In this document: piece by piece, positions 1 to 64,000 of the stretch | How positions within the stretch are numbered: position 1 is the first letter of the stretch | How the letters are laid out: each line of letters opens with the position of its first letter | Notes under the pieces: generated by a model | Seen by the model: the letters and a program-made list of their open reading frames with translations, nothing else | Told to the model about the DNA's origin: nothing | The model's database searches: none | Assembly (NCBI RefSeq): GCF_000011385.1 | Contig: NC_005125.1 | Coordinates: 4,154,001-4,218,000 of the forward strand | Direction of reading: 5' to 3' | From: Gloeobacter violaceus PCC 7421 | Lineage (GTDB): Bacteria; Cyanobacteriota; Cyanobacteriia; Gloeobacterales; Gloeobacteraceae | DNA length: 64,000 nucleotides | Made by a program: the position numbers and the translations under genes

Positions 1-385
1 TGGAAAAGGTGATGGCGTTGCCGTTGAGGTCGAGGGACATAGCGGTTATCAGCGGAGCAGGCGCCTTGCCTTCGGCGCCCAACTGCACCGCCAGCGGCGT
101 GCCCGCCAGGGCGTGGGAGGCATCCAGGCGTCCTGTGATCAGTCCCTCGCGCACGCTCGCCCAGCTCTCCTCTTTGGAGAGCTCGACATCGAGACCGTGG
201 CGCTCAAAAAAGCCCCGCTCGCGGGCGATGACCAGTGGTGCGCAGTCGATGAGTGCGATAAAACCGACTTTGAGCTTTGGTTTTTCTAGTGCGCCCTTCG
301 CTAAGGCTTTCGGTAGCCAGAGGGTCGGTCCAATTGTGGCTGCCGCCCCGGCGATCAATGTTCGTCTATGCATAGTTCCAGTCAT
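1..385 (-). CDS. NrtA/CmpA-like ABC transporter substrate-binding protein (5-prime part only)
   Basis: This is the N-terminal 128 residues of a periplasmic solute-binding protein; the rest lies off the left edge. It starts MTGTMHRRTLIAGAA, which carries a twin-arginine-like RR and a hydrophobic stretch, so export (possibly by Tat) is likely. The mature start contains KLKVGFIALIDCAPLVIA, then GFFERHGLDVELSKE and LDLNGNAITFS. These segments match the nitrate/bicarbonate-binding NrtA/CmpA family of cyanobacteria. The ligand cannot be settled from this part. An alternative start is the Met at 373. The stop of the small upstream ORF is only 3 bases away, so the two are probably translated together. 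Confidence 0.85.
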   Translation of the reverse strand, partial: MTGTMHRRTLIAGAAATIGPTLWLPKALAKGALEKPKLKVGFIALIDCAPLVIARERGFFERHGLDVELSKEESWASVREGLITGRLDASHALAGTPLAVQLGAEGKAPAPLITAMSLDLNGNAITFS

Positions 386-388
386 CAC

Positions 389-574
389 TTAGCGGGTGCT
401 TCTTTGGGCGGATGGTTCGGCAGCCCAGCGGTGGGCCTCGGCGTAGCCGAGTCGAAAGTCATAAAAGATCGCGAAGGCCAGGCGTTGGATCGGTGGCAGG
501 GGTCTGTGAAGGCGGCTGTTCCAGCCTAAGCTGTAAAGCCTGTAGTTCAGCGAAAGCAGGGGATTCACTTTCAT
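389..574 (-). CDS. small hypothetical protein upstream of the NrtA-like gene
   Basis: A 61-residue protein of unknown function. It is supported by a good GAGG ribosome binding site 8 bases before the ATG and by its position: its stop lies 3 bases before the start of the NrtA-like gene, which suggests translational coupling. The sequence is basic and aromatic (YRLYSLGWNSRLHRPLPPIQ, then FAIFYDFRLGYAEAHRWAAE) with no signal peptide and no clear membrane segment. I do not recognise the family. It could be a small partner or leader of the transporter operon, or a chance frame; the ribosome binding site favours a real gene. Confidence 0.5.
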   Translation of the reverse strand: MKVNPLLSLNYRLYSLGWNSRLHRPLPPIQRLAFAIFYDFRLGYAEAHRWAAEPSAQRSTR

Positions 575-702
575 CTAAGATACCTCGCCGATATTGCAAT
601 GTTTTAGCTCTATTCAGTCCTAGCTTTATTCATCGGCGAATATGCACCGGCAAACCAGATCTTCGACAATTAGCAGTTGACAAAATAGTTCATGCATGCA
701 AA

Positions 703-749
703 TTCATCCCATCCGATCCAGGATAGATCCTGAAATCGAATGGGATGAA
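703..749. other. long imperfect hairpin
   Basis: Two arms of about 22-23 bases (703-724 and 727-749) are complementary apart from one mismatch and one bulge, with a 2-base loop. It sits just beyond the stop of the minus-strand secreted-protein gene at 778 and ahead of the ABC operon. It may terminate the upstream gene, although no long T-run follows on the minus strand. It could instead be a protein-binding palindrome. Confidence 0.6.
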
Positions 750-777
750 CGATTCGATTTAGCTAAAAAACAGACGT

Positions 778-1344
778 TTAGGGAAGCGGTGCCTCGGGAA
801 GGGCATTCTTCGAGGACATTGCCGCCAGACCGGCTTCACCGTCGCCGTCGAAGGGAGTGACAAAGCCGGTGCTGCCGTCGGTGAAGCACTCATCGTCATC
901 TTCAGGATTGGCAAACCAGAAGACGACGTGGTTCAGCTCCTTGCGGGAAACGGCTCCGGAGGCGTCCGGCACCAGGGAGAAAGCCTCCTCGATGATCGTC
1001 GAGGTGCTCACCGAACCCGCACCTGACTTGTCGGTGGTAAAGTCGGCGATGTACTGGGCCTGGCCAAAGGGCGGTTCGGCCAACTCCGTCAAAAACAAAG
1101 CGAAGGGGGTGTTTGCCTTCAAGCCTGCAACTTTGATCTTGAGCGAATCGACACCGCGCTTTTCTTCGCTTGCAATGAAGGTGACGGTGGCGGAGGCATC
1201 AGGAAAGCAGGTTGTAAACGGATCGAAAGTTTCCAGTGTGAAGCGCTTCACTTGCGGGTATTCTGAGGCACTTACCGAGGCCGTGTAAAGGCTCAGGAGC
1301 ACACCGACAGCGGTCAGCGAAGCTGCCAGCAACTGTTTTTTCAT
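778..1344 (-). CDS. secreted hypothetical protein
   Basis: A 188-residue protein with a clear Sec signal peptide (MKKQLLAASLTAVGVLLSLY, cleavage likely after ASVSA). The mature part looks beta-rich (DASATVTFIAS, then DSLKIKVAGLKANTPFALFL) and ends in an acidic, Gly-rich tail. Two cysteines (in TTCFPD and DDECFTD) could pair in the periplasm. The central LKANTPFALFLTELA segment recalls small secreted beta-sandwich proteins, but I cannot name a family. An AAGG ribosome binding site precedes the ATG. It stands alone between a divergent transporter gene and the hairpin at 703-749. Confidence 0.8.
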   Translation of the reverse strand: MKKQLLAASLTAVGVLLSLYTASVSASEYPQVKRFTLETFDPFTTCFPDASATVTFIASEEKRGVDSLKIKVAGLKANTPFALFLTELAEPPFGQAQYIADFTTDKSGAGSVSTSTIIEEAFSLVPDASGAVSRKELNHVVFWFANPEDDDECFTDGSTGFVTPFDGDGEAGLAAMSSKNALPEAPLP

Positions 1345-1492
1345 GAATGGTACCTTGTAATCACGGATTCACAGTAATTACTCCGCCCATCCCCAGGCGG
1401 ATCGCCCGCGGGTCTAAAGAAACGAGTTACTATCCTCCGAGTGTCGCCCAAGCGACTGCAATCGGTGGGGTAGCCAGCGCATTCTGATCGAC

Positions 1493-2818
1493 ATGAGCGC
1501 CCCTGTGCAAATTCCCGCCCCGGCCCAATCGCGCGATTGGCCCTACCTCGTCGGTGTGGGCGGCTACGCGATCCTCGACACCGTCCTGCAGACGTGGCTG
1601 ATATTTTTGTTTACCGCCCAGACGGCCCCGGGCGGGCCGCTGGTCGCTCCGGCCGTCTTTGGGCTGGCGCTTTTGGCGGCGCGCATCTGCGAGGCGGTGG
1701 CCAACCCCCTGGCCGGATTCGGGGCCGACCGCAGCGGCAGGCCGTGGCTGTTTTTGCTGGTGGGGACTTTGGTCTTCGGCGGGGCGGGATTGGCGCTATT
1801 CTGGGCGCCGGGTCCGGGCCTCGGGCCGCTCAACGCCGCGCTGCTCTTTGCGCTGTTGCCCCTCGCCCTGGTGGCACAGTCGAGCTACATCGTGCCGTAC
1901 CTCGGACTGTTGCCGCAGTTGGCCCGCGACGACGAGCGCCGCGTGCGCGTGAGTAACGGCCAGGCGCTGGTGCTGCTGGCCGGTGTGTTCGTGGGTCAGG
2001 TGCTCTCCGGCCCGGCGCTGGGGTGGTTGGACAACCGGCTTGCGCTGATGGCGACGCTGTTTATCGCCCTGGCCATGGCCCTGATGCTGGTGCCGCTGCT
2101 GTCGGTCCGCTCGCTGCAGATGGAGCGCTCCCGTTTGGTGCTCGCCCAGATGGGGCAGGTGCTGGTGCGCAACCCCGGCTTTCGGATCTTGGTGGTGGCC
2201 CAGGCGCTCTTCTGGCTCGGGTTCAACACGGTGCGCCTGGCAGCCATCTTTTTTGTAACGGTGCTGCTGGGACAGGAAGCGGCCCGGCTGTCGCTGTTTT
2301 TGGGGGCGATTTTTCTGGTGACGGTGCCGTCGCTTTTGGCGTTGCGCTTTGTGGTGCCGCGGCTGGGTAAGCGCAGGAGCATGATCCTCGCCACCGGCAG
2401 CTTCGCGGTGCTCCTGCCGCTGCTTGCCACGGTCGGCCGCTCGGTCGGGCCTTTGAGCGCCGAGCAGTGGGCCTTGTCGCTCTTCGCCTCGCTCGGTTTT
2501 CCGCTGGCCATCCTCTCGGTGGTGCAAAACCCGATGGTGGCCGAGCAGGTCGAGCAGGACGCAAAATCCAGCGGGGAAGCCAAAGGAGCCTTGTTTTTCG
2601 GCCTGCAGGGATTGGCCATCAAGCTCAGCTACGGCCTGGCGGCGGCGCTGCTCGGTTTTTTGCAGTCGCAGTTCGGCTACAGCCCGGGCCAACCGCTGGG
2701 CATCCAGCTGGTGGGACCGATCGCCGGGGTGCTCGCCCTGGGGGCCGCCATCGCCTACGGGTTCTATCCGAAGGACTTTGAGCAATCGGCTACTCAGCCG
2801 GCGGAGACCAGAAAGTAG
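1493..2818 (+). CDS. GPH/MFS-type transporter
   Basis: A 441-residue polytopic membrane protein with about twelve hydrophobic segments. Between segments 2 and 3 it has EAVANPLAGFGADRSGRPW, the signature loop of the glycoside-pentoside-hexuronide:cation symporter (MelB-like) branch of the major facilitator superfamily. A second loop, YLGLLPQLARDDERRVRVSN, also fits that group. The substrate cannot be inferred. The 3-prime end overlaps the convergent gene at 2794 by 25 bases, so transcription from the two sides may interfere. Confidence 0.85.
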   Translation: MSAPVQIPAPAQSRDWPYLVGVGGYAILDTVLQTWLIFLFTAQTAPGGPLVAPAVFGLALLAARICEAVANPLAGFGADRSGRPWLFLLVGTLVFGGAGLALFWAPGPGLGPLNAALLFALLPLALVAQSSYIVPYLGLLPQLARDDERRVRVSNGQALVLLAGVFVGQVLSGPALGWLDNRLALMATLFIALAMALMLVPLLSVRSLQMERSRLVLAQMGQVLVRNPGFRILVVAQALFWLGFNTVRLAAIFFVTVLLGQEAARLSLFLGAIFLVTVPSLLALRFVVPRLGKRRSMILATGSFAVLLPLLATVGRSVGPLSAEQWALSLFASLGFPLAILSVVQNPMVAEQVEQDAKSSGEAKGALFFGLQGLAIKLSYGLAAALLGFLQSQFGYSPGQPLGIQLVGPIAGVLALGAAIAYGFYPKDFEQSATQPAETRK

Positions 2819-3303
2819 CGGTAGCGTGCCCGCCAGCGCCGCAGTTGCTTGAGCATGCAGCGCGCCGGGGTGTCGAAGACTGTGAAGATGTCGCCGTAGC
2901 CGATGGTGCTGTTGTGGTGGTGACGCCAGTGCTGCTCGGGCGTAGTAATCAAAAGCCACCGGCACAGCCAGGCGATCGGGCCGGGCGTGCGCCAGCCCAG
3001 GGCCGTCGTGTGCCGCCACCAGACGTGGAACTGGCCGAAGATCATCCCCAACAGGACGCCCTGCCAGGAGTAGGACCACAGCAGCACAGAAAGGGCGATG
3101 TAGGGCAAGGCCCCCAGGAGGCCGTCGGCGACCACGCTCGGTCGGCCGGAAAGCACGGCGTAGTGGCGGAAGTTTTTGCGGGGGGCGTGGTGCACGCTGA
3201 CGTGCAATTTACCGAAGACGTGCTCAGGAACGTGGTAGCAAAAGGTGGAAACAAAATCGCCGACAAACAGCAGTAGCCAGGCCACCGCGATCGCTTGGAG
3301 CAT
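2794..3303 (-). CDS. sterol-desaturase/fatty-acid-hydroxylase-like membrane protein
   Basis: A 169-residue membrane protein with histidine clusters typical of di-iron membrane hydroxylases: HVSVHH near residue 40, HVWWRH near residue 95 and EQHWRHHHN near residue 125. Hydrophobic segments lie between them. It is short for the superfamily, but the three His boxes and their spacing support it. I chose the Met at 3303 because an AGGAGG ribosome binding site lies 5 bases upstream of it. A Met five codons earlier (3318) would place that site inside the gene. The substrate is unknown. Confidence 0.75.
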   Translation of the reverse strand: MLQAIAVAWLLLFVGDFVSTFCYHVPEHVFGKLHVSVHHAPRKNFRHYAVLSGRPSVVADGLLGALPYIALSVLLWSYSWQGVLLGMIFGQFHVWWRHTTALGWRTPGPIAWLCRWLLITTPEQHWRHHHNSTIGYGDIFTVFDTPARCMLKQLRRWRARYRYFLVSAG

Positions 3304-3458
3304 TCGTCCTCCTCGCACACTGTAGACAGCGTATAGGCAACAGGTAAGGAGCAGTTGAAGGCCCGGTTAAGAGCAGATTGAGAAATATTGCAACCAAGTA
3401 TATCAGCTTTGCCTCCCTTAGAGACTAAGCCCCCAGAAAGAGATCCGCTTGTCTTTTG

Positions 3459-3845
3459 CTAAGCCGAGTGCGACTGCGGATGGCTCTTTTGTGGGTTGAA
3501 CAGCCGCAGCACCTCGGAGGTGAAACCGGCGAGGGCGGGCATCAGCTGCGGTCGCAAAAGCCGTGGGTCGAAGACACCCATGCGGGCATTTTGCTGGGTG
3601 ACGCACGCCGCGATAAAGGACTCGGGGGTCAAATCGATGGCGAGCGACGAGACGCCGTGGGCGGTGAAGCCGGGCGAATTGGACTGTCCGCCGGCAAGGC
3701 CGCCTACCAACCGGGTGAGGGAGTAGCCGTAGTACCAGAGTGCCCGCGCCGAGCGCAGCGGTTCGGCTCCTTCGCCCTTGTGGATCTGGTGGTAGGCGGC
3801 CCAATTGACAAAGTAAAAGAACCATTCTGCTGACAACGCTGTCAA
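3459..3845 (-). CDS. hypothetical protein
   Basis: An aromatic-rich protein of about 128 residues (EWFFYFVNWAAYHQIHKGEG, then ARALWYYGYSLTRLVGG) of no recognised family. The frame stays open upstream to an ATG at 4031, but that would run through the 5-prime end of the divergent GUN4-type gene. A TTG at 3845 or 3836 is therefore a more likely start. The first half is uncertain; the conserved-looking part lies from 3459 to about 3830. Confidence 0.5.
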   Translation of the reverse strand: MTALSAEWFFYFVNWAAYHQIHKGEGAEPLRSARALWYYGYSLTRLVGGLAGGQSNSPGFTAHGVSSLAIDLTPESFIAACVTQQNARMGVFDPRLLRPQLMPALAGFTSEVLRLFNPQKSHPQSHSA

Positions 3846-3945
3846 CTGGTTACCCGCTGATCTTTGTTTGCCCGATACGGCGGCCCTGGGCAGTAGGTGT
3901 CCGTGCGGGCGATACTGGCGGGTGGATGCGTTGCGGATAGGATCG

Positions 3946-4473
3946 ATGCCTTTGTCATTCAAGGTTTTCACCGCCTTGTGCCTGTCGGCCGTCCTGGCCG
4001 CACCTGCCGGGGCCGAGCTGACCTCGCGCAATCCTTACACCCGCCTCGTCGAGGTACTGCGCACCGGCAACTGGCGGGAGGCCGAGCAGGAGACGCGGCT
4101 GTTGCTGCTGCGCTCGGTGGGCCGCGAGGAGGTGGGCTGGCTGGATGTGCCCGCGATCCAGAAGCTTTCCTGTGACGACGTGCGGGCCGTTGACCGCGTG
4201 TGGGCGGCAGCGAGCGCCGAGCGCCTCGGCTTCAGCGCCCAGAAGCGCCTCTGGCAAGAAATTTCCGGCGAGGCCGGTCCGCCCGCCGCAGCTACCTTCA
4301 ACGCCAACTACGACCGCTTCGTGGAGCGGGTGGGTTGGCGTTTCGGGGGCGAATGGGTCCAGGACGCCAATTTGACTTTTACGACCGCCGCCCCGGCGGG
4401 TCACCTCTCGGCCATCGGCCGTGACGGATGCTTTATAACGTTCCTCACGATGCTGTCGCGCTGCGGTTTGTAA
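3946..4473 (+). CDS. GUN4-domain protein with signal peptide
   Basis: A 175-residue protein starting MPLSFKVFTALCLSAVLAAP, a convincing Sec signal peptide ending near APAGA. The rest is a GUN4 domain: LRTGNWREAEQETRLLLL, the D-V-R-A-V-D-R-V-W segment, then FGGEWV. GUN4 binds porphyrins and stimulates Mg-chelatase in cyanobacteria and plants, normally inside the cell. This copy appears to be exported. It ends one base before the ScsB-like gene, so it belongs to a periplasmic redox operon. Its role there is unknown. The C-terminus contains two Cys residues (DGCFITF and SRCGL). Confidence 0.8.
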   Translation: MPLSFKVFTALCLSAVLAAPAGAELTSRNPYTRLVEVLRTGNWREAEQETRLLLLRSVGREEVGWLDVPAIQKLSCDDVRAVDRVWAAASAERLGFSAQKRLWQEISGEAGPPAAATFNANYDRFVERVGWRFGGEWVQDANLTFTTAAPAGHLSAIGRDGCFITFLTMLSRCGL

Positions 4474-4474
4474 T

Positions 4475-6601
4475 ATGCGCTGGTTGACTTTTGTGATGTT
4501 TTGGTTTGCGGTCGGGTTTGCGGTCCTCACCGTGCCGGTAGCCGCTATCCCGGTGCGCTCCGCCCATACCGAGGCTGAACTCATCTCGGAGGTGCGCTCG
4601 GTCCAGCCGGGCCGGCCTTTTTGGGTGGCGCTGCGCCTGAAGATGGATCCCGAGTGGCACACCTACTGGCTCAATCCGGGGGACTCGGGCACGGCGACCA
4701 CGCTGCAATGGCAACAGCCCGCCGGGATACAGGCCGGTCCCCTCCGCTGGCCCTATCCCCAGCGCATCGCCGCCCCGCCTCTCGCAAGTTACGGATACGA
4801 GGGGACGGTCTATCTGCTGAGCGAAATCCAGGCGCCCGCGGATCTCAAGCCCGGAGCAAAACTGGCGCTGCGCGCCAAAGCCGAGTGGCTGGAGTGCAAA
4901 GTAGAGTGCCTACCGGGGGCGGGCACCGTCGCCCTCGAATTGCCGGTTCAGGCGGAGGCTACTGCACCGTCGGTCCACGCCGATGCGATCGCTGCCGCCC
5001 GCGGCCGTCTGCCGGTGACCATTGCCGATTGGAAGCTGCGCGCGGCGGTGCAGGAGGGGCAGCTCATCCTGCGCGCCACCCGGCCCGAGTGGTTCGCAGG
5101 TGAAATCGGTCCGGTGACCTTTTTCCCGGAGCAAGACCTGCTGATTGAACCGGCGGCCCCCCAGGTGCTCGAAGTGCGTCCCGACGGCTTTTTGCTCAAG
5201 CTCAAGCGCTCCGCCGTCTCGACGGCGACCCCTGAGCGCATTGCGGGCGTGCTGGTGGCTCCTGCCGGTTGGCGCGGCGCTGGGTCGGAGCAGGCTCTGA
5301 GCGTCCGGGTCGCCCTTGAACCGGTCGCCGCCGTGCTGAGCGCCGGGGCGCCGGATCTGGCCGGGCTGCTGGTGGCGGTGGGTTTCGCTTTTTTGGGCGG
5401 GATGATCTTGAACCTGATGCCCTGCGTGCTGCCGGTGCTCTCGATCAAGGTGCTGGGTTTCGTGCAGGAGGCGCGCACAGGCCACGCCTGGCGCTACGGC
5501 CTTGCCTTTACCGCCGGGGTGCTCGCCTCCTTCTGGCTTTTGGCCGGCGGATTGCTGCTGTTGCGCGCCGGAGGCGAACAACTGGGGTGGGGCTTCCAGC
5601 TGCAGTCGCCGCCTTTTCTGGTGATCCTCTGCGCGGTGCTCTTTTTGTTCGGATTGAATCTTTTTGGCATCTTCGAGGTGGGTACTTCGCTGACCCGCCT
5701 GGGGGGAGCCGGTCCGGCCGGCGGCCTGGGCGGTTCGTTTTTTAGCGGGGTGCTCGCCACTACCGTCGCCACCCCCTGCACCGCCCCGTTTATGGGCTCG
5801 GCCCTCGGTTATGCCCTCACCCAACCTGTCTGGGCAGCATTGCTGGTCTTCACCGCCCTGGGCCTCGGCATGGCGAGCCCCTATTTGCTGCTTTCGCTCT
5901 CGCCTGCGCTCCTGCGCTTCGTGCCCAAGCCGGGTGCCTGGATGGAGACCTTCAAGCAGGCGATGGGCTTTTTGCTGATGGGCACCGTCGTCTGGCTGGG
6001 CTGGGTACTGGGCCTGCAGGCCGGGGTGAGTGCTCTGGCGGCGCTGCTGGCCGCCCTGGTGGTGCTCGGAGCCGCCGCCTGGGCGCTCGGCAAATGGGGC
6101 CACATGGCGGCTCCTGCCCCCACCCGCCTGACCGCCCGGGTGCTCGCCGCCCTCGGGATCGTCGGGGCGCTGGGCGTTGCTCTGGTCGGAGTCGAGCAGC
6201 AGTCCGCCGCTTCCTCCGGACCGACCCAGGCGACGGCAACTCCCTCCGAGGGCATCCGTTGGGAAGCATTCTCCCCACAGCGGGTAGCCGCCCTGCGCGC
6301 TGCCGGCACGCCGGTATTCATCGATTTCACCGCCGCCTGGTGCCTGAGTTGCCAGGTCAACGAGCGCGTCGCCTTCAGCTCGCCCCAGGTGCGCGAAGCC
6401 TTTGCCAGGGGCGGCTTTGTGATGCTCAAAGCCGACTGGACCAAGCGCGATGCCGCGATTGCCCAGGCGCTGGCACAATTTGGCCGCAGCGGCGTCCCTC
6501 TCTATGTGCTCTATGGCCCAACCGCCGGTGCCCCGCCCCGGATTTTGCCCGAAGTGCTCACTCCGGATATCATCGTGAAGGCACTTCAAGAATTGTCATA
6601 A
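4475..6601 (+). CDS. ScsB/DsbD-like thiol:disulfide interchange protein
   Basis: A 708-residue protein that moves reducing power from the cytoplasm to the periplasm. After a signal segment comes an N-terminal DsbD-alpha/ScsB-like domain with a Cys pair at about C141 and C145 (WLECKVECLPG). The central CcdA-type membrane domain has conserved Cys motifs NLMPCVLPV (about 316) and ATPCTAPF (about 435). The C-terminal thioredoxin domain carries the active site W-C-L-S-C at 622-626. All expected redox cysteines are present. It starts one base after the GUN4 gene stop and is followed by a secreted redoxin, a likely partner. Confidence 0.92.
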   Translation: MRWLTFVMFWFAVGFAVLTVPVAAIPVRSAHTEAELISEVRSVQPGRPFWVALRLKMDPEWHTYWLNPGDSGTATTLQWQQPAGIQAGPLRWPYPQRIAAPPLASYGYEGTVYLLSEIQAPADLKPGAKLALRAKAEWLECKVECLPGAGTVALELPVQAEATAPSVHADAIAAARGRLPVTIADWKLRAAVQEGQLILRATRPEWFAGEIGPVTFFPEQDLLIEPAAPQVLEVRPDGFLLKLKRSAVSTATPERIAGVLVAPAGWRGAGSEQALSVRVALEPVAAVLSAGAPDLAGLLVAVGFAFLGGMILNLMPCVLPVLSIKVLGFVQEARTGHAWRYGLAFTAGVLASFWLLAGGLLLLRAGGEQLGWGFQLQSPPFLVILCAVLFLFGLNLFGIFEVGTSLTRLGGAGPAGGLGGSFFSGVLATTVATPCTAPFMGSALGYALTQPVWAALLVFTALGLGMASPYLLLSLSPALLRFVPKPGAWMETFKQAMGFLLMGTVVWLGWVLGLQAGVSALAALLAALVVLGAAAWALGKWGHMAAPAPTRLTARVLAALGIVGALGVALVGVEQQSAASSGPTQATATPSEGIRWEAFSPQRVAALRAAGTPVFIDFTAAWCLSCQVNERVAFSSPQVREAFARGGFVMLKADWTKRDAAIAQALAQFGRSGVPLYVLYGPTAGAPPRILPEVLTPDIIVKALQELS

Positions 6602-6630
6602 ATCCCGAACTTCTTACCAGGAGACTGCGA

Positions 6631-7242
6631 ATGAAGAGGAAAGCGTTTGTGATGGCCGCCTTGAGCCTGGCACTGGTCGCTGCGAACGTCTCGACGGTGC
6701 AGGCCGACGCCCTGGTCGGTCAGCCGGCCCCCAGCTTCACCGCCGCCGACACCAACGGCAAGAGCCATGCGCTCACCGATTTCAAGGGCAAATACGTGGT
6801 CCTGGAGTGGACCAACTACGACTGCCCCTTCGTCGTCAAGCAGTACAGCACCCAGGCGATGCAGGAGATGCAGAAGATGGCCGCAGGCAAAGGCGTGGTC
6901 TGGCTGTCGGTAAATTCTTCCGCCGCCGGCAAGCAGGGCAACTATCCTGCTGAGAAGTGGAACACCCTAGTCAAAGAAAAAGGTGCCGCCCCCAAGGCGA
7001 TCCTGCTGGACGGTGACGGCAAGATTGGCCAGCTGTACGGGGCCAAGACCACCCCGCACATGTATATCATCAACCCAGAAGGCAAGCTCATCTACAACGG
7101 CGCCATCGACGACAAGCCGACCACCGACGCCGCCACCAAGCCCCAGACCAACTACGTGGCCGCCGCCCTCACCGAAGCGATGGCCGGCAAGCCCGTCACC
7201 GTCGCCACCACCCGCCCCTACGGCTGCTCCGTCAAGTACTAA
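6631..7242 (+). CDS. secreted thioredoxin-fold redoxin (AhpC/TSA-like)
   Basis: A 203-residue protein with a signal peptide (MKRKAFVMAALSLALVAANV, cleavage after VQADA). It then has a redoxin fold: VGQPAPSFTAADTNGK, EWTNYDCPFVVKQY with the likely peroxidatic or redox Cys, and TTPHMYIINPEGKLIYNG with the cis-Pro region. There is no CxxC at the active site; another Cys lies at the C-terminus (YGCSVKY). It follows the ScsB-like gene by 29 bases with a CCAGGAG ribosome binding site, so it may be reduced by that protein. The operon ends at the terminator just downstream. Confidence 0.85.
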   Translation: MKRKAFVMAALSLALVAANVSTVQADALVGQPAPSFTAADTNGKSHALTDFKGKYVVLEWTNYDCPFVVKQYSTQAMQEMQKMAAGKGVVWLSVNSSAAGKQGNYPAEKWNTLVKEKGAAPKAILLDGDGKIGQLYGAKTTPHMYIINPEGKLIYNGAIDDKPTTDAATKPQTNYVAAALTEAMAGKPVTVATTRPYGCSVKY

Positions 7243-7261
7243 CTATTCCTACTTTTCCATG

Positions 7262-7304
7262 GCAAACACCCCCGGACCTAACGATCCGGGGGTGTTTGCA
7301 TCTT
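7262..7304 (+). terminator. rho-independent terminator of the GUN4-scsB-redoxin operon
   Basis: A perfect 15-base inverted repeat (7262-7276 and 7285-7299) with an 8-base loop, followed by a short T-rich stretch, lies 19 bases after the redoxin stop. Confidence 0.85.
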
Positions 7305-7386
7305 TGGCGCGGGTGCCTAACTTTTTTCTGAGTGATGGATGTTAGGAAAGCCTCGGACAACACAATGAGATTGACGGCGTTAACAA

Positions 7387-8550
7387 TTAATCATTTAGCT
7401 GAATATCTCTGTACAAATAACGCTCTTCCAATCTCGATATATCTTTCAATACATCGACAATTACTTGTCTATTGACCATGGGGCCAACGACGTCATCAAT
7501 GACATCCCTAATCTCATAAACTTTAACTGAACTACCCCCCTCTAAGCTTACCTCCATCCAATCCTCGTCCAGTTGTAGACCTCTCAGTACTCCGCGAAGC
7601 GAAACAGATTCATATTGAGCAGATGAATGAGGTTCTTTGGCAAGTTTTTCCTTTTTTATTGCTCTATTTATAGCCTCTCGGGAGCTTTGCACTAGAACCA
7701 CAGGTATACTGTCTAAACTGTCTGACGATTTAATCTCAAGTTGTTGAAATGAATTGTTTGATGGCGCGGGAGCAAGATTTCTTGTCAATCTCAAAAAAGC
7801 GTCTCTATACTTGGGAGCATCAATATACTGCTCATCAGGGATGATCACAGTTAGTTGTTCTTGGTCGCCTTGAGAGCCTGCTTCTACAATGTTAAGAAAC
7901 TTCTGAGTGATCTCTTCTACTTCAGGCAAGCCATTAGGAAACAACGATAGTTGTTTGGGTTTCTGAACACGAACAGCGAATTGGTAGCTTCCCGCAGGTG
8001 CCTGGAACAGCCAAGGTTTACACTGTTCTTGTACTTCTATGCTAGGGGCGCCTCTTCTGCGAAAATCCCTGCCCATGAGCATTTCTATGGTTCTGTAAAA
8101 CAGCTTTCCTACTTCTTCGACTTTGTTCAGAATCAAATCAAGCGGAGCCCCTCCGTATACAACCTCGCCTCCGCTTACAGATACAAGCACTTCACCTCTA
8201 ATGAACTCAACTCCTGACTTAACACGGCTCTCCTCGGACCAAATTGTTTGCAGTAAATTTTCTAGCTTTTCAGCTGCGAAAGGCGGCATGTTTTGCGTTG
8301 ACAAACATTTGTGTATGAATGATTTTGCTCTCGCAAAGTCATGACCTTTAAACAAAAGCGATGCTGCGCTTACTGCAGTAATTCCTAAGGTTCGTGTTTT
8401 GGTTGGCTCTAGTGAAGCATAAGCATTCATCTCAGCTATTGCTGCATCAATATAAAGTTGCTGTGCCTGCTCAAATTCGTGTGATGTTATCGCCACCTGC
8501 GCTGAAGTGGCTAGCTCCTCGCTTCTTCTGTGGTAGGTTAACCAACTCAT
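7387..8550 (-). CDS. hypothetical protein, second gene of an AT-rich two-gene cassette
   Basis: A 387-residue cytosolic protein of no recognised family. The first 110 residues look helical, with TPR/MIT-like spacing (SHEFEQAQQLYIDAAIAEMN, then KGHDFARAKSFIHKCL). The middle has a strand-rich part (GEVLVSVSGGEVVYGG) and a basic RDFRRRG stretch. The C-terminus alternates strands and helices (SVKVYEIRDVIDDVV, then VIVDVLKDISRLEERYLYRD). It overlaps the preceding gene by 4 bases (ATGA), so the two are translated together. Its codons are far more AT-rich than the flanking genes, suggesting acquisition by transfer. Confidence 0.75.
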   Translation of the reverse strand: MSWLTYHRRSEELATSAQVAITSHEFEQAQQLYIDAAIAEMNAYASLEPTKTRTLGITAVSAASLLFKGHDFARAKSFIHKCLSTQNMPPFAAEKLENLLQTIWSEESRVKSGVEFIRGEVLVSVSGGEVVYGGAPLDLILNKVEEVGKLFYRTIEMLMGRDFRRRGAPSIEVQEQCKPWLFQAPAGSYQFAVRVQKPKQLSLFPNGLPEVEEITQKFLNIVEAGSQGDQEQLTVIIPDEQYIDAPKYRDAFLRLTRNLAPAPSNNSFQQLEIKSSDSLDSIPVVLVQSSREAINRAIKKEKLAKEPHSSAQYESVSLRGVLRGLQLDEDWMEVSLEGGSSVKVYEIRDVIDDVVGPMVNRQVIVDVLKDISRLEERYLYRDIQLND

Positions 8551-9107
8551 GACGAATCTTCAACTTTCTGAATGGCAATAAGCTGAGCTTTAAAACCAAC
8601 AACAGCAGCTAGTGCTGGTAAGTTGCTGTTACCGTCCTTTGTCTGCTGAATCTTTTGGCTAAGGCGCCTGCCAACTTCGGGCTTATCAGAATTGGTACCT
8701 GATACTTCGAGCCGGAAACAATTCTCTAAATCATCAATATCTCCACCGGGAGATATATAGTAATCAGCTCCCGTTTTCGTTTCTGCGCGGCTAATTGCAA
8801 ACAAGCCGTAAACAAGTTCAACTGCTGCAAGCGCAAAAGGGTATGCTCCGTCTCGCGTTGCGTCATCTTTGTTGGCCCAAGCTGCCCTGCATCTGTCGTC
8901 TGTGGGTTGCCATTGGACTGTTGCAACCATAACCATTTCCAACTTGCCGTTTCCCAGTGTAAATTCTTTCGGAGGGATATGATGCAAATCTAAACACACC
9001 CGGGCGGCATCCAGGTAATGCTCGGCAGTGGACGGCATTAAACCGTAATGCCGAGCAGCCATATCCTGAATTGGCAAAAGAGGTATACCTGTGTTCTGCA
9101 TTTCCAT
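8547..9107 (-). CDS. hypothetical protein, first gene of an AT-rich two-gene cassette
   Basis: A 186-residue cytosolic protein of no recognised family. A hydrophobic helix (AYPFALAAVELVYGLFAISR) is followed by ETKTGADYYISPGGDIDDLE, then FRLEVSGT, and the protein ends near LAAVVGFKAQLIAIQK. The order helix, G-A-D, strand with L-E-V-S resembles, only loosely, a PD-(D/E)XK core with Ser in place of Lys; this is speculation. It overlaps the next gene by 4 bases. The pair shares an AT-rich composition and sits between two terminators, so it looks like a self-contained unit. Confidence 0.75.
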   Translation of the reverse strand: MEMQNTGIPLLPIQDMAARHYGLMPSTAEHYLDAARVCLDLHHIPPKEFTLGNGKLEMVMVATVQWQPTDDRCRAAWANKDDATRDGAYPFALAAVELVYGLFAISRAETKTGADYYISPGGDIDDLENCFRLEVSGTNSDKPEVGRRLSQKIQQTKDGNSNLPALAAVVGFKAQLIAIQKVEDSS

Positions 9108-9257
9108 GAATGGATTGGGTAGCGCTGTGGTCTGCTGCCTAAAGCACAGCAGCTGCAGGCCGCATGTTAGAAAGTGTGATTAGTATACCCGATCAACACA
9201 ATATGTACCCTGGATTCTTCCCATTGCTTACCAAGTCTCAACGACCACAATGAAAGA

Positions 9258-9286
9258 CCTCACCTGTGATCGGCAGGTGAGGTTTT
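9258..9286. terminator. terminator between nrdJ and the two-gene cassette
   Basis: A perfect 9-base stem (9258-9266 and 9274-9282) with a 7-base loop is followed on the plus strand by TTTT. On the minus strand, along which nrdJ is read, it is followed by TCTTTC. It most likely ends nrdJ transcription and insulates the cassette beyond it. Confidence 0.7.
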
Positions 9287-9309
9287 GTGAATAACTGCGG
9301 GCGAGGTGC

Positions 9310-12300
9310 TCAGCTTTTCACGAAGCACATCGAGTAGGAGTCTGAGCGCACCACTAGCAACCGGCGGCCGTTCTCGCGGATCCACACTTGGTAGTGGAGT
9401 ACCCCGCCGCCGCAGCCGCCCTTGAACTGGCTGCTGGTCCAGTCGTCGACCGGAGCCTCCTCACTCAGATACATTGGGCCTTCGTCGTAGTGGATGCCGA
9501 TGAGTGAGGCCGCCTGGGAGACCTCTTCGTCCAGCATCGCAGGGCGCGCTGCGCCCGTGGCGAAGGGTCGGGCAGGGACATAGCCGTTACCGTTGCCGTC
9601 GGCCGTCGGTGCCACGGGCTGCGCAGCTGCGGCCGGCTCGTTTTGGTCGATGGCGCCGATTTTGACCGGTTCCGATTCGAGGGTGCCCTCGCGGTAGACG
9701 GTGATCCCCTTGAGGCCGTTGCGCTGGGCGAAGCGGTACATCTCCTTGATTTCTTCGACGGTGGTCTCGCGACTGCAGTTGATCGTCTTGCTGATGCTGC
9801 TGTCCACCCAGTTTTGCCAGCGGCTCTGGGCGAGCACGTGCCACTGCCAGGAGATCTCACGCGAGATTTTAAAGGCGGCGGCTTCTTCAGGGTGCGCCGC
9901 CGCGAAGGCGGTGCCCTGCAGCGAGCCGGTCTGCAGCACGATCTGGCGATCTGCCTCCCCCAGACCCAGCGCCTCGACGTAGGGACTGGGGATCTGCACC
10001 CAGTTTTGCTGGGAACTAGAGGCGTCCACGTAGACCTGCTTCCAGATCGTGAGCCCGAAGTCGGGTTCGAAGGCCCACGAACAGGAGGCCAGTTGCGCGA
10101 TCGAACCGGTGGGGGCAATCGAGAGCACCGTCGAGTTGCGCCGAGGTGTCTGGGTCAGCGCTTCGGCGCGCTCTGCCGCCTCGTCGCCACTGAGAACGCG
10201 GCCGGTGGAGTCCCTCCAGCGCTCGAAGGGGTTGCCGGGGCGCACATCTTTGATCTCCTCCCAGATACCGCAGGCGCCTTTTTCGGCGGCAAGCGCCTCG
10301 GAGGTGCGGTAGGCGCGCTCAGCGATGAAGCGGCCGACTTTGTCGATCTCTCGAAGGTGCGCCTCGGAGTCATAAGGAATGCGGCGGGCCTTCAGCCAGT
10401 CGGCCCAACCCATGATCCCGAGTCCCAACTGCCGAAAGACGTTGCGGACGTTGTGCTTCTGGGCCGGGGTGGCAAATTCGGCCACATCGAGCACGTTGTC
10501 CAAAAAGCGCGTCGAGATTTCGACCGTGCGGGCCAGGTCTTCCCAATCGAGTTCGACGCCCCGCTCGGTGCGGTGCATGAACTTGGAAATCACGATCGAT
10601 CCCAGGTTGCACGCCGAGTTCGGGGGTAACCAGATTTCTCCGCAGTTGTGTACCACCAGACCGTTGGCGTCGAAGCGGGCCGGCCCCGGGACGGTGCAGT
10701 CATACACTTCCTCGATCCCGTCGGGTGTGAGCGATTCGACGGTGGCGCTGAACCGTTCGCGGTTGGGCGTGCGGCTGTAGGTATCCACCAGTTTGGCCAG
10801 GCGAGCGGCTTTGGCCGGGTGCTCGAAGCCAACCAGTTGCGCAAAGACTTGAAGGTTGTCCTTCGCGATCACCAGTTCGTACTGGCTCTTGCACGGGTAG
10901 GGTGCGCTTTGGCGGCGGCTGTCGGGCAGCATCCGCACCTGGGCTTCGCGGCGCTTGTAAATGTCCGAGGCGATTCCGAGTCTCAGCAGCATCCGCTGTA
11001 CCGCTTCGAGCGTCGGCAGGTCGCTCTGGCTGAGGCGCACGCTGACGCCTTTTTGCTGATCGCCTTGCACGCTGCCGTCGGCGTCGAACAGCCCCCGCAG
11101 GAAGCCGCGATAAAATTCAAAGCTTCCCTGCTCGACCCGGGACGTCACCCGCTTGCAGCCGGGAACGATCTTGAAGGTGGCAGCCAGCCGGGCCAAACCC
11201 GAAGATTGGACACTTGCCACGCCCTGGGCGTTGATGGTGCCTGCGAGCTTGCGGCCGACGTTGGCGCGGCTCGTCGCCAGGGTCACGGCGCGACCGGGCA
11301 TTTCGGGGGCGGAAGCTTCCCAGAAACTGAGCTTCGCGCAGAGCGTGCCGTTGTTGTCGCGCACAAAGCAGCCGTCGCCCACCAGCGTCCCCAGAAGCCA
11401 GCCAGTTTCGGCGTCGCCGGGGCCGTCCCACGGTTGCAGACCGCGGTGGTCGTGGAGCATCACCCGGTCTCCAGGATTCAACTGTTCCGCCGGTACCCAC
11501 TCGGTGTACTGCCGGTGGCGCGTCTGGGCGGTGAGCTTGAGCACCTGGTGATTGCCCGTAAGCCGCAACTGGTGGCCTTCTTTGGTGCGCAGGCGCAGCA
11601 CCGGCTTGACACCGGTGGCAAAAAAACCGGCGCTCGTGGTGCTGAATAGCTCCCCGTTGACGTAGGTGCTGTGCTGGACACCGATCAGATCGCGCGCCTG
11701 GCGGGGACCGTCGCCGGTATGCACCCAGGTGTCGGCCGTCACGCAAGGGTTCGTAGTTGTAATGAAATTTTTTATTGGTGAGCGGCGCCTGGCATTGTCG
11801 CTGAGAAGCAAGCCAGGATCGGCGGTATCGTGAGCGTACTGCGCAATCTGATTCCACAGATCAACGACACCGGGATTGCCCTCGTCGAGTTTGTCGAAAA
11901 ATTCGTCGTCGACCAGGACCGAGATGTTGGCGTTGTGCCAGCGGCGATCGCGGGTGCCCTTGGGCGAGAGGTGCGTCTCAGTCCAGGTGTCGGTCAATTC
12001 CTGCTTGAGCTGGTCTAGCCGGGCATTTTTTTCAACATCGGACAGACCTTTATCCACAGCTAAATCCGCTGTCCGTTCGATCAAGTCGCGGGCTACACGA
12101 GCGTCCATGACCGACTGGGTCTTCGCCTGGATGAACTCCCAGACGTCCGGGTGCTTCCAGTGCATGGAGAACATGAAAGCTCCCCTGCGGGAATTGGACG
12201 TGTAGATGCCGTTTCCGGAAAGTAGATGCATGCCTTCTACTTCGATGTCGTAAACTCGCTGGGTTCCGACAGACTCGATCGCCACGATTGGGTCCGGAAA

Positions 12301-13932
12301 GTAGTTGACGTGCTGACACAGCGATTCGGCAAGGGCCTGTTTGCCGGCCGTCCGGGTCTTCTCAATCACCTTGAGCAGGGCTGTGTAGAGCAGGTGCTTG
12401 CCGCCAACGGCCACGACGCGCTGGTAGGACGCCCCCCGCACCAAAGCGGGCGGATAGCCCCCGGTGCCATCCCGACCCAGGACCATCGGTGAGTGCACCA
12501 CCTTGGCGCTCCGGCAGCACAGCGTCTGGAAGCGCCGCTTGAATTCGGTGCCGCAGACGTTGAGCCTGTAGATCGTCCGCCAGCCCTGCCGGGAGCGATC
12601 GGTGGTGTGCAGGTTGCTCACGATGCCCTCGGCAAGCAGGAGCAACTGCACCGCGCCGACGAACGCTTTGCTGGTGCAGTCGAATCCGTACCCACCTTTG
12701 CCGCCGCGCACGCAGCCATCGGCGTCGAAGTACCCGGACAAGAAAGCGCCGACCACCGAGCTGGGGCTGCGCAATATCGCTTCCGGCATTGCTAGATCGG
12801 CAGCTTTTTGCTTCAGTAGGCCGTTGGCTTTGAGCCAATCGAGCAGATTGGCTGAGTGCACGAGCAAGTTCCAGACAGCGCCGCTGCCGCTGTAGATCTT
12901 GGTGGTGAGGCCGAATTTTTCGCGGATGATGGCCGCCAATTGATCGCGAACGTTGGGGTAGGTGTGGGAAACTGCCAGACTCAAATAGTTATAGGTCGCA
13001 CCCCGGCCCACGCAGCCGTCGCCGTAGGCATAACCGAGCAAGTAGGCGAGTTGCTCGTCTAGCTCCGGCGGTTGGGCGATCTCTATCGATGAGCGGTAGC
13101 CTGCCGGAATGCATTGAAGGCGCACTTTCTCAGTAACCGGGTTGCTGCCTAAAAGCAGCAGCAAGTTGTCGCCCACCTGCAAGTGGCTCAACTCGTCGAG
13201 CAACAAATCGCCGTTCTCGTCCAGACGGGCCATCTTATGATTGGCGGTCACCTCGACGCTGTAACCTTTGCGGGTGGTGACCCGGAAGACTTCCGCCTCG
13301 CCGTTGTCGAAGCGCTCGCTGATGTTGCGAAATCCCTGGTGGGTGCAGACGCGGGTCCCGACCCCGGCCACCACCTGCTCGACCGGCACGTAGCCTTGCT
13401 CGGTGTGTAGGAGCGTCCCCGCCGCAAAACACTTGTTCCCGGTGGTGATCTTCTTGGAAGTCTCCGAGACCATATCGAGCACTGCGCAGGGGCCGAGGGC
13501 CTTGCCGTCGGCGAAGGGAGTGCCTTTGGGCCGGATGTAGCCCTTTTGGCCATGCGCGCCGATGTTGATCCCGACACCGCCCCTGAACTTGGTGGTCAAG
13601 ACGGCATCGGTGACGAGTTTGGCGATCTCCTGGATGTTGTCCTCGGCCGAGAGCACGAAGCAATTGAGCAAACCGTGGGTGCCGTGGTCGGAGTTGGCCA
13701 GGATCGAGCCGCCCGGCAACATCTTCATCGGCGCCAAGATCGAAAAGAACCTCTCCTGCCACTCGCGCTGGAGGGCAGGGGTTTTTTCGGCCCCGGCCAC
13801 GAAGCGCGCCACGCGGCGGCAGACATCCTCCCAGGTACGCTCCTCGCCGATCAGATACTTCTGCAGAACCGCCCTCTGGGACTCCGACAGAGCCATACCC
13901 TGCTCAAGACTTCCCACCCCGTCCATACCCAT
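9310..13932 (-). CDS. nrdJ: adenosylcobalamin-dependent ribonucleotide reductase with two inteins
   Basis: A 1540-residue precursor. Removing two inteins (413 and 367 residues) leaves about 760 residues, a usual length for cyanobacterial class II NrdJ. The enzyme reduces ribonucleotides to deoxyribonucleotides with a radical made from B12. Host motifs include MLPGGSILANSDHGTHGLLN, FRGGVGINIGAHG, SRRGAFMFSMHWKHPDVW, the active-site NPCGEIWLPP (rebuilt by splicing) and APTGSIAQLASCSWAFEPDF. Cys residues near the C-terminus (GGCGGG, YSMCFVKS) may shuttle electrons. I chose the Met at 13932 because AGGAG lies 8 bases upstream; the open frame continues to 14064 without a better site. Confidence 0.95.
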   Translation of the reverse strand: MGMDGVGSLEQGMALSESQRAVLQKYLIGEERTWEDVCRRVARFVAGAEKTPALQREWQERFFSILAPMKMLPGGSILANSDHGTHGLLNCFVLSAEDNIQEIAKLVTDAVLTTKFRGGVGINIGAHGQKGYIRPKGTPFADGKALGPCAVLDMVSETSKKITTGNKCFAAGTLLHTEQGYVPVEQVVAGVGTRVCTHQGFRNISERFDNGEAEVFRVTTRKGYSVEVTANHKMARLDENGDLLLDELSHLQVGDNLLLLLGSNPVTEKVRLQCIPAGYRSSIEIAQPPELDEQLAYLLGYAYGDGCVGRGATYNYLSLAVSHTYPNVRDQLAAIIREKFGLTTKIYSGSGAVWNLLVHSANLLDWLKANGLLKQKAADLAMPEAILRSPSSVVGAFLSGYFDADGCVRGGKGGYGFDCTSKAFVGAVQLLLLAEGIVSNLHTTDRSRQGWRTIYRLNVCGTEFKRRFQTLCCRSAKVVHSPMVLGRDGTGGYPPALVRGASYQRVVAVGGKHLLYTALLKVIEKTRTAGKQALAESLCQHVNYFPDPIVAIESVGTQRVYDIEVEGMHLLSGNGIYTSNSRRGAFMFSMHWKHPDVWEFIQAKTQSVMDARVARDLIERTADLAVDKGLSDVEKNARLDQLKQELTDTWTETHLSPKGTRDRRWHNANISVLVDDEFFDKLDEGNPGVVDLWNQIAQYAHDTADPGLLLSDNARRRSPIKNFITTTNPCVTADTWVHTGDGPRQARDLIGVQHSTYVNGELFSTTSAGFFATGVKPVLRLRTKEGHQLRLTGNHQVLKLTAQTRHRQYTEWVPAEQLNPGDRVMLHDHRGLQPWDGPGDAETGWLLGTLVGDGCFVRDNNGTLCAKLSFWEASAPEMPGRAVTLATSRANVGRKLAGTINAQGVASVQSSGLARLAATFKIVPGCKRVTSRVEQGSFEFYRGFLRGLFDADGSVQGDQQKGVSVRLSQSDLPTLEAVQRMLLRLGIASDIYKRREAQVRMLPDSRRQSAPYPCKSQYELVIAKDNLQVFAQLVGFEHPAKAARLAKLVDTYSRTPNRERFSATVESLTPDGIEEVYDCTVPGPARFDANGLVVHNCGEIWLPPNSACNLGSIVISKFMHRTERGVELDWEDLARTVEISTRFLDNVLDVAEFATPAQKHNVRNVFRQLGLGIMGWADWLKARRIPYDSEAHLREIDKVGRFIAERAYRTSEALAAEKGACGIWEEIKDVRPGNPFERWRDSTGRVLSGDEAAERAEALTQTPRRNSTVLSIAPTGSIAQLASCSWAFEPDFGLTIWKQVYVDASSSQQNWVQIPSPYVEALGLGEADRQIVLQTGSLQGTAFAAAHPEEAAAFKISREISWQWHVLAQSRWQNWVDSSISKTINCSRETTVEEIKEMYRFAQRNGLKGITVYREGTLESEPVKIGAIDQNEPAAAAQPVAPTADGNGNGYVPARPFATGAARPAMLDEEVSQAASLIGIHYDEGPMYLSEEAPVDDWTSSQFKGGCGGGVLHYQVWIRENGRRLLVVRSDSYSMCFVKS
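10645..11745 (-). other. intein 2 in NrdJ, LAGLIDADG type
   Basis: A 367-residue in-frame insertion. It begins with Cys (CVTADTWVHTGDGP), has the block B motif LTGNHQVL and two LAGLIDADG helices (WLLGTLVGDGCF and FLRGLFDADGSV), and ends DANGLVVHN. The terminal His-Asn and the following host Cys are standard for splicing. The host flanks are TTNP and CGEIWLPP, so the +1 residue is the Cys of the NPCGE active site. The endonuclease motifs keep their acidic residues, so homing activity is possible. Confidence 0.93.
12193..13431 (-). other. intein 1 in NrdJ, LAGLIDADG type
   Basis: A 413-residue in-frame insertion. It begins with Cys (CFAAGTLLHTEQGYVPV), has block B VTANHKMARL and two LAGLIDADG helices (YLLGYAYGDGCV and FLSGYFDADGCV), and ends LLSGNGIYTSN. 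The penultimate residue is Ser rather than the usual His. Host flanks are TTGNK and SRRGAFMF, placing the insertion next to a conserved substrate-site loop, with Ser as the +1 nucleophile. Confidence 0.93.
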
Positions 13933-14238
13933 GGTGCTCGCTCCTGCAAATAATCGGATGACCAACTCCGCATCTAGTGGGGCAAGATGCAGTTGGGCAA
14001 TAACGAACACTTTATTTGGACTCCCCCGGGTCGTCAACTGCCGACTGTGGGAACCCGCCTGCAAACACCATGGGTAGATCCGCCCGCCGACGGCGTTCTT
14101 GTGGCTGCCGCCGCTTCATCGAATTTATTGATGGCCTGCCATCATTTTATTGCATCTGAGGACTTTTGTCCATGTTGGCGGCGGGGCCATGCGGGATGTG
14201 AAGCCGGGATTACAATAAAGTAACGAAGGAGAAAAAGC
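13933..14238. other. divergent intergenic region between nrdJ and the PCP_red gene
   Basis: About 306 bases holding promoters for both directions. The end near 14239 carries GAAGGAG before the GTG start, and the nrdJ side has AGGAG. I looked for a cobalamin riboswitch in front of the B12-dependent nrdJ and saw no convincing conserved core. No gene is supported here. Confidence 0.5.
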
Positions 14239-14445
14239 GTGCATCCTGAATTTCCTCACACCCGCATTGCCGGGATCACAGGCGAACTGGTGTGGACGCC
14301 GGAGGCGCTGGTCAAACTGCGGAAGATTCCTTATTTCGTCCGGTCCCAGGCCCGTCTTCGCATTGAGGAATTGGCCCGCGCGAGCGAGGTTGACCTCATC
14401 ACCGTCGAGCTCGTCCAAAAAGCCCGTTTGGAGTTTGGTCAATAA
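14239..14445 (+). CDS. PCP_red domain protein (protochlorophyllide-reductase-like)
   Basis: A 68-residue protein made of a PCP_red domain, the same helical domain found at the C-terminus of Chl[21 protein letters not shown], then [19 protein letters not shown]. Such stand-alone copies occur in cyanobacteria, and their role is not known to me. It starts with GTG after a strong AAGGAG site. Its stop overlaps the ATG of the next gene by one base (TAATG), so translation is coupled. Confidence 0.85.
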
Positions 14446-15083
14446 TGAGTCTTTCCTTCTCACTCGCCGTACAGGAATTGCCGCTCTTTCCGCTGCCGGA
14501 TGTGGTGCTGTTTCCAGGACGGCCATTGCCGCTGCACATCTTCGAGCCGCGCTACCGGATGATGATGAACACGGTGCTCGACACCGACTGCCGCTTCGGG
14601 GTGCTGCTGTGGGATCAAGAGACCAAGCAGCCGGCACGGGTCGGCAGCTGCGCCGAAATCACCCAGGTCGACCGCCTGCCTGACGACCGGATGAACGTTT
14701 TGACCGTGGGGATCAAGCGCTTTCGGGTTCTGGAGTACACCCGCCAGAAACCCTACCGGGTGGGTCTGGTGCAGTGGATCGACGACGAGCCGGTCGAAGG
14801 CGATCTCAGCGCCCTGACCCAGGAAGCCAAAAAACTGCTCGCCGATGTGGTGCGCCTCTCCAGTAAGCTGATGGAGAAACCGCTCCAGTTGCCGACACTT
14901 CCGGAGGAGCCCCTCGAACTTTCCTACTGGATTGGGGGCAGCTTCTACGGTGCTTCCGAAGAACAGCAGGCGCTATTGGAACTGCAAGATACTGCCCGGC
15001 GTCTCCAGCGCGAGATCGACATTCTGCAGACCACCCTCAAGCATCTGGCTGCCAGGACGGTTCTCAAAGACACCTTGAGCTAG
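14445..15083 (+). CDS. Lon substrate-binding-domain protein
   Basis: A 212-residue protein equal to the N-terminal LON domain without the ATPase or protease parts. The typical start is clear: ELPLFPLPDVVLFPGRPLPL followed by HIFEPRYRMM, then GSCAEITQVDRLPDDRMNVL. A helical tail (LLELQDTARRLQREIDILQ) follows. In cyanobacteria such single-domain LON proteins are common and may act as adaptors in proteolysis; that role is inference. It is coupled to the PCP_red gene upstream and lies 14 bases before alanine dehydrogenase. Confidence 0.88.
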   Translation: MSLSFSLAVQELPLFPLPDVVLFPGRPLPLHIFEPRYRMMMNTVLDTDCRFGVLLWDQETKQPARVGSCAEITQVDRLPDDRMNVLTVGIKRFRVLEYTRQKPYRVGLVQWIDDEPVEGDLSALTQEAKKLLADVVRLSSKLMEKPLQLPTLPEEPLELSYWIGGSFYGASEEQQALLELQDTARRLQREIDILQTTLKHLAARTVLKDTLS

Positions 15084-15097
15084 CGACGGCGTCCACT

Positions 15098-16192
15098 ATG
15101 CACATCGGCGTTCCCAAAGAAATCAAAGATCAGGAATTCAGGGTCGGTTTGACTCCGGCGGCGGTGCGCGCTTTGAGCGATCAGGGCCACAGCGTGGCTA
15201 TCGAAGCGCGGGCGGGGGAGGGATCCGGCTTTACTGACCGGGACTATCTGGAGGCCGGTGCCCGCATCGTGGAGACCGCCGCGGAGGTCTACGCCCAGCC
15301 GATGATCGTCAAAGTCAAAGAGCCCCTGCCCCTGGAGTACGCCCTGCTGGGCAAGGGCCAGATTCTTTTTACTTATTTGCATCTGGCGGCGAGCCGCGAG
15401 TTGACCGAGGCGTTGCTCAACTCAGGAGCCACCTGCATCGCCTACGAGACCGTGGCCCTGGCCGACGGGCGCCTGCCGCTGCTCACGCCGATGAGTGCAA
15501 TCGCGGGCCGTCTGGCGGTGCAGTTCGGGTCGCGCTTTCTGGAGAAGCAACAGGGTGGCCGCGGCGTACTCCTGGGTGGGGTGCCCGGGGTGGCCGCGGG
15601 CCATGTGGCGATCTTGGGCGGCGGTATCGTCGGCACCGAGGCGGCCCGCATCGCCGTCGGCATGGGGGCACGGGTGACGATTCTCGATGTCAACCTCGAC
15701 CGGCTCGCCTACCTCGAAGATCTGTTCGGTTCGCGCGTCGAACTGCTCTTCAGCACCCGCCGGACCATCGAACAGATGGTGCCGGGGGCGGATTTGCTGA
15801 TTGGAGCGGTGCTGGTGACCGGGCGGCGTGCCCCCAAGCTGGTCAGCCGCGAGGTGGTGGGCCGCATGAATCCCGGCTCGGTGATCGTCGATGTGGCCGT
15901 CGATCAGGGCGGCTGTGTGGAGACGCTCAGACCCACCTCCCACTCCGAACCGGTCTACCTCGAAGCAGGCGTCGTCCACTACGGCGTGCCCAATATGCCC
16001 GGGGCGGTGCCCTGGACGGCCACCCAGGCGCTCAACAACGCCACACTCCCCTACGTGATGAAACTGGCGGAACTGGGATATCCGCAGGCCACCGAGCGCG
16101 ATCCGGCCCTTGCCTTAGGCATCAACATCGCCCACAGCCGTCTGATCCACCCGGCGGTGCAGCAGGTCTTTCCCGATCTCATCCATGCTTGA
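15098..16192 (+). CDS. ald: alanine dehydrogenase
   Basis: A 364-residue cytosolic enzyme that interconverts alanine and pyruvate plus ammonia with NAD. It begins with MHIGVPKEIKDQEFRVGLTP, the standard start, and has the KVKEPLPLEY loop, the YLHLAASRELTEALL segment with the catalytic His, and the Rossmann motif ILGGGIVGTEAARIAVGMGA. Length and motifs are complete. Its 3-prime end overlaps the methyltransferase gene by 8 bases. Confidence 0.95.
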   Translation: MHIGVPKEIKDQEFRVGLTPAAVRALSDQGHSVAIEARAGEGSGFTDRDYLEAGARIVETAAEVYAQPMIVKVKEPLPLEYALLGKGQILFTYLHLAASRELTEALLNSGATCIAYETVALADGRLPLLTPMSAIAGRLAVQFGSRFLEKQQGGRGVLLGGVPGVAAGHVAILGGGIVGTEAARIAVGMGARVTILDVNLDRLAYLEDLFGSRVELLFSTRRTIEQMVPGADLLIGAVLVTGRRAPKLVSREVVGRMNPGSVIVDVAVDQGGCVETLRPTSHSEPVYLEAGVVHYGVPNMPGAVPWTATQALNNATLPYVMKLAELGYPQATERDPALALGINIAHSRLIHPAVQQVFPDLIHA

Positions 16193-16847
16193 GCGGGTGC
16201 TCGAACCGGAAGTCATGGATTCGCAGGCGGAGGCGGAGGCCTACGACGCCATGGACCACGGCGAGGTCAATGCCCGTTTTGTGGCCGATGTGCTCGCCCT
16301 TGGACCTGCCGACGGCCCCTGGCTGGATCTGGGCACCGGTCCCGCCCACCTGCCGGTCCTGTTGGCGAGCGAGCGACCGGATATCCGGATCACCGCGGTC
16401 GATCTGGCTGCGCCGATGCTTGCCATCGCCCGGCGGCGCGTCGAGGCTGCGGGGTTGGCGGGACGCATCACCCTGGTGCATGGGGATGCAAAGGCCCCGG
16501 CGCTCGGCGCGGCCCGCTTTGCCTGCGTGTTCTCCAACAGTCTGGTGCACCACTTGCCGCAGCCGGCCCCTTTCTGGCAGGCTTGCGCCCGGTTGCTGGC
16601 GCCGGGGGGGGTGCTCTTCGTGCGCGATCTGGCCCGTCCGGACAGCCTGTCTAGGCGCGACGCCCTGGTCGAACAGTACGCGGCCGGTTGTGACGACGAT
16701 CAGCGCCGGTTGTTCGCCGAGTCGCTCCAAGCGGCGCTCATCCCGGCGGAAGTGGCCTCACAGGCCCGAGCCGCGGGGCTGACTGGGGCGCAGGTGGCGA
16801 TGAGTTCCGACCGGCACTGGACGCTGATCCGTCGGGGAGCGGTGTAA
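16185..16847 (+). CDS. class I SAM-dependent methyltransferase
   Basis: A 220-residue cytosolic enzyme with the SAM-binding motifs WLDLGTGPAHLPVLLA (motif I), ITAVDLAAPMLAIARRR (motif II) and VHGDAKAPAL, then GGVLFVRDLARP. The substrate is unknown. It overlaps ald by 8 bases and is followed 5 bases later by a glycosyltransferase, so the three form one transcription unit. Confidence 0.87.
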   Translation: MLERVLEPEVMDSQAEAEAYDAMDHGEVNARFVADVLALGPADGPWLDLGTGPAHLPVLLASERPDIRITAVDLAAPMLAIARRRVEAAGLAGRITLVHGDAKAPALGAARFACVFSNSLVHHLPQPAPFWQACARLLAPGGVLFVRDLARPDSLSRRDALVEQYAAGCDDDQRRLFAESLQAALIPAEVASQARAAGLTGAQVAMSSDRHWTLIRRGAV

Positions 16848-16852
16848 CGGCG

Positions 16853-17926
16853 GTGGCGCACCTGTGCATCGATCTGGCGTTTCTGCCTACCCGGCCGACG
16901 GGCCTTGGTACCTATGCCCTCAATTTACTGGCGCACCTGCGCTGGGACGACGTGGTGACGCTGTTTTCCCCCAGACCGCTCGAACCTTTTCCCTGCTGCC
17001 TTGTGCCCCCGGCCCTTGCTTCCGACGGCGGGCGGTGGGCACACCTGGCGCGGCTGGCATGGCAGCAAATCCGTCTTCCGGCCCTCTACCGCACCCACAA
17101 AGCGGACTTGCTCTTCTCGCCGCTGCCGGAAGCGCCACTGGCACGGCACTGCCGCTCGGTGGTGACTGTGCACGATCTCATACCGCTGCGGTTTCCGGGG
17201 CCGTTCCCGGCCCTACTTACCCGCTACTTCCAGTACTACGTGCCGCAGGTGCTCCACAACAGCGAACACATCCTCTGCGATTCGGAAGCCACCGCCTCCG
17301 ACATCGTGCGCTTTTACGGCATTGCTGCTAAAAAGCTCACTGCGATCCCGCTTGCCCACGACGCGGCGCACTTTTACCCGCGCGGGCTCGCCCCGGCCAA
17401 CTACTTTTTGTACCTGGGCCGCCAGGACCGGCACAAAAACCTCGATCGGATGCTCCAGGCGCTCGCCTGCCTCAAAGATCGCGAGTGCGAATTTTGGATC
17501 GCCGGTCCGCGGGATACCCGCCAGTACCCGCAGCTTCTCGCCCGTGTCCAACACCTGAACCTGGGCGGGCGGGTGCGCTTTCTCGATTACGTCCCCTACA
17601 TGGAGTTGCCCGGGCTCATCGAGCGAGCCGTCGCCCTACTTTTTCCAACGCTCTGGGAGGGATTCGGGTTGCCGGTATTGGAGGCAATGGCCTGCGGCAC
17701 GCCAGTCATCACCTCCAACCTGGCGTCGCTGAGCGAGATCGCCGCCGATGCCGCCTTGTTGGTCGACCCCTACCGCGTTGGAGCCATTGCCGCGGCTATG
17801 CACCGGATTCTTAATGAGCCCGGTTTGCGCCACCAATTGCAGGTTCAGGGACTGGCTCGGGCCAGTCTATTCAGATGGGATCGCACTGCCCGGCGGACGG
17901 CCGAGGTGCTGACGTGCTGTCTTTAG
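16853..17926 (+). CDS. glycosyltransferase, family 4 type
   Basis: A 357-residue GT-B fold enzyme. It has the N-terminal [13 protein letters not shown] segment, a [12 protein letters not shown] region, [18 protein letters not shown], the donor-site [20 protein letters not shown], and the C-terminal [20 protein letters not shown] with the E-x7-E-type motif followed by CGTPVITSN. It probably adds a sugar to a lipid or glycan at the membrane. It starts with GTG. It ends 24 bases before the decayed antitoxin sequence. Confidence 0.9.
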
Positions 17927-17950
17927 TAAAGACAAAAAACCGCCGACGAT

Positions 17951-18149
17951 TTGCCTTCTACGAACAAATTCAGAAGTTATGTGCGCGAGCTGATCCGCGC
18001 CGATGAAAAACGCAAAGCTGAAGAACAGCTTGAAGCAAAACTGTTTGGAAGGACTGAACAGCCCCGAAAGTGAATTGACGGCGGCGGACTGGAGCGGCAT
18101 TCGCAAGGAAGCCTTGGCCAGGCTGGAAGCACGAAAGAAACAGCGCTGA
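17951..18149 (+). pseudogene. ParD-like antitoxin remnant, truncated and frameshifted
   Basis: The frame from about 17951 reads TNKFRSYVRELIRADEKRKA, then EEQLEAKLF, and then runs into a stop. In the next frame it continues GLNSPESELTAADW, then IRKEALARLEARKKQR and stops at 18149. Removing one G near 18047 restores a continuous LFEGLNSPES, the usual antitoxin C-terminus. The ribbon-helix-helix N-terminus is largely missing. This is a decayed antitoxin of the ParD (VRELIR...EGLNS) type. Confidence 0.7.
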
Positions 18150-18214
18150 TGCCGCAAGTCACTCAGCATGCGGCTGCCAGGAACGACCTGATCGAGCACT
18201 TCTTGCTTCGCTAA
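18149..18214 (+). pseudogene. ParE-like toxin remnant
   Basis: The ATG overlaps the antitoxin stop (TGATG), as in functional parDE pairs. It reads MPQVTQHAAARNDLIEHFLL then R-stop: about 20 residues resembling only the N-terminus of ParE/RelE toxins. The rest of the toxin is gone. Confidence 0.55.
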
Positions 18215-19317
18215 CGGGTGGGGGCAGCCTGCGGCGAGCGAGCCTTGTGGGCGGCAGGTCGGCGCAGTTTCTTCAGCCACAGCCAAAAGCCGGTTAAAAA
18301 GAGGCCCCCGGGGGCAAGGCCAACAAAGACGTACATTGCTTGGGTGAACAACCCGCCGTAGTGGCCAAAGTGCAAGGTGGCCAGCCAGCCGAGCAGAAAG
18401 TCGGCCGTGTTGGGCTTGCGGCCGTCCTCCACCTGCAGCACCCGGCCGCTGTACTGGTCGAGGTGGATGTGCAGCCGTTCGCGGACCGGTCCTTCTCCCT
18501 TGAACCGCCCGAAGACATCGACGGTGTCGGTGGGTTTGACTGCCAGACGCAGTCCCTCAAACTCGGCTCCCGCCAGCACCGGCCGCGCTTTTGCCAGCAC
18601 AGTATCCGGCGAAAGCGGCGCTCCGGCTGCGATCGTGGACATCGGCTCTTTGGTTTGCGGGGTGCCGGTGAGGGCGTAGACGGCCGCTTTGAACGGCGCA
18701 TTAAACATGAAGTAGGCGCCGCTGAGTCCGAGGATGACCATGAACGCCGAAGTGGTGATGCCGGTGAGCTTGTGCAGGTCGTAGGACAGAATGCGGCTGT
18801 TGGCGCTCCAGCGGAGCTTGGTTCCCGCTTGCCGTTTTTTCCAGCCCGGCCAGAGCACTACCCCGGTGATTCCCAAAGCCAGAAGCGCGACGGCGGCAAT
18901 CCCGGTGATCCAGCCTCCAACTTCACCGGCCAAAAGCGTGTAGTGCAGCCGGTAGAGTACACCCACCAGGCTGTGCTCCCAGACGCGTGAGGCGCGCACC
19001 TCGTAGCTCACCGGGTCGACCGCCACCTCCAGGTATTGCTTCTCGGGGGTGGTGAAACTGACGGAGTAGACGTGGTTCTCCTGAACTGAGACACCCTCGG
19101 GCTTCAAGTTCGGGTGGGCCTTCTGGGCCGCCGCCATCAACCTTTCGAGCGAGGAAGCCGGTGCCGCTCCCGGCTGGTACATCGTGGGGTTGAGTGCCTG
19201 GTCGATGGGCTTCCAGAAGACAATGGCGCTGCCGGTCAGGCCAATAATCAGCAAAATTAGGCCGAAGACAAGACCCGCGATCTGGTGCAGGGTAAAGACG
19301 AACTTGCGCGTGTTCAT
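18211..19317 (-). CDS. PepSY-associated membrane protein
   Basis: A 368-residue membrane protein. It begins FVFTLHQIAGLVFGLILLII, has further segments WITGIAAVALLALGITGVVL, LHKLTGITTSAFMVILGLSG and a last one near LFTQAMYVFVGLAPGGLFLT, with PepSY-like extracytoplasmic loops between. This family (iron-uptake-associated, PiuB-like) is often next to TonB-dependent siderophore receptors and may help reduce or release iron; two such receptors lie downstream here. Several conserved His residues (LHQ, LHY, LHK, LHFGHYG) could bind haem. Confidence 0.85.
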   Translation of the reverse strand: MNTRKFVFTLHQIAGLVFGLILLIIGLTGSAIVFWKPIDQALNPTMYQPGAAPASSLERLMAAAQKAHPNLKPEGVSVQENHVYSVSFTTPEKQYLEVAVDPVSYEVRASRVWEHSLVGVLYRLHYTLLAGEVGGWITGIAAVALLALGITGVVLWPGWKKRQAGTKLRWSANSRILSYDLHKLTGITTSAFMVILGLSGAYFMFNAPFKAAVYALTGTPQTKEPMSTIAAGAPLSPDTVLAKARPVLAGAEFEGLRLAVKPTDTVDVFGRFKGEGPVRERLHIHLDQYSGRVLQVEDGRKPNTADFLLGWLATLHFGHYGGLFTQAMYVFVGLAPGGLFLTGFWLWLKKLRRPAAHKARSPQAAPTR

Positions 19318-19588
19318 GAGGTGCTCGGTTCACGATGAATTGGGCGTTCCAGTCGAATGGTCAGATCGAGTCAACGCCTGGTATCACTTGCAAAATCAAA
19401 GCAACAATTCCCGGCGCGGCAACGGCAGTGGATCACGGTATGTGGACGCCCCGTATTCGCGGTATCCCAAAAGAAGCCAGTAACAACGGCAACTCCGCAG
19501 GGGGAGCCCGGTCAGCTTGGCGAGTCGCAACCCAATGGCCAGGGTAAGCCTGTTGAGAACAGATGTCAATAGTTTGTGGATTGGCAGC
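19318..19588. other. intergenic region
   Basis: About 270 bases between the PepSY gene start and the end of the Uma2 gene. It should hold the PepSY promoter. I see no convincing gene, riboswitch or repeat. Confidence 0.4.
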
Positions 19589-20332
19589 TCAAGCCTGTGG
19601 GTCGATGCCCAATTCGCGCAAGCGCTGTGCCAAGCGTAGCGCTTGCTGTTCGGCTTGCTCGGCGCGTTGCCGTTCTTGCTCGGCGCGTTGCCGCTCCTGC
19701 TCGGCGCGCTGCCGTTCTTGCTCGGCGCGTTGCCGCTCCTGCTCAGCTCGTAGCCGCTCCTGCTCGGCGCGCGCCGCCATTTCTACGTAGCTTTCAAACG
19801 GGGTTCCGTCCGGCCGCCAGAGGCACAAGTCACCCCGCTCGCCCAGTTCGAAGCGCGCACCCAATCTGGGGCTCACCCAACTATGCATGGGATCAATTCC
19901 CAGCAGCGCTGCTCCTTCGCGCACAAAGCCGTCCAAGGTGCCGCCCTCGGGATCGTAAAGGTAGTACTCCTCGACGCCGTGGTGCTGGTAGAACTGAAAC
20001 TTGCGCGTCATCTCGGAGACGCCGTTGCCTGGAGAAAGCACCTCGAAGACCACCTGCGGTGCAACGCCCGCTTCGAGCCACTGCCGGTAGCTGCCGCGTT
20101 TGCCCTTGGGCCGGCCGAAGGCGACCAGGACGTCGGGAGCCTGGCACAGCCTGGGATTACCTTCTACCGGGTACCACAGCAAATCCCCCGCCACAAACAC
20201 ATTGGGATCGCTTGCAAACAACCACTCTAGACCTTCTTTGATGTAGACAATCCAGCGAAACTGCTCAGTATTGTCTGCCATCGGTTTGCCGTCGGAGTCC
20301 GGGTAGACGATTGTCTCGGGAGAAAGGACCAT
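19589..20332 (-). CDS. Uma2-family (DUF820) protein with heptad-repeat tail
   Basis: A 247-residue protein. The Uma2 domain is a PD-(D/E)XK-like fold: QAPDVLVAFGRPKGKRGSYR supplies the PD, and VVFEVLSPGN supplies the E, then FYQHHGVEEYYLYDPEGG. Uma2 proteins are very numerous in cyanobacteria; their biological role is not settled. The C-terminal third is a charged coiled coil made of tandem AEQERQR heptads, ending RLAQRLRELGIDPQA. The repeat is also visible as a 21-base DNA repeat. Confidence 0.88.
   Translation of the reverse strand: MVLSPETIVYPDSDGKPMADNTEQFRWIVYIKEGLEWLFASDPNVFVAGDLLWYPVEGNPRLCQAPDVLVAFGRPKGKRGSYRQWLEAGVAPQVVFEVLSPGNGVSEMTRKFQFYQHHGVEEYYLYDPEGGTLDGFVREGAALLGIDPMHSWVSPRLGARFELGERGDLCLWRPDGTPFESYVEMAARAEQERLRAEQERQRAEQERQRAEQERQRAEQERQRAEQAEQQALRLAQRLRELGIDPQA
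19656..19772 (-). repeat. 21-base tandem repeat coding AEQERQR heptads
   Basis: Five full 21-base units begin at 19656, 19677, 19698, 19719 and 19740, with a partial sixth, differing at a few positions. They lie in frame in the Uma2 gene, so copy number changes would lengthen or shorten the coiled coil by whole heptads. Confidence 0.9.
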
Positions 20333-20399
20333 GGCTTGGGTGCATCCGCTGCTTGCCGCTATCTTAAATCAACCGTTCTCCAGTGCGCGGCGCACCCTG

Positions 20400-22592
20400 T
20401 CAAAACTCCAGCGAAAGGGTGCCCTGCATGGTGAAGGGTGCCCCGGGCGGTACGTTGCGCCGGGCTTGCACCCCTTCGAAATAGCGCACGTCGAGCAAGT
20501 TTTTGAGGTTGATGGCGGTCTTGATGTTACCGAAGTTGTAGTAGACGGCCGCGTCCACCCGGGTGTAGCCGGGTACTTCGAAGGTGTTGTCGAGATCCCC
20601 GCTGCGGTTGTCGACAAAAAAGGCGCCCGCACCGAAACCCAACCCCCGCAGCGGGCCTTCGGGAATGCGGTAGGTTGTCCAGAGGCTGGCGGTGTTGTAG
20701 GGCACCCTGGGCAGCCGATTGCCCACCGGGAAGGTGTTGTCGCGGGTGATGCGCGCGTCGGTGTAGGCGTAGGAAGCGATCACATTCCAGCCCTGCAAGA
20801 TCTCGCCGACGATGTCGAATTCGAAGCCACTGCTTTGCTGTTGACCCACCTGGAGCGAAAAGCGAAAATCGCTCGGATCGGCCGTCAGGACGTTGTCTTT
20901 TTCGATCCGGTAAACCGCCAGGGTGGTGGCCATCCGTCCGCCCAGAAACTCGGCTTTCAAGCCCGCCTCGTAATTGGTGCCCCGCTCGGGCAAAAATGGC
21001 GTGCCGGTGGCGTTGAGGCCGAACTGCGGCGCGAAGGAGCGACCGGTATTAGCGTACAGCGATATTTCAGGAATCGGCTGGTAGACGATGCCGACGCGCG
21101 GCGAGAAATCCCGGGCGACGGCGACGGTGTTGAAGGATGGATCGTTGTATCTGTCGCCGTAGCTGAAGTTGTCGAAGCGTCCGCTCAACAGCACTTTCAG
21201 GTTGTCGGCGACGGCAATTTGATCTTGCAGGTAGATGCCGAAGGTGTTGAGGTAGCCGTCGTAGTTCAATGCGGAGGGGCTCGGGACAGCGTAGTTAAAC
21301 TGGTAGACCGGATTATAAATATCGATGTTCAAATTGCCTGCGAAGGGCCGGTCGTTGCCAAACCAACCGTAACCTCGAATGAACTCGAAGCCTGCAAGCA
21401 GGGTATGGCGAATCGAGCCGGTGGCGAACTTCCAGACCAGATCGTTGCGGAAGGTGTACAGTTCCTGATTCTGCTGGCTGACGCCGCCGAAGAGGGTGAG
21501 GGTGCGGTTGTCCGCAAGCAGCGTGTCCGACTCAATCGACCGGTAGAACGCGCGCGTCGCCCCGGCGCGAAAGACGCTGCGCCAGTTAAGATTCTCGGCA
21601 AGGCGCTGATCGAAATAAAGGTAGCCGCGCCATTCCTCGGAGATGTTAGGGGCATGAGGGTCCCCCAAAAAGCGGCTCACCGGCACCGGCGCCACCCCGT
21701 CACCCTGCGCCACTAGCCCCCGGTCGATGGGCCGCACGTAGCGTAGAAATTCGCCTTCGAAGGTGATGGTCGTATCCGGACCTGGTTTCCAGGTGAGCAC
21801 GGGAGCAATAAAGGCGCGCTCCTTGCGGACAAAATCGCGGTAGCTTTTCGAATTTTCGTAGGCGATATTCAGGCGGTAGGCGAGCGCGCCGTCGGGGGTG
21901 AGCGGGCCTGAGACATCCAGCGTCGGGCGGTAAAGATCATAGCTGCCGACGGTCAGGTTGACGGCGGCGTAGGGGGTGAGCGTCGGCCGCTTGGTGATGA
22001 TGTTGATCGTTCCGGCGGGATCGGCCGAACCAAACAGCACCGACCCCGGCCCCTTGACCACCTCGATGCGCTCAATACCCGCCGTCTCGAAGTCGGTGAG
22101 GGTACCAAACAAGTCGGCTTCTTGAAAGCCGTTGCGGTACTCGTTGAGCCGAAATCCCCGGGCGTTGAACTCCGCTCCCTGTCCGCCGAAGTCCTGGCCG
22201 AAGCTGACGCCGCTAACGTTTCTGAGGGCATCGGACAGGCGGATTGCCCCTTGATCCTCGATGAGTTGCCGGGGAATGACCTGGACGTTGGCGGGGATGT
22301 CGCGGATGGGCGTATCGGTGCGGGTGGCAGTCGTCGCATCGGGGACCCGGTAGCCCCGATTGCCCTCCACCGTCACCTCCTCCAGTTCCTCAGCGTCGTC
22401 CTCTCGCCGTTGTGCCGCGGGCTCGGGCGTCGCCTGAGCCATAGCGCTTGGGAACAACCCCTGCGCTGCGGTCTGTACCGGCTGCAGTTGCGACAGCCGC
22501 GGGACGGCCGTACTCTGAGCCTGCCCCGGGGCTGCGAGAATGAGAGGGTGCAGCAACCCGAGCAGGAGCCATCGGTAATCTGGCTTGGTCAC
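20400..22592 (-). CDS. TonB-dependent siderophore receptor
   Basis: A 730-residue outer-membrane receptor that brings ferric siderophores across the outer membrane using TonB energy. It has a signal peptide (LLLGLLHPLILAAPGQA), a TonB-box-like EEVTVEG, the plug domain (NVQVIPRQLIEDQG, LRNVSGVSFGQ, ARGFRLNEYRNG, ERIEVVKGPGSVLFG) and a 22-strand barrel ending with the terminal strand GTLSLEF. It starts with GTG after GGGAG. The ligand is unknown, but the plug resembles the FhuA/FpvA group. Confidence 0.92.
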   Translation of the reverse strand: MTKPDYRWLLLGLLHPLILAAPGQAQSTAVPRLSQLQPVQTAAQGLFPSAMAQATPEPAAQRREDDAEELEEVTVEGNRGYRVPDATTATRTDTPIRDIPANVQVIPRQLIEDQGAIRLSDALRNVSGVSFGQDFGGQGAEFNARGFRLNEYRNGFQEADLFGTLTDFETAGIERIEVVKGPGSVLFGSADPAGTINIITKRPTLTPYAAVNLTVGSYDLYRPTLDVSGPLTPDGALAYRLNIAYENSKSYRDFVRKERAFIAPVLTWKPGPDTTITFEGEFLRYVRPIDRGLVAQGDGVAPVPVSRFLGDPHAPNISEEWRGYLYFDQRLAENLNWRSVFRAGATRAFYRSIESDTLLADNRTLTLFGGVSQQNQELYTFRNDLVWKFATGSIRHTLLAGFEFIRGYGWFGNDRPFAGNLNIDIYNPVYQFNYAVPSPSALNYDGYLNTFGIYLQDQIAVADNLKVLLSGRFDNFSYGDRYNDPSFNTVAVARDFSPRVGIVYQPIPEISLYANTGRSFAPQFGLNATGTPFLPERGTNYEAGLKAEFLGGRMATTLAVYRIEKDNVLTADPSDFRFSLQVGQQQSSGFEFDIVGEILQGWNVIASYAYTDARITRDNTFPVGNRLPRVPYNTASLWTTYRIPEGPLRGLGFGAGAFFVDNRSGDLDNTFEVPGYTRVDAAVYYNFGNIKTAINLKNLLDVRYFEGVQARRNVPPGAPFTMQGTLSLEF

Positions 22593-22653
22593 GAATATTC
22601 ACTCCCACAGTGGTGCTAGTCTGGCGGCAGCGGTCGGCATAGGTCTTCAGAAC

Positions 22654-23268
22654 GTGCAAATCGGTGAACAGCGGGTGGTGCTGCACAACATTCCTTGGAG
22701 CCTGTACGAGCAATTGCTGGAGGCTCTGGGGGATCATCGGGGCGTGCGGCTTGCCTACAGCAAGGGCACCCTCGAAATCATGAGCCCCCTGCCCGTGCAC
22801 GAGAGCGTCAACCGGCTTTTGGGCCGTCTGGTAGAAGCCTGGGGCGATTGGACAGGCGTGGAAGTCCAGGACCTTGGGTCGATAACGATGAACCGCGAAG
22901 ATCTGGGCAAGGGCATCGAACCGGATAGTTGCTTCTACATTGCCAATCTGGGTGCCGTTGCCGGCCGGGACCGCCTGGATTTCAGGCAAGATCCCCCACC
23001 GGACCTGGCCATCGAAGTCGATATCACCAGCACTTCCCTCACCCGTCGGCCGATCTACCAGACCCTGGACATTCCCGAGCTTTGGCGCTGGGCCGGCGAG
23101 CCGCTCGCCGTGTTCCACCTGGTGGACGGGCAGTACCAACCGGCGCAAGCGAGCCGGGTGCTGCCCGGTTTTCCCGTGCAATATCTCACCGAGCTGGTGC
23201 TCCTGGGAACGCGCACGACCCACCCGCGCGCCGTGCAAAGGTTGCGCGAAACTCTCCAGCAAGCTTGA
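22654..23268 (+). CDS. Uma2-family (DUF820) protein
   Basis: About 204 residues: QIGEQRVVLHNIPWSLYEQL, then YSKGTLEIMSPLPVHE, IEPDSCFYIANL with the PD-type Asp, PPDLAIEVDITSTS with the Glu, and RRPIYQTLDIPELWRWAGEP. All are Uma2 landmarks. The frame stays open to a TTG at 22585, but that lies inside the divergent receptor gene start, so I prefer the GTG at 22654. It has no coiled-coil tail, unlike the other two Uma2 genes here. It sits between two receptor genes and is read against both. Confidence 0.85.
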   Translation: MQIGEQRVVLHNIPWSLYEQLLEALGDHRGVRLAYSKGTLEIMSPLPVHESVNRLLGRLVEAWGDWTGVEVQDLGSITMNREDLGKGIEPDSCFYIANLGAVAGRDRLDFRQDPPPDLAIEVDITSTSLTRRPIYQTLDIPELWRWAGEPLAVFHLVDGQYQPAQASRVLPGFPVQYLTELVLLGTRTTHPRAVQRLRETLQQA

Positions 23269-23288
23269 GCAGTCCGCCTCGAGCGCCG

Positions 23289-25517
23289 TCATAGTTCCAT
23301 CGACAGCGTGCCGAGCACCGTGAACGGCGCTCCCGGCTGCACGCCGGTGCGAAAACCGCCGGTGTAGTAGCGCACGTCGAACAGATTGCGGAAGTTGAGT
23401 GCCGCCTGCCAGTTGCCGGGACGGTAGTACAAAGCAGCGTCGGTGCGCACGTAGCTGTCGAGCGTGAAGCTGCCCAGCAGATCCCCCGGCCGGCTGTCTA
23501 CATAAAATAGCCCCAGACCAAAGCCCAGACCCTTGAGATCGCCGCCTTGCAGGTTGTAGCGGCTCCAAAAACTGGCGGTGTTGGCGGGCACGTTGGCCAG
23601 GGTGTTGCCCACGGGCAAACTGTTGTCGGCGCTGACCACCGCGTCGATGAGCGAGTAGGAGGCAATCACGTTCCAGCCCGGCAGGATTTCGCCGCTCGCG
23701 TCGAATTCGATGCCCCGGCTCGTCTGCTCCCCGGTCTGGATCGAGACCAGGGGGTTGGTGGGATCGGCGGTCACGACATTCTGTTTGCGCAGATCGTAGG
23801 CGGCCAGAGTTAGGCTCAGTTTTTTGTCGAATAGTTCCGTTTTGACGCCCACCTCCCACTGGGTACCGGTCTCCGGCCGGAAGGCGGCGCCGTTGAAGTT
23901 GCGGAAGGTGCCGAATTGCGGCACGAAAGAGCGCGTGTACGACCCATAGAGCGACACTTCCGGTGCCGGCTGCCAGACCAGACCGACGCGCGGGCTCCAG
24001 GCTCCGTCGGTCTGCACGAAGACGCTGCGCGGCTGGTTGAGGTCGTTTTCGGAGCGCGATTGCCGGTAGGTGTCGAAGCGAACCCCGGCGAGCAACTTCA
24101 GGTTGGGCAGCAGATCGATTTGATCTTGAATGTAGGCGGCCAGGGTCGTGGCGTCGTCGTCGCGAAAGAAATCCGGGGTTTTGGCGTAAGCCTGGTCGAT
24201 GTAGACCGGGTTGAAGATATTGATAGAGGGGTACAACTCCGAGGTCTTGAAGATTGGAGACTCTCGGCCCCGGCGGTACTCGACGCCAAAAAGCAGCCTG
24301 TGGGCGATCGAACCGGTGTTGAAGCGGCCCACGACATCGGCATTGGCAAAGATGCGGTTGTAGTTGCCCGCCGCCCAGTAAGCGAGGCGCGACAGTTCTC
24401 CGGTCTGCTCGTTCAATTCCAGCGAAAACGGATAGTACCGCTCCGGGCTCACGTTCTGGTAGCGCGCCGTGTGCCTGAGCGACCAGTTCTCGCTGAAGCG
24501 GTGATCCAGGCTGTAGCCCAGACCGTACTCGTCTTTGCGGTAGTTGCTGAAAGGTTCGTGCAGAAACCGACCGATGGGCACATTCGCCACCGAGCGGCCA
24601 ATCACCGGGATGCCGTCGTCCATCGTGCGCGCTTCGTTGATGAAGTAGCTGTCGAAGCGCAGGGCCGTCTGGGGGCTGATTTGCCAGGTGAGGGCCGGGG
24701 TGAGGACGCTGCGGTCGTTGCGCACAAAGTCGCGGAAGCTGCGGGCATTCTGGTAAAAAGCGTTGAGCCGATACTGCAGTGTGCCCCCGGCGTTGAGCGG
24801 TCCGGACAGGTCGAGCTGTCCCCGGTAGTCGCTGTAGGAGCCGGCGGTGAGCGCAGCGGAATAGTAGGGTTTGGCCTGCGGCTGTTTGCTCACCAGATTG
24901 ACGATCCCGCCCGGCTGGCCCTGGCCGAACAGCACCGAGGCCGGCCCTTTGAGCACCTCGATGCGCTCCAGGTCGGCGGTCTCGACGTAATCGAACTGAA
25001 AGTAGGGCACACCGTCGCGGAAGAAAGATCCGTCGAAGCCGGCCGCCTCAAAGCCGCGAATAAGCAAGGAGTCGGAATAGCCGGAGTAGCTGCCTAGATT
25101 GACGATGCCGCTGACGTTTTGCAGCGCGTCGCCGGCGCGGACGATGCGCTGGTCTTCGAGCACCTGCCGGGGGATCACCTGGATCGATTGGGGAACATCC
25201 AGGATGGCCGTATCGGTCTTGGTGGCCGTCGAAGAGCGCGAGCGCCGGTAGCTGCGCGTGCCGGTCACCGTCACTTCGTCGAGATCTTCCGGGCTGGTCG
25301 GGGGCTTTTGGGTGCCCGGTTCCGCCTGAGCGACGGGGCTTTCGAACAACCCCTGCGCCCCGGTTTGCATCGGTTCTAGATCTGCCAGGCGTGGAATGGT
25401 CTGCTCGCTTTGAGTGGCAGTAGGGATTGCAGCCACTTGCGAAGCTTGAGCAATAACGCCCGACAATGTGGCCAGGACAAATCGTCCGGCACGCCCGGAG
25501 TGCGCCTTGTTGCCCAC
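23289..25517 (-). CDS. TonB-dependent siderophore receptor
   Basis: About 742 residues, a paralogue of the receptor at 20400. It has a signal peptide (FVLATLSGVIAQASQVAA), TonB-box-like DEVTVTG, plug motifs SIQVIPRQVLEDQRIV, LQNVSGIVNLG, IRGFEAAGFDGSFFRDG and ERIEVLKGPASVLFGQGQPG, and a barrel ending TVLGTLSMEL. I chose the GTG at 25517 because AGGAGG lies 9 bases upstream; the frame extends to a TTG at 25538 that would put this site inside the gene. Both receptors share an unusual N-terminal stretch, PRLxxLxPxQTxAQGLF, before the TonB box. Confidence 0.92.
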   Translation of the reverse strand: MGNKAHSGRAGRFVLATLSGVIAQASQVAAIPTATQSEQTIPRLADLEPMQTGAQGLFESPVAQAEPGTQKPPTSPEDLDEVTVTGTRSYRRSRSSTATKTDTAILDVPQSIQVIPRQVLEDQRIVRAGDALQNVSGIVNLGSYSGYSDSLLIRGFEAAGFDGSFFRDGVPYFQFDYVETADLERIEVLKGPASVLFGQGQPGGIVNLVSKQPQAKPYYSAALTAGSYSDYRGQLDLSGPLNAGGTLQYRLNAFYQNARSFRDFVRNDRSVLTPALTWQISPQTALRFDSYFINEARTMDDGIPVIGRSVANVPIGRFLHEPFSNYRKDEYGLGYSLDHRFSENWSLRHTARYQNVSPERYYPFSLELNEQTGELSRLAYWAAGNYNRIFANADVVGRFNTGSIAHRLLFGVEYRRGRESPIFKTSELYPSINIFNPVYIDQAYAKTPDFFRDDDATTLAAYIQDQIDLLPNLKLLAGVRFDTYRQSRSENDLNQPRSVFVQTDGAWSPRVGLVWQPAPEVSLYGSYTRSFVPQFGTFRNFNGAAFRPETGTQWEVGVKTELFDKKLSLTLAAYDLRKQNVVTADPTNPLVSIQTGEQTSRGIEFDASGEILPGWNVIASYSLIDAVVSADNSLPVGNTLANVPANTASFWSRYNLQGGDLKGLGFGLGLFYVDSRPGDLLGSFTLDSYVRTDAALYYRPGNWQAALNFRNLFDVRYYTGGFRTGVQPGAPFTVLGTLSMEL

Positions 25518-25629
25518 GCCAACCACCCTCCTACGCAACGTTTAACAATGATTTCCTGAGGCCCTAAGGCTGGGAAACGGTAGACCCAGCAACGTTATTG
25601 ACATCGTGGCCACTGTAAAGCTGTTGCGA

Positions 25630-25994
25630 CTAGTAGTCAAGACCGAGCACCGTCTGCAGCATCAGCGGCGTGCGCGCACCCGCGGCAATCGCCTGGTGCG
25701 CGCAGATGAACAGCAACTTCAGCCGGTCGTCCGGGAAGACGTCCCGCTCGGAGTCCGCCTGGGCCTGCTCGGCCAGTCGCCGGGACCGTCCTGGATCTGC
25801 CGCTGGCCGTTTTGCAACCGCAGGGTCGTACCGGCGTGGGGCGGCTGCAGCCCGTTGCCGCCGACCATGACGCCGGACTCTTTGAGCGTCTGGGCGTAGG
25901 CCGCCCAGGATCCCCAGTACGCCTGGCTTTTTTGGGCGTCGGTGCGCGCTTCGAAAGCCGCCGGTTCTTCGTAGGTCATGATCATGTACTGCAT
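25630..25994 (-). pseudogene. YCII-domain gene fused by deletion to an ECF sigma factor fragment
   Basis: From the ATG at 25994 the frame reads MQYMIMTYEEPAAFEARTDA then GVMVGGNGLQPP and QIQDGP, the N-terminal two thirds of a YCII (DGPF) protein. After the DGP the match stops. In a neighbouring frame the sequence goes on as FPDDRLKLLFICAHQAIAAG then RTPLMLQTVLGLD and a stop at 25630, part of an ECF sigma factor of the type normally encoded beside YCII genes. The two genes look joined by an internal deletion that also shifted frame. No intact product is expected. Confidence 0.75.
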
Positions 25995-26099
25995 GGCTGT
26001 ACTCCGGTGTTTGCGATTGGGTTTGCCGCACGGCCCATCTGCCGTGCTCACTTCTATGACGGGCGAGGGGCGGCTATTTCGACATCGCCGGCAAATTAG

Positions 26100-27074
26100 T
26101 CAGTGGCCGTCGCGCACCAGGCAGGCCACCAGCGCACCCTGCATGACGACCGGATGGGTGCGCAGGGCAATCAGCAATCCCGGCTCGGGGGTGTGCACCC
26201 GCTCCAGGGTCTCGCCGCGCAACGGATCGACCACCTTCCCGAGCACTTCACCCTCGGCGAGGCTGTCGCCCAGGGCCGCTGCGGACACGAACAACCCCGG
26301 CGCCCGGCAGTGCACCGGTTGCACAGCAGTGCCCGTCACCACCCGGGGGGATGCCGTTCCGGGCGGTTCCGGCGGCGGGCCGAGGACGATCCCCATATGC
26401 AGCATCAGGCGCACCAGCCCCGCGAAGACCCGGGTGCAGTACTCGGGCTCGATCGCCTGGCCGCCCCCGGCGCGGATCACCAGCACATCCACCCCCGCCT
26501 GGGAGAGGTTGTGGGCGAGGGTGCCCTGGGTGCGCACCGGCAACTCGTAGCAGTGGGCCGTCTTGGCGGTGGAGTGGCGGCGCACCCAGACGACCGGCAG
26601 CCCGAGGGTCTTGGTCAGATCGAGGGCGCGCGGCTGGCTGTGGTAGACCTGCACCCGGGGCCATTCGGCCAGGTGGTTCTCAGGCCCGTGCAGTTCGACG
26701 CAGCAGTCGGAGTGGCGCACCTGCTCGAAGACCCAGCTGGCCAGCCGCTGGGTGGTCTCCCCCTGGGCATAGCCCGGGAAGACCCGGTCGAGGTCGGTGT
26801 TGTCGAAGGGCCAGTGGCGGCTGGCCAGCAGCAGCCCCGGCGGGTTTACGGCCGGAAGCACCCGCACCTTGCCCCGCAACTGGTAAGGCCCCTGGCGCAG
26901 CTCCTGGCGCCTGAGCCACTCGATGAGCAGGTGGCAGGTGTAGACACCGTTGTAAGCGTCGCCGTGCAGGCCGCCCACGACGCTCAGTACCGGTCGGCCG
27001 CGGCCGAACTCCTGCATCGCGACGTTGAGCGGACCGCCAAAGGGGACAAGCAAAGGCCCGAGGGATTTTTGCAT
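26100..27074 (-). CDS. succinylglutamate desuccinylase/aspartoacylase-family protein, zinc-site variant
   Basis: A 324-residue protein of the M14-like AstE/AspA family of zinc amidohydrolases. Landmarks are VVGGLHGDAYNGVYTCHLL, NPPGLLLASRHWPF, DNTDLDRVFPGYAQGETTQR and CVELHGPEN. The first zinc motif is normally HGxE, but here it reads H-G-D-A, so one zinc ligand is missing; the second His (ELHG) is present. The C-terminal part (VHTPEPGLLIALRTHPVVMQ) is the usual beta-barrel. It starts 3 bases after the stop of its paralogue at 27078. The substrate is unknown. Confidence 0.85.
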   Translation of the reverse strand: MQKSLGPLLVPFGGPLNVAMQEFGRGRPVLSVVGGLHGDAYNGVYTCHLLIEWLRRQELRQGPYQLRGKVRVLPAVNPPGLLLASRHWPFDNTDLDRVFPGYAQGETTQRLASWVFEQVRHSDCCVELHGPENHLAEWPRVQVYHSQPRALDLTKTLGLPVVWVRRHSTAKTAHCYELPVRTQGTLAHNLSQAGVDVLVIRAGGGQAIEPEYCTRVFAGLVRLMLHMGIVLGPPPEPPGTASPRVVTGTAVQPVHCRAPGLFVSAAALGDSLAEGEVLGKVVDPLRGETLERVHTPEPGLLIALRTHPVVMQGALVACLVRDGH

Positions 27075-27077
27075 GGT

Positions 27078-28040
27078 TTAGAGGTGCACCAGCCGGGCCA
27101 CCAGCGACCCGGCGTAGACCAGCGGATGCACCCGCAGCGTGAACAGATGGCCGTCGAGCGGCGCAATCACCTCCGCCTCCTGGCCGCTCAGCGGGTCGAT
27201 CACCTGGCCCACGCGGCTGCCGCGCTTGAGGCGATCGCCCAGGTTCAGCGACGGGCGCGGCAAGAACAGACCGCCCGTCTCGGCGTTGATGTAGACGATG
27301 TTGAACTCGTTTGCCTGCAGCGGCCGGTTGGGGACAGCGACGACCGGTCCGCCGCTCAGCACGCCGACGGCGAGCATCCACTGCAAAATTCCCTGAAAGA
27401 CGCGCTCGCAATGACCCCGGTGGATGCGGCGGCCTGTCCCCAGTTCGATTACCAGGGCCGGGACTCCCCGCTCGAAAAGCGCCTGGGCGACCGTGCCTGC
27501 GATCCAGTTGTGCTGAGAATGGCTCCAGACCACATCGAGGCCGAGGCAATTAGCCCACTCGATGAGGCGCGGCTCGTGGACCACCCGCACCTGGGGCAAT
27601 TCCTCCAGAAAGCTGTTGGAACTATGGATGTCGAAGCAGGCGGTCGAGCGGCCGGCGATGGCAAAGATGGCCGCCGCCAGACGCTCCCACTCGCTGCCGT
27701 CGGGATCGCCGGGAAAGATGCGGTTGAGATCGCTGCCCGCCTCCGGGACGAAGCGCTCCCCCAGACTGCCCGCCAGCGGGTTGGCGCTGGGCAGCAGATT
27801 GACGGCCCCCTCCAGCCGCCAACCCACCGGCAGCCGCTGCAAAAACTGCGACAGCCGGTGGCAGATATAGCCGCCATCCAGCTCGTCGCCGTGCAGGCCC
27901 GTCAGGATCGTCACCTCCTGTTCCGCATGGCGCCAGCGCGGTTCGAAGCGGTGATTGATAAGCCGGATCTGCTGAGCGAAGGGCAGATCCAGCGCAAATA
28001 CCTGTTTGCGTTCAAAAAGCACGGGGGCGGAGGCGACCAT
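27078..28040 (-). CDS. succinylglutamate desuccinylase/aspartoacylase-family protein
   Basis: About 320 residues, a paralogue of the gene just downstream. The zinc motif is intact (TGLHGDELDGGYICHRL), followed by LLPSANPLAGSLGERFVP, GSDLNRIFPGDPDGSEWE, CFDIHSSNSF with the third ligand His, and VIELGTGRR with the likely catalytic Glu. The C-terminus (GHLFTLRVHPLVYAGSLVAR) matches the neighbour. I chose the ATG at 28040 over a GTG at 28061. The two genes are 3 bases apart and clearly form one operon, which suggests a hetero-oligomer or a catalytic/regulatory pair. Confidence 0.87.
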   Translation of the reverse strand: MVASAPVLFERKQVFALDLPFAQQIRLINHRFEPRWRHAEQEVTILTGLHGDELDGGYICHRLSQFLQRLPVGWRLEGAVNLLPSANPLAGSLGERFVPEAGSDLNRIFPGDPDGSEWERLAAAIFAIAGRSTACFDIHSSNSFLEELPQVRVVHEPRLIEWANCLGLDVVWSHSQHNWIAGTVAQALFERGVPALVIELGTGRRIHRGHCERVFQGILQWMLAVGVLSGGPVVAVPNRPLQANEFNIVYINAETGGLFLPRPSLNLGDRLKRGSRVGQVIDPLSGQEAEVIAPLDGHLFTLRVHPLVYAGSLVARLVHL

Positions 28041-28170
28041 GGCACAGCGGCAGGTTTGCACCTTATTCTAGAGCCTCGATTTGCAGGTGCCAGACTGTGC
28101 GGCGGCGACTTGCCCGGGGGGACCGCCCCGGGGGCAACCGGCGCTATCCCCTGGGGCGAAACTCATCGCC

Positions 28171-29529
28171 ATGCACGACGCCCGCCAAGTCCTGCAAAAA
28201 CTCTGGGGCTACGCCGACTTTCGCCCCCAACAGCGGCCCATCGTCGAGGCGGTGGCTGGCGGCCGGGATGTGCTTGCGGTGCTGCCCACCGGCGGCGGCA
28301 AGAGTGTCGCCTTTCAAGTGCCGGCGCTGCTGAGGTCGGGTACGACGCTGGTGGTGACGCCGCTGGTGGCGCTTATGGAAGATCAAGTGGCGCGGTTGCG
28401 CTCGCTCAAGGTGGCCGCCGCCTGCCTGCACGGCGAGCAATCGGCGGCGGTGCGCTCCGAGAGCCTGGCGGGCATCGAGACCGGCCGCTGGGCCTTGTTG
28501 TACCTCTCGCCCGAGACGCTCCTCAGTCCGCCGACCTGGGCCAGGCTGCAAGGGTGCCCGATTGCCCGGATGGTGCTCGATGAAGCCCACTGCCTGACCG
28601 GTTGGGGCAGCAGCTTTCGCCCCGACTACCACCGCCTCGGGGCGGCGCGGCGCGCCCTCGGCCATCCGCCTCTGTGCGCCTTTACCGCCACCGCCGCCCC
28701 CGCCGACCGCGCCCGCATCGAACGCTGGCTGGGCCTGGTGGACCCGGTGCGGCTGGTGATCGCACCCTACCGGCCAAACCTGGCCATCCGGGTGCGCTGG
28801 ATGTACACCACCCGCCAGCGCTGCGGTGCGGTCGGCGCTTTTTTGGCTTCCAGACCCGATACCTCGGGTCTGGTTTACCTGCGCACCCGCGCGGGCACCG
28901 AGAAGCTGGCCTTCGAACTGGCAAAAGCAGGTTACCGGACAACCCATTACCACGCCGGCCTGGGAGCCGCCGCACGCCGCAGTGCCGAGCGCGACTGGCT
29001 TGCGGGCCGTCTGCAGTTTCTGGTGGCCACCAACGCCTTCGGCATGGGGGTGGACGCCCCGCACGTGCGCTGGGTGATCCATGCCCACACCCCGCCCAGC
29101 CTCGAAGAGTACCTGCAGGAAATCGGCCGCGCCGGGCGCGACGGTGAAGCGGCGACGGCCCTGCTGCTTGCGAGCGAACCAACCGGCTGGCTCGATCCGA
29201 CCGACCGGCTGCTGCATCGTCACTTTGCTGCGAATCGCCGCGAGCAGTGGCAGGCCGCCGAAAAAGCCCTCGCCCGCCTGCCCGCAGAAGGCGAGTACCG
29301 CCCCGAATTGGCCCTCAGCCTTGCTTTGCTGCACGAGCGGGGCCGGTTGGTGTGGAAGACACCCTTTGATTACCGCCTGGTCGAGACCCCTCCCACCCGG
29401 CCGCCTGAAATGGGTGCGGGCGTGCAGGATTTTGTGCGCACCTGCCGCTGCCGCTGGCAATTTTTGATGGCGGCCTTCGGCGAAGCCGCGAGTCCGCCCT
29501 GCGGTCGCTGCGACCGCTGCACAGGTTAG
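28171..29529 (+). CDS. recQ: RecQ-type ATP-dependent DNA helicase, short form
   Basis: About 452 residues. RecQ motifs are in order: WGYADFRPQQRPIVEAV (motif 0), VLPTGGGKSVAFQVPAL (Walker A, about residue 43), MVLDEAHCLTGWG (DEAH box, about 137), FTATAAP, FLVATNAFGMGVDAP and EIGRAGRDG. The C-terminus has the zinc-type cysteines TCRCRW and PPCGRCDRCTG. It stops there, so the HRDC domain is absent and the winged-helix part is short, as in minimal RecQ proteins. I chose the ATG at 28171 (MHDARQVLQKLWG); upstream codons do not resemble the family. Confidence 0.9.
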   Translation: MHDARQVLQKLWGYADFRPQQRPIVEAVAGGRDVLAVLPTGGGKSVAFQVPALLRSGTTLVVTPLVALMEDQVARLRSLKVAAACLHGEQSAAVRSESLAGIETGRWALLYLSPETLLSPPTWARLQGCPIARMVLDEAHCLTGWGSSFRPDYHRLGAARRALGHPPLCAFTATAAPADRARIERWLGLVDPVRLVIAPYRPNLAIRVRWMYTTRQRCGAVGAFLASRPDTSGLVYLRTRAGTEKLAFELAKAGYRTTHYHAGLGAAARRSAERDWLAGRLQFLVATNAFGMGVDAPHVRWVIHAHTPPSLEEYLQEIGRAGRDGEAATALLLASEPTGWLDPTDRLLHRHFAANRREQWQAAEKALARLPAEGEYRPELALSLALLHERGRLVWKTPFDYRLVETPPTRPPEMGAGVQDFVRTCRCRWQFLMAAFGEAASPPCGRCDRCTG

Positions 29530-29574
29530 ATGTCGGGGGTGCTTAGACCTGGCACCTGACACCATGTCCACATG

Positions 29575-29964
29575 TCAGGCTTCCAGTTTTGGTCCTGAAT
29601 ACTGCTGTTGCAGCGGACGGATGCGGGTGCCTTCGGGCTTAACGATGGCAAGAGAGCCACGCAATAATGGTCCGCACTCGGCAATCGCTCCGGCAAGCAG
29701 TTCCGCTTGCTCGTCGTCAGTAAATCGGTGATCGGGCAGCCGTGTGAGCAGGACGCCGACTGCCGGTTGCCCATAACGGGTGACCAGTTCGCCCATGTCT
29801 TTGTCCGCACTGATAAGCACAGCGTCCTGACGGTTAGCCAGGGCCAGCACTTCGCCATTGACCAGACCGCGCACACTTTCGAAGATCGAGAAGACCTCGT
29901 GCCCGTCTCGACGAAGACGCTCGATGATCTCCCGTTTCACGTTCTCGTCAGCGACAAAGCGCAC
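29575..29964 (-). CDS. DUF5615 PIN-like toxin (VapC45 type)
   Basis: About 129 residues: RFVADENVKREIIERLRRDG, then HEVFSIFESVRGL, QDAVLISADKDMGELVTRYG and VGVLLTRLPDH. The acidic residues (ADEN, ADKD) are the nuclease site of PIN-like domains, which cut RNA. The likely start is the GTG at 29964; the frame is open further upstream (to 30024) but that region overlaps the antitoxin. It lies directly after the DUF433 antitoxin, as in other VapBC45-like pairs. Confidence 0.8.
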   Translation of the reverse strand: MRFVADENVKREIIERLRRDGHEVFSIFESVRGLVNGEVLALANRQDAVLISADKDMGELVTRYGQPAVGVLLTRLPDHRFTDDEQAELLAGAIAECGPLLRGSLAIVKPEGTRIRPLQQQYSGPKLEA

Positions 29965-30262
29965 GGTATTGGGCGAGCAGACCCGCAAGGGGATGCATTG
30001 CAGGTAACCCTTCTGCGAAGGCAATTGCCGCTTCGAGCCCCTCGGGATAAAGCGTCGGGTAGCTGCGCATCAGCTGTTCCGGCGTGCGGCCGCCAGCGAG
30101 CCCTTCCAAGAGCAATTCGACACTAAGGCGGGTACCGAAAACCGTAGGTTTGCCGAAAAGCAGTTTCGGATCCTGAACGATCAACTCGGCCGTCGGCGGA
30201 TGGGTCGCAAGTTTAGCTGACACTTCTTCTCGAAGCATGCCGATCACGGTTTGCATGGACAT
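29948..30262 (-). CDS. DUF433 antitoxin (VapB45 type)
   Basis: About 104 residues with a DUF433 winged-helix domain: IVQDPKLLFGKPTVFGTRLS, then VELLLEGLAGGRTPEQLMRS and YPTLYPEGLEAAIAFA. It should neutralise the PIN-like protein encoded next and repress the operon. The stop overlaps the toxin start by about 17 bases. The start could be one of three nearby Met codons (30274, 30262, 30256). Confidence 0.82.
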   Translation of the reverse strand: MSMQTVIGMLREEVSAKLATHPPTAELIVQDPKLLFGKPTVFGTRLSVELLLEGLAGGRTPEQLMRSYPTLYPEGLEAAIAFAEGLPAMHPLAGLLAQYRALCR

Positions 30263-30334
30263 CGCCGGTACCAAACTTTCTCAACGGCGCGTCCACATGC
30301 TATTCGTTTTCGCTTTGGGATGACAATGCCGAAA

Positions 30335-32029
<1,695 letters not shown>

Positions 32030-32162
32030 TCATCGTACCGGTCGGCTCGGCCGGCTCCTGTCGTTAACCTTACACCGATTTGAGGACACCGCTGCCGGCG
32101 GCCCATGAGACCGACACTGGACCTGCTTGCCGAAGAGTGGTAGTGATCGGCCAAAATAGCTC

Positions 32163-32413
32163 GCAATCACGGCGCTGGGCCTGCACTACCCGGGAGCGGG
32201 GGAGCATCTGCATGTGCTGCTCAACGCCTACTGGGAGGCACTCGACTTCGAATTGCCACCCCCCCGCCGGGGCTCATCTGGCACCGCATCGTCGATACGG
32301 CCCGACCTGCTCCGGAGGATATCGCCGGGCGCCCCGACGCCCCCCCGGTGCTCGCGGGTGCCTACCGGGGCGGGGCGCGCTCGACGGTCGTGCTATTGGC
32401 GCTGAGCGCTTAG
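32163..32413 (+). pseudogene. glycogen debranching enzyme (GlgX type) C-terminal remnant
   Basis: Codons from 32163 read AITALGLHYPGAGEHLHVLL then NAYWEALDFELP. After a run of seven C (32259-32265) the match moves to the next frame: PPGLIWHRIVDTARPAPEDI then LAGAYRGGARSTVVLLALSA-stop at 32413. NAYWE..FELP and the final SxVVL are the conserved end of GlgX/isoamylase-type debranching enzymes. One C missing from the homopolymer would explain the shift. A stop (TAG, 32157) precedes it in frame, and the catalytic domain is absent. Confidence 0.7.
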
Positions 32414-32964
32414 TTGTCGTCGATGCGGATGTGCCCATAACCCAGGAACTGGCCGTGGGCCTTTTCACCCGGCGGGAAGGCCGTGATTCCGAATAGCTGC
32501 GTGCCGCCGATGCGCGAAGCCAGATAGATGGGCAGGCCGACCACCACCGTGTTGCCGGGCTCGACCGGCTCGGCGAGGCGCACCGAGACGCTCGGCTGAA
32601 AGCGATCGCCGGTGATCACGACTTTGTCGAGGGCGTAGCGCCGCTCGGAGCCTTCGGCGTTGACCACCTCGGTGCGCCCCAGATCGGGGTAGTACTCGGG
32701 GCCAAGGTCGCCCAGATCGACGTCGACGCGCTGCAACGGTTCACCGGCGTTGGCGGGCACGGCGATCGTGAAGTACAGGTTCGAGCGAAAATTAATCATG
32801 CGGTTGTAAGCGGTCGTGTTGACCAGCCGCGGCACACTCGTAAAGTAGACGGTACCGTCACCGACTTTGACGGCCCGGCCCGGCTGGGCCGCCAAAAGCA
32901 AACCCGCCAGGACCGCCAGGGCACCCGCACCCCAGTAGCCGTGCGACAACTTCAGAATCGACAT
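32410..32964 (-). CDS. DUF2808 family secreted protein
   Basis: A 184-residue protein with a signal peptide (YWGAGALAVLAGLLLAAQPG) followed by a cyanobacterial DUF2808 domain: FTSVPRLVNTTAYNRMINFR, YFTIAVPANAGEPLQRVDVD, then GNTVVVGLPIYL. The function of the family is unknown; it is exported. A GGAGG site precedes the ATG. Its stop overlaps the end of the convergent glgX remnant. Confidence 0.87.
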   Translation of the reverse strand: MSILKLSHGYWGAGALAVLAGLLLAAQPGRAVKVGDGTVYFTSVPRLVNTTAYNRMINFRSNLYFTIAVPANAGEPLQRVDVDLGDLGPEYYPDLGRTEVVNAEGSERRYALDKVVITGDRFQPSVSVRLAEPVEPGNTVVVGLPIYLASRIGGTQLFGITAFPPGEKAHGQFLGYGHIRIDDN

Positions 32965-33125
32965 CGTGACCTCCTAAGACATGGCGATCTTGATCCCGCC
33001 ACCGGGGCGGGATCGCCGGGGGATCGCCTCGCTGAACCCGCGCCGGCTTCCCTGGCTTTCCTTCCAGTGTTGAAAACCTCGCTGAGCCCGATATAAGAAA
33101 GACATGAGAAGGGATTCATCAACGC

Positions 33126-33527
33126 ATGCGGTTCGAAAACGTCCTTGGGCTTCTGGCGTGGGTAGCGGCCTTTGCGGCCCAGCCGACCCACGCCCAGTCC
33201 CCGCCGAGTGCGGCGGCCTGTCGGCAAACGGGCCTTGCAACGCTGCGGGTGGTCAATGAGATGGCGGCGGCGGCTTTTGTGGAAGTCGAAAATGTCGGCC
33301 GCTTGGCAGGCATCCTGCGCCAGGAGATCGATCCGGGTCAGGCGCTGACCGCCGTCGGCTGCACCAGCGACCAGTTTGTGATCCGCGTCTACACCGCCCG
33401 GCAGTGCGGCCGTGCCTTTGTGGCCCAGTCCGAAGCTTTGCGCGTCGAGGGCGAGAAGACCGTCACCCTCTACCCGAGCGGTTTGTTTGATCCCGGTTGT
33501 GCCCTGCTCTTGGCTGAAAAGACCTGA
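33126..33527 (+). CDS. secreted cysteine-containing hypothetical protein
   Basis: A 133-residue protein with a signal peptide (LGLLAWVAAFAAQPTHA). The mature part has four Cys (AACRQTG, VGCTSDQ, RQCGRAF, DPGCALL), likely forming two disulfides, and a beta-rich look (TLRVVNEMAAAAFVEVENVG). No family recognised. It is followed by the start region of the histidine kinase and might share its transcript. Confidence 0.7.
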   Translation: MRFENVLGLLAWVAAFAAQPTHAQSPPSAAACRQTGLATLRVVNEMAAAAFVEVENVGRLAGILRQEIDPGQALTAVGCTSDQFVIRVYTARQCGRAFVAQSEALRVEGEKTVTLYPSGLFDPGCALLLAEKT

Positions 33528-33596
33528 GCAGTGCTTGTGGGTAGGGTACCGGGGTCGCTAGATTATGGTAGACAAAGCTACCCAGCGTCGAACTGT

Positions 33597-35498
33597 ATGT
33601 TTGTCAGACAGGATCCGGTTGCCGATACGCCCTTGCGACTGGTGCTCGACGCTGCCCCCGCGCCCATTTTCAGCGTCGATCGCCGCGGGCGGTGCACCTA
33701 TATCAACCGGGCGGCGGCTGAGCTGTTCGGCTACCCCCCCCATCTGCTGGCGGGCCAATTTATCGCCCGGCTCATCCTGGGGGTGAGCGATTGGCGCGAA
33801 TGCCCGTTCTGCCCGCCGCCTGGACTGCAGGAGCCACCGGCCGTCGCCCGGTTTATCCGCGGCGACGGCAGCACCTTTGCCGCCCGCTACACCCGCGCGC
33901 CGCTCGTCGATGGCGATTGGGCCAGGGGCACCGTCGTCACCCTCGAAGTGCTCCCCGAGGCTGCCGCTCCGCAGGCCCGCCTCGATCGCTTCTTCGCGCA
34001 GTCGCCTTTGAGCATGGTGCTCTACGCCCTCGACGGCCGGGTGCTGAGTGTGAACGACGCCTTCAGGCGCATGTGGGGTTTCGATCGCATCGACGGCGAC
34101 TACTCGGTGCTGCGCGATCCGCAGCTCATCCAGCTTGGCGTCATGCCCTACGTCGAGCGGGCCTTTGCCGGCGAATCGACGCTGATGCCGCCCATCTGTT
34201 ACAACGCCGCCGCGTTGCATCCGGCGGGCCAGGAGCACTGGGCGCAGGCATTTTTGTATCCGATCAAAGATGCCGACGGCACCGTGCGGGAGGTGGCCCT
34301 CATCCACCAGGACGTCAGCGACCTCAAGCGCGCCGAGTTGCTGGCCCGCGGCCAGATCGAGGCTCTGGTCGATACTTTGGGGGCGCTGGCGGCGGAGCCG
34401 ATGCTCGATAGCTTTCTAGGCCAGGTGCTCACCACCATCGCCACCCAGTTGGGGGTGCCCCTGGCGGAATTCTGGCTCACGGATTTCGAGGACGACCTGT
34501 CGGTGATGCACATGACGTCCTGGCACGGCCGCATTTTGATGGGAGCCGATCAGCCCGATCATCCCGGCGCCTGCGGCAAACCGCTGAGCGAGGCGCGCGA
34601 CTGCGAAGTCTACCAGCAGGTCTACCTGCACCGGCGCTGCCTGGTGCTCGAGGACGTTCCCAACAACCCGGTCAGTGTGCCGTTTCGGGAGTGGGCGGCG
34701 GCGCGCGGCGGCATCCAGACCATGTTGATTGTGCCGCTGGTGTTGGCGGACCGGGTAATCGGCTCCTTCAGCGTCTGCAGCACCGAGAAACGGGTATTTT
34801 TAAGCCAGGAGATCGAGCTGGCCCAGGCCCTTGCCCACCAGGCCACCCTGGCGGTGCAATTGACGCGATTGGCCGAGCAAGGCCGCCGATCGGCGGTGCT
34901 CGAAGAGCGCAACCGCATGGCCCGCGAACTGCACGACACACTCATGCAGGGACTGGCGGGCATCGTCGTCCAACTGCAGGCGGCCACCGACGCAGGTGTC
35001 GCCGATCCGCTCGACGGGCGCGATCACATCGATCGCGCCCGCACCCTGGCGCGCCGGAGCCTGGCGGAGGCGCGCCGCTCCGTGCGCGCCCTGCGGCCCC
35101 AACTGCTCGAACAGGGCGATCTGGGTCAGGCCCTGGCTGACCTGCTGCAGCAAAGCATCTACGACAACCACACCGAGGCCCGCTGCGAGGTGCGCGGCAC
35201 CCCCTTCGCCCTCCCGGCGGAGGCCGAAAACCAGCTGTTGCGCATTGCCGGGGAGGCCCTCTCCAACGCCCTGCGCCACGCCCGGGCAAATCGCGTGCAC
35301 GTCGAACTCGATTACGAGCGTCCCCAGGTGCGTCTGGTGGTGGCCGACGACGGTCGGGGGTTCGACCCCGATCGCGTCGGTACCGATCGCTTCGGTCTGG
35401 TCGGCATGCGCGAGCGCGCCGAGCGGATCGGCGCCGACCTGCGGCTTGAAAGTGTCCCCGGGCAGGGTACTCGGGTGGCGGTCACTTTGGTAAGTTGA
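33597..35498 (+). CDS. PAS-GAF hybrid sensor histidine kinase, NarX/DegS type
   Basis: About 633 residues with no membrane segments, so probably cytosolic. A first PAS domain (APAPIFSVDRRGRCTYINRA) is followed by a second (FAQSPLSMVLYALDGRVLSV), a GAF domain (GGIQTMLIVPLVLADRVIGS) and a HisKA_3-type dimerisation region with the phospho-His at about residue 446 (MARELHDTLMQGLAGIVVQL). The HATPase domain has GEALSNALRHA (N box), VVADDGRGFD and FGLVGMRERAERIGA (G boxes). No response regulator lies next to it. I chose the ATG at 33597; the frame extends upstream to 33531. Confidence 0.9.
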   Translation: MFVRQDPVADTPLRLVLDAAPAPIFSVDRRGRCTYINRAAAELFGYPPHLLAGQFIARLILGVSDWRECPFCPPPGLQEPPAVARFIRGDGSTFAARYTRAPLVDGDWARGTVVTLEVLPEAAAPQARLDRFFAQSPLSMVLYALDGRVLSVNDAFRRMWGFDRIDGDYSVLRDPQLIQLGVMPYVERAFAGESTLMPPICYNAAALHPAGQEHWAQAFLYPIKDADGTVREVALIHQDVSDLKRAELLARGQIEALVDTLGALAAEPMLDSFLGQVLTTIATQLGVPLAEFWLTDFEDDLSVMHMTSWHGRILMGADQPDHPGACGKPLSEARDCEVYQQVYLHRRCLVLEDVPNNPVSVPFREWAAARGGIQTMLIVPLVLADRVIGSFSVCSTEKRVFLSQEIELAQALAHQATLAVQLTRLAEQGRRSAVLEERNRMARELHDTLMQGLAGIVVQLQAATDAGVADPLDGRDHIDRARTLARRSLAEARRSVRALRPQLLEQGDLGQALADLLQQSIYDNHTEARCEVRGTPFALPAEAENQLLRIAGEALSNALRHARANRVHVELDYERPQVRLVVADDGRGFDPDRVGTDRFGLVGMRERAERIGADLRLESVPGQGTRVAVTLVS

Positions 35499-35770
35499 TC
35501 GAAGCTGCACAGCTGCGACGATGGGCTTGGCGGGCCTGTATCTATTGAAAGGCATAGGCTGCCGCTGACCAATTGGCCGGGGGCAAGTTCAACGCTCGCC
35601 CAATGGTGAGCGTCTGTCCGTTGTCGTTAGGCTATAGTGCATGGGTCGGAGGCTTACCTGTCGAGATGGCGCCAGTATTTCCGGGGAGCCTGTTTTTATC
35701 GAAAACTTAGAAGATGTAGCAGCAAAGTCCAATCAAGTCGGGTGCTGGAGCACCCAATAGGGGAGGCAGG
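35499..35770. other. intergenic region with two small inverted repeats
   Basis: Two short inverted repeats stand out: 35592-35613 (9-base arms with one mismatch, 4-base loop) soon after the kinase gene and 35740-35755 (perfect 7-base arms, 2-base loop) just before the RND adaptor start. The first may act as a terminator without a T-run; the second may be an operator or attenuator of the pump operon. No gene is visible. Confidence 0.4.
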
Positions 35771-36991
35771 GTGAAGCACACAGGTCTGCAGTTTGCAACG
35801 GGTGTATTGCTGATAGCAACACTCGGCGGTTGCGGCGGCGGCGGCGAGAGCCAGGCCCAGCAGGGACCGCCCCCCCAGGGTGTGCCTGTGCAGGTGGCGA
35901 CGGTGAACTCCGCCACAGTCGTCGATTCGACCAATTATGTCGCCACGCTCATCTCGCGTCGGTCGGTCACGATGCAGCCGCGGGTGGCCGGGCAGGTGAC
36001 CAATATCTATGTGCGCGCCGGTGCGGCGGTGGCCGCCGGCACGCCGCTCGTCCAGATCGACGCGCGCGAGCAGCAGGCCAACGTCTCCAGCTTTGAGGCG
36101 GCCCAGCGCTCCGCCCGCGCCGAGCTCGACAGCGCCGAGCAGACGCTCAGGTCCAACCAGGCCGATCGCCAGTCGCGCCTTTCAAATCTGCGCTTTCAAA
36201 AAAGGCAGTTCGACAGCTACACCCAGTTGGGCACCGAAGGCGCTGTCAGCCAGATCACGGTCGATCAATACCGGGACAGCTACGAGACGGCCAAAGCGAA
36301 CGTCGATGCCATCGATTCGCAAATCAAAGCCCAGCAGGCCCAAGTTGCCCGCGCCAGAAGCGGCCTCAAGCAGGCCGAAGCGAGTCTGCGCCAACAGCAG
36401 GTGCAGGCGCAGTTCTACGCCATCCAGGCCCCCTTTGCCGGCGCTGTGGGCGATATCCCGGTCAAAGTGGGCGATTATGTCGGGACGGACACCCGGCTTT
36501 TGACGGTGACCGAGAACCGGCCCCTGGAGGTGAACGTCGCCATTCCCCAGGAGCGGGCGGTGCAGTTGCGCAAGGGAATGAGCATCGAATTGCTCGATAA
36601 CCAGGGCAAAGTCGTGGGCAACGGCCGTATCTTTTTTATCGCCCCCAACATCGACACCGGCAACCAGGCGGTACTGGTCAAGGCACTCTACGACAACCCC
36701 CAGGGCCAGTTGCGCGCCGATCAGACCGTGCAGTCGCGGGTGATCTGGAACAAGCAGCCCGGGGTATTGGTGCCGGCCACCGCCATTTCGCGGGTGGCGG
36801 GCCAGAACTTCGTCTTTGTCGCCCAGGCGCCGGAGGCGGGCAAGCTGGTGGCCCGCCAGCGTCCCGTCGTCCTTGGCGACATCCAGGGCAACGACTACCA
36901 GGTCAAATCGGGCCTCAAAGCCAACGAACGCATTGTCGTATCCGGAACGTTGAAGCTGACCGACGGCGCCCCCATCGTCGCCCAGCCCTGA
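35771..36991 (+). CDS. RND efflux periplasmic adaptor, lipoprotein
   Basis: A 406-residue membrane-fusion protein joining the inner-membrane RND pump to an outer-membrane channel. The signal peptide ends in a lipobox (LLIATLGGC), so it is anchored by lipid. The lipoyl half motif VTMQPRVAGQVTNIYVRAGA and its partner FYAIQAPFAGAVGDIPVKVG flank a helical hairpin (FEAAQRSARAELDSAEQTLR and after). The barrel part includes VNVAIPQERAVQLRKGMSIE. It starts with GTG and lies 30 bases before the pump gene. Confidence 0.93.
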   Translation: MKHTGLQFATGVLLIATLGGCGGGGESQAQQGPPPQGVPVQVATVNSATVVDSTNYVATLISRRSVTMQPRVAGQVTNIYVRAGAAVAAGTPLVQIDAREQQANVSSFEAAQRSARAELDSAEQTLRSNQADRQSRLSNLRFQKRQFDSYTQLGTEGAVSQITVDQYRDSYETAKANVDAIDSQIKAQQAQVARARSGLKQAEASLRQQQVQAQFYAIQAPFAGAVGDIPVKVGDYVGTDTRLLTVTENRPLEVNVAIPQERAVQLRKGMSIELLDNQGKVVGNGRIFFIAPNIDTGNQAVLVKALYDNPQGQLRADQTVQSRVIWNKQPGVLVPATAISRVAGQNFVFVAQAPEAGKLVARQRPVVLGDIQGNDYQVKSGLKANERIVVSGTLKLTDGAPIVAQP

Positions 36992-37021
36992 TCCCACGAA
37001 CCCGTCGCCAAGGAGCCAGGT

Positions 37022-40000
37022 ATGTTCGTCGATTTTTTCATCCGTCGGCCAATTTTCGCCGGGGTGTGCGCCGTCATCATCTTGCTGGCCGGCTTGGTGA
37101 GCATCCCCAGCCTGCCCATCGCCCAGTACCCGGAGATCAGCCCGCCCCAGGTGACGGTCACTGCCACTTACGTCGGCGCCTCGGCGGAGGTGGTCGAAGA
37201 GACGGTCACCACCTTGCTGGAGCGGCAAATCAACGGCGTGGAGGGCATGCGCTACATCACCTCCAACTCCAGCGACCAGGGAGTGAGCACGATCGTCGTC
37301 ACCTTCGAGCTGGAGCGCGACAAGGACATCGCCGCCGTCGATGTGCAAAACCGGATCTCGACGGTGCTGCCGCAACTGCCCAGTCTGGTTCAGCAGACAG
37401 GGGTGCAGATCAGCAAGCAGTCGGGAGCGCCTTTGCTGGGGATTGGCCTGTACTCCGAAAAAGGCCAATACACCAACGATTTGTTGAGCAACTACGCTGA
37501 CCTGTACTTAGTGGACGCCCTCAAGCGCGTCCCCGGCGTCGGCAATGTGCAGATCTTCGGTGAGCGGCGCTACTCGATGCGGCTGTGGCTCGATCCTAAC
37601 CGCCTCGCCGCCCGCAGTCTCACCGCCCAGGATGTCGTCAACGCCGTCAACGAGCAGAACGTCCAGGTGGGGGCCGGGTCGATCGGCCAGCCGCCTCTCG
37701 ACAAGTCCCAGACGTTTCAGATCGGCCTGCGGGTGCTCGGGCGGCTCAAGGAACCGGGCGAATTTGCCGACCTGGTGATCCGCACCAACGCCGACGGCTC
37801 GCTCACCCGCCTCAAAGACGTCGGCCGCGCCGAGTTGGGCGCCGAAAACTACAACTCGTTTTTGCGTTTTCGCGGCCAGGACGGCGTCGGCCTGGGCATC
37901 TATCCGATTCCCGGCTCCAACGCCCTCGACATCGGCAAGGCGGTCAAAGCGCGCATGGCAGAACTCGAAAAGAGCTTCCCGCCCGGCGTGCAGTACCGGG
38001 TAGCCTTCGATACGACCGACTTTATCGAAGAATCGGCGGCGGAGGTGATCGAGACTTTGATCATCGCCATCCTGCTGGTGGTGCTGGTGATGTTCATCTT
38101 CCTGCAGGACTGGAAGAGCACCCTCATCCCGGCCATCACCATCCCAGTCTCGCTGGTGGGTACCTTTATCTTCGTGAAGCTGTTCGACTTTTCGATCAAC
38201 AGTTTGACGTTGTTTGGTCTGACTCTGGCCACAGGACTGGTGGTCGACGACGCCATCGTCGTCATCGAGAATATCGCCCGAACCAGCAAAGAGCAGTGCA
38301 AAGACCCCAAAGAGTGCGCCTCCGACGCGATGCGCGAGGTGACCGCGGCGGTCATCGCCATCGCCCTGGTGCTGATGGCGGTGTTCGTCCCGGTGGCCTT
38401 CTTCCCGGGGACCACCGGACAGCTCTACAAGCAGTTCGCCCTCACCATCGTCTTTTCGATCGTCATTTCGACTTTTAACGCCCTCACCCTCACCCCGGCC
38501 CTGGCGGCGTTGCTGTCGACCGGGCAGGTGGGCGAGTCGCGCTTTTTCTTGTTCCGTTGGTTCAACAGCGGCTTTGAGGCGTTCAAAAACGGTTATCTGC
38601 GGGTGCTGGAGATACTCACCCGCTTCAAGACAGTGGTGGTGCTGGTGTTTATCGGCCTGCTCGGCCTGACGGCGTGGTTATTTGTAAAGGTGCCGACCGC
38701 CTTCTTGCCGGAAGAAGACCAGGGTTACTTCATCACCCTCGTCCAGGCGCCGCAGGGGGTCTCGATCAACTACACCAGCGACGTGATGCGCCAGGTGGAG
38801 AAGATTTTGCTGGCGCAGGAGGAGGTGGAGGGCACCTTCGCAATAGGCGGCTTCGGCTTCAGCGGCAGTGCCGCCAACAGCGGCGTCATCTTTACCACCC
38901 TCAAGCCCTGGTCCGAACGGCACAAGCCCGAGGAGCAGATGCTGCCGTTTATCAACCGGGTGCGCGGACCACTGCTGGGCATCAAAGAAGCGCTCGTCAT
39001 TCCCTTCAACGCTCCCACCATCCAGGGCCTCAGCGCCTTTGGCGGCTTTGCTTTTGAGCTGCAAGACCGCGGCAACAACGGCATCGAAGCGCTTTCGGCC
39101 ACCGCCCAGGAACTGATCGCCAAGGGCAACGCCACCCCCGGCCTGCAGGGGCTGTTTACCACCTTCAACCCCAACTCGCCCCAGATCGTCATTGAAGTCG
39201 ACCGCAACAAGGCCAAGTCTTTGAACGTGCCCCTCTCGGAGATCTTCAACACCCTGCAGACCTATCTCGGATCGCGCTACGTCAACGACTTCAACCTGTT
39301 TGGCCGCACCTACCGCGTCTACGTGCAGGCCGATGAAAAATTCCGCGCCAACCCCCGCGACATACGTGCCCTTTACGTGCGCTCCACCTCCGGCCGCATG
39401 GTCTCGATGGGCGAACTGGTGAGCACCGAGCCGGTGACCGCACCCTCGATCGTCACCCACTACAACCTGTTTCGCAACGTCGAAATCACCGGCAACGCCG
39501 CCCCGGGATTCAGTTCCGGCCAGGCGATCGCGGCGATGGAGAAACTGGCGGCAGAGACGTTGCCTGCCAGCATGGGCTTCGAGTGGTCAGGCATCTCGCT
39601 GGAGGAAAAAGTCTCCGGCGGCCTGGCGCCCTTTATTTTTGCCCTCGGGATTTTGTTTGTCTATCTGGTGCTCGCCGCCCAGTACGAGAGCCTGGTAGAA
39701 CCGTTCATCATCCTGCTTGCGGTGCCGCTGGCAGTACTCGGGGCATTGTTGGCGCTGTCGTTTCGAGGGATAGCCAACGACGTCTACTGCCAGATCGGCC
39801 TGGTGATGCTGATTGGCCTGGCGAGCAAAAACTCGATTTTGATCGTCGAATTTGCCAACCAGGCACGCGAAAGAGGCATGTCGATCGTCGATGCGGCCCT
39901 GGAGGCTTCCCGCGAGCGGCTCAGGCCCATCTTGATGACCTCCTTCGCGTTCATCCTAGGCATCTGGCCCCTGGTGATCGCCTCCGGCGCCGGGGCGGCG

Positions 40001-40174
40001 AGCCGCCAGTCGCTCGGCACGGCGGTTTTCGGCGGCATGATCATCTCGACGTTTTTGAGCCTGTTCGTGGTGCCGATTCTCTACATCGTGCTCGTCTCCA
40101 TCCGTGAGCGGTTTGTAGGCGGCAAGGGCGAACCTGCCGCCGTCCCGGCTAAAAACGAAGTCCCGGCTGAATAG
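37022..40174 (+). CDS. RND efflux transporter, HAE1 (AcrB/MexB-like)
   Basis: A 1050-residue inner-membrane proton-driven pump. It begins MFVDFFIRRPIFAGVCAVII, the classic HAE1 start, has LPIAQYPEISPPQVTVTATY, the proton-relay segment ATGLVVDDAIVVIENIAR with the Asp pair, GTTGQLYKQFALTIVFSIVI, and the second half with GLASKNSILIVEFANQARER. Length and motifs are complete. Substrates are probably hydrophobic compounds, but the sequence does not say which. No outer-membrane factor gene follows. A strong terminator ends the operon. Confidence 0.96.
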   Translation: MFVDFFIRRPIFAGVCAVIILLAGLVSIPSLPIAQYPEISPPQVTVTATYVGASAEVVEETVTTLLERQINGVEGMRYITSNSSDQGVSTIVVTFELERDKDIAAVDVQNRISTVLPQLPSLVQQTGVQISKQSGAPLLGIGLYSEKGQYTNDLLSNYADLYLVDALKRVPGVGNVQIFGERRYSMRLWLDPNRLAARSLTAQDVVNAVNEQNVQVGAGSIGQPPLDKSQTFQIGLRVLGRLKEPGEFADLVIRTNADGSLTRLKDVGRAELGAENYNSFLRFRGQDGVGLGIYPIPGSNALDIGKAVKARMAELEKSFPPGVQYRVAFDTTDFIEESAAEVIETLIIAILLVVLVMFIFLQDWKSTLIPAITIPVSLVGTFIFVKLFDFSINSLTLFGLTLATGLVVDDAIVVIENIARTSKEQCKDPKECASDAMREVTAAVIAIALVLMAVFVPVAFFPGTTGQLYKQFALTIVFSIVISTFNALTLTPALAALLSTGQVGESRFFLFRWFNSGFEAFKNGYLRVLEILTRFKTVVVLVFIGLLGLTAWLFVKVPTAFLPEEDQGYFITLVQAPQGVSINYTSDVMRQVEKILLAQEEVEGTFAIGGFGFSGSAANSGVIFTTLKPWSERHKPEEQMLPFINRVRGPLLGIKEALVIPFNAPTIQGLSAFGGFAFELQDRGNNGIEALSATAQELIAKGNATPGLQGLFTTFNPNSPQIVIEVDRNKAKSLNVPLSEIFNTLQTYLGSRYVNDFNLFGRTYRVYVQADEKFRANPRDIRALYVRSTSGRMVSMGELVSTEPVTAPSIVTHYNLFRNVEITGNAAPGFSSGQAIAAMEKLAAETLPASMGFEWSGISLEEKVSGGLAPFIFALGILFVYLVLAAQYESLVEPFIILLAVPLAVLGALLALSFRGIANDVYCQIGLVMLIGLASKNSILIVEFANQARERGMSIVDAALEASRERLRPILMTSFAFILGIWPLVIASGAGAASRQSLGTAVFGGMIISTFLSLFVVPILYIVLVSIRERFVGGKGEPAAVPAKNEVPAE

Positions 40175-40193
40175 CCCGAAGCAATCCCATCGA

Positions 40194-40234
40194 CGCGGCT
40201 CTCGGGAAGGAAACCTCCCGGGAGCCGCGTTTTT
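40194..40234 (+). terminator. rho-independent terminator of the RND operon
   Basis: A 14-base stem (40194-40207 and 40216-40229, one mismatch) with an 8-base loop is followed by TTTTT, 20 bases after the pump gene stop. Confidence 0.93.
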
Positions 40235-40301
40235 GATCAGCAACTCTCTGCAGTCGATGGCGCTTCGCATACCCTGGAAAGGGTATCGGATTTTACACTC
40301 G

Positions 40302-40949
40302 ATGGCGACACCGTTCGAGCAAGTGGGGGGGCTGCTGTTCTACCGGCCGGATTGCCGGAGCGCGGGCTTTTTTCGAGACTGGTCGTTTTGCTGCAAACTC
40401 TTTGGCGAAGCGGTGGACATCGATCACGTCGTGGTGCTCAAGCCCGATCGCCCGACTTTCGAGCAGTTCGTGGATGAGTTGCAGGCAGCTGGCGGACGGC
40501 TGTGCGAGGGGCCGGGCCTGTTTCCGGAGGATTTTTGCAAGGGGTGTCCGCAGGTGCGGCTGGATACGGACCTGTGGTTTCACATGGCGAGTGTGGCGAT
40601 GGCAAACGGTCTGGTGGTGGTGGCCTGCCCGCATCGGTCCGCAGATCAGCACGCTCGGCTGATGCAAGTGCGGGGCGAAAATCATGTGCACCACCTCGCC
40701 ATCCGCACCACTCCCCACCGCGACATGCGCGCCGCCGCCCTTCACTGGGGTTTGGAGCACGGATTTTGGCCCCGTACCCCCGATCCCGTTGAGGACGGCG
40801 TTTTGCGCCAGTGGTTCTTGGGCAATCCCGACGGGCAGATTGTCGAGCTGATCGAACGGCACAGCGGCCTCGACACGTTCACCTGCCACAATATCGAAGC
40901 GCTGCGCCAATCGGAGATCGCGCCGCGGCCTCCGGCATCGATTAATTAG
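40302..40949 (+). CDS. VOC/glyoxalase-like protein
   Basis: About 215 residues with two similar halves: IDHVVVLKPDRPTFEQFVDE in the first and VHHLAIRTTPHRDMRAAALH in the second, ending LRQWFLGNPDGQIVELIER. The His and Glu at these positions are typical metal ligands of the vicinal-oxygen-chelate superfamily. Cysteines cluster in the middle (FCKGCPQ). The exact reaction is unknown. I chose the Met at 40302 because the frame upstream (to 40233) begins inside the T-tail of the terminator. Confidence 0.7.
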   Translation: MATPFEQVGGLLFYRPDCRSAGFFRDWSFCCKLFGEAVDIDHVVVLKPDRPTFEQFVDELQAAGGRLCEGPGLFPEDFCKGCPQVRLDTDLWFHMASVAMANGLVVVACPHRSADQHARLMQVRGENHVHHLAIRTTPHRDMRAAALHWGLEHGFWPRTPDPVEDGVLRQWFLGNPDGQIVELIERHSGLDTFTCHNIEALRQSEIAPRPPASIN

Positions 40950-40988
40950 ATTTGTTGATTTGACAGAAAAGAACAATTTGATTAATGA

Positions 40989-41888
40989 ATGAGCCCGGCC
41001 TACCCTGGAAGTAAAGAACTGTGTAGGGCATCGGTTGTGACGATCCTGGCGTTGACGGGGCTCATCTGGATAGGCGCGCTGCTGGCGGGTTTTCTGGGAG
41101 CACTCACCGGTCTGGGCGGGGGCGTGGTGATCGTGCCGCTGTTGACGCTGGTATTTGGAGTCGATATCCACTACGCGATCGGTGCGTCGCTGGTGTCGGT
41201 GGCGGCCACTTCCTCGGCGGCGGCGGCGGTCTACCTCAAGCAGGGTTTTGCCAATATTCGGATCGCTCTGGTGTTGGAATTGGCTACCACCCTTGGGGCG
41301 GTGGGCGGGGCGGTGCTCGCCCTGCAGCTACCCACCGCGGCAATTGCGGTGCTGTTCGGTCTGGCGCTGTTGCTGTCGGCCTACCTCTCGGCGCGTCCGC
41401 CGCAGCCGCGCTCCGAGACCCGAGCGCAGGACAAACTGGCGGGGGTACTCGAGCTGGAGGGTGAGTACCCGGACACCGCCGGGCCGCAATCCTATCGGGT
41501 GCGCTCGGTGGGCCTCGGATTCGGTCTGATGGGGGTGGCGGGGATGCTCTCGGGTTTGTTGGGCATCGGCTCGGGGGCGCTCAAGGTGCTGGCGATGGAT
41601 CAGGTGATGGGCGTGCCCTTTAAAGTCTCCACCGCCACCAGCAACTTCATGATCGGGGTGACCGCCGCCGCGAGCGCCGGGGTCTACTTGAGTCGGGGCT
41701 ATATCGATCCGGGACTGACGATGCCGGTGATGCTCGGGGTGCTGGTGGGATCGCTGCTCGGGGCACGGGTGTTCATTGCCGCTAAACCGAAGCTCTTGCG
41801 GCCGGTGTTCGCCGGGGTGATTGCGCTGTTGGCCGTTCAAATGATCGCCGGGGCTTTCGGCGGGAGGTTCGTCGATGGAGCGCTCTGA
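40989..41888 (+). CDS. TauE/SafE-family sulfite/sulfoacetate exporter
   Basis: A 299-residue polytopic membrane protein. The hallmark GFLGALTGLGGGVVIVPLLT is near the N-terminus and its repeat GVAGMLSGLLGIGSGALKVL lies in the second half. The family exports sulfite or organosulfur anions. A GTG at 41037 is an equally plausible start and would put the first membrane segment at the N-terminus. The 3-prime end overlaps DUF1634 by 14 bases, a common pairing. Confidence 0.88.
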   Translation: MSPAYPGSKELCRASVVTILALTGLIWIGALLAGFLGALTGLGGGVVIVPLLTLVFGVDIHYAIGASLVSVAATSSAAAAVYLKQGFANIRIALVLELATTLGAVGGAVLALQLPTAAIAVLFGLALLLSAYLSARPPQPRSETRAQDKLAGVLELEGEYPDTAGPQSYRVRSVGLGFGLMGVAGMLSGLLGIGSGALKVLAMDQVMGVPFKVSTATSNFMIGVTAAASAGVYLSRGYIDPGLTMPVMLGVLVGSLLGARVFIAAKPKLLRPVFAGVIALLAVQMIAGAFGGRFVDGAL

Positions 41889-42249
41889 TGGTGATCGCGC
41901 GCTGCAGAAGCAGATGGGTCTATTGCTGCGCACCGGGGTACTGATTTCCGCTGCGATCGTCGCCGTTGGCGGTGGGTTGTACCTGACGGGCGAAGGAGCA
42001 AGCATTCCCGACTACGGAGTCTTTCACTCCGAACCGGACGAGTTGCGCAGCCTGTCTGCGATCGTCGAATCGGCCCGCGCCCTCGATAGCCGCGGCCTGA
42101 TGCAGTTGGGTCTGCTGGTGGTGCTTGCGACGCCGGTGGTGGGGGTGGTGCTCGAACTGGTCACCTTTGCGCGCCGCCGCAACATTCTGTACGTTGGAAT
42201 TGCCGCGATCGTGCTGGCGGTATTGGTTCACAGTTTGACGTTCAGTTAG
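41875..42249 (+). CDS. DUF1634 membrane protein
   Basis: A 124-residue protein with three membrane segments: LLRTGVLISAAIVAVGGGLY, LMQLGLLVVLATPVVGVVLE and ILYVGIAAIVLAVLVHSL. DUF1634 genes are regularly found directly after TauE-type exporters, as here, so it is probably a small subunit or partner. The loop between the first two segments holds YGVFHSEPDELRSL. Confidence 0.88.
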   Translation: MERSDGDRALQKQMGLLLRTGVLISAAIVAVGGGLYLTGEGASIPDYGVFHSEPDELRSLSAIVESARALDSRGLMQLGLLVVLATPVVGVVLELVTFARRRNILYVGIAAIVLAVLVHSLTFS

Positions 42250-42263
42250 CCCCCCCTTGCCGG

Positions 42264-43160
42264 ATGACCCTCGAACAGTTGCGCATCTTTATCGCCGTTG
42301 CCGAGCACCTGCACTTTACGCGCGCTGCCCAAACTTTGCATCTGACCCAACCGGCGGTTAGCGCCGCCATCGCTTCGCTCGAAGGCGAGTACGCCGTGCC
42401 GCTGTTTCACCGTGTCGGCCGCCACGTCGAACTGGCGGAAGCCGGACGGTTGCTGCTGGAGCAGGCGCGCAAGATCATGAAGCAAGTCGAGTACACCCAG
42501 CGGGTTTTGCAGGAACTCAAAGGTCTTGAGCGCGGCGAGCTGTTTATCGCCGCGAGCCAGACGATTGCCAACTACTGGCTGCCCATCCGCCTGCACCGCT
42601 TTCATCAGGTCTATCCGGGCATCCAGGTGCGCCTGACTATCGACAGCAGCCCCAACATTACCCGCCAGGTGCTGGAGGGCTCCGCCGACCTGGGGCTGGT
42701 CGAGGGCAAGACCGAACCCAACGCACAACTGACCGACGAGGAGATCGCAGGCGATCACCTAGTGCTCATCGTCGGGCGCTCGCATCCCTGGTGGGAAAAA
42801 GAACACATCACCTTTGCAGATCTCACCGAGGTGCAGTGGGTGGTGCGCGAGACCGGTTCCGGCACACGGGTGCTTTTTGAGGACGAACTGGAACTGGAGG
42901 GGATCGATCCCCACAAGTTGCCCATCGCCCTGGAGTTGCCGAGCGGCGAGATGATCAAAGCGGCGGTGGAGGCCGGGGCCGGGGTGGCGGTCATCTCCGA
43001 ACTCTTAGTCACCCGCGAAGTCAAACTCGGCACGCTGCGCACCCCCGAAGGTGTGCGCCTCAGACGTCCCTTTCGGTTGCTGATGCACCGGCAGCGACAC
43101 CCCACCAAAGCATCGCTCGCCCTGGTTCACTCCCTGAGCGAAGTCACCCAGGTACTCTGA
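42264..43160 (+). CDS. LysR-family transcriptional regulator
   Basis: A 298-residue regulator with an N-terminal winged helix-turn-helix (MTLEQLRIFIAVAEHLHFTR, then AAQTLHLTQPAVSAAIASLE) and a LysR substrate-binding domain (GELFIAASQTIANYWLPIRL, then GSADLGLVEGK). It lies 14 bases after DUF1634 and in the same direction, so it probably controls the exporter operon in response to a sulfur compound; this is inferred from position only. Confidence 0.93.
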   Translation: MTLEQLRIFIAVAEHLHFTRAAQTLHLTQPAVSAAIASLEGEYAVPLFHRVGRHVELAEAGRLLLEQARKIMKQVEYTQRVLQELKGLERGELFIAASQTIANYWLPIRLHRFHQVYPGIQVRLTIDSSPNITRQVLEGSADLGLVEGKTEPNAQLTDEEIAGDHLVLIVGRSHPWWEKEHITFADLTEVQWVVRETGSGTRVLFEDELELEGIDPHKLPIALELPSGEMIKAAVEAGAGVAVISELLVTREVKLGTLRTPEGVRLRRPFRLLMHRQRHPTKASLALVHSLSEVTQVL

Positions 43161-43162
43161 GC

Positions 43163-43444
43163 GTGGCAACGGCAGTACGCGCCCATGTCTGGGTCGGCGG
43201 CAAAGTGCAGGGGGTATACTTTCGGGCGGCTACCCGCGAAGCAGCGCAACGCCAGGGCGTGGCCGGTTGGGTGCGCAATCTCCCGGACGGTCGGGTGGAG
43301 GCGGTCTTCGAAGGCCCACCCGCCGCTGTGCAAAGGCTCATCGACTGGTGCCGCCAGGGGCCACCGGCGGCCGTGGTCGAGCAACTGCGCGTCGCATACG
43401 AGCTTCCCGAGGGGCTGACCCACTTCGAGGTGCTGCGTTCGTAG
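43163..43444 (+). CDS. acyP: acylphosphatase
   Basis: A 93-residue enzyme that hydrolyses acylphosphates. The signature VWVGGKVQGVYFRAATREAA contains the catalytic Arg, and GVAGWVRNLPDGRVEAVFEG contains the catalytic Asn. It starts with GTG two bases after the LysR gene stop, so it is the last gene of this operon. Confidence 0.93.
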   Translation: MATAVRAHVWVGGKVQGVYFRAATREAAQRQGVAGWVRNLPDGRVEAVFEGPPAAVQRLIDWCRQGPPAAVVEQLRVAYELPEGLTHFEVLRS

Positions 43445-43680
43445 GATAGGTCCAGGGACAGATAGCGACGCCTACCCGGAGGGCATCGAGAAGCCGCTTT
43501 CTGCTCAAGTTGCACTCGCTCACCTGGCTGCTTGCGGAGTACAGCTGTCGAGAGTCCTGAAAATTTGCTGAAGACTGAGCACCTAAGGCAGTGGGCGGTG
43601 CGGTGCGATTCGCGGATATCCGGACGGCCTTGGTTGCAAATTACTGGTCAAACCCGGCGGATCTTGAGGCCGCTCGTGGC

Positions 43681-43905
43681 TCAGGCAGCGCCTTGTGACC
43701 GATCAGTGGACCACCAGACGACCTGCAATTGCTCGCGCCGCAGGACTGGCATCGCCAGTGTACGACCGTCCCCGTCGGCAAACTCCACCAGGAAGTCATC
43801 GGGGGAGAAGACTTCGACCACAGTACCCTTCGTCCCAGCCGCCAAGTGCTCAACTGGCAAATCCACCCTCAAGCGAACCACGTCCAACAATTGGATGTCG
43901 TCCAT
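43681..43905 (-). CDS. DUF4926 small protein
   Basis: A 74-residue DUF4926 protein: MDDIQLLDVVRLRVDLPVEH, then LAAGTKGTVVEVFSPDDFLV and EFADGDGRTLAMPVLRREQL. The fold is probably a small beta-barrel. It begins two bases after the DUF6883 stop. The pair resembles a toxin-antitoxin layout, but neither partner is characterised to my knowledge. Confidence 0.82.
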   Translation of the reverse strand: MDDIQLLDVVRLRVDLPVEHLAAGTKGTVVEVFSPDDFLVEFADGDGRTLAMPVLRREQLQVVWWSTDRSQGAA

Positions 43906-43907
43906 GT

Positions 43908-44249
43908 TCAGTCCTCCATCACAAAACAACTGGTCAAGCGGGCGAAGTCAGTCCCATTTTCCACGAGCCAGTTGGTCCGCACCGTCGCTCGGCCGGCGGG
44001 ACCGGTCATCCCAAAATCTACTGTGTACAACGACCCGAACAGGGTTGACCCCCGCTCGATCGCTTTGTGGGTGACGATGGCGGCCAAGATGGCATCGCGC
44101 AACAGTTCGGCATTGGCAGCGGTCAGTCCCAAGGTGGCAGCGAAGACACGGGCCTTGTGCCTACCGGTGTCGTGCATCAGGTTGAGGCAGTAGCCACGCA
44201 GCTTACGCTCGGTATCGACGACCGCCTGCTCGGGATTGGGAAGCTGCAT
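43908..44249 (-). CDS. DUF6883 protein
   Basis: A 113-residue protein: VVDTERKLRGYCLNLMHDTG, then RHKARVFAATLGL, TVDFGMTGPAGRATVRTNWL and DFARLTSCFVMED. This pattern (RKL..YCLN, G.HKARVF, T..TSC) matches DUF6883 as I know it, often found with DUF4926. It may be a toxin of a two-gene module, with the invariant H-K-A-R and the final S-C as candidate functional residues. No function is proven. Confidence 0.8.
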   Translation of the reverse strand: MQLPNPEQAVVDTERKLRGYCLNLMHDTGRHKARVFAATLGLTAANAELLRDAILAAIVTHKAIERGSTLFGSLYTVDFGMTGPAGRATVRTNWLVENGTDFARLTSCFVMED

Positions 44250-44276
44250 CAGCCCTTTCCATTTTGGTAACCTGCC

Positions 44277-44651
44277 TTAGTCGGGCTGCTTGGGTGTCTC
44301 GGCGTCGATGTACTCGCGCCAGCGGCGGATGGCGCCGTTGCTGAAGTCGACGACGATAGCGTCCTCCGCCCGGGTGCGCTTTTTGGTGGATATGCTGAAA
44401 TCTTCCCAAGTCCACTCGATGACCGCTCGCTCTCCGTCGACGGCGATCTGTTGCAGGTCGATTTGGATTTGCGAGTAATTTTCGGCGAACTGCTCCACGG
44501 CCTTGCGGATCGCCTCTCGACCCTGCCAGCGCTGGCCCGGCACCACGAACAGCCCGTCCTCGGTAAACAAGTTTGCGAACGCTTCACCATCGGCTGCGAG
44601 CCAGGCTTGTCGAGCCTGCTCGACCAGTGCCCGAATCCGCTCCCGTTCCAT
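44277..44651 (-). CDS. SnoaL-like/NTF2-fold protein
   Basis: A 124-residue protein of the cystatin-like NTF2 fold: ALVEQARQAWLAADGEAFAN, then LFTEDGLFVVPGQRWQGREA, and a strand-rich C-terminal half (ERAVIEWTWEDFS). The family holds small isomerases, hydrolases and stress proteins; nothing here fixes the function. It stands between the DUF6883/DUF4926 pair and the debranching-like gene. Confidence 0.82.
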   Translation of the reverse strand: MERERIRALVEQARQAWLAADGEAFANLFTEDGLFVVPGQRWQGREAIRKAVEQFAENYSQIQIDLQQIAVDGERAVIEWTWEDFSISTKKRTRAEDAIVVDFSNGAIRRWREYIDAETPKQPD

Positions 44652-44702
44652 AGGTGGATTCTCCCCGCTGCGCCTCCAGAGTACTCCCGCTACCGATATA
44701 AA

Positions 44703-46700
44703 TTAGCGGCTGCGCTGCCAGGCGCACAAAATTTCGGCCACCGACCAGGCCTGGGCGATGCAGCCTTTGGGAGTCATCGGCGCCTCCCCGTCAAAAATTT
44801 CGCTCACCGTCCCCAGCCCGGCGTCGCGTAGGTGATCGGCGATGGGCTCCAGAAAGCCCCGCGCCTGCGCCCGGTCGCCGTAGGCGCGCAGGTGGGCCTG
44901 CACGAACACTCCGAGCAGCCAGCCCCAGGCGGTGCCCTGGTGGTAGGCCCCGTCGCGGGATCTCGGATCCCCTCCGTAGCGGCCCTGGTAAAAAAGCGAA
45001 CCGGGGGCGAGGCTGCGCAGGCCGCATCCGGCGAGCAGTGTGCGACCGCAGACATCGACGATGGCGCGCTGGTATCCGTTGCCCAGGGGGCTGTTGGGCA
45101 GCGAGACGGCCAACAGCTGATTGGGACGCAAAGTTGGGTCATCTCCGCCCGGCCCCTCCAGCACATCGAAGCAGTAGCCGGCACCCGGATTCCAGAAGCG
45201 CTCGAACCCGCGCCGGGTTCGCTTGGCCATTGCGTCGTACTCGGAGGCGGACCGGCCCAACTGGCGGGCAAAATCGGCCATGGTGCACAGAGCATGGTAC
45301 CAGAGGGCGTTGACCTCGACGGATTTGCCAATGCGGGGGGTGACCACCCAATCGCCCACCTTCGCATCCATCCAGGTCAACTGCACCCCGTGCTCGCCTG
45401 CATAGAGCAGGCCGTCGAGCGGATCTTGCCGAATATGAAAGCGGGTACCCCGGCGATGCCAATCGACCGTATCGGCCAGTATCGGGAACAGATCGCTCAG
45501 CAGCCGCTCATCGCCAGTCGATTGCGTGTAGGCGCGGATCGCTTCGAAGTACCAGAGTGTCGCATCCACCGTGTTGTAATCGCCTTCTCCCAGGGGCGAG
45601 CCGTCATCGGGAAAGCGGTTGGGGAGCATGCCGCGGCTCACGAAGGGGGCAAACGTGCGCAAGATAGCTTCGGCCACCTGCGGCCGGCCGGTGGCGAGGG
45701 TGAGCCCACTTAAAGCAATCATCGTGTCGCGCCCCCAATCGCTGAACCACGGGTACCCGGCGATCACCGTCTTGCCGGGCGCAGTACCGGGCAGGGGACG
45801 CTCGACAATGAACTGATCCGCCGCGAGCACCAGCCGGGCCACCCAGTCGGGATCCGCGCCGCTGTCCGGGGCCGCGCTTTTCCAGGCCTGCAAGAGGTTT
45901 TGCTCGTAAGTGATGCGCTCGGCGAGGCACTGGGGACCGTCAAGGTTCACCTCGGACTCAGCACTCGCTACGATAGTCAGTTCTTGACCAGGTTGCAGCG
46001 TGCATTCGATCGTGGCGGCGCACAGGTGATCGTCGAGGGGTTCAAGTCCCCGTTCGTGCTCGGCACTCAGAAAAAATTGCCGGTACCAGTAGTGGCTGGG
46101 GATGAACACCGCTCCTGCCGCTTTCACCCAGAAGGGCGCCGCCCCGTCGAAAGCCTTCACCCTGATGCCGTCCGCAACCGGCTGAATGTCCATCTGCCAG
46201 TTTCCGGCCCGGGTGCGGCCGTGGTGGTTGCGATAGTTGACCAGCACCTTGAGAGAAAGGGTGAGCGGTTGGGTGGCGCGCAGCAGGCGGTAGCGGACGT
46301 AGGTGGTGTTCGCCCCCGGCTGCATCCAGATCTGTTTGGCCACCAGGGCGTCGGCGCAGGCAAAGCGCCAGTGGGGAATCGCCCCGTCGAGACTGAAGCG
46401 CTCGATGTGCACCTGCCCTTCGGGGTTGACACCGTCGATCCAGCGGTTCGCAAACAGCGGATAGCTCCGCCCGTCGTACTGGGCGGTCTCGTCGAGTTTC
46501 GCCACCTGCAAAGTCTGGCCCAAAGGCGGTTTGAGAGCGGTAATCAGCAATCCGTGATAGCCCCGGGTCAAAAGCCCCGCCACCGTGCCGCAGGCGTAAC
46601 TGCCCAGACCGTTGGTGACCAGCCATTCGCGCTTTTGCGCCGAGGGCAGATCGCAACAGACCTCCCGCCCGAAGGCAATATCCATCGCTTCCCAAGTCAT
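44703..46700 (-). CDS. glycogen-debranching/amylo-alpha-1,6-glucosidase-family protein
   Basis: A 665-residue cytosolic glycosidase. The N-terminal domain starts with REWLVTNGLGSYACGTVAGL then TRGYHGLLI, the hallmark of this family. The (alpha/alpha)6 catalytic domain has VIAGYPWFSDWGRDTMIALS with the catalytic Asp, YNTVDATLWYFEAIRAYTQS, and near the end YHQGTAWGWLLGVFVQAHLR. It removes alpha-1,6 branches or acts on related glucosides. With pgm and a broken glgX nearby, it may be the main debranching activity; that is inference. Confidence 0.92.
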   Translation of the reverse strand: MTWEAMDIAFGREVCCDLPSAQKREWLVTNGLGSYACGTVAGLLTRGYHGLLITALKPPLGQTLQVAKLDETAQYDGRSYPLFANRWIDGVNPEGQVHIERFSLDGAIPHWRFACADALVAKQIWMQPGANTTYVRYRLLRATQPLTLSLKVLVNYRNHHGRTRAGNWQMDIQPVADGIRVKAFDGAAPFWVKAAGAVFIPSHYWYRQFFLSAEHERGLEPLDDHLCAATIECTLQPGQELTIVASAESEVNLDGPQCLAERITYEQNLLQAWKSAAPDSGADPDWVARLVLAADQFIVERPLPGTAPGKTVIAGYPWFSDWGRDTMIALSGLTLATGRPQVAEAILRTFAPFVSRGMLPNRFPDDGSPLGEGDYNTVDATLWYFEAIRAYTQSTGDERLLSDLFPILADTVDWHRRGTRFHIRQDPLDGLLYAGEHGVQLTWMDAKVGDWVVTPRIGKSVEVNALWYHALCTMADFARQLGRSASEYDAMAKRTRRGFERFWNPGAGYCFDVLEGPGGDDPTLRPNQLLAVSLPNSPLGNGYQRAIVDVCGRTLLAGCGLRSLAPGSLFYQGRYGGDPRSRDGAYHQGTAWGWLLGVFVQAHLRAYGDRAQARGFLEPIADHLRDAGLGTVSEIFDGEAPMTPKGCIAQAWSVAEILCAWQRSR

Positions 46701-46755
46701 CGCTATCCACGGTAGATGAACCGCTTGCCGGTTCGGTGGCAGTTGAAGGACCGCG

Positions 46756-47991
46756 TCAGGCGGCGAAGCGTTCTGCGTAAGCGGCGTCGAGCCTGCGGGC
46801 GACGGCGTCGATAAATGCGCCGGTGGTGAGGTACGGCTGCTCGGGGCTCACCAGCAGCGCCAGATCCCTGGTCATCTCGCCCGCCTCGACCGTCTCGACG
46901 CAGACGTGCTCCAGCAATTCGGCAAAAGCGCAAATCTCCGGGGTACCGTCGAACTGGCCGCGGTACCAAAGTCCCCGGCTCCAGGCAAAAATCGAAGCGA
47001 TCGGGTTGGTGGAAGTCTGCTTGCCCTGCTGGTGCAGGCGGTAGTGGCGGGTAACTGTGCCGTGGGCGGCCTCGGTCTCGACCGACTTGCCGTCGGGAGT
47101 GAGCAAAATCGAAGTCATCAAGCCGAGGGAGCCGAAGCCCTGCGCCACCACGTCCGATTGCACGTCGCCGTCGTAGTTCTTGCAGGCCCAGACAAACCCG
47201 CCCGACCATTTGAGGGCGGCGGCCACCATGTCGTCGATCAGGCGGTGTTCGTAACTCAAACCGCGCTCCGCGAAGGCGGCCTTGAATTCGCTGTCGTAGA
47301 CGCTCTGGAAGATGTCTTTAAAGTTGCCGTCGTAGACTTTGAGGATCGTGTTTTTGGTCGACAGGTACACCGGCCAGTTGCGGGTCAGGGCAAAGTTGAA
47401 GCAGGCCCTGGCAAACCCGGCGATCGACACATCGAGGTTGTACATGCCCAGGGCGACGCCTTTGTCCGCGAAATCGAAAACCGTCTGCTCGACCGGCTCG
47501 CCCCCTTGGGTCGGCTCAAAGACGAGTTTGAGTTTTCCCGGCCCCGGCACGCGGTACTCGGTGGCCCGGTACTGATCGCCGAAGGCGTGGCGGGCGACGA
47601 CGATAGGCCGTGTCCAGCCGGGCACCAATCGCGGGATGTTGCGACAGATGATCGGCTCGCGAAAGACCGTCCCCCCGAGGATGTTGCGGATGGTGCCGTT
47701 GGGGGACTTCCACATTTTTTTGAGGCCGAACTCTTTGACGCGTGCTTCGTCGGGGGTGATCGTGGCGCACTTGACACCCACGCCGTGGCGCATAACGGCC
47801 TCGGCCGCCTCCACCGTCACCCGATCGTCGGTGGCGTCACGGTTTTCGATGCCGAGGTCGTAGCGCTCGATCGTCATCTCCAGATACGGCCTGAGCAGCT
47901 TCTGCTGGATCATCTCCCAGATAATCCGGGTCATCTCATCGCCGTCGATATCAACCACGGTCGTCTTCACCGTCAATTTGGACACACTCAT
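46756..47991 (-). CDS. icd: NADP-dependent isocitrate dehydrogenase, type II (eukaryote-like)
   Basis: A 411-residue enzyme converting isocitrate to 2-oxoglutarate. It matches the eukaryote-type (subfamily II) NADP enzymes, not the E. coli type: [80 protein letters not shown] and [20 protein letters not shown]. Substrate-binding Ser-Pro-Asn-Gly-Thr and Arg residues are present. Most cyanobacteria I know of use the other type. Confidence 0.92.
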
Positions 47992-48185
47992 CGGCTATCC
48001 CTTCGCTTCGCAGGTCACAGTCTACGCACACGCAAGTGCACTGAATCCTATCGCACATCCGTCCATGACCGAGCTCCGTCTCCTTTGAAGTCCGAGGTGC
48101 TCAGGTCTCTTGCCCGCTTTTGAAAAGTCTACTTGCGTTGCAATGGGACACAAAATCAGGCTGAACCACCGGCTAGAGCTTTATC

Positions 48186-48202
48186 AACTGTTGCTAACAG
48201 TT
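48186..48202. promoter_or_regulatory. palindrome upstream of parD, candidate operator
   Basis: A perfect 7-base inverted repeat with a 3-base spacer (48186-48192 and 48196-48202), extended by partial symmetry to about 48175-48210, ends 44 bases before the parD start. ParD proteins repress their own promoters by binding such sites. Confidence 0.5.
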
Positions 48203-48246
48203 ATCAGCTTTGCTAGGTTGGACGCGGAAGCGACCGGGAGACAGCC

Positions 48247-48513
48247 ATGCCGTCCAGTTATGCCATCGGTGAACACTTCGAGCAGTTTATCCGCTTGCAG
48301 ATAGACAGTGGCCGTTACACCAACGCCAGCGAGGTCGTGCGTGCCAGCCTCCGGCTTCTGGAAGACCAGGAGAAACTGCGCCAGATGCAGCTGGAGGAGA
48401 TGCGCCAACTCATCCGCGACGGGGCCGAGAGCGGCCTGGGTCAGTCCGCCGACGCAGTGTTCGACCGCCTCGAAGCACGCTATGGCGACCCGTCTGCCGC
48501 CTGTGAGCCTTGA
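48247..48513 (+). CDS. parD: ParD-family antitoxin
   Basis: An 88-residue ribbon-helix-helix antitoxin: SSYAIGEHFEQFIRLQIDSG, then RYTNASEVVRASLRLLEDQE, the DNA-binding half, and a toxin-binding tail (LRQMQLEEMRQLIRDGAESG). It is intact. Its stop overlaps the start of a broken parE by one base (TGATG). Confidence 0.88.
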   Translation: MPSSYAIGEHFEQFIRLQIDSGRYTNASEVVRASLRLLEDQEKLRQMQLEEMRQLIRDGAESGLGQSADAVFDRLEARYGDPSAACEP

Positions 48514-48803
48514 TGGAGGTTGTCTTCTCACCTTTCGCCGAGAAAGACTCGAAGAAATAACCGACGCCATCGCTACGGACGATCCCCAAGCGTGCTCTGC
48601 AGTTCGTGCGTGATCTGCGCGAGCACTGCCGCAAAATTGGTCAGTTCCCCGCGAGCTACCCGCAACGGGAGAAACTGGGAGCGGGTATCCGGGCGATGGT
48701 TCACAGGCGTTATTTACTTTTCTATCGCGAGATTAATGCTCAAGTGCGTATTGAGCGCATCGTCCACGGCGCGCGACGGCTAGAAGACCTCGGGCTTTTG
48801 TAG
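48513..48803 (+). pseudogene. parE: ParE-family toxin with two frameshifts
   Basis: The start frame reads MEVVFSPFAEKD then shifts and stops after a few codons. The toxin continues in another frame as LEEITDAIATDDP and then returns to the first frame as KRALQFVRDLREHCRKIGQF, later VHRRYLLFYREINAQVRIER, ending at 48803. One base is missing near 48549 and one extra C is present at 48584-48587, so the two shifts cancel. As read, translation stops early and no full toxin is made. Confidence 0.8.
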
Positions 48804-49104
48804 TATGAACACCCCCCTTTCTGCAACACCGGCCAGCTATTACTGGAAAGAGAAGCAGCTTTAAATCCAATGTGCTCTGTGACCAGACGCAGCTTCAACC
48901 ACCAGTAGAGGACGAAAGGATTTTTTGCAATTTCAAGGCTTTGGCGTAATCTTGCGCGCGCTGCTCTGGTGGGCAGACAGGCACTATTGCCCACATTGGC
49001 GTCCGCGATTGCCATCGAGCGCAACCGGGACTGCCCGCTGTGCCATGTCGGCTGTGGGGGCGGGCAGGGAATAATCGACTCATCGAACCACACCAGGAGA
49101 CGCC
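48804..49104. other. intergenic region after the broken parE
   Basis: About 300 bases. It must hold the promoter of the small membrane protein gene at 49105, whose AGGAG site ends at about 49100. I see no convincing gene. An imperfect repeat of GC-rich sequence near 49034-49068 could form a weak hairpin. Confidence 0.4.
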
Positions 49105-49320
49105 ATGACCAGCCACTGCCGCCACCGCCTCTACGCCCTGCAGATTCTCGGAGCCGCCGTCGGCATCGCCATTCCGCTCATCAGTTGCCTGACGCTGGTT
49201 CTCGCCGCCACCACCGGCCAGATGCCGTTTTATGCCACCGGTGCAGTGCCGCTGGTGCTGCTCGCCCTCGCCGCTTTGCTCGGTTCATGGATCTGGACGC
49301 AAAGCGCCGAGCTAGCTTAA
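49105..49320 (+). CDS. small membrane protein
   Basis: A 71-residue protein with two membrane segments (LQILGAAVGIAIPLISCLTL and PLVLLALAALLGSWIW). An AGGAG ribosome binding site 5 bases before the ATG and a good terminator about 100 bases downstream support it as a real gene. Function unknown. Confidence 0.65.
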   Translation: MTSHCRHRLYALQILGAAVGIAIPLISCLTLVLAATTGQMPFYATGAVPLVLLALAALLGSWIWTQSAELA

Positions 49321-49649
49321 ATTTTCCCGCTGCTTTCTCCCCCCAAGCCCCCGTCGATTTCCCTCCTTCCCCCCTCCGTCCTCTCTTACTCCTCCTTGTT
49401 TCTGGTTCGATGCCCCCTCCCGCGCCCCCAGGCGTGGGAGTTTTCTTTTATCCACTGTTGCCAACCACACTCCTCTGCACCGTGACTCACCTTGGACTGT
49501 GCCGCAGTCGACACGCAAAGCATGCACGCACTGGAAAACCGCCAAGCCCACCCACAAAGTTTCCTGCCCACCTCACCGTGAAGTCCGGGGGGTGTTTCCG
49601 ACTGGCCGTTGTCTGCACAACTGAAAGCCGCCTCAAGGTGGGTACGTGC
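49321..49649. other. intergenic region with long pyrimidine tract
   Basis: About 330 bases without a supported gene. From 49321 to about 49430 the plus strand is almost all C and T. A terminator sits at 49417-49450. The rest is unremarkable. Confidence 0.5.
49417..49450 (+). terminator. rho-independent terminator after the small membrane protein gene
   Basis: A 9-base stem including one G-T pair (49417-49425 and 49432-49440) with a 6-base loop, followed by TTTTCTTTT. Confidence 0.75.
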
Positions 49650-52600
49650 TTATGGTGCAGTGCACGCTGCGCTCTTGGGAGTAAGAGCGGTCACTTTGCC
49701 GCCGCTAAGTTCACCCACGAAGATCGTCCCGTCCGGACTCTGGGCAATCGGCAGCGGTTCATCGAAGCCCCCAATGAGGCTCTGGGAGGAAATCACCGAT
49801 TTGCCGTCGCCGGCAAGCACGATGCGGGTGAGATCGTCGCCGTTGGAGTAATTGACCGTCAGCAGGTTGTTCTTGAGCGCGCCGCAGAACGCCCCGGCGG
49901 TGTACTCGATGATGCCGTTGGCCGATTTGTTGGTGCCCAATTGGAAGAAAGGCGGCTCCCAGTTGGGTAGGGGCGGCACCCGCTGGTAACTGCCGTCTTT
50001 AAAGACGCACTCATTACGGCGGGGATTGGGGTGGCCGTAGTATTTTCCCTTTTTCACCCAGTGCAGCAGGTCCGGCTGCAGTCCGGGGTTGTCGCCGCCT
50101 TCGTTCACCGGGGCGGGATCGCCGAAGCCCAGACAGGGTGGGGTGGGCGAGGGCGGGTAGGTGCCGGTCACCCCCAGGCCGTTGTCGGTGGCGTAGAGGT
50201 TGCCGTTGCTGTGGAAGACAAAATCGTAAGAGTTGCGCAGACCCGTCGCGTGCGTCACGACGCTGCAGGGGGGGGGTCCATAAGGGTCGCTGGTGTTCTC
50301 GCAGGAGCCGTCGAAGCCGGCGCTTTTGACGTCCGCCACCAAGATCGCTGCTGAGAGCGGCTGCTCCTCGCGATTGCCAAACTCGGTGCCGGCGTTGTTG
50401 GGGGCTCCGGCGGCGGTGTTGCCGCCTACGGAAATATAGAGCTTGCCGTCCGGGCCGAAGTGCAGCGAGTTGGTGGAGTGGTTGTTGAGCGCCCGCGGCA
50501 GCCCGGTGATTTTGTCTTCGACGGTGGCGAAGTTGGTGCCTGAAAGACGAGTGACCTTGGCGGAATTGATGATGCCCTGGTTGGTCGAAGGGCTCGAATG
50601 GGTCACCCAGAGAATGACATTGCCCACCGTCGAAGCCGGATCGACGGTGATCCCCAACAGCAGCCGGTCGCCCTGCTGGTCGATGAGCGAAGTGATGAAT
50701 TGTTCGCTGACAGGCAGTTTGTCCGGACTCAGGGTAAAGGCGCGGATGGTGCCGAACAGTTCCGCCACGTATAGCCTGCCGTCCGGGCCCCAGACCATCC
50801 CGGTGGGGCCGCCCGGCGACGGGAAGGAGGTGCGCGTAAATTCAAAACCACTGGGCGGCGGCGGCGCCGAGCCGGAGATCACCGCAAAGTCGTCGAAGCT
50901 GTAGGTGAGAGCGGCAGGACCGTTGCGCTGGCTTGCAAAAATGCCGCCGAAACTCTTGGTGCCGATGGTCGGGTCGATGGTGGCCGCGTCGAAGCTGAAG
51001 AAGTCGTTGGGGGGAGTAAAAGTGCCCATGGCGAGCGGGGTGGTGCCGTTGAGGCTGTAGCTTGCGGAAATGGTCTTGGCGACCGGGTCGGCGCGCAGTT
51101 CGAGTCCGACTCTGGCGCCGCTCAAGTTCAGCGAGCCTGGGGTGGATAAACTGGCCGTCAGCTTGCCGCCGACTTCCATGTCGTAGCGAATCTGCGTGCC
51201 GCCTGGGGTGGAGATGACCACCAGCTTTAGATAGTTGTCTTGATCATTTCCGAACCATAGACCGGCCTGCTCGAAGTTTCCGGTACCCGCCGGCGGGTTC
51301 ACCAGCGTGGTGCCGATAATCGAAATCTGGCTGGGGGCATCGATGCCCACCGCCAGGGCATTGTCCTGGGAGTTGCTCGCTTCGAAGGCGAGGCCGGCGG
51401 TGGTCGTGATTTTGAACAGCCCCGCCTGCTGGTCGATCAGCAGCTTGGCGGGCAAGTAGCCCGTACCTTTGTCGGCGGGATCGACGACGCTGAAGCCGGT
51501 ACCGACGCCGTTTTTATCGAGGAGCTTGCCCTGGCTTTGGATGAAATTCAACTGGTAGGGCAGGTTGACCAGCACCTCCGAGCAGGGCAGCGTCGTGATC
51601 GGTAGACAACTGCTGGCGCCGTTGACGATACGAACCTTGCCGCTTTTGACCGTCTGGGTACCGTCGGTGAGGGCAAGGGTGGCGGTAAACGTGTGCTCGC
51701 CGTCAGCCAGCGTGCGTGTGTCGAAGGGCTTGGCCTGGCCGTTGGTCGCGGTGCCGGCGAGGTCGTATGGAAAAACGCTTTCGACCCGGGCGGGGGGACC
51801 GGTGCGGTCAGGATCGTCGATGTAAAAAGACACCTTGGAGATACCGTTGCCGGAGCCGGCATCGAGAAAGACGTAAATGTCGCCTGCGACCTCCTGACCG
51901 GTCAGGCGCGCCCCGCCGCCGCGGTCGGGGGATGGACTCAGGGATAGATCGTTGACCATCTGGGGATACTGGACGGCGAAGCTGTCGAAGCTGACCGTCA
52001 CCTCCGGCGCGCCGCCGGTGAAGGCAAGAATACCCGCCCGCATCGCCGAGGAGGCCGCAAAAAACGTGCCGGGCGAGGCGGGCTGGAAGATCTGGGAAAG
52101 CTCAACCGGCGTAGCCTTATCGGAGTTGATCCGGTAGCTGGCGGTAATCTTGCCGGTGGCCGGGTCGCCCTTCAAAAACAAATCCAGTGTGTCGATCGCC
52201 GCCCAATTGAGGCCGCTCACCTGGGGAAGCTGACCGCCACCGACGCTCTGACGCACGGCGTTCTGTTCTTGATAGAACTGCAGACCGAGGCTGCCCGTGC
52301 CGCTGCCGGAGTTGACGATGACCAGTTTGACGTAGTTGTCCTGATTGGTGCCCAGGAAGATTCCCCCCTGCTGGTAGGCACTGGCCAGATTGGTCAGAGG
52401 GCCTTTGAGGCGGGCTGTGACGGTAAACGGAACCGTGGTGTCGGCTGCTACCTGCAATCCATTGACCAGATTATTGGCGGTGGCGTTGCTTCCCTGGGTG
52501 GCGGTCATTTTCAGGTTGCCCGATGCCGTGTCAAGGTCGATGCGGCCGGCATCGTACTGGTTGCCGGCCGTGTTCGGTTGCACGGAGGTAAATCCGGTGC

Positions 52601-52748
52601 CCTGGCCATCTTTATCGAGGATGGTGGTGGAGACGGGTGCCGAAAAACTGAGCGTTGTGCCCGCCGTCTGCGGCAAAACGACAGTAGAACTACCCAACAG
52701 CACTATCCACGAAATAATAATAATAGATGCCAATTTATTTACATTCAT
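49650..52748 (-). CDS. large secreted protein with sugar-dehydrogenase-type beta-propeller
   Basis: A 1032-residue exported protein. After a signal peptide (IIIISWIVLLGSSTVVLP) come two similar roughly 200-residue beta-sandwich domains (STTILDKDGQGTGFTSVQPN in the first, GKLLDKNGVGTGFSVVDPAD in the second). Between them is an Ig-like domain (SKVSFYIDDPDRTGPPARVE). The C-terminal 400 residues form a propeller like glucose/sorbosone dehydrogenases: GPTGMVWGPDGRLYVAELFG, NNHSTNSLHFGPDGKLYISV, ATGLRNSYDFVFHSNGNLYA and EPLPIAQSPDGTIFVGELSG. It may bind polysaccharide and oxidise sugars; PQQ use is uncertain. Confidence 0.85.
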   Translation of the reverse strand: MNVNKLASIIIISWIVLLGSSTVVLPQTAGTTLSFSAPVSTTILDKDGQGTGFTSVQPNTAGNQYDAGRIDLDTASGNLKMTATQGSNATANNLVNGLQVAADTTVPFTVTARLKGPLTNLASAYQQGGIFLGTNQDNYVKLVIVNSGSGTGSLGLQFYQEQNAVRQSVGGGQLPQVSGLNWAAIDTLDLFLKGDPATGKITASYRINSDKATPVELSQIFQPASPGTFFAASSAMRAGILAFTGGAPEVTVSFDSFAVQYPQMVNDLSLSPSPDRGGGARLTGQEVAGDIYVFLDAGSGNGISKVSFYIDDPDRTGPPARVESVFPYDLAGTATNGQAKPFDTRTLADGEHTFTATLALTDGTQTVKSGKVRIVNGASSCLPITTLPCSEVLVNLPYQLNFIQSQGKLLDKNGVGTGFSVVDPADKGTGYLPAKLLIDQQAGLFKITTTAGLAFEASNSQDNALAVGIDAPSQISIIGTTLVNPPAGTGNFEQAGLWFGNDQDNYLKLVVISTPGGTQIRYDMEVGGKLTASLSTPGSLNLSGARVGLELRADPVAKTISASYSLNGTTPLAMGTFTPPNDFFSFDAATIDPTIGTKSFGGIFASQRNGPAALTYSFDDFAVISGSAPPPPSGFEFTRTSFPSPGGPTGMVWGPDGRLYVAELFGTIRAFTLSPDKLPVSEQFITSLIDQQGDRLLLGITVDPASTVGNVILWVTHSSPSTNQGIINSAKVTRLSGTNFATVEDKITGLPRALNNHSTNSLHFGPDGKLYISVGGNTAAGAPNNAGTEFGNREEQPLSAAILVADVKSAGFDGSCENTSDPYGPPPCSVVTHATGLRNSYDFVFHSNGNLYATDNGLGVTGTYPPSPTPPCLGFGDPAPVNEGGDNPGLQPDLLHWVKKGKYYGHPNPRRNECVFKDGSYQRVPPLPNWEPPFFQLGTNKSANGIIEYTAGAFCGALKNNLLTVNYSNGDDLTRIVLAGDGKSVISSQSLIGGFDEPLPIAQSPDGTIFVGELSGGKVTALTPKSAACTAP

Positions 52749-53024
52749 GATGATCTGCCTGTGTGATGCGAGGAAGGGACTGTTCGATGTCGATAAAGAT
52801 ACTACGACAATTCAGACCAAGCTGGATGCAGGCTCGTCGACAGAAATATCACGATTTTGTCCAATGGTCCCGTTGGATAACTTAGCACAACTTTAAAAAA
52901 TCTTGAGAAAAGCCAGGGAAAAATCCCATACCATCGAAAACACACAAAGTAGACAGCCCATGCTCCTTAGGGATGGTAGAGGTTGCACCGACGACCAATT
53001 GCGTTGGTCGGTCGAGGAGATTGG

Positions 53025-54884
53025 CTATACGTTGGTCCGGTCGTCGGGTCGGTTATCTTCGGGGTCGCCCAGGCCGACCAACTCCAGCAGTTTGAGGGCA
53101 TTGGTGGTCGGGGCGACGCCGGGGCGCATGCGGTAGTCAAAGGTCATCACCGGTCCTGCGGCCCCCGCCGCGAAATGTTCGCGAAAGTGCACCGTGCGGG
53201 CGGCCGCAGCCAATTCCGGCAGATCGGCCAGGGCCAGATCGTGGGTGGAGATGGCCCCCAGGGCGCCGCGACCCAGCAGGAAGCTGAGCACTCGGCGCAC
53301 GGCCACCTGCCGCTCGGCAGAGTTGGTGCCGAGCAAAATTTCATCGAGCAGGTACAGCAGCGGACGCTCCGCAGGCCGGGCAGCGTCGACTACTTCTTTG
53401 AGCCGCTGCAGCTCGGCCATGTAGAACGACAGACCGCTTGCGAGCGAATCTTGCACGCGCATGCTCGTCTTGAGCGTCACCGGCGGCAGCCTCAGCGAGC
53501 GGGCGCACACGGGTGCCCCGGCCAGAGCGAGCACGATGTTGAGGCCGATGGATCGCAGTAAAGTGCTTTTGCCGGACATGTTCGAGCCGGTCACCAGCAA
53601 AAACGTGCCGGGAGGACCGAGGGTGACATCGTTGGCGACCCGCACCGCTTCGCCGATGAGTGGATGGCCCAGTTGCCCGGCAGCAATGACTTGCAAGCGC
53701 GTGTCCACCTCGGCGAACACCCACTCCGGCTGGTCGTGGGCGAGGGAGGCGAGGGAGGCGAGCGCTTCGATTTGGGCGAGCGCTTCAAGCCAGCTGCGCA
53801 CCCGGTCCCCCGATTGCCGCCGCCAGCTTTCAAGCAAGCCCAGCACGTGTACGTCCCAGAGGGTAATCCACTGCACCGCCAGGTAGATCAGTTGCGAGAA
53901 GCGCAGATCCGAACAGCCCACGAGCGTATCGAGCTTGCGCAGGCGATCCTCGGCATTCAGGCTTTCGGCCTGGAGGGATTTGAGGGTTTCGTCGCGGCAT
54001 TCAAGGCGCGACAGCGCCGCGAAGAGCCCCGCGTAGGCGCGCACGCTGCCGGAGCGGTTGGAAACCGCGGCGAAGGTTTGATGTATCGAAGCGGTGTAGA
54101 TGCCGCTTAGGACAATATTGAGCGTCAAAGGTCCGAGCCACAGCGGCAACGACAAAACTTCCGCCGCCTGCAGCGCGATGAGCGCCGCCGTGGCAGCGGC
54201 CGACAGCCGCGCCACCCAGACAAGCCAGGGACGTTGGTCGAGCCAGGATGGAGCCTCCGCCCAGGCCACGAAGGACGCCGGGTCGGGGGGCTTCTGGGCG
54301 AGGAACCGACCGGCGGCCGCCAGATCCTGCCGCCAGTCGAGCAAAGGGGCCAGATCGGCAATCGCCCGCTGCCGCCCGGCAATCGCCGCCGGCCCGGCCG
54401 GTTCGAGCAGCCAGCGCGCCAGAAGCCTCCGGCCCATCGGTGTGTGGGCGGTGCAGGTCAATTGAAACAGCGAGGCGTGCCCGAACAGATCCAGATCGCG
54501 CGCGAAAGTGGCTTGCTCGGCAAATTCGGGCGTCTCGGGGACCGGTGCCGCCTGCCAGTCGCGGCGGTGACGGGCGAGGGCTTCGCGATTCTCTTCCTCC
54601 AGCGCTTCGAGGCGTCGCAGCTCCCTCTCGTTGCGCCCAAACAAAACCAACAGCCCGACAAAGCCCACGGCGCCCGCCGCCGCCAAGGTGAGCATCAGCG
54701 GTTGAAAAGCGTTGCGGTCGGCAAGCCCCACGATCACAAAGGCCAGGGCGATCAAAAACACCGCCACCCGGGCGTTGGCAATCCGCCCGGTGCGCCGCTC
54801 GTACAGCCGCCGCGCCGCACCGAAGCGCTCCAAACGCTCCTGGTAGATAGCTTCGATCGAACGTTTTTCAGCCTGAAGATCCAT
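53025..54884 (-). CDS. membrane-bound MutS-like ATPase
   Basis: A 619-residue protein. The N-terminal part has two hydrophobic segments (ARVAVFLIALAFVIVGLADR and LMLTLAAAGAVGFVGLLVLF) and a coiled coil (LRRLEALEEENREALARHRR). Two more segments lie near 225-270. The C-terminus is a MutS-type ATPase: LLVTGSNMSGKSTLLRSIGL (Walker A), PLLYLLDEILLGTNSAERQV (Walker B and signature) and AISTHDLALADLPEL. The DNA-mismatch recognition domain is absent, so it is not a classical repair protein. It is the last gene of a three-gene minus-strand operon. Confidence 0.9.
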   Translation of the reverse strand: MDLQAEKRSIEAIYQERLERFGAARRLYERRTGRIANARVAVFLIALAFVIVGLADRNAFQPLMLTLAAAGAVGFVGLLVLFGRNERELRRLEALEEENREALARHRRDWQAAPVPETPEFAEQATFARDLDLFGHASLFQLTCTAHTPMGRRLLARWLLEPAGPAAIAGRQRAIADLAPLLDWRQDLAAAGRFLAQKPPDPASFVAWAEAPSWLDQRPWLVWVARLSAAATAALIALQAAEVLSLPLWLGPLTLNIVLSGIYTASIHQTFAAVSNRSGSVRAYAGLFAALSRLECRDETLKSLQAESLNAEDRLRKLDTLVGCSDLRFSQLIYLAVQWITLWDVHVLGLLESWRRQSGDRVRSWLEALAQIEALASLASLAHDQPEWVFAEVDTRLQVIAAGQLGHPLIGEAVRVANDVTLGPPGTFLLVTGSNMSGKSTLLRSIGLNIVLALAGAPVCARSLRLPPVTLKTSMRVQDSLASGLSFYMAELQRLKEVVDAARPAERPLLYLLDEILLGTNSAERQVAVRRVLSFLLGRGALGAISTHDLALADLPELAAAARTVHFREHFAAGAAGPVMTFDYRMRPGVAPTTNALKLLELVGLGDPEDNRPDDRTNV

Positions 54885-54891
54885 CGGGTGT

Positions 54892-56001
54892 CTAGACCAC
54901 CCGTCCGGCGCCGAAGTAGATCCGCCGCAAGAAGCGCTCGTATTCGCTCTCGCCCATCAGGTAATTTTCGGCGATGCCCTGGTTGTGACTCGAAGCATGG
55001 ACGAAGCGGCCGTCGCCCACGTAAATACCGGTGTGGGTGGCGCGGCTGCGCTTCTCACTAAAAAACAGCAAATCCCCGGGCTCCAGCTTCTGCCAGTCTT
55101 CGGCGCGCGGTGCCACCGGCCGACTGGCCGCCTGCTGCTGGTAGGAGTCTCTGGGGATCGCCCCCCCGGCCATCCGGTAGACGGTTTGATTGAAGCCGCT
55201 GCAGTCGAGGGCGCGGTCGAGCGTGCCCCCCCAGAGGTAGCGGGTGGGCTGATCGGCCAGCAGCACCCGGGCCAACTCGACGACCCGCGCCGCTGTGGGT
55301 ACCTCGCCAGGTTCGATGCGGCGCAAGGCCTCACTTGGAATTGTCACTTCCCGGCCCTCGGCAGTGCGCCCGCGCAGGCCGTCGGCACCTGCGACGATGC
55401 TGCCGCGCGGCAAACCGGGCAGCGAGCGCATGAGCATTGAGCGCGGTGCCGATTGCCAGGTCTGCCGCTCGGCACCGGTCCACAGCACCGCCCGCTCGGC
55501 GGGAATCCAGCCCACGTAGCCGTCCCACTCGCGCAAAATTTGGTACCAGCGCCCGTCGCCACTGCGCGCAAGCACTTTGAGCGTGTCGCCGGGCAGCGCC
55601 TGGGAAACCAGTTCGGATCCGGCGTCCGGTTCGGCGCGCAGGTCCGTTCCCGAGGAGCGCACTGCCCCCCAGGCCCGCGCGCCCATTGCTTTGAACGGAA
55701 AAATTTCCATACGGTTATCCACCGGACCGAGACGGGAAAAAGCCGCTTCGAGCGCCGCCCGGTCGCGCGCTTCGAGGGCGCGGCCCACCAGCACGATGCG
55801 CCCCCTTTGCCAGGTGGCCCCGGCTTTTAGCACCGCCCGCGCGCCGTAGCCTCCGGGCAAGGTGGCCGCGTAGCGCTCAATGGTCGGCCCCAGGGCCGGA
55901 GCCGCCCCAGCCGGGATGGCTAAAATCCCCAAGCCCCCCAGAACCTGGAGAAACCGGCGGCGGCTACTTGTTATGATGCTTTTCGTCACAGGCGATCCCA
56001 T
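54892..56001 (-). CDS. NlpC/P60-family peptidase with SH3 domain, Tat-type signal
   Basis: About 369 residues. It begins MGSPVTKSIITSSRRRFLQV, with the RRRFLQ twin-arginine motif and a hydrophobic stretch, so export through Tat is likely. Then come an SH3-like domain (TDLRAEPDAGSELVSQALPG, then WYQILREWDGYVGWIP) and the C40 catalytic domain: YLWGGTLDRALDCSGFNQTV with the Cys, THTGIYVGDGRFVHASSHN with the His residues. It would cut peptidoglycan stems. It ends 7 bases before the MutS-like gene and overlaps the upstream gene by about 38 bases. Confidence 0.9.
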   Translation of the reverse strand: MGSPVTKSIITSSRRRFLQVLGGLGILAIPAGAAPALGPTIERYAATLPGGYGARAVLKAGATWQRGRIVLVGRALEARDRAALEAAFSRLGPVDNRMEIFPFKAMGARAWGAVRSSGTDLRAEPDAGSELVSQALPGDTLKVLARSGDGRWYQILREWDGYVGWIPAERAVLWTGAERQTWQSAPRSMLMRSLPGLPRGSIVAGADGLRGRTAEGREVTIPSEALRRIEPGEVPTAARVVELARVLLADQPTRYLWGGTLDRALDCSGFNQTVYRMAGGAIPRDSYQQQAASRPVAPRAEDWQKLEPGDLLFFSEKRSRATHTGIYVGDGRFVHASSHNQGIAENYLMGESEYERFLRRIYFGAGRVV

Positions 56002-56254
56002 CAAAATCGACGCACCGCCCGGCCTCCAGGTCGGTCCAACCCTCCGGATGCAGCGCACAGACAATATAGCGGTTCGACCCGTAGTAGCGGCAGGTCCGGC
56101 AGTAGGGCTGGGTGCCGGGGGCCAGACGCGTTTGGGTCATCGCCCGCTGGATGTCTTCCAACTGCTGGTCGGTTTGCTTGAGAGTCTGCTGGATGACGAA
56201 AAACTGCACACCCAGGCAGACGACCAACAGTAGCAGCAGCAGGGTTAAAAGCAC
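55964..56254 (-). CDS. small membrane-anchored Cys-rich protein
   Basis: A 96-residue protein: an N-terminal membrane segment (MLLTLLLLLLVVCLGVQFFV), a short helical part (IQQTLKQTDQQLEDIQRAMT), then a cysteine cluster YCRTCRYYGSNRYIVCALHP followed by GRCVDFD. The CxxC...C...C pattern resembles small conserved cyanobacterial proteins of the DUF6464 kind and could bind zinc. It starts with GTG and heads the NlpC-MutS operon. Confidence 0.75.
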   Translation of the reverse strand: MLLTLLLLLLVVCLGVQFFVIQQTLKQTDQQLEDIQRAMTQTRLAPGTQPYCRTCRYYGSNRYIVCALHPEGWTDLEAGRCVDFDGIACDEKHHNK

Positions 56255-56370
56255 GCCCCTTCTCCCAAGCTTGCGAAGAGCCCGAACCGCCCGCAGGCTT
56301 TCTCCACATTATTGCCCTGATTTGGGCGGATCAATTACAATAACCCAGACTTTGCACAGGAGCATATCCG

Positions 56371-57120
56371 ATGGTTGCCATCCTCCAGCAGGCCTTCCAA
56401 GCCAAACGAGCCGTCAAGATCATTGCCGGGCTCAACAACTTCGACAGCGCCCGCGTCGTCCAGATCGTCCGCGCTGCCGAGCGGGGAGGGGCCACCTTCG
56501 TCGATATCGCCTGTGACGCCGAACTGATTCGCCTGGTGCGCCGCAGCACCGATTTGCCCGTGTGCGTCTCCGCCGTCGAACCGCAGGGCCTGCTGATGGC
56601 CGTGCGCAGCGGTGCCGACTGCGTCGAGATCGGCAACTTCGACAGCTTTTATGCCCGTGGGGTCCGCTTCGACGCCGAGGCGGTGCTCGATCTGGCCCGC
56701 CGCAGCCGCGACCTGCTCGGTTGCGACGTCATGCTCTCGGTGACCGTCCCCCACACCCTGAGCCTCGATGTACAGGTCAGTCTGGCGGTGCAGCTCGAAG
56801 CGCTGGGCGCCGATATCATCCAGACCGAAGGCGGCACCAGCAGCCGACCCACCCACCCCGGCACCCTGGGTCTGGTGGAGAAGGCCGCTCCCACCCTGGC
56901 TGCGGCCTACGAAATTTCGCGCTCGGTGGGCGTGCCGGTGCTGTGCGCCTCGGGTCTTTCGGCGGTCACCGTGCCCATGGCCCTCGCCTGCGGCGCGTCG
57001 GGCGTCGGCGTCGGTTCGGCGGTCAACCGCCTGGGCGACGAGGTGGCCATGGTTGCCCAGGTGCGCGCCATCGTCGAAGCGGTCGAGCAAGCCTGTGTGT
57101 TCGAGCGGGTTTCCCCGTGA
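56371..57120 (+). CDS. DUF561 (Ycf23-like) TIM-barrel protein
   Basis: A 249-residue protein of the DUF561/Ycf23 family, conserved in cyanobacteria and red-algal plastids. Landmarks are KRAVKIIAGLNNFDSARVVQ, GGATFVDIACDAELIRLVRR, LPVCVSAVEPQGLLMAVRSG, DCVEIGNFDSFYARG and ADIIQTEGGTSSRPTHPGTL. It looks like a phosphate-binding TIM barrel, with the phosphate site GVGVGSAVNRLGDEVAM near the end. The reaction is unknown. It overlaps the RidA gene by 4 bases (GTGA). Confidence 0.9.
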   Translation: MVAILQQAFQAKRAVKIIAGLNNFDSARVVQIVRAAERGGATFVDIACDAELIRLVRRSTDLPVCVSAVEPQGLLMAVRSGADCVEIGNFDSFYARGVRFDAEAVLDLARRSRDLLGCDVMLSVTVPHTLSLDVQVSLAVQLEALGADIIQTEGGTSSRPTHPGTLGLVEKAAPTLAAAYEISRSVGVPVLCASGLSAVTVPMALACGASGVGVGSAVNRLGDEVAMVAQVRAIVEAVEQACVFERVSP

Positions 57121-57494
57121 AGATCATCCGCGGCGAGCACAACCCCTACCCCTACTCTCCCGCCGTTATCCACGGGGGACTGGTCTACACCGCCGGCCAG
57201 ATCCCCCTGGTGCCCGATAGTGGCGAAGTCGTCACCGGCGACATCGAAGCCCAGGCCCACCAGACGCTCACCAACCTGCACAACGTGCTCAAGCTTGCAG
57301 GCAGCGATCTGGGCCAGGTGATCAAGGTGACGGTGTTTCTGATCGACATGGCCGATTTTGCCGGCCTCAACCGTGTCTACCAGACATTTTTTACCGACCA
57401 CCTGCCCGCGCGCTCCTGCGTGGCGGTCGCCGCTTTACCCCAGGGGGTGAAAGTCGAAATCGAAGCGGTGGCGGCTTTGAATGAAAGTAATTGA
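57117..57494 (+). CDS. ridA: RidA-family enamine/imine deaminase
   Basis: A 125-residue cytosolic protein that clears reactive enamines formed by PLP enzymes. Motifs are NPYPYSPAVIHGGLVYTAGQ, IEAQAHQTLTNLHNVLKLAG and a conserved Arg in LPARSCVAVAALPQGVKVEI followed by the family end EAVAALN. The GTG start overlaps the DUF561 stop, so translation is coupled. Confidence 0.93.
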   Translation: MKIIRGEHNPYPYSPAVIHGGLVYTAGQIPLVPDSGEVVTGDIEAQAHQTLTNLHNVLKLAGSDLGQVIKVTVFLIDMADFAGLNRVYQTFFTDHLPARSCVAVAALPQGVKVEIEAVAALNESN

Positions 57495-57513
57495 CTCGCT
57501 ATAGTAAATTCAT

Positions 57514-57586
57514 GCGCCCGTAGCCTAGAGGATCAGGCAGCGACCTTCTAAGTCGCCTTACACAGGTTCAAATCCTGTCGGGCGCG
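57514..57586 (+). tRNA. tRNA-Arg (UCU anticodon)
   Basis: The sequence folds as a cloverleaf: acceptor arms 57514-57520 and 57579-57585 pair fully, the anticodon stem GCGAC/GTCGC holds the loop CTTCTAA with anticodon TCT, and the T arm is ACAGG-TTCAAAT-CCTGT. The discriminator base is G; CCA is not encoded. It reads AGA (Arg). Confidence 0.95.
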
Positions 57587-57694
57587 CTAAAGATTTATCA
57601 TTCGTTAAGCTGTTAGAAACTGTGGGATTCGGATGAAGTTCCCGGTGACAGTTCACAGAATAATCGCCGCACAGCACAGAGCAATCCATCAAAT

Positions 57695-58102
57695 ATGAGT
57701 AACATGGCCGGCCAGACGTTTTTGCACCGCATCGGCACCGATCTGGTGCACATTCCCCGCATCGAGGGAATGCTGGAGCGCTACGGCAAACAGTTTCTTA
57801 ATCGTGTCTACACCGAAGGCGAACAGCACTACTGTCTGGCATCGAAGCCGCACCGGGCCAACCGGCTGGCGGGGCGCTGGGCGGCCAAGGAGGCGGTGAC
57901 CAAGGCCCTGGGTACGGGCTGGCGGGGAGTGGGCTACCGCGACATCGAAGTGGTGCGGCTCGCCTCGGGAGAGCCGACCATCTGTTTAAACGGGCGAGCG
58001 GTTCTCCTGGTGGAGCGCTTCGGTCGGCTCGATTGGCAGGTCAGTTTCAGCCACGACCGCGAGTACGCCGTCGCCACCGTCTCGGTGATCGGCTTTTTTT
58101 AG
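57695..58102 (+). CDS. acpS: holo-[acyl-carrier-protein] synthase
   Basis: A 135-residue enzyme that moves the 4-phosphopantetheine arm from CoA to acyl carrier protein. The two signature motifs are present: RIGTDLVHIPRIEGMLERYG with the metal-binding Asp, and RLAGRWAAKEAVTKALGTGW with the Trp-Ala-x-Lys-Glu. Its end overlaps the convergent membrane-protein gene by 4 bases. Confidence 0.93.
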   Translation: MSNMAGQTFLHRIGTDLVHIPRIEGMLERYGKQFLNRVYTEGEQHYCLASKPHRANRLAGRWAAKEAVTKALGTGWRGVGYRDIEVVRLASGEPTICLNGRAVLLVERFGRLDWQVSFSHDREYAVATVSVIGFF

Positions 58103-58473
58103 AGGCCGAGGCCGTCGATCATGCTGCGCTCCAGCCACAACAGCAAGAAAAAGGCCCCCGAGAGCATCAGGTGGCGGCCGGTCCAGGCGTAGGCGTGCTC
58201 CTGGGCGTCGGGGTCTTTGAGGTGGCGGTCGATCAGCCACCAGCTCAGGCCAATCCAGGCGACCGACAGGCCGATGACCGGGGCGTCGAAGATATGCACC
58301 AGTTCGGTGAAGGCCCAACCTAGACAGATATAGAGCACCCCCAGCAGCCAACCGAGCAAGGGACGGTACTGATCGTCGGGAAGCAGCGCCAGCGCGTTGA
58401 TGATGCGGCCGTCGATGGCGCGGATGGCCCCACCAATGGCAACGACATAGCTTCCGTAGATCAGTGTTTCCAT
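58099..58473 (-). CDS. hypothetical membrane protein
   Basis: A 124-residue protein with about four hydrophobic segments (IYGSYVVAIGGAIRAIDGRI, LLGWLLGVLYICLGWAFTEL, VIGLSVAWIGLSWWLI, MLSGAFFLLLWLERSMID). No family recognised. It is convergent with acpS and divergent from argC. Confidence 0.75.
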   Translation of the reverse strand: METLIYGSYVVAIGGAIRAIDGRIINALALLPDDQYRPLLGWLLGVLYICLGWAFTELVHIFDAPVIGLSVAWIGLSWWLIDRHLKDPDAQEHAYAWTGRHLMLSGAFFLLLWLERSMIDGLGL

Positions 58474-58679
58474 AGGATGGGCCCAAATAAGTAATTCTCC
58501 CTATTATGCCGTGAGGATTGGCTCCAAAGACAGTCAACAAAAGTAAATTCTTGAGGGTAAACCGACACTGTGGGGCCATTTTCGGGTGGGCCGGTGTAGT
58601 GGGCTTGACCGGCAGCGGTCGCGAAATCGAGCGCAGGCATTACACTGATGGCCGGACAACAGCTTCCGGGCGGGTATCT

Positions 58680-59732
58680 ATGGCCGAAAAATTGCGTGTC
58701 GGGATCGTGGGCGCCTCCGGGTACGGTGGGGTACAGCTGGTGCGCCTGCTACTGGATCACCCGCGCGTTGAGATCGCTTATTTGGGGGCGAACCAGAACG
58801 CCGGCACGCCCTTTGGTGAACTGTATCCGCAGTTGGCGCACCGCATCGATCGCGTGTGCGAGGCGGTCGAACTGGATCGAATCGTCGAGGCGTGCTCGGT
58901 GGTGTTTCTGGCCACCCCCAACGGCATCGCCCACACCCTGGCGCCGGGGCTGCTCGCCGGTGGCTTGCGGGTGTTCGATCTCTCGGCGGATTACCGGTTT
59001 GTCAATCTCGAAACCTATCAGTCCTGGTACGGCGGCGATCGCCACGACGCGGCGGTGGCCCGCGAGGCGGTCTACGGTCTGCCGGAACTGTACCGCGAGC
59101 GCATCCGCACCGCCCGGCTGGTGGGCTGCCCGGGATGTTACCCGACCGCTTCGTTGCTGGCTGCCGCCCCCCTGCTCAAGCAAGGGCTGATCGATCCGCG
59201 CAGCTTGATTATCGACGCCAAATCCGGTGTCTCCGGGGCCGGGCGCGCCCTCAAGACCGGTTCGCTCTTTGCCGAGGCCGACAGCAGCGTGGCGGCCTAC
59301 AGCGTCGCGCGCCACCGCCATATCCCGGAGATCGAGCAAGTTTGCTCGGATCTGGCCGGTATGCGCGTGCAGGTGCAGTTCACCCCCCATTTGATCCCGA
59401 TGGCGCGAGGAATGCTCGTGACGCTCTATGCCCAATTGCGCGATCCGGGGCTGGTGAGCGAAGACATGCTCACTATCTACGAAGCGTTCTACCGCCAGGC
59501 GCCGGCCGTGCGTGTACTGGGTAGCGGCATCTATCCACAGACCAAGTGGGCAAGCGGCACGAACACCTGCTTTATCGGCCTGGAAGTCGACCAGCGCACC
59601 GAGCGGGTAGTGGTGCTCTCTGCCCTCGACAATCTGGTGAAGGGCCAGTCCGGGCAGGCGATCCAGGCGATGAATCTTACCCAGGGTTGGGAGGAGATGC
59701 TGGGGCTGCCCGCCATCGGGTTTTACCCCTGA
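58680..59732 (+). CDS. argC: N-acetyl-gamma-glutamyl-phosphate reductase
   Basis: A 350-residue enzyme of arginine synthesis that reduces N-acetylglutamyl phosphate. It starts [20 protein letters not shown] (NADP-binding) and has FDLSADYRF, the active-site [20 protein letters not shown] with the catalytic Cys, [30 protein letters not shown] and [21 protein letters not shown] chose the ATG at 58680 from the family N-terminus; the open frame begins at 58518. Confidence 0.95.
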
Positions 59733-59771
59733 TGCCCAATGCCCGGCGCGCAAGCGCCGGGCATTGGGCAT
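59732..59771. terminator. bidirectional hairpin terminator between argC and the rubrerythrin-like gene
   Basis: A perfect 18-base inverted repeat (59732-59749 and 59754-59771) with a 4-base loop begins at the last base of the argC stop codon. It lies between convergent genes, so it likely serves both. T-runs are weak on both sides. Confidence 0.85.
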
Positions 59772-59786
59772 CACAGAGCTTGCAGA

Positions 59787-60323
59787 TCAGGCGCTGACCA
59801 GCCGATCGAGGGCGCGCTGCACCCACTGCATATGGCGCTGCTCACTTTCGGTGATGGAATCGAAGCGCTGGGCGATCTCCTCTTTGCCCTGCTCGCGCGC
59901 GAGACGGGCGAAGGCCGGGTAGGTCTTGGTGGCCTCGATCGATTCGACCTCCAGGGCGGTTTCCAACGCCCGGCGCAGACCGCGCGGGTCGGTGCTCACC
60001 ACGGCCATCTGGGCTTCGATTTCACCCACCAGCCGCCGCGCCTCGGCGGTCTCGGGGGAATCTTTAATCTCCAACTGCGGATAGAGTTCGCGCAACAGAT
60101 CGGCGTGCTCCTTTTCTTCGCGGGCGATCGCCTCGAACATGCCGGCAACTTCGCTCGCTCCCGACTGGCGGGCGATCTCGGCAAAGGTCGGATACATGCA
60201 CTCGTGCTCGTAGATCTCCACTTCGATCGACGAGGCCGCGTTCAAATCGGTCTGGTCGTGGTATGTCGCTTCTTGAAAGAACCGATCGATCCCAAGAAAA
60301 TCTTCCTGATAATTGAGTGTCAT
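59787..60323 (-). CDS. rubrerythrin-like ferritin-fold protein
   Basis: A 178-residue di-iron protein with two similar halves. The first has EVEIYEHECMYPTFAEIARQ and AIAREEKEHADLL; the second has ALEVESIEATKTYPAFARLA and SITESEQRHMQWV. These ExxH-type helices are the iron ligands of the rubrerythrin four-helix bundle. The C-terminal rubredoxin domain is absent. It probably reduces peroxide. I chose the Met at 60323 because GGAGG lies just upstream. Confidence 0.88.
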   Translation of the reverse strand: MTLNYQEDFLGIDRFFQEATYHDQTDLNAASSIEVEIYEHECMYPTFAEIARQSGASEVAGMFEAIAREEKEHADLLRELYPQLEIKDSPETAEARRLVGEIEAQMAVVSTDPRGLRRALETALEVESIEATKTYPAFARLAREQGKEEIAQRFDSITESEQRHMQWVQRALDRLVSA

Positions 60324-60524
60324 CAGCACCGTCCTCCAACTCGAAACATTCTGGGAGCGAGACTTTTGCATTCTAGAGTGATTCTGCATTTCAAGTCCAA
60401 GCGGACCATTAAGTTTTCTATACAGTGAAGGCATTGCAAAGCGTCCAGTGATGCCTTTCAGGCGTTGACAAAATGGAGACTATATTTGAGTGTTTACTCC
60501 CTGAAAGTTATAAGGCATCAGGCT

Positions 60525-61445
60525 ATGGACGAACGGCTGCCCGAGCGCGCGCATCTTGTCACCGAGCAAGTCAATCCCGATAGTGCCCGACTCGACCGGC
60601 TCGACAGCCCGTCGCTGGTTGAGTTGTTCTGCCGCGAGGACGAGCGGGTGGTGCCGGCCGTGCGGGCTGCCGCGCCCGCCATCGCCCGGGCGATCGATCT
60701 CACCGCTGCCGCCTTGCGCGGCGGGGGGCGTCTGTTTTACGTCGGGGCGGGTACCAGCGGAAGGCTCGGGGTGCTCGACGCAAGCGAGTGCCCGCCGACT
60801 TTTTGTACCGACCCCGAGCAGGTGCAAGGGATCATTGCCGGGGGAACGGCCGCCCTCACCCGTAGTGTCGAAGGGGCCGAGGACGACCCCGAGGCGGGAG
60901 CCGCCGAGCTTGCGGGGCGCGCTCTGAGTGCTGCGGATGTGGTGGTGGGTATCAGCGCCGGGGGCACTGCTCCCTACGTGAGCGGTGCCCTTGCCTACGC
61001 CCGTTCGCTGGGGGGCGTCACGATCTTCGTAGCCTGTGTACCTACAAACCAGATCCCCGAGCGCTGGGACATCGAAATTCGGGTGCCGGTGGGGCCGGAG
61101 GTGCTCGCCGGTTCGACGCGCCTCAAGGCGGGCACCGCCACCAAGCTGGTGCTCAACATCCTTTCGACTGGGGCGATGGTTCGCCTCGGCAAGACCTATG
61201 GCAACTTGATGGTCGATGTGGCGGTCAGCAACCAGAAGCTGCGTGACCGGGCCGTGCGCATCCTGACTACCCTCACGGAGCTTGAGCGCACCGCCGCCCT
61301 CGCTTTGCTCGAAGCGAGCGGCCTGCGGGTGAAAGTCGCCTTGCTGATGCACTGGAGCAATCAGGATCCGGCTTCCTGTGCAACTGCTTTGGAAGCGGCG
61401 GGTGGATTGCTTCCTGTTGCTCTTGAGAAATTGAGCGGAAGATAG
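60525..61445 (+). CDS. murQ: N-acetylmuramic acid 6-phosphate etherase
   Basis: About 306 residues. The enzyme splits the lactyl ether of MurNAc-6-phosphate during recycling of cell wall. It has the SIS fold with GGRLFYVGAGTSGRLGVLDA, SECPPTFCTDPEQVQGIIAG, the catalytic Glu in EGAEDDPEAG, VVVGISAGGTAPYVSGALAY and GTATKLVLNILSTGAMVRLG. I chose the ATG at 60525 (MDERLPERAHLVTEQ) from the family N-terminus; an upstream in-frame start at 60465 is unlikely. Confidence 0.93.
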   Translation: MDERLPERAHLVTEQVNPDSARLDRLDSPSLVELFCREDERVVPAVRAAAPAIARAIDLTAAALRGGGRLFYVGAGTSGRLGVLDASECPPTFCTDPEQVQGIIAGGTAALTRSVEGAEDDPEAGAAELAGRALSAADVVVGISAGGTAPYVSGALAYARSLGGVTIFVACVPTNQIPERWDIEIRVPVGPEVLAGSTRLKAGTATKLVLNILSTGAMVRLGKTYGNLMVDVAVSNQKLRDRAVRILTTLTELERTAALALLEASGLRVKVALLMHWSNQDPASCATALEAAGGLLPVALEKLSGR

Positions 61446-61451
61446 GCACTT

Positions 61452-62249
61452 CTAAAGAGTATCGGGATCGATCCCTTGCTCCCGCAGGTACCGGGCGAGC
61501 CTTTCTCGCGATTGCCGTTCGCGTTCAGCCATCTGGACGGCCTGTTCTCTGGCCTGCCGCTCCTGTTCAGCCATCTGGACGGCCTGTTCTCTGGCCTGCC
61601 GCTCCTGTTCAGCCATCTGGACGGCCTGCTCGGCTTGCAGGGCAACCAATTCTTCCTGCAGGAGCACCAGCTGACCGTTGGGCGTGAAAAAGCGCAGTTG
61701 AGTGTTGTGGCTTCCCAGGTATAGCTCCAGTTGCCGACTCCACAGCCGATCGTGCCCATCCGGCTCCAGCGGCTCATACTGACCCTCGACCAGATGAAAG
61801 CCGCACAACTCCAGAGCTTCAGGATCGAACCAAAAATACTCGGGCACCCGCAGGACGTCCTGGTAGATTTGCTTTTTGAGGCCCCTGTCGATGGCGGCCG
61901 TCGAGGCGGACAAAATTTCGACGATCAGATTGGGCAGACGGCCTCCTTCTTGCCAGACCGTCCAGCTGCGCCGCTCCCGCCGCTCACAGCCGAGCACCAC
62001 AAAAAAGTCCGGCCCGCGAAAATCCTCGGACTTGCGCTGGGTGAGGCTGTAGTAAATCGTCAGGTTACCCGAGCAATAGAAGTCCTGTCGGTCCTGCCAC
62101 CAACACTCCAAAGAGCGGATGAGCAGGTCCATCTGCTTGCGGTGGCGGTCGGACTCCATCGGTGGCTCATCGCTCCACAAATCGACTGGCGGAGGGGCAA
62201 AAGGCTCGAAGGGCGAACCTGAAAATTCGGAAGCAACGGGCATCACCAC
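61452..62249 (-). CDS. Uma2-family (DUF820) protein with repeat tail
   Basis: A 265-residue protein. The Uma2 domain has FRGPDFFVVLGCERRERRSW (PD), LPNLIVEILSASTAAIDRGL (E) and KKQIYQDVLRVPEYFWFDPE. The C-terminal 70 residues are a coiled coil of repeated QAREQAVQMAEQER units, ending RLARYLREQGIDPDTL. That final motif is close to the end of the Uma2 protein at 19589, so the two tails are related. It is convergent with murQ, ending 6 bases from it. Confidence 0.87.
   Translation of the reverse strand: MVMPVASEFSGSPFEPFAPPPVDLWSDEPPMESDRHRKQMDLLIRSLECWWQDRQDFYCSGNLTIYYSLTQRKSEDFRGPDFFVVLGCERRERRSWTVWQEGGRLPNLIVEILSASTAAIDRGLKKQIYQDVLRVPEYFWFDPEALELCGFHLVEGQYEPLEPDGHDRLWSRQLELYLGSHNTQLRFFTPNGQLVLLQEELVALQAEQAVQMAEQERQAREQAVQMAEQERQAREQAVQMAERERQSRERLARYLREQGIDPDTL
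61523..61636 (-). repeat. 42-base tandem repeat coding coiled-coil units
   Basis: Two near-identical 42-base units begin at 61523 and 61565, with a partial third at 61607. They encode 14-residue QAREQAVQMAEQER units in the Uma2 tail. Confidence 0.88.
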
Positions 62250-62315
62250 AGTACGCTCCCCATCTGGGAATTGCCGCCATTGTAATGTCTGGAACGACCG
62301 GTTCGGGAGGCTTTC

Positions 62316-63563
62316 CTAGGCTTCGCGGAACTTTCTAAATACCAGGGTGACGTTGTGGCCGCCGAAGCCGAAGGAATTGGATAGAGCCACCTCGATAGGC
62401 ATCGTCCGGGCGACCCCCGGCACGTAGTCGAGGTCGCAGCTCGGGTCGGGGGTCTCAAGGTTGATGGTGGGCGGCGCGATGTCGTGGTAAACAGCCAGAG
62501 CCGTGGCCACCGCCTCGATGCCCCCGGATCCGCCCAGCAGGTGACCGGTCATCGATTTGGTGGAACTGACCGCCACGCTGTAGGCAGCCTCTCCCAGCAC
62601 GGTCTTAATCGCCTGGGTCTCGTTGGTGTCGTTGAGGGGCGTACTGGTGCCGTGGGCGTTGATGTAGCTCACCTGGTCCGGGAACACGCCTGCATCCTTG
62701 AGCGCCAGCCGGATGGCCCGAGCGGCCCCTTCGCCGGCCGGTGCGGGCGAGGTCATGTGATAAGCGTCGCAGGTCATCGCGTAGCCGCAGATTTCGGCGT
62801 AGATGCGCGCGCCGCGCGCCAGGGCGTGGCTGAGTTCTTCGAGCACCAGAATGCCCGCCCCCTCGCCAATCACAAAGCCGTCGCGGTTTAAATCGAAAGG
62901 CCGGCTCGCTGTTTCAGGTTCGTCGTTGCGGGTCGAAAGGGCGCGCGACGCGGCGAAGCCCGCCACCACCAGCGGGGTGATGCACGCCTCGGTGCCGCCG
63001 CAGATCACCGCCTGGGCTTCGCCGTACTGGATAAGCCGAAAAGCGTCGCCGATGGCGTTGGAGCCGGCGGCGCAGGCGGTGACGGTGCAGGAATTGGGGC
63101 CTTTGGCGCCCAGCTGAATGGCGGTGAAGCCGGCGGCCATATTGGCGATAAACAGCGGCACCATAAAGGGTGAAACGCGGTTGGGTCCCTGCTCGCGCAG
63201 GATGCCGTCCTGCTGCTCCAGCCACTCCATGCCGCCGGTGCCGTTGCCGATAATCACCCCGACCTGTTCGCTGTTGAACTCGTTGATGGCAAGAGCCGCG
63301 TCGGCGACCGCCTGCTTGCTCGCGGCCACCGCCATCTGGGTAAAGCGCACCGTGCGCTTGACTTCTTTTTTCTCGAGGTACTGGTGGGGATCAAAATTTT
63401 TGACCTCGGCCGCGATGCGCGCGTCGTGGCGGCTCGGGTCAAACAGACTGATAGGTGCCACACCGGAACGGCCTGCGAGCAAGCCTTCCCAGAAGTCGGC
63501 CGCCGTGTTGCCAAGAGGCGTCACCGCGCCGACGCCGGTCACCACCACCCGCTTTTTTTCCAT
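62316..63563 (-). CDS. fabF: beta-ketoacyl-ACP synthase II
   Basis: A 415-residue condensing enzyme of fatty-acid elongation. It begins [20 protein letters not shown] and has the active-site Cys in [20 protein letters not shown], the two His in [11 protein letters not shown] and [20 protein letters not shown], and the ending [14 protein letters not shown]. The Met at 63563 matches the family N-terminus; upstream in-frame codons (to 63656) do not. Confidence 0.96.
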
Positions 63564-63673
63564 CGAGACCCTGTACCTCGCGTAGGCTGATCCTTTCAAG
63601 AATAACAGGCTTGGGCAGTCGGCCGATGAAAGTAGTAGCCTGGAGGGTGTCCGCAACCCGCCCCCATTTCGCC

Positions 63674-64000
63674 ATGGAATCCACCACCAACCCCCAGGGC
63701 AAAACCGCCTGCCTCGTCACCTTCGGCTGCCAGATGAACAAGGCCGACTCCGAGCGCATGGCCGGGGCACTCACCCACCTGGGCTACCGGATCGTCGATG
63801 AAAGCGACACGGCCGACTTGGTCCTGTTCAACACCTGCACCATCCGCGACAACGCCGAGCAAAAGGTCTATTCCTACCTGGGTCAGCAGGCCAGGCGCAA
63901 ACAGCGCGACCCGCACATCACGCTGGTATTGGCGGGCTGTGTGGCCCAGCAGGAGGGTGAAAAATTGCTCCGGCGCGTGCCGGAACTGGATCTGGTGATG
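63674..64000 (+). CDS. miaB: tRNA-2-methylthio-N6-dimethylallyladenosine synthase, 5-prime part
   Basis: The first 109 residues of MiaB, running off the right edge. It adds a methylthio group at A37 of tRNAs. The N-terminal MTTase domain shows all three cluster cysteines: [40 protein letters not shown] and [18 protein letters not shown]. The radical-SAM part lies beyond the window. The gene is divergent from fabF. Confidence 0.95.

Follow-up and report, generated by a model that had tools for sequence, protein, structure and literature searches.

A horizontally mobile, overlapping gene pair of Gloeobacter violaceus as a candidate toxin-antitoxin-like module

Two overlapping genes of Gloeobacter violaceus PCC 7421, here called A and B, form a horizontally mobile pair that spans more than 10 bacterial phyla and in which A depends on B. 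We consider it rather likely that the two constitute a translationally coupled, horizontally moving toxin-antitoxin (TA)-like module in which a nuclease, A, is restrained by B, with defence or addiction as its likely role. If so, a pair annotated as "hypothetical" throughout these phyla would be a toxin-antidote or defence system whose nuclease has an unusual active site. The pair lies in a window of 64,000 nucleotides, the whole stretch of DNA that was analysed (NC_005125.1, positions 4,154,001 to 4,218,000), within a genome of 4.66 Mb on a single contig.

Both open reading frames are on the minus strand, and they share 4 bp (ATGA), the overlap that a preliminary description made from the sequence had reported. 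The same description had called the pair clearly richer in A and T than its surroundings, and the composition bears this out (43-47% GC against 62%): GC is 0.47 in gene A and 0.43 in gene B compared with 0.62 for the whole window, and 800-bp windows range from 0.43 to 0.48 within the block and from about 0.60 to 0.68 nearby. The block is flanked on one side by DsbD- and redoxin-like genes and on the other by an intein-bearing ribonucleotide reductase gene (NrdJ). Its features are as follows, in coordinates of the window.

8547..9107, minus strand: gene A, a 186-aa protein with a predicted PD-(D/E)xK-type nuclease fold (putative toxin/effector)
8763..8765, minus strand: D115 codon of A, the acidic residue of beta 2, invariant among aligned relatives
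8700..8708, minus strand: E134-V-S136 codons of A, the beta-3 motif, with ExS replacing ExK; E and S invariant
7387..8550, minus strand: gene B, a 387-aa TPR-like/middle domain/OB-fold protein (putative antidote and sensor)
8215..8550, minus strand: B residues 1-112, TPR-like helical domain, common to all B homologues
7624..8205, minus strand: B residues 116-309, middle domain, conserved, without family assignment and modelled at lower confidence
7387..7623, minus strand: B residues 310-387, OB-fold domain
7293..9307, no strand: block for which G003, a genome of the same genus, has 22 bp (the redoxin and NrdJ genes flank this empty site)
7262..7299, no strand: 15-bp perfect hairpin, terminator-like, in the interval between the redoxin gene and B
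9254..9286, minus strand: terminator-like hairpin 3' of the NrdJ gene and 5' of A

Terminators had been proposed on both sides of the block; the hairpins are present and, on the simplest reading, terminate the redoxin and NrdJ genes next to the block. A palindrome with the core AGGTATACCT covers the first codons of A (9076-9095) and is a possible operator or a chance occurrence; CACAGGTATAC, an 11-bp inverted copy of it, lies within B (7699-7709). Next to the block, the NrdJ open reading frame (9310-14064, minus strand) holds two inteins, of which the first (12189-13433) is missing from NrdJ in two genomes of the same genus, G001 and G003, and represents a recent gain or loss; the second is kept or aligned through in both.

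Comparison with genomes of the same genus revealed that the pair is mobile. In the alignment with G003, window positions 7293-9307 are absent and 22 bp stand in their place, with the neighbouring genes conserved at 91-95% DNA identity. Neither A nor B was found in G002. The pair does occur at the same place in G001, with both genes disrupted: two different insertion sequences, located at contig ends, cut A behind residue 117 and B ahead of residue 319, respectively. The pair is thus absent or broken in close relatives rather than fixed among them. Anabaena, Leptolyngbya and Hymenobacter also carry copies on plasmids. Together with its patchy presence across phyla, the empty site and the plasmid copies establish the pair as a horizontally mobile unit, as had been suggested. 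A phage origin was considered and rejected, with 0 matches in 50,697 phage records and merely 4 loci on viral contigs. The two insertion sequences found in G001 (L012, 7174-7297; L013, 11676-11798) reach ~40 copies apiece in that genome and are few in G000 and G003, copy numbers that mark a transposition burst in G001.

The near-direct repeat flanking the block, which had been put forward as a footprint of insertion, fared less well. Its two copies match only if a one-base gap is allowed (12 vs 11 nt), shuffling the 100-bp flanks 2000 times produced such a match 24 times, the sister genome G001 has the repeat in altered form, and both copies fall inside the block absent from G003; these results do not support it as an insertion footprint, and its reading as a target-site duplication was rejected. 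Low GC is likewise no proof of recent arrival when taken alone, because it is a property of the clade: the Gloeobacter pair belongs to a clade (support 1.0) whose other members, 57-61% identical in A, come from scattered cyanobacteria, and the pair genes of this clade have a GC of 0.34-0.47 irrespective of host.

Gene A is present in 53 of 390 cyanobacterial genomes, representing 35 of 160 genera, and also in Chloroflexi, Nitrospirae, Planctomycetes, Gemmatimonadota, Latescibacterota, Acidobacteria, Proteobacteria, Bacteroidota, Omnitrophota and others. Among 80 fetched loci from mixed phyla, which were found through A, B adjoins A on the same strand in 79, and the identical 4-bp overlap recurs in 68 of these 79, so that the two genes do stay together in distant genomes. 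The divergences of A and B are correlated (Mantel r 0.76, p 0.001), and in relatives both genes have dN/dS values of about 0.07-0.13, indicative of strong purifying selection. A fixed third gene was sought and rejected: neighbours vary between loci, and the unit is therefore the two genes. In two loci from different phyla (L073, 6926-7675; L083, 6941-7717) a related gene of ~250 aa directly follows a short B and is perhaps a third component.

The preliminary description had called both genes unrecognised, and family searches leave them so. Pfam and NCBIfam gave zero matches for A or B, including known toxin or antitoxin families; the PADLOC-DB 2023 defence models gave no match at a useful E-value for A, B or their canonical relatives; and a PHROGs search returned just two weak matches, both to families of unknown function. 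A sequence search of the PDB found no relatives of A and, for B, consensus TPR proteins only. An open-access literature search found no description of this pair.

If A is harmful without B, then B should outlive A and never the opposite. We therefore ran profiles of A and of the TPR part of B over the same 390 cyanobacterial genomes and paired the matches. This gave 100 sites, of which 39 have both genes intact, 13 have a broken A beside an intact B and 19 an intact B alone, the remaining sites having only partial copies, or none, of one or both genes. Inspection for contig ends had discarded one of 14 sites with broken A and intact B as well as the single apparent site with intact A and partial B. 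Overall, an intact B without an intact A was found at 32 sites and an intact A without an intact B at 0. Given gene length alone (179 vs 115 model positions), the probability that all 33 sites before correction would be one-sided is 8e-8, and for the 32 sites about 1e-7; both values assume independent sites, an assumption that closely related genomes violate. Similarly, the 80 mixed-phyla loci, found as they were through A, include 8 with a broken A and an intact TPR part and 0 of the reverse. A thus depends on B and is never intact without it in the cyanobacteria surveyed. The same decay pattern would arise if B were under selection for a role that does not involve A, so the results show the dependence of A on B rather than toxicity of A; orphan B genes might be retained for a function of their own.

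The predicted model of A (pLDDT 92) has an order of elements that fits the PD-(D/E)xK nuclease fold, preceded by extra N-terminal helices and strands (residues 1-79). Its top structural matches are mostly PD-(D/E)xK nucleases: the DREN nuclease of SPARDA (Z 6.0), Hjc (5.8), SSO0001 (5.4) and I-Ssp6803I (4.8). The scores are modest, with a Foldseek E of 0.02 and Z at most 6, where a Z below 8 can reflect a common arrangement, and the match list also holds tRNA-splicing endonucleases and unrelated proteins; membership in PD-(D/E)xK is therefore placed at the level of the fold, and metal-dependent phosphodiester cleavage is a putative activity of A. Foldseek matches to spliceosomal Prp8, tRNA-splicing endonucleases, Rep15 and TDP2 were set aside for their low scores. 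Among aligned relatives D115 (beta 2), E134 (beta 3), S136, G137 and R148 are invariant, and K152 and Q155 nearly so. The "GAD" and "LEVSG" layout singled out in the preliminary description is thus real and corresponds to the nuclease-motif positions D115 and E134-x-S136-G137.

The catalytic lysine of the ExK motif was not found: position 136 is serine in every aligned A, and because the canonical lysine is replaced throughout, activity of A cannot be assumed. The PD-(D/E)xK group includes known enzymes in which the lysine has been relocated, and, judging from the conservation pattern, R148 or K152 in the next helix could supply the base in place of the missing residue. It might be argued from the same serine that A has lost catalysis and uses its nuclease fold to bind nucleic acid or B, and that the pair is regulatory or serves nucleic-acid maintenance without toxicity; two further residues conserved elsewhere, E85 and E171, are altered in the Gloeobacter clade, the first often to R and the second to G. 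We regard this explanation as distinctly improbable, since D115, E134 and the basic residues R148 and K152 are kept (nearly) invariant under strong purifying selection, enzymes of this fold with the lysine elsewhere exist, and a patchy, mobile distribution does not fit housekeeping.

In the model of B (pLDDT 76) the TPR-like N-terminus is confident, the middle is poorly resolved and the C-terminus is an OB fold. Residues 1-112 form tandem antiparallel helix pairs, as in TPR proteins, and match TPR folds with Z up to 12.8, a score to be read in the light of the generally high scores of helical bundles; a profile of this part matches consensus TPR proteins (E 1.4e-7) and reached no Pfam cut-off. 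The TPR-like N-terminus seen from the sequence was thereby confirmed, and the "mixed alpha/beta" C-terminus resolves into the middle domain plus the OB fold, which is closest to single-strand-binding proteins (Rim1, Z 9.7) and, on the strength of the model, could bind nucleic acid. No antitoxin-type DNA-binding domain of the HTH or RHH family was recognised in B. B genes fall into two classes: short ones, the usual kind in cyanobacteria, encode the TPR part only (about 110-140 aa), and long ones, among them that of the window, encode 370-400 aa. The TPR part is the only portion common to all homologues.

We propose the following mode of action. In the absence of B, A would harm the cell as a nuclease; the TPR-like N-terminal part of B would keep A inactive; and the middle and OB-fold parts of the long B would sense a nucleic-acid or invasion signal and so free A, whose release would most likely serve defence or addiction.

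Orphan B genes connect B to toxins in another way. Five of the 19 lie directly 3' of a toxin gene assigned by Pfam on the same strand, PIN in three cases (L170, L171, L172) and ParE in two (L176, L179), and a sixth (L182) overlaps by 4 bp with a small gene that is RelE-like by eye and has no Pfam match. Since toxins precede other B genes, A occupies a position held elsewhere by a toxin. Weak remnants of A persist at three other orphan sites (L174, L177, L181). Elsewhere the TPR part of B is fused to pentapeptide repeats (L173). In another locus, on a plasmid of Hymenobacter radiodurans (L021, 6519-7424), it is fused in frame to a sugar transferase (PF02397, E 3e-52), and this fusion adjoins a KAP-type P-loop NTPase.

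Such fusions and the PIN and ParE neighbours would also fit a B that functions autonomously, perhaps as a companion or chaperone of TPR type at TA loci, with A as one of several upstream partners. We think this unlikely, given that B genes whose neighbours are recorded have A or a remnant of A beside them in by far the most cases. Because L171 and L172 are related to each other, the toxin-B cases come to about four independent ones. The searched genomes carry only 5-40 PIN genes each, a low number that we count in favour of the TA-like reading; in PIN-rich genomes adjacency by chance is more probable. A larger class can be suggested, tentatively, if A is indeed restrained by B: an undescribed, widespread group of TA or abortive-defence systems built on an ExS nuclease of PD-(D/E)xK fold and a TPR antidote that has interchangeable C-termini (OB, sugar transferase or pentapeptide) or serves PIN and ParE.

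Among known systems, the pair resembles type II TA and tripartite TA-chaperone modules in having two small, co-directional, overlapping and mobile genes. As in type II TA modules, the genes co-occur as adjacent neighbours, and toxin-like A is lost more readily than B: at the cyanobacterial sites B is retained without an intact A and A is never kept intact without B; the PIN and ParE toxins beside orphan B genes add a further link. Unlike type II TA modules, neither gene belongs to a known toxin or antitoxin family, the effector precedes its partner, and the partner is a TPR plus OB-fold protein. The position of B 3' of A, opposite to the common TA order, counts against the module. In the open-access literature searched, no TPR-type antitoxin was found under that name, and a TPR antidote would, if real, be an antitoxin type not named there. 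The earlier guess of a mobile defence or TA-like unit is therefore supported in its mobile and TA-like part, through the empty site, the patchy distribution across phyla, the co-occurrence, the one-sided decay and the TA or defence neighbours, and is not supported in the repeat footprint.

The best fold match of A is the DREN nuclease domain of the short prokaryotic Argonaute systems called SPARDA (Z 6.0, rmsd 3.3, 102 residues). The catalytic residues D41 and Q60 of DREN are 19 positions apart (PMC12205087), the same spacing as between D115 and E134 of A, and K62 of DREN corresponds to S136. However, the PDB search gave no significant sequence similarity between DREN and A, A ends with its nuclease domain at 186 aa and is too short to include APAZ, and the partner is a TPR/OB protein rather than an Argonaute. 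Archaeal Hjc resolvase and other stand-alone PD-(D/E)xK nucleases share the core fold and acidic positions (Hjc, Z 5.8, rmsd 3.4, 93 residues); A differs from Hjc in its extra N-terminal elements, its ExS in place of ExK and its obligate partner gene.

The module probably serves defence, and genes of biological conflict do occur near intact pairs: a CBASS cyclase and phospholipase (L094), IetA (L134), a PifA-like gene and, with assignments made partly by eye, a KAP NTPase (L021), type I restriction (L087, L098), an NLR-like gene with a nucleosidase (L145), TIR (L148) and HicAB-like and HigBA-like genes (L072, L084). The neighbours are mixed: defence-model genes stand at a minority of loci, and many of the other neighbours are housekeeping genes. 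A dominant location in defence islands was rejected on these grounds, and no enrichment is claimed.

The CBASS, IetA, PifA-like, restriction and NLR-like neighbours, the PD-(D/E)xK-like fold of A and the similarity of the OB fold to single-strand-binding proteins would also suit an anti-phage nuclease that works without addiction, in which an A-B complex recognises foreign or damaged nucleic acid through B and cuts it through A, A alone being useless and not toxic. To this we give little probability: a useless lone A predicts some intact or freshly orphaned A genes together with decay of B, whereas B is intact at 32 sites that lack an intact A, and the OB part is missing from most cyanobacterial B genes. 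Under the reading as a TA-like module, profiles of A and B could extend surveys of defence genes. In a locus from Latescibacteria (L094, 6986-8498), the pair and a second copy of B lie beside a patatin-like phospholipase, and PADLOC models for the CBASS cyclase and the phospholipase effector match these neighbours.
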